From the NCBI GenBank assembly GCA_019314425.1, contig JAFCZI010000023.1, forward strand, positions 1-13,521: a stretch of DNA of 13,521 nucleotides, written 5' to 3'. Within the stretch, counting starts at the first letter, position 1. Each line of letters starts with the position of its first letter. The translations under genes and the position numbers were made by a program. Below the pieces are notes generated by a model that searched no databases, had not been told where the DNA came from, and saw only the letters and a program-made list of their open reading frames with translations. Positions 1 through 13,521 of the stretch are shown one piece after another. The stretch comes from Deltaproteobacteria bacterium (lineage in GTDB: Bacteria > Desulfobacterota > DSM-4660 > Desulfatiglandales > Desulfatiglandaceae).

Positions 1-212
1 GAACCCGTTCACTATGGGTTTGTGTGGGATTATGAGCTGGCCATTTCAATGGGGGCGATGGGTCGGCCTGATCTCTTTCCGGCTCAAAATTGTAATGGTT
101 CCGGCTTGTCCGGGTTAGGGTGTAGACGGTCAGCATGTTTTAGCCAATTTTTTTCAAATATTGTCGTTCAATCGTACTCATCTTTTGCATACCTCTAAAA
201 CTTCGAATTTTA

Positions 213-250
213 CCCTGCACCCTGACAACTGTCCCCTGCACGCTGTTAAC
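213..250 (+). repeat. tandem 17-nt direct repeats, possible operator
   Basis: Two copies of a 17-nt unit, CCCTGCACCCTGACAAC (213-229) and CCCTGCACGCTGTTAAC (234-250), match at 14 of 17 positions. Their starts are 21 bp apart, about two helical turns. The second copy ends 18 bp before the -35 candidate. Direct repeats on one DNA face just upstream of a -35 are typical of activator sites, but no regulator family is recognised. Chance or decayed intergenic repeat remains possible. Confidence 0.4.
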
Positions 251-255
251 GGTTA

Positions 256-271
256 CAAGGATTTTTCCTTG
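256..271. promoter_or_regulatory. perfect palindrome overlapping the -35 box
   Basis: CAAGGA-TTTT-TCCTTG is a perfect inverted repeat with 6-bp arms and a 4-base spacer. Its right arm shares the bases TTG with the -35 candidate TTGACA (269-274). It could be a repressor site, or the stem of a small hairpin belonging to an upstream transcript. The sequence alone does not decide. Confidence 0.35.
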
Positions 272-296
272 ACAAACCTGTTCGGCAACAGATAAA
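269..296 (+). promoter_or_regulatory. sigma-70-type promoter candidate of the hdr-mvh-fdh cluster
   Basis: A perfect -35 hexamer TTGACA (269-274) is followed after 16 bp by GATAAA (291-296), 4 of 6 matches to the -10 consensus. Transcription would start near 303, which argues against translation from the TTG at 303 and for the ATG at 390 with a leader of roughly 87 nt. All genes downstream run the same way with gaps under 90 bp, so this could serve the whole cluster. Confidence 0.55.
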
Positions 297-389
297 TAGC
301 TTTTGAAACAGTTGGGCGGAATTCAAATTGGACCTGGTTTTAGATTTCTGCCCCGTCATTTACCTATACTACAAAAAGCGGAACAAACA

Positions 390-1511
390 ATGCAACTGAC
401 TGAAAAGCAGATAGATTATTGTATGGAATGCGGCGTATGCACCGGAAGCTGTCCGGTCAACAAAGTGCTTCCGACCTTTTCACCGAGGCAGATGATTAAA
501 AAGGCGTTGCGGGATCCCGCCGGAGAGCCATACCTTGACCCCGGTCTCTGGGCGTGTTTGGGTTGTGCTCGGTGCAGCACACGATGTCCGGTTGGAATCG
601 ACTTCCCGGAATTTGTACGTTTTCTCAGACAGAAGGCGCGGGACGCCGGAAATCTTCCCCACGAAAGCCACCACGGGATTATGCAGTGTGTGGCTGATCT
701 TCAATTGAGCAACCGAACCCAGAATCGAACGGCTTGGGCTGAGGGGGTGGGAGATTTTGCGGAAACCGGGGATATCTTTTACTTTGTGGGATGCCTGCCC
801 TATTTTGAAGTGGTTTTTGAATACTTGGAATTGTCTCCTCTGGAGAGCGCGCGAAGCGTTCTTAAATTGCTGAACCGGATGGGCATTACCCCCGTCATCA
901 GCAATGAAGAGCGGTGTTGCGGACATGACGCGTTTGCCGTCGGCAATGAAGAGAAATTTCGCAAACTGGCGGAACGAAACCTGGAGGTGATAAAGTCTTC
1001 CGGGGCAAAGACAGTCCTGTTCAGCTGCCCGGAAGGGTACACCACGTTCAAGAAGCAATATCCAAAATATTTTGGCAGCCTGCCCTTTGAAGTGCTGCAT
1101 ATGAGCGAGTTTCTGGCCCGTGAGCTGCCCGAGTCCGGGCTTGTCTTCAATCCTTCTGCAAACGGCGGTGTTACATTTCATGATCCCTGCCGCCTGGGAC
1201 GGGGCGCCGGGATTTTTGATGCGCCAAGGGATCTGTTAAAGTGTATTCCGGAGACGACATTGGTGGAGATGGGACGCAACAGGGAGAACGCACTCTGCTG
1301 TGGAACAAGCGCATGGATGGAGTGTTCGAATTGCTCAAAGGCCATGCGGCTTGAACGATTGCAGGAGGCCCTTGACACGGGGACCCATACCATGATCACG
1401 GCGTGCCCCAAATGCCAGATTCACTTCACCTGCGCCCAGCGCACGGCGGAAATGGATTTGAGGATTACGGACATTTACGCCTATCTTTCCGAGCATCTCA
1501 GCAGTGAATGA
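390..1511 (+). CDS. HdrD-like iron-sulfur protein (HdrC ferredoxin part plus two CCG domains)
   Basis: Predicted cytoplasmic electron-transfer subunit of 373 aa, built like HdrD (HdrC and HdrB fused). Two [4Fe-4S] motifs lie at C11/C14/C17/C21 and C56/C59/C62/C66, followed by two CCG (cysteine-rich) domains. CCG1 has C135, the pair C176-C177 and C213, but the last C-x-x-C is replaced by C-P-E-G. CCG2 is complete (C267, C303-C304, C339, C342). In HdrB/HdrD such domains hold noncubane [4Fe-4S] clusters that reduce a disulfide; the substrate here is unknown. The frame is open upstream to a TTG at 303 (402 aa), but that codon sits at the predicted transcription start, has no ribosome site, and the extra 29 residues look unlike the family. 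ATG 390 has only a weak ribosome site. The gene ends 21 bp before hdrA1. GlpC-like or lactate-oxidation (LutA-type) relatives share the fold, but the HdrA/MvhD context favours HdrD. Confidence 0.85.
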   Translation: MQLTEKQIDYCMECGVCTGSCPVNKVLPTFSPRQMIKKALRDPAGEPYLDPGLWACLGCARCSTRCPVGIDFPEFVRFLRQKARDAGNLPHESHHGIMQCVADLQLSNRTQNRTAWAEGVGDFAETGDIFYFVGCLPYFEVVFEYLELSPLESARSVLKLLNRMGITPVISNEERCCGHDAFAVGNEEKFRKLAERNLEVIKSSGAKTVLFSCPEGYTTFKKQYPKYFGSLPFEVLHMSEFLARELPESGLVFNPSANGGVTFHDPCRLGRGAGIFDAPRDLLKCIPETTLVEMGRNRENALCCGTSAWMECSNCSKAMRLERLQEALDTGTHTMITACPKCQIHFTCAQRTAEMDLRITDIYAYLSEHLSSE

Positions 1512-1532
1512 GAAACGTAAGGAGTTGTTACA

Positions 1533-4500
1533 ATGAAATCTGAGAAAGATCAAAAAGTACAAGGCGCCGTGATGGTGGTCGGCGGCGGTATCGCCGGCAT
1601 GCAGTCGGCCCTGGACCTGGCGGACGCAGGGTTTTATGTCCATCTGGTGGAAAAAACACCGGCCATCGGTGGTGTGATGGCCCAGTTGGACAAGACGTTT
1701 CCCACCAACGATTGCGCCATGTGAATTATTTCTCCGAAACTGGTCGAGGTCGGCCGGCATACCAATATTGAACTTCACACCTGCTCAGACGTGGATGAGG
1801 TGAATGGGGAAGAAGGAAACTTTGAAGTTATCCTCACCAAAACGCCGCGATACATTGATCCTGATGTCTGTACCGCATGCGGGGATTGCGCGGTGGCATG
1901 CCCTGTGGAAAGGCCCAGCGAATACGATGTGGCGCTGGTGAACCGCAAGGCCGCTTACAAGTCCTATGCCCAGGCCATTCCCGGAGGTTTTGCCATCGAG
2001 AAATTGGATCTGGCGCCGTGTCGAATGGCCTGTCCGGCCAACCTGAATGTGCAGGGATATGTTCAGATGATCAAGGTGGGAAAATACCGGGAAGCTATTG
2101 AGGTCATCCTGCGAAACCTGCCGTTTCCCGGGGCTCTGGGGCGTATTTGTCCCCATCCTTGTGAAAAGAGTTGCAGACGCCTCGAAGTGGACGAGGCCAT
2201 TTCCATTCGGGAACTCAAGCGTTTTGCTGCAGACCAGGTTGATTTGGCAGATATCCCGGTGCCTGAAATTACGCCTCGCGACGAAAAAGTAGCCATTATC
2301 GGTGCAGGTCCCGCAGGACTTACCGCTGCGTATTTTCTGGCTCTTGACGGCTATTCCGTGACGGTTTATGAGGCCATGCCCGAAGCTGGCGGCATGATGC
2401 GTTACGGTATTCCCGAACATCGGCTGCCGCGGTCTGTGCTGGATGCGGAAATCGGAAATCTCAAGCGATACGGGATCGAGATTCAGACCAATGTGGCCAT
2501 TGGCAAGGACCTCACCCTTGAAGATCTGCGGACCCATGGGGCCAAGGCCATGTTTATCGGCAGCGGCGCTTGGAAGGGGCTCCGGTTGGGCTTGCCTGGT
2601 GAGGACCATGAACAGGTGCTTCATGTGACCACCCTTATGCGGCAGGTTGAGCTGGGAGAACGTGACAGCCTAAAAGGCCGCGTAGTGGTCCTGGGGGCCG
2701 GTCACTCCGGCATCGATGCCGCTCGGGTGGCGCTTCGTCTGGGGGCTGACAGCGTTCACATGGTGGATCCTTTTTCACAGGAGCAGATGCCCTATTCGCC
2801 GGAGGACACACGGGAGATAGAGGCGGAAGGGGCGCGGGTTCTTTTCCAGTCGGCGCCAAGGCGGGTTACCATTGAAAATGACCGTATCGCGGGGGTTGAG
2901 TGTCTTCGCACCCGGCTGACCGGAAAGGATACCACAGGTCGCCGAAAATTCATTCCCATTGAGGGATCGGAGTTCTTTATCGAAGCGGAGCATGTGATTT
3001 CCGCTATTGGCCAGGAACCGGATCTTGATTTTCTGAAGGAAGGCCAGACCCAACTGGAGATTTCAAAATGGAATCACCTGGTGGTTAATCCCGAGACTCT
3101 CCAAACCAGCGAGCCGGGTATTTTTGCGGGTGGCGATGCCATTACCGGCGCAGCGACCGTGATTGAAGCGGTGGAAGCGGGTAAAAGAGCTGCCGGCTAT
3201 ATGGCCAAATATCTGCAGGGTGAAACCCTTCCAACCGAGTGGATCGACGAGCCTCCCATGGGAGATGACTGGACCGATGTCCCAGAAGATATTGAGGAAA
3301 AGCAAAGGCTTCAGGTTCCATCCCTTGCCATGGAGAAGAGGAAGTCAGGCTTTGACGAGATCACGCTGTGCGCCGATGAAACCGCAGCCCGGGAAGAAGC
3401 CGGTCGTTGCCTCAATTGCGGTGGATGCTGTGAATGTTACGAGTGCGTGAAAGCGTGCAAGGCTGAGGCGGTCACGCTCAAAACCCATGCCCAGCAGGTT
3501 GAGCAGCTAAAGCTTAGCGTGGGTGCGGTGATCCTGTCTCCCGGCTTTAAACCCTTTGATCCCAGTCAGTTCGATACCTATCATTATACTACCTATCCCA
3601 ACGTGGTGACCAGTATGGAGTTTGAGCGGACTCTGAGCGCCACGGGACCCAGCATGGGACATTTGCAGCGGCCGTCTGACGGTCAGGCGCCCAGAAAAAT
3701 TGCCTGGTTGCAGTGCGTGGGGTCCAGGGACCTCAACCGTTGCGATCATCCCTATTGCTCTTCTGTTTGCTGCATGTATGCGGTGAAAGAGGCGGTGATC
3801 GCCAAAGAACATGCGGGCGGCGAGTTGGACGCGGCCATCTTTTTCATGGACATGCGGACCTATGGAAAGGATTTTGAACGCTACTATGACCGTGCCAGGG
3901 ATGAGCAGGGGGTTCGGTTCATTCGATCCCGAATTCATTCCGTCTCGGAAGACAGCGAGACCCACAACCCCATCCTGGAATATGTGGATGAAAATGGGGT
4001 CTTTCAATTGGAACAATTTGATTTGGTGGTCCTTTCCGTCGGCCTTGAAACCCAAGATTCCCTGGTGGAGCTGGCCGAAAAGTTGGAAGTGGCGATGGAT
4101 ACCGACAAATTCGTGGAAACCAGTATCTTTAACCCGGTCGAGACCTCGCGGCCCGGCATTTATGTGTGCGGGGCTTTTCAGGAACCCAAGGACATTCCTC
4201 TGTCTGTTATGGAGGCCAGTGCGGCGGCTTGCGATGCCAAAGGAAAGCTTTCAGCGGCCCGGGGTACGCAGGTGACAGAGAGAAGCTACCCGGAAGAGCG
4301 GGATGTTTCCCGGGAAGAACCGCGTATTGGGGTCTTCGTGTGCAATTGCGGTATTAATATCGGCGGCATTGTCAATGTCCCTGAGGTGGTGGAATATGCC
4401 AAGACCCTTCCGGGTGTGGCCTATGTGGACGAAAACCTCTTTACTTGTTCCCAGGATACCCAGGACGTCATGAGGGATGTTATCGAGCGTGAGGGATTGA

Positions 4501-5990
4501 ACCGCGTTGTCGTCGCGGCCTGCACCCCGCGGACCCATGAACCTCTGTTCCAGGAAACCCTGCGGGATGCGGGTTTGAATAAATATCTCTTTGAGATGGC
4601 CAATATTCGCAACCAGTGCTCCTGGGTTCATAGCAAGGAAAAAGATGCGGCCACCCAGAAATCCAAGGACCTGGTGCGGATGGCCGTGGCCCGGGCTCAA
4701 TTAATTCAGCCCCTGCCCCAGCCCACCATTCAAGTTGACAGCAAGGCCCTGGTGATTGGGGGCGGCATCGCCGGCATGGCTGCGGCCGTGGGACTGGCCG
4801 ATCAGGGATACCATACCTATCTGGTGGAGCAGACCGGCCAATTGGGCGGCAATGCCCTGATGCTCAATGAGACCTGGCGGGGAGACAAGATTTCCGACGC
4901 CCTGAAAGGGATGGTTCAGCAGGTGGAGAACCATCCGTTGGTTGATGTCTACAAAGAGGCCGCCATCAAGGATGCTGCCGGGTTTGTGGGTAATTTTGAA
5001 ACCACCATTTCGCACAACGGAACCGAAACCACCCTGAAGCATGGGGCCGTGGTGGTGGCGGTGGGCGGCGAGGAACTCAAACCCTCTGAATATCTCTATG
5101 GTGAGGATGATCGGGTGTTGTCTCACCTGCAATTTGATGCGGCTCTCATGGCTGAAGACGAGCGGGTGAAAAAGGCGGGTTCCGCCGTGTTCATCCAATG
5201 CGTGGGGTCCCGGGAACCGGAAAGGCCCTACTGTTCAAAGGTCTGTTGCACCCACAGCATCAAATCGGCATTGGAATTGAAAGAAATCAATCCCGACATG
5301 GATGTTTTTGTGCTGTATCGGGACATCCGGACTTACGGACAAAGAGAAGCCCTTTACCGCAAGGCCAGAGAAAAAGGTGTGATCTTCATCCGGTACGATC
5401 TGGAACACAAACCACAAGTTCAAAAAGAGGGCAAACAACTGGTGGTGACGGTCATGGACCATATCCTGGGTCGGGAAATTCAAATGAACCCTGATCTGCT
5501 GGTCCTGGCATCCGCCGTTGTACCCCGGGATAACGAAAGCCTGGCCCAGATGTACAAACTCTCCCTGAATGAAGATGGTTTCTTTATGGAGGCCCATGCC
5601 AAGCTGAGGCCCGTTGAGTTCGCATCGGAAGGGATTTTCATGGCGGGCATGGCGCATTATCCAAAGCCCATCGAGGAGAGTGTGGCGCAGGCCAAGGCCG
5701 CTGCATCCAGGGCATCCGTGGTGCTGTCCAAGGAAGAACTTTCCGTGGAAGGGGTGGTGTCCCATGTGGATGAACACTATTGCATCGGTTGCGGTATGTG
5801 CGAGGAGGCTTGTCCCTACGGCGCCATCGGCTTGGTGGACTTGGAAGGCGGCGGGAAGGTGTCCCGGGTGCAACCGGCTCTCTGCAAGGGGTGCGGCGCC
5901 TGTGCCGTGGCTTGTCCCACGGGGGCGGCGGCTATCTTTCATTATGACGATGGAGAAGTATTAAGCATGGTTAACGCGGCCCTGGATTGA
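1533..5990 (+). CDS. hdrA: giant HdrA-type flavoprotein: selenoprotein with inserted GltD/NfnB-like domain and second HdrA half
   Basis: 1485 residues when the TGA at 1722-1724 is read as Sec64. Order: FAD fold with a GGGIAG loop near the N-terminus; Sec64 after NDCAM, where most HdrA have Cys; [4Fe-4S] C113/116/119/123; GltD/NfnB-like insertion about 155-620 (Cys 163/167/206/210/214, GAGPAG 257-262, second nucleotide fold near 386); Cys-rich stretch 626-642; HdrA QCVGSRD and CC motif; then from about 930 the classical HdrA N-domain, a second FAD fold (near 1077) and two [4Fe-4S] at 1417-1427 and 1451-1461. HdrA carries the bifurcating flavin and exchanges electrons with MvhD, HdrBC and ferredoxin. 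The inserted domain lacks the paired arginines usual for NADPH binding, so its nucleotide is uncertain. ATG 1533 has TAAGGAG at 1518-1524. The stop is a tandem TGA TGA. There is no frameshift: the frame is the same on both sides of the Sec codon. Confidence 0.9.
1722..1753 (+). promoter_or_regulatory. Sec UGA codon and SECIS hairpin of hdrA1
   Basis: TGA at 1722-1724 is followed by a hairpin: CCGA (1734-1737) pairs with TCGG (1750-1753), inner CT (1740-1741) with AG (1747-1748), and the loop is GGTCG (1742-1746). The loop begins 18 nt after the UGA, in the bacterial SECIS window, and begins with GG. The stem is short and bulged, the weakest of the six in this window. A competing 3-bp stem with a GGCC loop lies just downstream. 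The main support for Sec is the protein alignment across the codon. Confidence 0.7.
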
Positions 5991-6074
5991 TGATTGACGA
6001 TTGATGATCCGACCGTCGTAGTCATTTTGGCGGAGTCGGCTTGATGACAATACGCAATCCGAACGGAGTTTCTT
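5991..6074. other. spacer with short TGATGATTGACGA-type repeats
   Basis: The 84-bp gap between hdrA1 and mvhD1 starts with imperfect repeats of ATTGATGA/ATTGACGA and then has a GC-rich stretch in which CCGAC and GTCGG could pair. No promoter or terminator is clear. The ribosome site CGGAG (6064-6068) lies 6 bp before the mvhD1 ATG. Confidence 0.5.
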
Positions 6075-6494
6075 ATGAGTGACGTATTTGATCCCAAGAT
6101 CGTAACATTTGCATGCAACTGGTGCGCCTATTCTGCCGCTGATCTGGCAGGGGTGAGCCGTTTTCAATATCCGCCCAACATGAGAATTATCCGGGTCATG
6201 TGTTCCGGTAGGATAAACCCGAATTTTATTCTCAAGGCGTTTCAACAGGGCGCGGATGGCGTTCTGGTGTCCGGGTGACACTTCGGTGACTGTCATTACC
6301 TGGATGGTAATGTAAAAGCGGAAAAGATGTTTGAACTGACACAGAAACTGATCAAGCTCTTAGGCATTGATCTGGAAAGGCTCAGACTCGAGTGGATTTC
6401 CTCGGCTGAAGGGACCCGGTTTGCCGAGGTGGCCAGGGAGTTCACGGAAAAGATCCGTTCCCTGGGGCCGGCTACATTGAAGCAGGCGGCTTGA
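6075..6494 (+). CDS. mvhD: MvhD-type [2Fe-2S] electron-transfer subunit, selenoprotein (one Sec)
   Basis: 139 residues with TGA 6276-6278 read as Sec68. MvhD (VhuD/FrhD-like) is the small [2Fe-2S] protein that links a hydrogenase or formate dehydrogenase to HdrA. Family marks: C14-N-W-C17, then AADLAG, RVMCSG with C43, GADGV, and G-U68-H-x-G-D-C73-H-Y, where U68 replaces a conserved Cys of the cluster-binding set. The C-terminal helical part contains the typical SSAEG. The length is normal for the family, and with UGA as stop the protein would lose the second half of its binding site. Start ATG 6075 has CGGAG six bases upstream. The stop TGA is followed at once by TAA. It sits between two HdrA genes and probably serves hdrA1. 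The paralogue at 9883 has two Sec. Confidence 0.92.
6276..6312 (+). promoter_or_regulatory. Sec UGA codon and SECIS hairpin of mvhD1
   Basis: TGA at 6276-6278. Downstream, CATTACC (6294-6300) pairs perfectly with GGTAATG (6306-6312), leaving loop TGGAT (6301-6305), which starts 23 nt after the UGA. The loop has G at positions 2 and 3, as bacterial SECIS elements need. The same hairpin at the same distance follows the second UGA of mvhD2. Confidence 0.8.
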
Positions 6495-6560
6495 TAAAAA
6501 GCTGTTAGCGATTAGCTGTTGGCTAAAACCTAATGGCTAATGGCTAATAGCTAAAAAAAT
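6495..6560. repeat. AT-rich spacer of GCTAATAGCTAA-type repeats
   Basis: Between mvhD1 and hdrA2, bases 6500-6556 are mostly variants of GGCTAATAGCTAA / TTAGCTGTTGGC, with several TAGCTA-like palindromic pieces. The same family of units fills the gap at 9806-9860. No gene lies here. The ribosome site AGGAG (6561-6565) follows immediately. Whether it shapes RNA processing is unknown. Confidence 0.65.
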
Positions 6561-6572
6561 AGGAGAATGACC

Positions 6573-8105
6573 GTGAGTAAGGATATTCTTGTAATTGGGG
6601 GCGGCATTGCGGGGATCCAGTCGTCATTGGATCTGGCCGAGATGGGGTTCAAGGTCCACCTGGTGGAACGACTCCCCAGCATCGGCGGGAAAATGGCGCA
6701 ACTGGATAAGACATTTCCCACCAACGATTGCGCCATCTGAATCCTTTCGCCCAAGATGCTGGATGTCGGTCGACATCCCAATATCGAACTTCTGGCGTAT
6801 TCCGAAGTTCTGGAAGTCAAAGGGGAAGAAGGCGATTTCAAGGTTACCGTCAAACGGAAGGCCCGTTATGTGGACGAGGACAAGTGCACGGGTTGCGGTG
6901 CCTGTAAGGAGAAATGTCCCACCGTGATTCCCGATGCCTTTGAAGAAGGTCTGGGAACCCGTCGGGCCATTTATAGCTGGTTTGCCCAGGGCATTCCGTC
7001 TACCCATACCATTGATTCGGATCATTGTCGGCAGTTGAACGGCAAAAAATGCGGCATCTGCGCCAAGGTTTGCCAGGCCGATGCCATCAATTTTGATCAG
7101 AAGGACCGAATTGTTGATCTGGACGTGGGGGCCATTATTGTGGCTTCCGGTTATGAGGTGTTTGATCCCTCTCGTATTCCGGAATACCAGTATCGTGAGA
7201 TTCCCAATGTGGTGACGGCTATTGAGCTTGAAAGATTGTTGAGCGCCAGCGGTCCCACCAGCGGCCATCTGGATCGACCTTCGGATCTGGCTGTGGAAGC
7301 AGAGATCGAAATCCTGAAGAAAGCCCATGGAAAATCGCAAAAACAACTGGCCAAACTGGAGGAAAAGTTTGGTGAGGCGTCCTCCGGGTTTTACGCTAAA
7401 TTCAAAAAGGGTGAATACGAGGGTGATCAGGACCGGGAAAAATGGGCACAGAAATATGAAAAACATTTGACTATTGAAGAACCGCTTCTGAAGCTTGAAA
7501 AACAGGCTGAGGGGTTTCAAGCGGCCAAAAAACTGGCTTTCATTCAGTGCGTGGGCTCCCGGGATCTTCGATTTTATCCCTTTTGTTCCGGTTATTGTTG
7601 TATGCATTCCATCAAGGAAGCGATTATCGCCAGGGAACATGGACCGGAAACCACCTCAACCATTTTCGGTATGGATATTCGCGCGGTGGGAAAAGGGTTT
7701 GAGGAGTATAAGGTGCGCGGCGGCGAGCAGTCCGGTGTTACCTATGTGCGGGGACGGATCGCGGAGATCAACGAAGGCCCCGACCATAACCCCGTGTTGA
7801 CCTACGAGGATACCCGCGAGGGAAAGGTCAAGAACGAGGCTTTTGACCTGGTGATTCTGGCTACGGCCTGCGCCCCGTCCAGCGGAAACGTCCCATTGGC
7901 GGAGATCCTCGGCATTGAACTGAACCCTTTCGGTTTTTTTAAGACCGACACGTCACAACCTATGGACACAACCCGGGCCGGAATCTTTACCTGCGGTTGT
8001 GCGCACAGCCCGATCGATATTCCGGAATCCGTGGCTCAGGCCAGCGGAGCGGCCGCCCGAGCGGCGAGGACGATTATGAGCGCTGATATGCGCAAGGCAT
8101 CATGA
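6573..8105 (+). CDS. hdrA: HdrA-type flavoprotein lacking the N-domain, selenoprotein (HdrA-2)
   Basis: 510 residues with TGA 6738-6740 read as Sec56. It starts directly with the FAD fold (GGGIAG at 9-14) and has NDCAI-Sec, the site that is Cys in most HdrA. Then come [4Fe-4S] C105/108/111/115 and a Cys set C152, C160, C163, C167 ([16 protein letters not shown]), then QCVGSRD with C326, C338 and C342-C343, where HdrA holds a cluster near the flavin. An insertion of about 80 residues (about 239-319), rich in Lys, Glu and Gln and probably coiled coil, splits the FAD fold just before QCVGSRD; hdrA1 lacks it. The classical HdrA N-domain is missing and is found in the next gene. The likely start is GTG 6573, seven bases after AGGAG (6561-6565); the in-frame ATG at 6567 is only one base from that site. 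It overlaps the first ATG of the next frame at ATGA (8102-8105). Confidence 0.9.
6738..6778 (+). promoter_or_regulatory. Sec UGA codon and SECIS hairpin of hdrA2
   Basis: TGA at 6738-6740. A perfect 7-bp stem, GGATGTC (6761-6767) with GACATCC (6772-6778), closes the tetraloop GGTC (6768-6771). The loop starts 28 nt after the UGA. A GGUC apical loop is the same motif as in the E. coli fdhF SECIS. Confidence 0.85.
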
Positions 8106-8119
8106 AGGAGTCTGCCAGC

Positions 8120-9805
8120 ATGAGCAAGAAAGAGAAAAAACAATCCAATGCCCAGGCCAAACGGATCGGTGTGTTTATCTGCGATTGCGGGTCTAATATT
8201 GCCGGGCACCTGGACTGCCCTGAGGTGACCCGTTACGCAGCCACTCTTCCAGGCGTGGTGTATGCCAAGGAGAACCTTTATACCTGCTCTGAAGCGGGCA
8301 TCGGGGAGATCATGAACGGGATCAAGGAAAATGATCTGAATCGGGTGGTGGTGGCGTCTTGCTCCCCCCGAACCCACCAACCGCTTTTTTGCAGTTCCTG
8401 TGCCCAGGCCGGGTTGAATCCGTATCTGTTCGAAATGGCCAATATCCGCGACCAGTGTTCGTGGGTGCATATGGGAAACAAAGAAGGGGGTACCGAAAAA
8501 GCCAAGGATCTGGTGCGCATGGCCGTGGCCAAGGCGGCGTTCCTTGAGCCGCAGCAGGAGATCGAGGCTGACTTAACCCCGCGGGTGATAGTGCTGGGCG
8601 GCGGTGTGGCCGGTCTTTCCGCCGTGGAGACCCTGGCGGATATGGGCCTTGATGTGGTTCTGGTGGAACAGGCCCCCGAACTGGGCGGTTTCTTAAACCG
8701 GATTGACCGCCTGCCTTCAGGGGAAAAAGCGTCTGACCGTCTGTCTGCCCTGGTGGAAAGCGTTCGTTCAAAATCGAATGTGAAGATCTATCTGAATGCC
8801 GAAGCGAAAACGGTGGGCGGATATATCGGCAATTACGAAATCGGCGTTCGTCAGGCGGACGGTTCCATTGTGGATGAACTGGTGGGATGCATTGCCGTGG
8901 CAACCGGGGCGCTGCCCTTGGTGCCGCAGGGCCTTTACGGGTATGACGGAAAGAAGGTCATCACTCAGGCGGAGCTGGAAGAACGGTTTATTGAAGGGAA
9001 ATTCGATTCACAGCGGGTGGTCATGATTCAATGTGTGGGCGCTCGTTCTGAAGAGCGGAAATATTGTTCCCGCATCTGCTGCCAGACTGCGGTCAAGAAC
9101 GCGCAGTTTATCAAACAACGAAATCCCGATGCCCATGTGCATATCCTCTATCGGGATATGCAGATGTACGGCACGGGAAAGGAAAAGATGCTGTGGGATG
9201 CCCGGGGGGAGGGCGTTCGCTTTGATGTTTATGATCCCGAACAACCCCCGGAAGTGAACGATGGCGAGGTCCGTTTTTTTCAGGTGCTCACCGGCGATAC
9301 CGAAACGATTCCGTGCGATCTGGTGGTCCTGTCGACGCCTCTGATTCCACGGGAAGATGCACCGGATCTGTCCAAGCTCTTGAGGGTGCCCATTGACCGG
9401 AACCATTTCTTTATGGAAGCCCACGCCAAATTGCGGCCACTGGATTTTGCGACGGACGGCATCTTTGTTTGCGGTTCCGCCCGTTATCCCGCCAATGTGG
9501 AAGAGGCAATATCCCAGGGTCTGGGGGTGGCGTCCAGGATCGGCACGATCCTTTTCAAAGACAAACTGGTGACCAGCGCCATTGTGGCGGAAATCAATCC
9601 GGATACTTGCGTCGGGTGCCAGGGGTGCATGGAAATGTGCCCCTATGACGCCATACAGTATTTACCCGAAAAAAGAATTTGCGAGGTAAACCGGATCCTT
9701 TGCAAGGGCTGTGGGTGTTGTGCCGCCACATGTCCGTCCCAGAGCGCCATGCTGAAAGGTTACAAGCCGCAGCAGTTGCTGAGTCAGATCAGGGCGGTTT
9801 GCTGA
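8120..9805 (+). CDS. hdrA: HdrA-type flavoprotein with N-domain and C-terminal two [4Fe-4S] ferredoxin (HdrA-3)
   Basis: 561 residues, no Sec. The classical HdrA N-domain (about 15-145: RIGVFICDCG, RVVVASCSPR, QCSWVH) is followed by a FAD fold (GGGVAG 160-165), the QCVGARS and CC motif, and two C-terminal [4Fe-4S] sets C497/500/503/507 and C528/531/534/538. The FAD fold lacks the inserted ferredoxin and the NDCA(C/U) site, which are present in HdrA-2, so the two proteins probably form one functional HdrA pair. It is equivalent to about residues 927-1485 of hdrA1 and similar in length. The frame also has ATG at 8102 overlapping the hdrA2 stop, but GAAGGAG (8104-8110) lies nine bases before ATG 8120, so the latter is the better start. 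The arrangement recalls QmoA/QmoB of sulfate reducers (QmoB = HdrA plus MvhD), and here mvhD2 follows as a separate gene. Confidence 0.88.
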   Translation: MSKKEKKQSNAQAKRIGVFICDCGSNIAGHLDCPEVTRYAATLPGVVYAKENLYTCSEAGIGEIMNGIKENDLNRVVVASCSPRTHQPLFCSSCAQAGLNPYLFEMANIRDQCSWVHMGNKEGGTEKAKDLVRMAVAKAAFLEPQQEIEADLTPRVIVLGGGVAGLSAVETLADMGLDVVLVEQAPELGGFLNRIDRLPSGEKASDRLSALVESVRSKSNVKIYLNAEAKTVGGYIGNYEIGVRQADGSIVDELVGCIAVATGALPLVPQGLYGYDGKKVITQAELEERFIEGKFDSQRVVMIQCVGARSEERKYCSRICCQTAVKNAQFIKQRNPDAHVHILYRDMQMYGTGKEKMLWDARGEGVRFDVYDPEQPPEVNDGEVRFFQVLTGDTETIPCDLVVLSTPLIPREDAPDLSKLLRVPIDRNHFFMEAHAKLRPLDFATDGIFVCGSARYPANVEEAISQGLGVASRIGTILFKDKLVTSAIVAEINPDTCVGCQGCMEMCPYDAIQYLPEKRICEVNRILCKGCGCCAATCPSQSAMLKGYKPQQLLSQIRAVC

Positions 9806-9870
9806 GATCGCTATTGGCTGTTAGCGGTTAATAGCTAATAGCTAACGGCTAATAGCTTCTTTTAATACTA
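9806..9870. repeat. AT-rich spacer of GGCTAATAGCT-type repeats
   Basis: The 77-bp gap between hdrA3 and mvhD2 is filled up to about 9860 with variants of GGTTAATAGCTAATAGCTAA, the same kind of unit as at 6500-6556. GCTATT and AATAGC pieces can pair. A weak ribosome site GAGGA (9872-9876) precedes the mvhD2 ATG. No promoter is clear. Confidence 0.65.
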
Positions 9871-9882
9871 CGAGGACCCATT

Positions 9883-10326
9883 ATGAGTGACGTTAATTTT
9901 GAACCCAAAATTGTTTGCTTTTTGTGTACGTGGTGAGCATACGCCGCTGCTGACCTGGCTGGGGTTAGTCGACTGCAGTATCCAACGAACATCAGGATTG
10001 TTCGGGTGATGTGTTCCGGGAGTGTATCCCCTCACCATATTCTGAGGGCATTTCAACAGGGCGTGGACGGCGTGTTTGTGGGTGGGTGACACCTGGGCGA
10101 CTGCCATTACCTGTATGGTAATTATGCGACCAAAAAGAGAATCAGTTTTTTAAGAGACCTGCTGGGTTTCGTCGGGATTGAGTCGGACCGGCTTCGATCC
10201 AGGTGGGTATCTTCAGCGGAAGGGCCGGAATTCGCCCACGAAGTCATCGATTTTATTGACAGTCTCAAAGCAATGGGTCCGTCGCCGTTGAAGCAGCCGG
10301 AAAGAGCGGCGCTTCGTGCGGCCTGA
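9883..10326 (+). CDS. mvhD: MvhD-type [2Fe-2S] electron-transfer subunit, selenoprotein with two Sec
   Basis: 147 residues when two in-frame TGA codons (9934-9936, 10087-10089) are read as Sec18 and Sec69. The frame is continuous from ATG 9883 to the stop at 10324-10326. Alignment with mvhD1 puts Sec18 on its C17 (C-x-W-C becomes C15-T-W-U18) and Sec69 on its Sec68 (GG-U-HLGDCHY). Remaining conserved Cys are C15, C44 and C74. The protein should carry one [2Fe-2S] cluster and pass electrons from FdhA and the FdhB-like protein to HdrA-2/3. VhuD of Methanococcales is also known with two Sec, so the pattern has a precedent in archaea. A Sec-blind gene call would find no ORF over 60 codons on this strand. 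The C-terminal helix region diverges from mvhD1. Confidence 0.9.
9934..9969 (+). promoter_or_regulatory. first Sec UGA codon and SECIS hairpin of mvhD2
   Basis: TGA at 9934-9936. CTGACC (9950-9955) pairs with GGTTAG (9963-9968), one pair being G-U, and a further G-U pair joins 9949 to 9969. Loop TGGCTGG (9956-9962) starts 20 nt after the UGA and has G at its second position. Spacing and loop suit a bacterial SECIS. Confidence 0.72.
10087..10122 (+). promoter_or_regulatory. second Sec UGA codon and SECIS hairpin of mvhD2
   Basis: TGA at 10087-10089. ATTACC (10106-10111) pairs with GGTAAT (10117-10122) around loop TGTAT (10112-10116), starting 23 nt after the UGA. Stem and spacing are the same as in mvhD1, with one loop base and the lowest stem pair changed, so the SECIS is conserved between paralogues. 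Confidence 0.8.
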
Positions 10327-10398
10327 TGCCGTTGGCGGAATCGATAACCTTAAAACCTAAAACTTAAAACTGCGGCTCTGCCGCTTTAGGATGTTTCC
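10327..10398. other. spacer with TTAAAACCTAAAAC-type repeat and small hairpin
   Basis: This 72-bp gap holds three A-rich units (TTAAAACC, TAAAACTT, AAAACTG; 10350-10371) and then the hairpin GCGGC-TCT-GCCGC (10372-10384) followed by TTT. Three T residues are too few for a confident terminator, so partial attenuation is only a guess. AGGA (10388-10391) is the ribosome site of the next gene. Confidence 0.5.
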
Positions 10399-11199
10399 AT
10401 GAGTGAAAATGTAAGGAACAAGGTCAAAGAGCTGTTGGGTTTAGGGAAGATAAATGGTTTTTTAGGCCTGAGCAATAAATATGGCCACATCGGTCCCCAC
10501 CTTTTCACCGATGAAAAGGATCTGGATCATCTGGTGGTGGGGGATTGGGAGCAACCGGGGGATACCCGGTATACACTCAATAAACAGCTTATTCACATCG
10601 CCTTGAAGTATCCGGAGGAGACCTTCGGTGTCCTGGTGCGGGGTTGCGATGAGCGAGGCCTGAAATCCCTTTACACCTGGAACCAGCTGAATCTGGAAAA
10701 AGTGGTTCCCGTGGGAGTGGCCTGCCCGCCGATGCTGGCGGCCTATTGCGAATGCCGGAAACCGTTTCCCGATGAATTTGTGGAAGGGGAAAAAACCGAC
10801 GGGGTGGAGGCCCTTTCCGTGGCCAAAATTGACCACCTCGATCTGGCAGGGCGGTTTGACTATTGGACGGATGCTTTTTCCAGGTGCATCAAGTGCTATG
10901 GATGCCGGGATGTGTGCCCCATGTGTTTTTGCAAAGAATGCGCGTTGGAAGACGACAACCTGGTGGCAACGGGTGCCATACCCCCTGAAATTCCCGTCTT
11001 TCACCTGACGCGGGCCATCCACATGGTAGGCCGGTGTATTGATTGCGGGCTTTGCAACGAGGCCTGTCCGTCGGATATTCCCCTTCGGACGTTGTATAAG
11101 AAAGTAGCGGATATTATTGACGACCAATTCCAGTACCGTCCCGGATACACGGCAGGGAAGTCTCCCCTGAACGTCCTGGGTGTCGGCACTGAGGCATAA
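10399..11199 (+). CDS. FdhB/FrhB-like iron-sulfur linker subunit
   Basis: 266 residues, soluble. The first 130 residues resemble part of the FrhB/FdhB family (VRGCDERGLKSL matches the family's CDxRA-type stretch, followed by a VGVAC-P element). Then come two [4Fe-4S] motifs, C163/166/169/173 and C213/216/219/223. Three further cysteines (C176, C178, C181) make seven Cys in 19 residues and could bind another cluster or metal. The protein is shorter than methanogen FdhB and has no clear flavin or F420 domain, so it is more likely a pure electron linker between FdhA and MvhD/HdrA. ATG 10399 has AGGA seven bases upstream. The gene ends 18 bp before fdhA, which points to co-translation. The family assignment is moderate; the iron-sulfur motifs are plain. 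Confidence 0.8.
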   Translation: MSENVRNKVKELLGLGKINGFLGLSNKYGHIGPHLFTDEKDLDHLVVGDWEQPGDTRYTLNKQLIHIALKYPEETFGVLVRGCDERGLKSLYTWNQLNLEKVVPVGVACPPMLAAYCECRKPFPDEFVEGEKTDGVEALSVAKIDHLDLAGRFDYWTDAFSRCIKCYGCRDVCPMCFCKECALEDDNLVATGAIPPEIPVFHLTRAIHMVGRCIDCGLCNEACPSDIPLRTLYKKVADIIDDQFQYRPGYTAGKSPLNVLGVGTEA

Positions 11200-11217
11200 G
11201 AAAAGGGAGGCGTACTC

Positions 11218-13254
11218 ATGGACTATAAGACCGTGCTGACCACCTGCACCTACTGCGGTTGCGGATGTGGTTTTTATCTGGAGGTGCTTGACGGTCAGAT
11301 TATCGATACCATTCCCTGTAAGACCCATCCGGTTAGCCAGGGGAAGCTTTGCATTAAAGGCTGGAATGTTCATGAATTCATTCAGAGCCCCAATCGACTG
11401 ACCGCTCCGCTGGTTCGAAAGAACGGCGAGTTGGTGGAAGTTTCCTGGGATGAAGCCTTGGATTATACGGTGTCGAAGCTGAAAAGCATCAAAGCCTCCG
11501 ACGGGGGCGATGCCATTGCCTTTTTGACCTCGGCCAAGGTCACCAACGAGGAGAATTACCTGCTCCAGAAATTTGCACGCGCTGCCGTGGGAACCAACAG
11601 CGTGGACCATTGCGCACGTCTCTGACACTCTTCCACTGTGGCAGGTCTTGCCGCAGCGTTCGGAAGTGGCGCCATGACCAACTCTATTGATGAGATCCAG
11701 GATTCGGAGTGTATCTTTGTGATCGGTTCCAATACCACCTCCTCCCATCCCCTGGTGGCCACCCGGATTTTCAGGGCCAAACAGAAAGGCGCCAAACTGG
11801 TGCTTGCCGATCCCCGGAAAATTCAACTGGCTTCTGAAGCGGACGTTCACCTTCGCCAGAACCTGGGAACCGATGTGGCGTTGCTCAATGGTATGATGCA
11901 TGTGATACTGGATCGGAAATGGCATGACCCGGCCTTCATCGAAGCGCGCACCGAAGGGTTTGAGGAATTCAAGAAGGTCCTTGAAGACTATACGCCGGAA
12001 AAAGCCGCAGCGATTACGGGCATTCCAGCGGAAGATATCATTAAAGCCGCCGAATATTTCGGTACTGCTGAAACCGCCACCATTATCTACTGTATGGGCA
12101 TTACCCAGCATACCACCGGCGTGGACAATGTGAAGAGCCTGGCCAATCTGGCCATGCTTACGGGAAACATCGGGAGAGAGGCCACGGGGGTAAATCCCCT
12201 GCGAGGGCAGAACAACGTGCAGGGCGCCTGCGATATGGGGGGGCTGCCCAATGTGTATCCGGGGTATCAGCCGGTTACCACCCTTGACGCCCAGAAGAAA
12301 TTTTCCGATGCATGGCATGCGGAGCTGTCCGATAAAACGGGCCGAACCGTTCCGGAAATGCTGGATGGTCTCAGTGACGGTTCCGTGAAAGCCCTCTATG
12401 TGATGGGGGAAAACCCGGTGCAGAGTGACCCGGATACGACCCATGTGAAAAAAGCCCTTGCGGCTGCGGAGTTGCTGGTGGTTCAGGATATTTTTCTGAC
12501 CCCCACGGCCCAGATGGCCCACGTGGTCCTGCCGGGGGCCTGTTTTGCTGAAAAGGACGGGACCTTCAGCAACACGGAAAGACGGGTTAGCCGCGTTCGA
12601 AAGGCCGTTGATCCGGTGGGCGATGCCCGGGCCGATTGGGAAATCATTCAGGAGATTTCTACCCGTTTTGGATATGAAATGAACTACGAATCACCGGCGG
12701 CCATCATGGATGAAATTGCCGCTGTAACCCCATCGTACGGTGGTATCGCTTATGATCGTCTGGAGGGTGAAGGGTTGCAATGGCCCTGCCCGGATCGGGA
12801 TCATCCCGGAACCAAATTTCTCCACAAGGACGCTTTTGCCCGGGGAAAAGGGCTTTTCCATGCCATTTCATTTAAGCCGCCCGCAGAGGTTGTGGATGAA
12901 GAATATCCCTTGTGGTTGACCACGGGGCGGGTGTTTGCCCATTATCATACCGCCACCATGACCCGGAACTGCCCAAGGTTGGATGATGAAATTCGGGAAG
13001 GCTTTCTGGAATTGAATCCCGAGGATGCCGATATTCTCGGCGTCATAGAAGGTGACGCAGTGAAAGTGGCCTCCCGACGGGGAGAGATAAAGGTCAGAAC
13101 GACGGTTACGGACCGCGTGAACCCGGGCGTTTTGTTCCTGCCTTTTCACTTCATTGAAAGCAATGCCAACGTGTTGACCAACCCCGCGTTTGACCCCATT
13201 GCCAAAATCCCCGAATTCAAGGTGTGCGCCGTGAAGCTGGAGAAGGCGGCGTAG
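11218..13254 (+). CDS. fdhA: formate dehydrogenase catalytic subunit, molybdopterin selenoprotein
   Basis: 678 residues with TGA 11623-11625 read as Sec136. It catalyses formate oxidation to CO2 (or the reverse) at a Mo- or W-bis-MGD centre. Marks: N-terminal [4Fe-4S] C10/C13/C17/C45 with K47 two residues after the last Cys (as in E. coli FdhF C42/K44); CARL-U136-H137, matching FdhF Sec140-His141; the central molybdopterin domain; and a C-terminal dinucleotide-binding domain starting near 565 (LTTGR-x-x-x-HYHT). Length is close to FdhF (715 aa). No Tat signal, so cytoplasmic. ATG 11218 lies seven bases after AAGGGAGG (11203-11210). It ends with TAG, the only TAG stop in the cluster. No quinone or membrane subunit follows; the FdhB-like, MvhD and HdrA neighbours suggest electrons go to the Hdr complex. 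Confidence 0.95.
11623..11656 (+). promoter_or_regulatory. Sec UGA codon and SECIS hairpin of fdhA
   Basis: TGA at 11623-11625. CTGTGGCA (11636-11643) pairs with TGCCGCAG (11649-11656) over 8 bp, one of them U-G, and closes loop GGTCT (11644-11648). The loop starts 19 nt after the UGA. Stem, loop and spacing are very close to the E. coli fdhF SECIS. Confidence 0.9.
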
Positions 13255-13521
13255 GGAATTTGCCAAGATAGACCCTCCCTGTGGTGTATTCAGGCGTTTT
13301 GCGTAGAGGTTGCACTTGGATAGGAAAAGGAAACTGATTTTCTGTTCGTAAACATCCTTGTCTTCATCGAGGCTGTCAAAATTACCGCCACCCTTTGAAA
13401 TGATCAGATCAGACTTCTTATAAAGTTCCTGGACCTCCGGGGAACACCGGGAAACCCGGGTCCCCGGAAACGGGTCGTCAATGCCGTTGGGCAATACCGG
13501 GACAATCTCGTCCATCTTCAC
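13255..13521 (-). CDS. DUF89/ARMT1-like phosphatase, C-terminal part (runs off the window)
   Basis: Minus-strand frame entering from the right edge; only the C-terminal 89 or so residues are visible. They match the DUF89 (damage-control phosphatase, ARMT1-like) C-terminus: VLPNGIDDPFPGT, an S-P-E-x-x-x-L stretch, DLIISKGGGNFDSL and FLSKCNLYAKRLN-x-P-x-GGSI. The KG-x-GN loop and the NG-x-D-x-P-GT motif belong to the metal and phosphate site of the family. Homologues normally end soon after the GGS-(I/V) stretch, but here the frame has no stop there and stays open through the antisense of fdhA to 12868. That tail looks like pure fdhA shadow, so I give only the part outside fdhA. The true 3' end may be lost or frameshifted. 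Convergent with fdhA and unrelated to its pathway. Confidence 0.7.
13437..13467. repeat. strong nested inverted repeat inside the DUF89 gene
   Basis: Outer arms CCGGGGA (13437-13443) and TCCCCGG (13461-13467) pair over 7 bp; inner arms CCGGG (13447-13451) and CCCGG (13455-13459) pair around AAA. It lies in coding sequence (the PGTRVSRCSPE region), about 180 bp past the fdhA stop. No T run follows on either strand, so it is not a standard terminator. Confidence 0.5.

What the first reader, a model, noticed from the sequence alone, without database searches (positions are those of the whole stretch)
390..13254. Whole formate-to-HdrA electron relay made of selenoproteins
Seen: six in-frame TGA codons in five genes (hdrA1, mvhD1, hdrA2, mvhD2 twice, fdhA), each followed at 18-28 nt by a hairpin loop with G at its start. 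Each position is Cys or Sec in relatives. Known: Methanococcales use Sec in FdhA, VhuD and HdrA, and Sec forms of HdrA and MvhD are reported from deltaproteobacteria. Inferred: FdhA, MvhD and HdrA form one complex in which Sec at every step tunes potential or oxygen recovery. The parallel with methanogens, despite a different SECIS system, suggests functional selection on the chain as a whole.
Basis: partly seen in the sequence, partly recalled or inferred. Interest (0 to 1): 0.85.

Follow-up and report, generated by a model that had tools for sequence, protein, structure and literature searches.

The report
Selenium-rich formate-driven electron-bifurcation operon
This bacterial gene cluster appears to encode a formate-powered electron-splitting enzyme with a selenium-containing amino acid at six places along its wiring; the cluster is real and conserved, but of a kind already described in related bacteria and in methane-making archaea.

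Summary
Six in-frame TGA codons in five genes (1722, 6276, 6738, 9934, 10087, 11623) sit where relatives mostly carry Cys or Sec. All six are TGA in the two nearest relatives found, one of them delta proteobacterium NaphS2, with purifying selection after the last TGA of each gene. The window's own genome has selA, selB, selD and tRNA-Sec. Hairpins alone are weak evidence: 90 of 287 other TGAs pass the same model and energy limit. But Sec orthologues fit it far more often than Cys orthologues at two of four site types.

The cluster most likely encodes a formate dehydrogenase / MvhD / HdrA electron-bifurcating complex. Both HdrA Sec residues lie at Cys197, the published inter-subunit ligand of the N-terminal [4Fe-4S] cluster.

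'Selection on the chain as a whole' is not established. Sec states of neighbouring hdrA and mvhD agree in 110 of 141 loci, also within genomes, but independent contrasts on trees are too few. Similar loci are in print for Desulfobacterium autotrophicum; a methanogen-type counterpart is in the PDB.

The parts
390..1511 (+). HdrD-like protein (4Fe-4S dicluster plus two CCG cysteine-rich stretches), no Sec
   Evidence: Pfam CCG two stretches, E 1.1e-25; NCBIfam hits all below their cut-offs
1533..5990 (+). HdrA1 / HdrL-type fusion: TrxR half with Sec64, GltD-like NAD(P)-binding insert (about residues 158-655), then N-terminal-type Fe-S domain, second TrxR half and ferredoxin domains
1722..1724 (+). 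UGA, Sec64 of HdrA1 (Cys197 equivalent)
1740..1757 (+). bSECIS-like hairpin, dG -9.1, loop AGGU, spacing 22
6075..6494 (+). MvhD1 (FlpD, PF02662), Cys at site 18, Sec at site 69 (MvhD2 numbering)
6276..6278 (+). UGA, Sec68 of MvhD1
6294..6312 (+). bSECIS-like hairpin, dG -7.3, loop UGGAU, spacing 22
6567..8105 (+). HdrA2: TrxR/FAD and inserted ferredoxin part with Sec58, without the N-terminal Fe-S domain
6738..6740 (+). UGA, Sec58 of HdrA2, aligned with residue 197 of 5odc_A
6755..6785 (+). bSECIS-like hairpin, dG -10.6, loop GGUC, spacing 27
8102..9805 (+). HdrA3: N-terminal Fe-S domain, FAD half without Cys197, C-terminal ferredoxin domain; no Sec
9883..10326 (+). MvhD2 (FlpD) with two Sec residues
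9934..9936 (+). UGA, Sec18 of MvhD2 (CxxU)
9939..9981 (+). bSECIS-like hairpin, dG -13.9, loop GGCUG, spacing 20
10087..10089 (+). UGA, Sec69 of MvhD2 (GUHxGDCH)
10102..10128 (+). bSECIS-like hairpin, dG -6.5, loop UGUAU, spacing 22
10399..11199 (+). FdhB-like Fe-S protein ('P7'); the F420/flavin domain of FdhB is not recognised
   Evidence: matches FdhB chains 9t1s_M, 8rvu_E, 7bkb_E chiefly in their C-terminal Fe-S part; only Fer4-type families in Pfam up to E 10
11218..13254 (+). FdhA, formate dehydrogenase catalytic subunit with Sec136
   Evidence: TIGR01591 885.6 bits, cut-off 666.25; best PDB match 9t1s_L
11623..11625 (+). UGA, Sec136 of FdhA
11620..11678 (+). SECIS_3-like element of fdhA (hairpin 11634-11658, dG -12.1)

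Best explanation
A real selenoprotein operon of an anaerobic deltaproteobacterium that encodes a soluble formate-dependent flavin-based electron-bifurcating (or confurcating) complex. FdhA (Sec on the Mo/W cofactor) oxidises formate or reduces CO2; the FdhB-like Fe-S protein, without a recognisable F420 domain, hands electrons to the [2Fe-2S] protein MvhD2; MvhD2 feeds the bifurcating FAD of the HdrA2-HdrA3 heterodimer. In that heterodimer, and within the fused HdrL-type HdrA1, the half that lacks the N-terminal Fe-S domain supplies residue 197 as the fourth, inter-protomer ligand of the partner's N-terminal [4Fe-4S] cluster, and here that residue is Sec. HdrA1 with its NAD(P)-binding insert, MvhD1 and the HdrD-like protein probably form a second module that couples to NAD(P)H and to a disulfide. 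Shown: gene content, Sec codons, Sec machinery, alignment of the Sec sites, complementary loss of site 197. Inferred: that all subunits form one complex, the direction of flow, the acceptors, and that Sec is a cluster ligand in HdrA and MvhD.
For: All six UGAs kept in NaphS2 and MASpbin.1, dN/dS 0.06-0.12 after the last UGA of each of the five genes (L227 and L228 rows), with the same order of the searched genes and the same Sec pattern. selA 611 bits, selB 390, selD 387, tRNA-Sec 70.7 bits, each over its cut-off in the own genome. Sec-vs-Cys orthologue contrast of the hairpins at two site types. Families: TIGR01591, PF02662 twice, HdrA models, CCG. HdrA2 U58 aligns with residue 197 of 5odc_A, and HdrA3 lacks it; Cys197 as inter-subunit ligand and the complementary pattern of tandem or fused HdrA are described in PMC9012536 (passages). 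FdhAB-MvhD feeding HdrA is known structurally (PMC12350162 passages; PDB names). PDB chains 9sfi_A and 9t1s_L carry a non-standard residue (X) exactly at the HdrA and FdhA Sec positions.
Against: No expression, selenium or interaction data. Hairpins of single sites are not unusual, and at two of four site types Sec and Cys orthologues do not differ clearly. The genome is an 80% complete, 5% contaminated bin of 475 contigs; the window is one whole contig, so linkage beyond it is unknown. No HdrBC pair as in methanogens, only one HdrD-like protein. HdrA models score under their whole-protein cut-offs, as expected for split or fused HdrA. MvhD ligands were not checked on coordinates; Ser or Asp replaces site 18 in 4 of 194 relatives, so Sec18 may not be a ligand. 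In 8 of 58 related genomes no tRNA-Sec was found under strict filters, although at least G057, G106, G168 and G354 show a Sec-type HdrA.
Confidence: 0.8

Rival explanations
1. Sec sits at every step because selection acts on the whole relay: a Sec-containing donor demands Sec-containing acceptors (matched potentials, joint repair after oxygen), so the parts gain and lose Sec together.
For: HdrA/MvhD neighbour pairs agree in 110 of 141 (69 both Sec, 41 both Cys, 26 HdrA-Sec with MvhD-Cys, 5 the reverse; odds ratio 22; 53 of 194 MvhD had no HdrA site in reach and were left out); in 20 informative genomes with 76 loci 64 agree, 40.4 expected, 0 of 20000 shuffles as high. Among 32 loci with FdhA, MvhD and HdrA in reach, FdhA-Sec goes with HdrA-Sec in 29 of 29 and FdhA-Cys with HdrA-Cys and MvhD-Cys in 3 of 3, although those genomes (G236, G271, G272) have tRNA-Sec. 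Double-Sec MvhD occurs only just upstream of the FdhB-like gene: 11 of 66 against 0 of 128.
Against: On the tree of joined HdrA and MvhD sequences only 7 well-supported independent pairs differ in HdrA: MvhD goes the same way in 2.6, the other way in 0.1, does not differ in 4.2; median p 0.25. On the HdrA-only tree: 6 pairs, 2.1 same, 0.5 opposite, 3.4 no difference. FdhA tree: 2 changes, one well-supported pair. Double-Sec needs only 3 changes. MvhD is Cys-only in 9 of 29 FdhA-Sec/HdrA-Sec loci.
Confidence: 0.25
2. Sec in each gene is a lineage and operon-inheritance trait: selenium-rich deltaproteobacteria took up or evolved Sec forms of HdrA, MvhD and FdhA early, and operon types are passed on whole (partly by lateral transfer with archaea).
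For: Few changes on trees; several Sec paralogues in one genome (own genome: 6 of 10 MvhD with TGA); lateral transfer argued in PMC1794560 (passages).
Against: Within one genome Sec and Cys operons coexist and rarely mix; what independent contrasts there are lean the same way.
Confidence: 0.6
3. [quoted passage not shown]
For: tRNAs that look like selC* occur in 10 of the 58 related genomes, 5 of them with a TCA anticodon; the class is described in PMC7609411 (passages).
Against: Own genome has a canonical tRNA-Sec (70.7 bits, TCA) and no hit in the 52-61 bit range of the selC*-like genes; selA and a Sec-type selD are present. The genome is only 80% complete.
Confidence: 0.05
4. Some of the TGAs are true stops or sequencing errors, giving split proteins.
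For: None of weight; split HdrA proteins do occur in this family.
Against: All six TGAs are kept in two relatives at 79-94% protein identity, with purifying selection before the first and after the last TGA of each gene; Cys or Sec in nearly all relatives at the MvhD sites.
Confidence: 0.02

Closest known systems
Delta proteobacterium NaphS2, contig ADZZ01000711.1 (L228), and MAG MASpbin.1 (L227)
   Same: Same order of the searched genes and all six Sec codons; protein identity 79-94% for the five Sec genes
   Different: Nothing of note found; whether the locus is described in a paper was not settled (listing only)
Desulfobacterium autotrophicum HRM2 hdrL/hdrA-mvhD-fdhBA loci (PMC2702500; passages seen)
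   Same: Sec in HdrA1/2, HdrL1/3, MvhD1/2/3/5 and FdhA1/3/5/6; hdrA/hdrL next to mvhD; fdhB then fdhA beside them in loci V and VI; tandem hdrL/hdrA in locus VIII
   Different: The passages do not describe one operon with HdrL, MvhD, HdrA, MvhD, FdhB-like protein and FdhA carrying six Sec, nor two Sec in one bacterial MvhD; the DNA was not compared here
Methanogen-type Fdh-MvhD-HdrABC complexes (PDB 7bkb; 9t1s/9sfi)
   Same: FdhA, FdhB, MvhD and HdrA chains; non-standard residue X at the HdrA and FdhA Sec positions in 9sfi_A and 9t1s_L
   Different: HdrC chains present; FdhB named as F420-linked; in 7bkb_A one HdrA chain matches both the N-terminal domain and the residue-197 part; no HdrL. Organism and paper of 9t1s/9sfi not seen; VhuD residues of 9sfi_K not seen
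Syntrophobacter fumaroxidans glpC-hdrA-frhD-frhG-frhA selenoprotein operons (PMC1794560; passages)
   Same: Sec-containing HdrA and FrhD (MvhD) in one operon, hdrA doubled or split, an added Fe-S oxidoreductase
   Different: Hydrogenase subunits (FrhG, FrhA) instead of formate dehydrogenase, and the GlpC-type protein is itself Sec-containing

Membership tests
Bacterial selenoprotein gene (SelB/bSECIS type) | In-frame UGA followed by conserved coding sequence | tested here: met
   6 of 6 UGAs kept in two relatives, dN/dS 0.06-0.12 after the last UGA of each gene; the stretch between the two UGAs of MvhD2 was not computed apart
Bacterial selenoprotein gene (SelB/bSECIS type) | bSECIS hairpin 16-37 nt downstream, G in first two loop positions, dG at most -7.5 | tested here: inconclusive
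   Geometry 6 of 6, energy 4 of 6; 90 of 287 control TGAs also pass both. Sec vs Cys orthologues differ at the HdrA site and MvhD site 69, not clearly at MvhD site 18 or FdhA; SECIS_3 match at fdhA below the gathering score
Bacterial selenoprotein gene (SelB/bSECIS type) | selA, selB, selC, selD in the genome | tested here: met
Bacterial selenoprotein gene (SelB/bSECIS type) | Selenium actually inserted | not testable with these tools
   Needs 75-Se or mass spectrometry
HdrA-type flavin-based bifurcating complex with formate dehydrogenase | HdrA with FAD domain, N-terminal Fe-S domain and residue 197 | tested here: met
   Split over HdrA2 (U197) and HdrA3 (N-terminal domain, no 197), and fused in HdrA1
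HdrA-type flavin-based bifurcating complex with formate dehydrogenase | MvhD with its five conserved Cys/Sec | tested here: met
   MvhD1 CCCUC, MvhD2 CUCUC; aligned with 5odc_D and 7bkb_F
HdrA-type flavin-based bifurcating complex with formate dehydrogenase | FdhA catalytic subunit | tested here: met
   TIGR01591 over cut-off
HdrA-type flavin-based bifurcating complex with formate dehydrogenase | FdhB with F420/FAD domain | tested here: not met
   Chiefly the C-terminal Fe-S part recognised; so it is not the F420-linked methanogen type
HdrA-type flavin-based bifurcating complex with formate dehydrogenase | HdrB/HdrC disulfide-reducing subunits | tested here: inconclusive
   One HdrD-like protein with two CCG stretches; HdrB/HdrC models far below cut-off
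HdrA-type flavin-based bifurcating complex with formate dehydrogenase | Subunits form one complex that bifurcates electrons | not testable with these tools
   Biochemistry needed
HdrL (HdrA with NAD(P)-binding insert) | GltD-like NAD(P)-binding module inside an HdrA fusion | tested here: met
   Pyr_redox_2 (192 bits, cut-off 26.1) and Fer4_20 (60 bits, cut-off 25.8) between residues 161 and 550 of HdrA1; PRK12771 500.6 bits over 158-655, just under its cut-off of 516

The most novel reading that the evidence does not exclude
A selenolate-wired relay: Sec occupies a metal-ligand position at successive stations of one formate-to-flavin path (Mo/W in FdhA, the [2Fe-2S] cluster in MvhD, the inter-protomer ligand of the HdrA N-terminal [4Fe-4S] cluster), and these Sec residues are gained and lost together because Se ligation sets matched potentials or lets the intersubunit cluster be rebuilt after oxidation.
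Probability: 0.2. Interest if true: 0.75.

Novelty: new member of a known kind. Interest (0 to 1): 0.42.

Why it matters
It ties the Sec of HdrA to a defined structural role, the shared ligand between two HdrA protomers, and shows that Sec and Cys versions of neighbouring hdrA, mvhD and fdhA genes seldom mix even within one genome. That makes the open question of why selenium is used in Fe-S relays testable with matched Sec and Cys operons. Practically, Sec codons read as stops hide HdrA in gene prediction (noted for archaea in PMC12054007, passage), so formate-linked bifurcation may be missed in such genomes.

Tried and rejected
Hairpin prediction alone as proof of SECIS: rejected, since 90 of 287 other TGAs pass and synonymous redraws often do as well. 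Raw Sec concordance as proof of chain-wide selection: not accepted after the tree-based contrasts. UGA read as Cys through selC*: disfavoured for this genome. Plasmid origin: one distant plasmid record each for MvhD2 (49% identity) and the FdhB-like protein (25%), both Ilyobacter NC_014633.1, so no support for a mobile element. One dN/dS row was dropped: L048 shows no MvhD between its two HdrA genes, so the MvhD1 match is to another MvhD. Paper searches made; no claim is made that this locus is absent from print. The Olavius symbiont paper (PMC1976440) was not held. No structure prediction was run: the tool's description offers no coordinates from which cluster ligands could be measured.
Full report
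What is there. The window is a whole contig (G000:C311, 13521 bases) of a 2.81 Mb bin, 80% complete. On the + strand it carries eight genes: an HdrD-like protein (390-1511), a 1485-residue HdrA fusion of the HdrL kind (1533-5990), MvhD1 (6075-6494), HdrA2 (6567-8105), HdrA3 (8102-9805), MvhD2 (9883-10326), an FdhB-like Fe-S protein (10399-11199) and FdhA (11218-13254). Reading TGA as Sec gives six internal Sec residues in five of them.

Are they Sec? The own genome has selA (611 bits), selB (390), selD (387, itself with one TGA) and a tRNA-Sec (70.7 bits), each over its cut-off. All six TGAs are TGA in delta proteobacterium NaphS2 (L228) and in MAG MASpbin.1 (L227), the two best of six loci in the named-genome scan, with the same order of the searched genes; dN/dS after the last TGA of each gene is 0.06-0.12. 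Across 58 related genomes and the own one (181 loci, half of them chosen by hand), MvhD site 69 is Cys or Sec in 194 of 194, site 18 in 190 of 194, the FdhA site in 52 of 60. Each single hairpin could be chance: 90 of 287 other TGAs of the window pass the bSECIS model with its energy limit, and 188 without it. The contrast between orthologues is stronger: the geometry fits 92 of 92 Sec but 46 of 66 Cys HdrA sites, and 67 of 70 Sec but 30 of 110 Cys MvhD-69 sites; there is no clear difference at MvhD-18 or FdhA. These rows share ancestry. The fdhA element matches Rfam SECIS_3 at 47.9 bits, under the curators' 63.

How it most likely works. [quoted passage not shown] The window has FdhA, an FdhB-like protein recognised chiefly by its C-terminal Fe-S part, MvhD2 and the HdrA2-HdrA3 pair side by side. 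HdrA2 Sec58 aligns with residue 197 of 5odc_A; HdrA3 has the N-terminal Fe-S domain and lacks residue 197. The fused HdrA1 has Sec in its first half and an N-terminal-type Fe-S domain in the second. PMC9012536 (passages) describes Cys197 as the ligand that one protomer gives to the other's N-terminal [4Fe-4S] cluster, and proposes heterodimers for tandem or fused HdrA with complementary loss. So both HdrA Sec residues are expected to be intersubunit cluster ligands. In MvhD five Cys/Sec are conserved; site 18 is the one replaced in otherwise intact-looking sequences (Ser 3, Asp 1 of 194), so Sec69 is the better candidate for a ligand. This is inference.

Is there selection on the chain? Of 194 MvhD, 141 have an HdrA site in reach; the two agree in 110 (69 both Sec, 41 both Cys, 26 HdrA-Sec with MvhD-Cys, 5 the reverse), and 133 of these loci lie in genomes where a tRNA-Sec was found (tRNA-Sec in 50 of 58 genomes). 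Of the 8 genomes without a find, at least G057, G106, G168 and G354 show Sec-type HdrA, so the tRNA search or the assemblies miss some. Shuffling within 20 informative genomes never reached the observed 64 of 76 (mean 40.4, 20000 shuffles). FdhA and HdrA agree in 32 of 32 loci where both are in reach of an MvhD (29 Sec, 3 Cys); one further locus with a Gly-type FdhA homologue is not counted, and the other 20 of 52 Sec/Cys FdhA sites had no such pair. But the changes behind this are few: 12 for HdrA and 14 for MvhD on the joined tree, 2 for FdhA. Independent pairs lean the same way without reaching significance (2.6 same, 0.1 opposite, 4.2 no difference of 7; on the HdrA-only tree 2.1, 0.5 and 3.4 of 6). 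Ancestry of whole operons explains the pattern as well. In 9 of 29 Sec-FdhA/Sec-HdrA loci MvhD has no Sec.

What is known. Desulfobacterium autotrophicum HRM2 has Sec forms of HdrA, HdrL, MvhD and FdhA, with hdr, mvhD and fdh genes clustered (PMC2702500, passages); Desulfococcus multivorans has Sec HdrA, MvhD and FdhA at three separate places (PMC5109826, passages); Sec hdrA-frhD-frhG-frhA operons of deltaproteobacteria and archaea are described in PMC1794560 (passages) and reviewed in PMC13188914 (passages), which lists two Sec for the FrhD/MvhD/VhuD family and speaks of multiple Sec in archaeal ones. PDB 9sfi/9t1s hold a methanogen-type HdrA, VhuD and formate dehydrogenase set with a non-standard residue at the HdrA and FdhA Sec positions; organism and paper were not seen. 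So this is a new member of a known kind. The two-Sec bacterial MvhD, found only just upstream of the FdhB-like gene (11 of 66 against 0 of 128, at least 3 changes on a tree), is the least familiar detail.

Noticed in passing
L129:8864-8955, L133:8821-8912, L134:8851-8942, L136:5241-5332; also L127, L128, L130, L131, L132, L135: Ten of 58 related genomes carry a second tRNA-Sec-like gene of 52-61 bits (selC*-like; 5 with GCA, 5 with TCA anticodon). In four it lies about 30-115 nt upstream of, and on the same strand as, the matched start of a Cys-only mvhD of a PCTGR/GCLPGxCHY variant.
   Followed up: partly
MvhD2 9883-10326 and relatives: Double-Sec MvhD (sites 18 and 69) occurs only directly upstream of the FdhB-like gene: 11 of 66 there, 0 of 128 elsewhere.
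   Followed up: partly
L077, L083, L086, L087, L089, L090, L096, L100: FdhA-like proteins with Gly, Ala or Asn aligned to the Sec/Cys metal-ligand position, inside fetched hdrA-mvhD loci; probably not formate dehydrogenases.
   Followed up: no
own genome, contigs C311, C320, C337, C260, C438, C198, C96, C317, C319: Ten MvhD homologues, six of them with one or two in-frame TGAs.
   Followed up: partly
window 6495-6560 and 9806-9860: Both long intergenic gaps hold similar AT-rich runs of TTAGC/GCTAA words (seen by eye only).
   Followed up: no
window 12868-13521, - strand: A - strand reading frame of 217 codons begins at the contig end and runs antisense into fdhA; its first part, outside fdhA, was not identified.
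   Followed up: no
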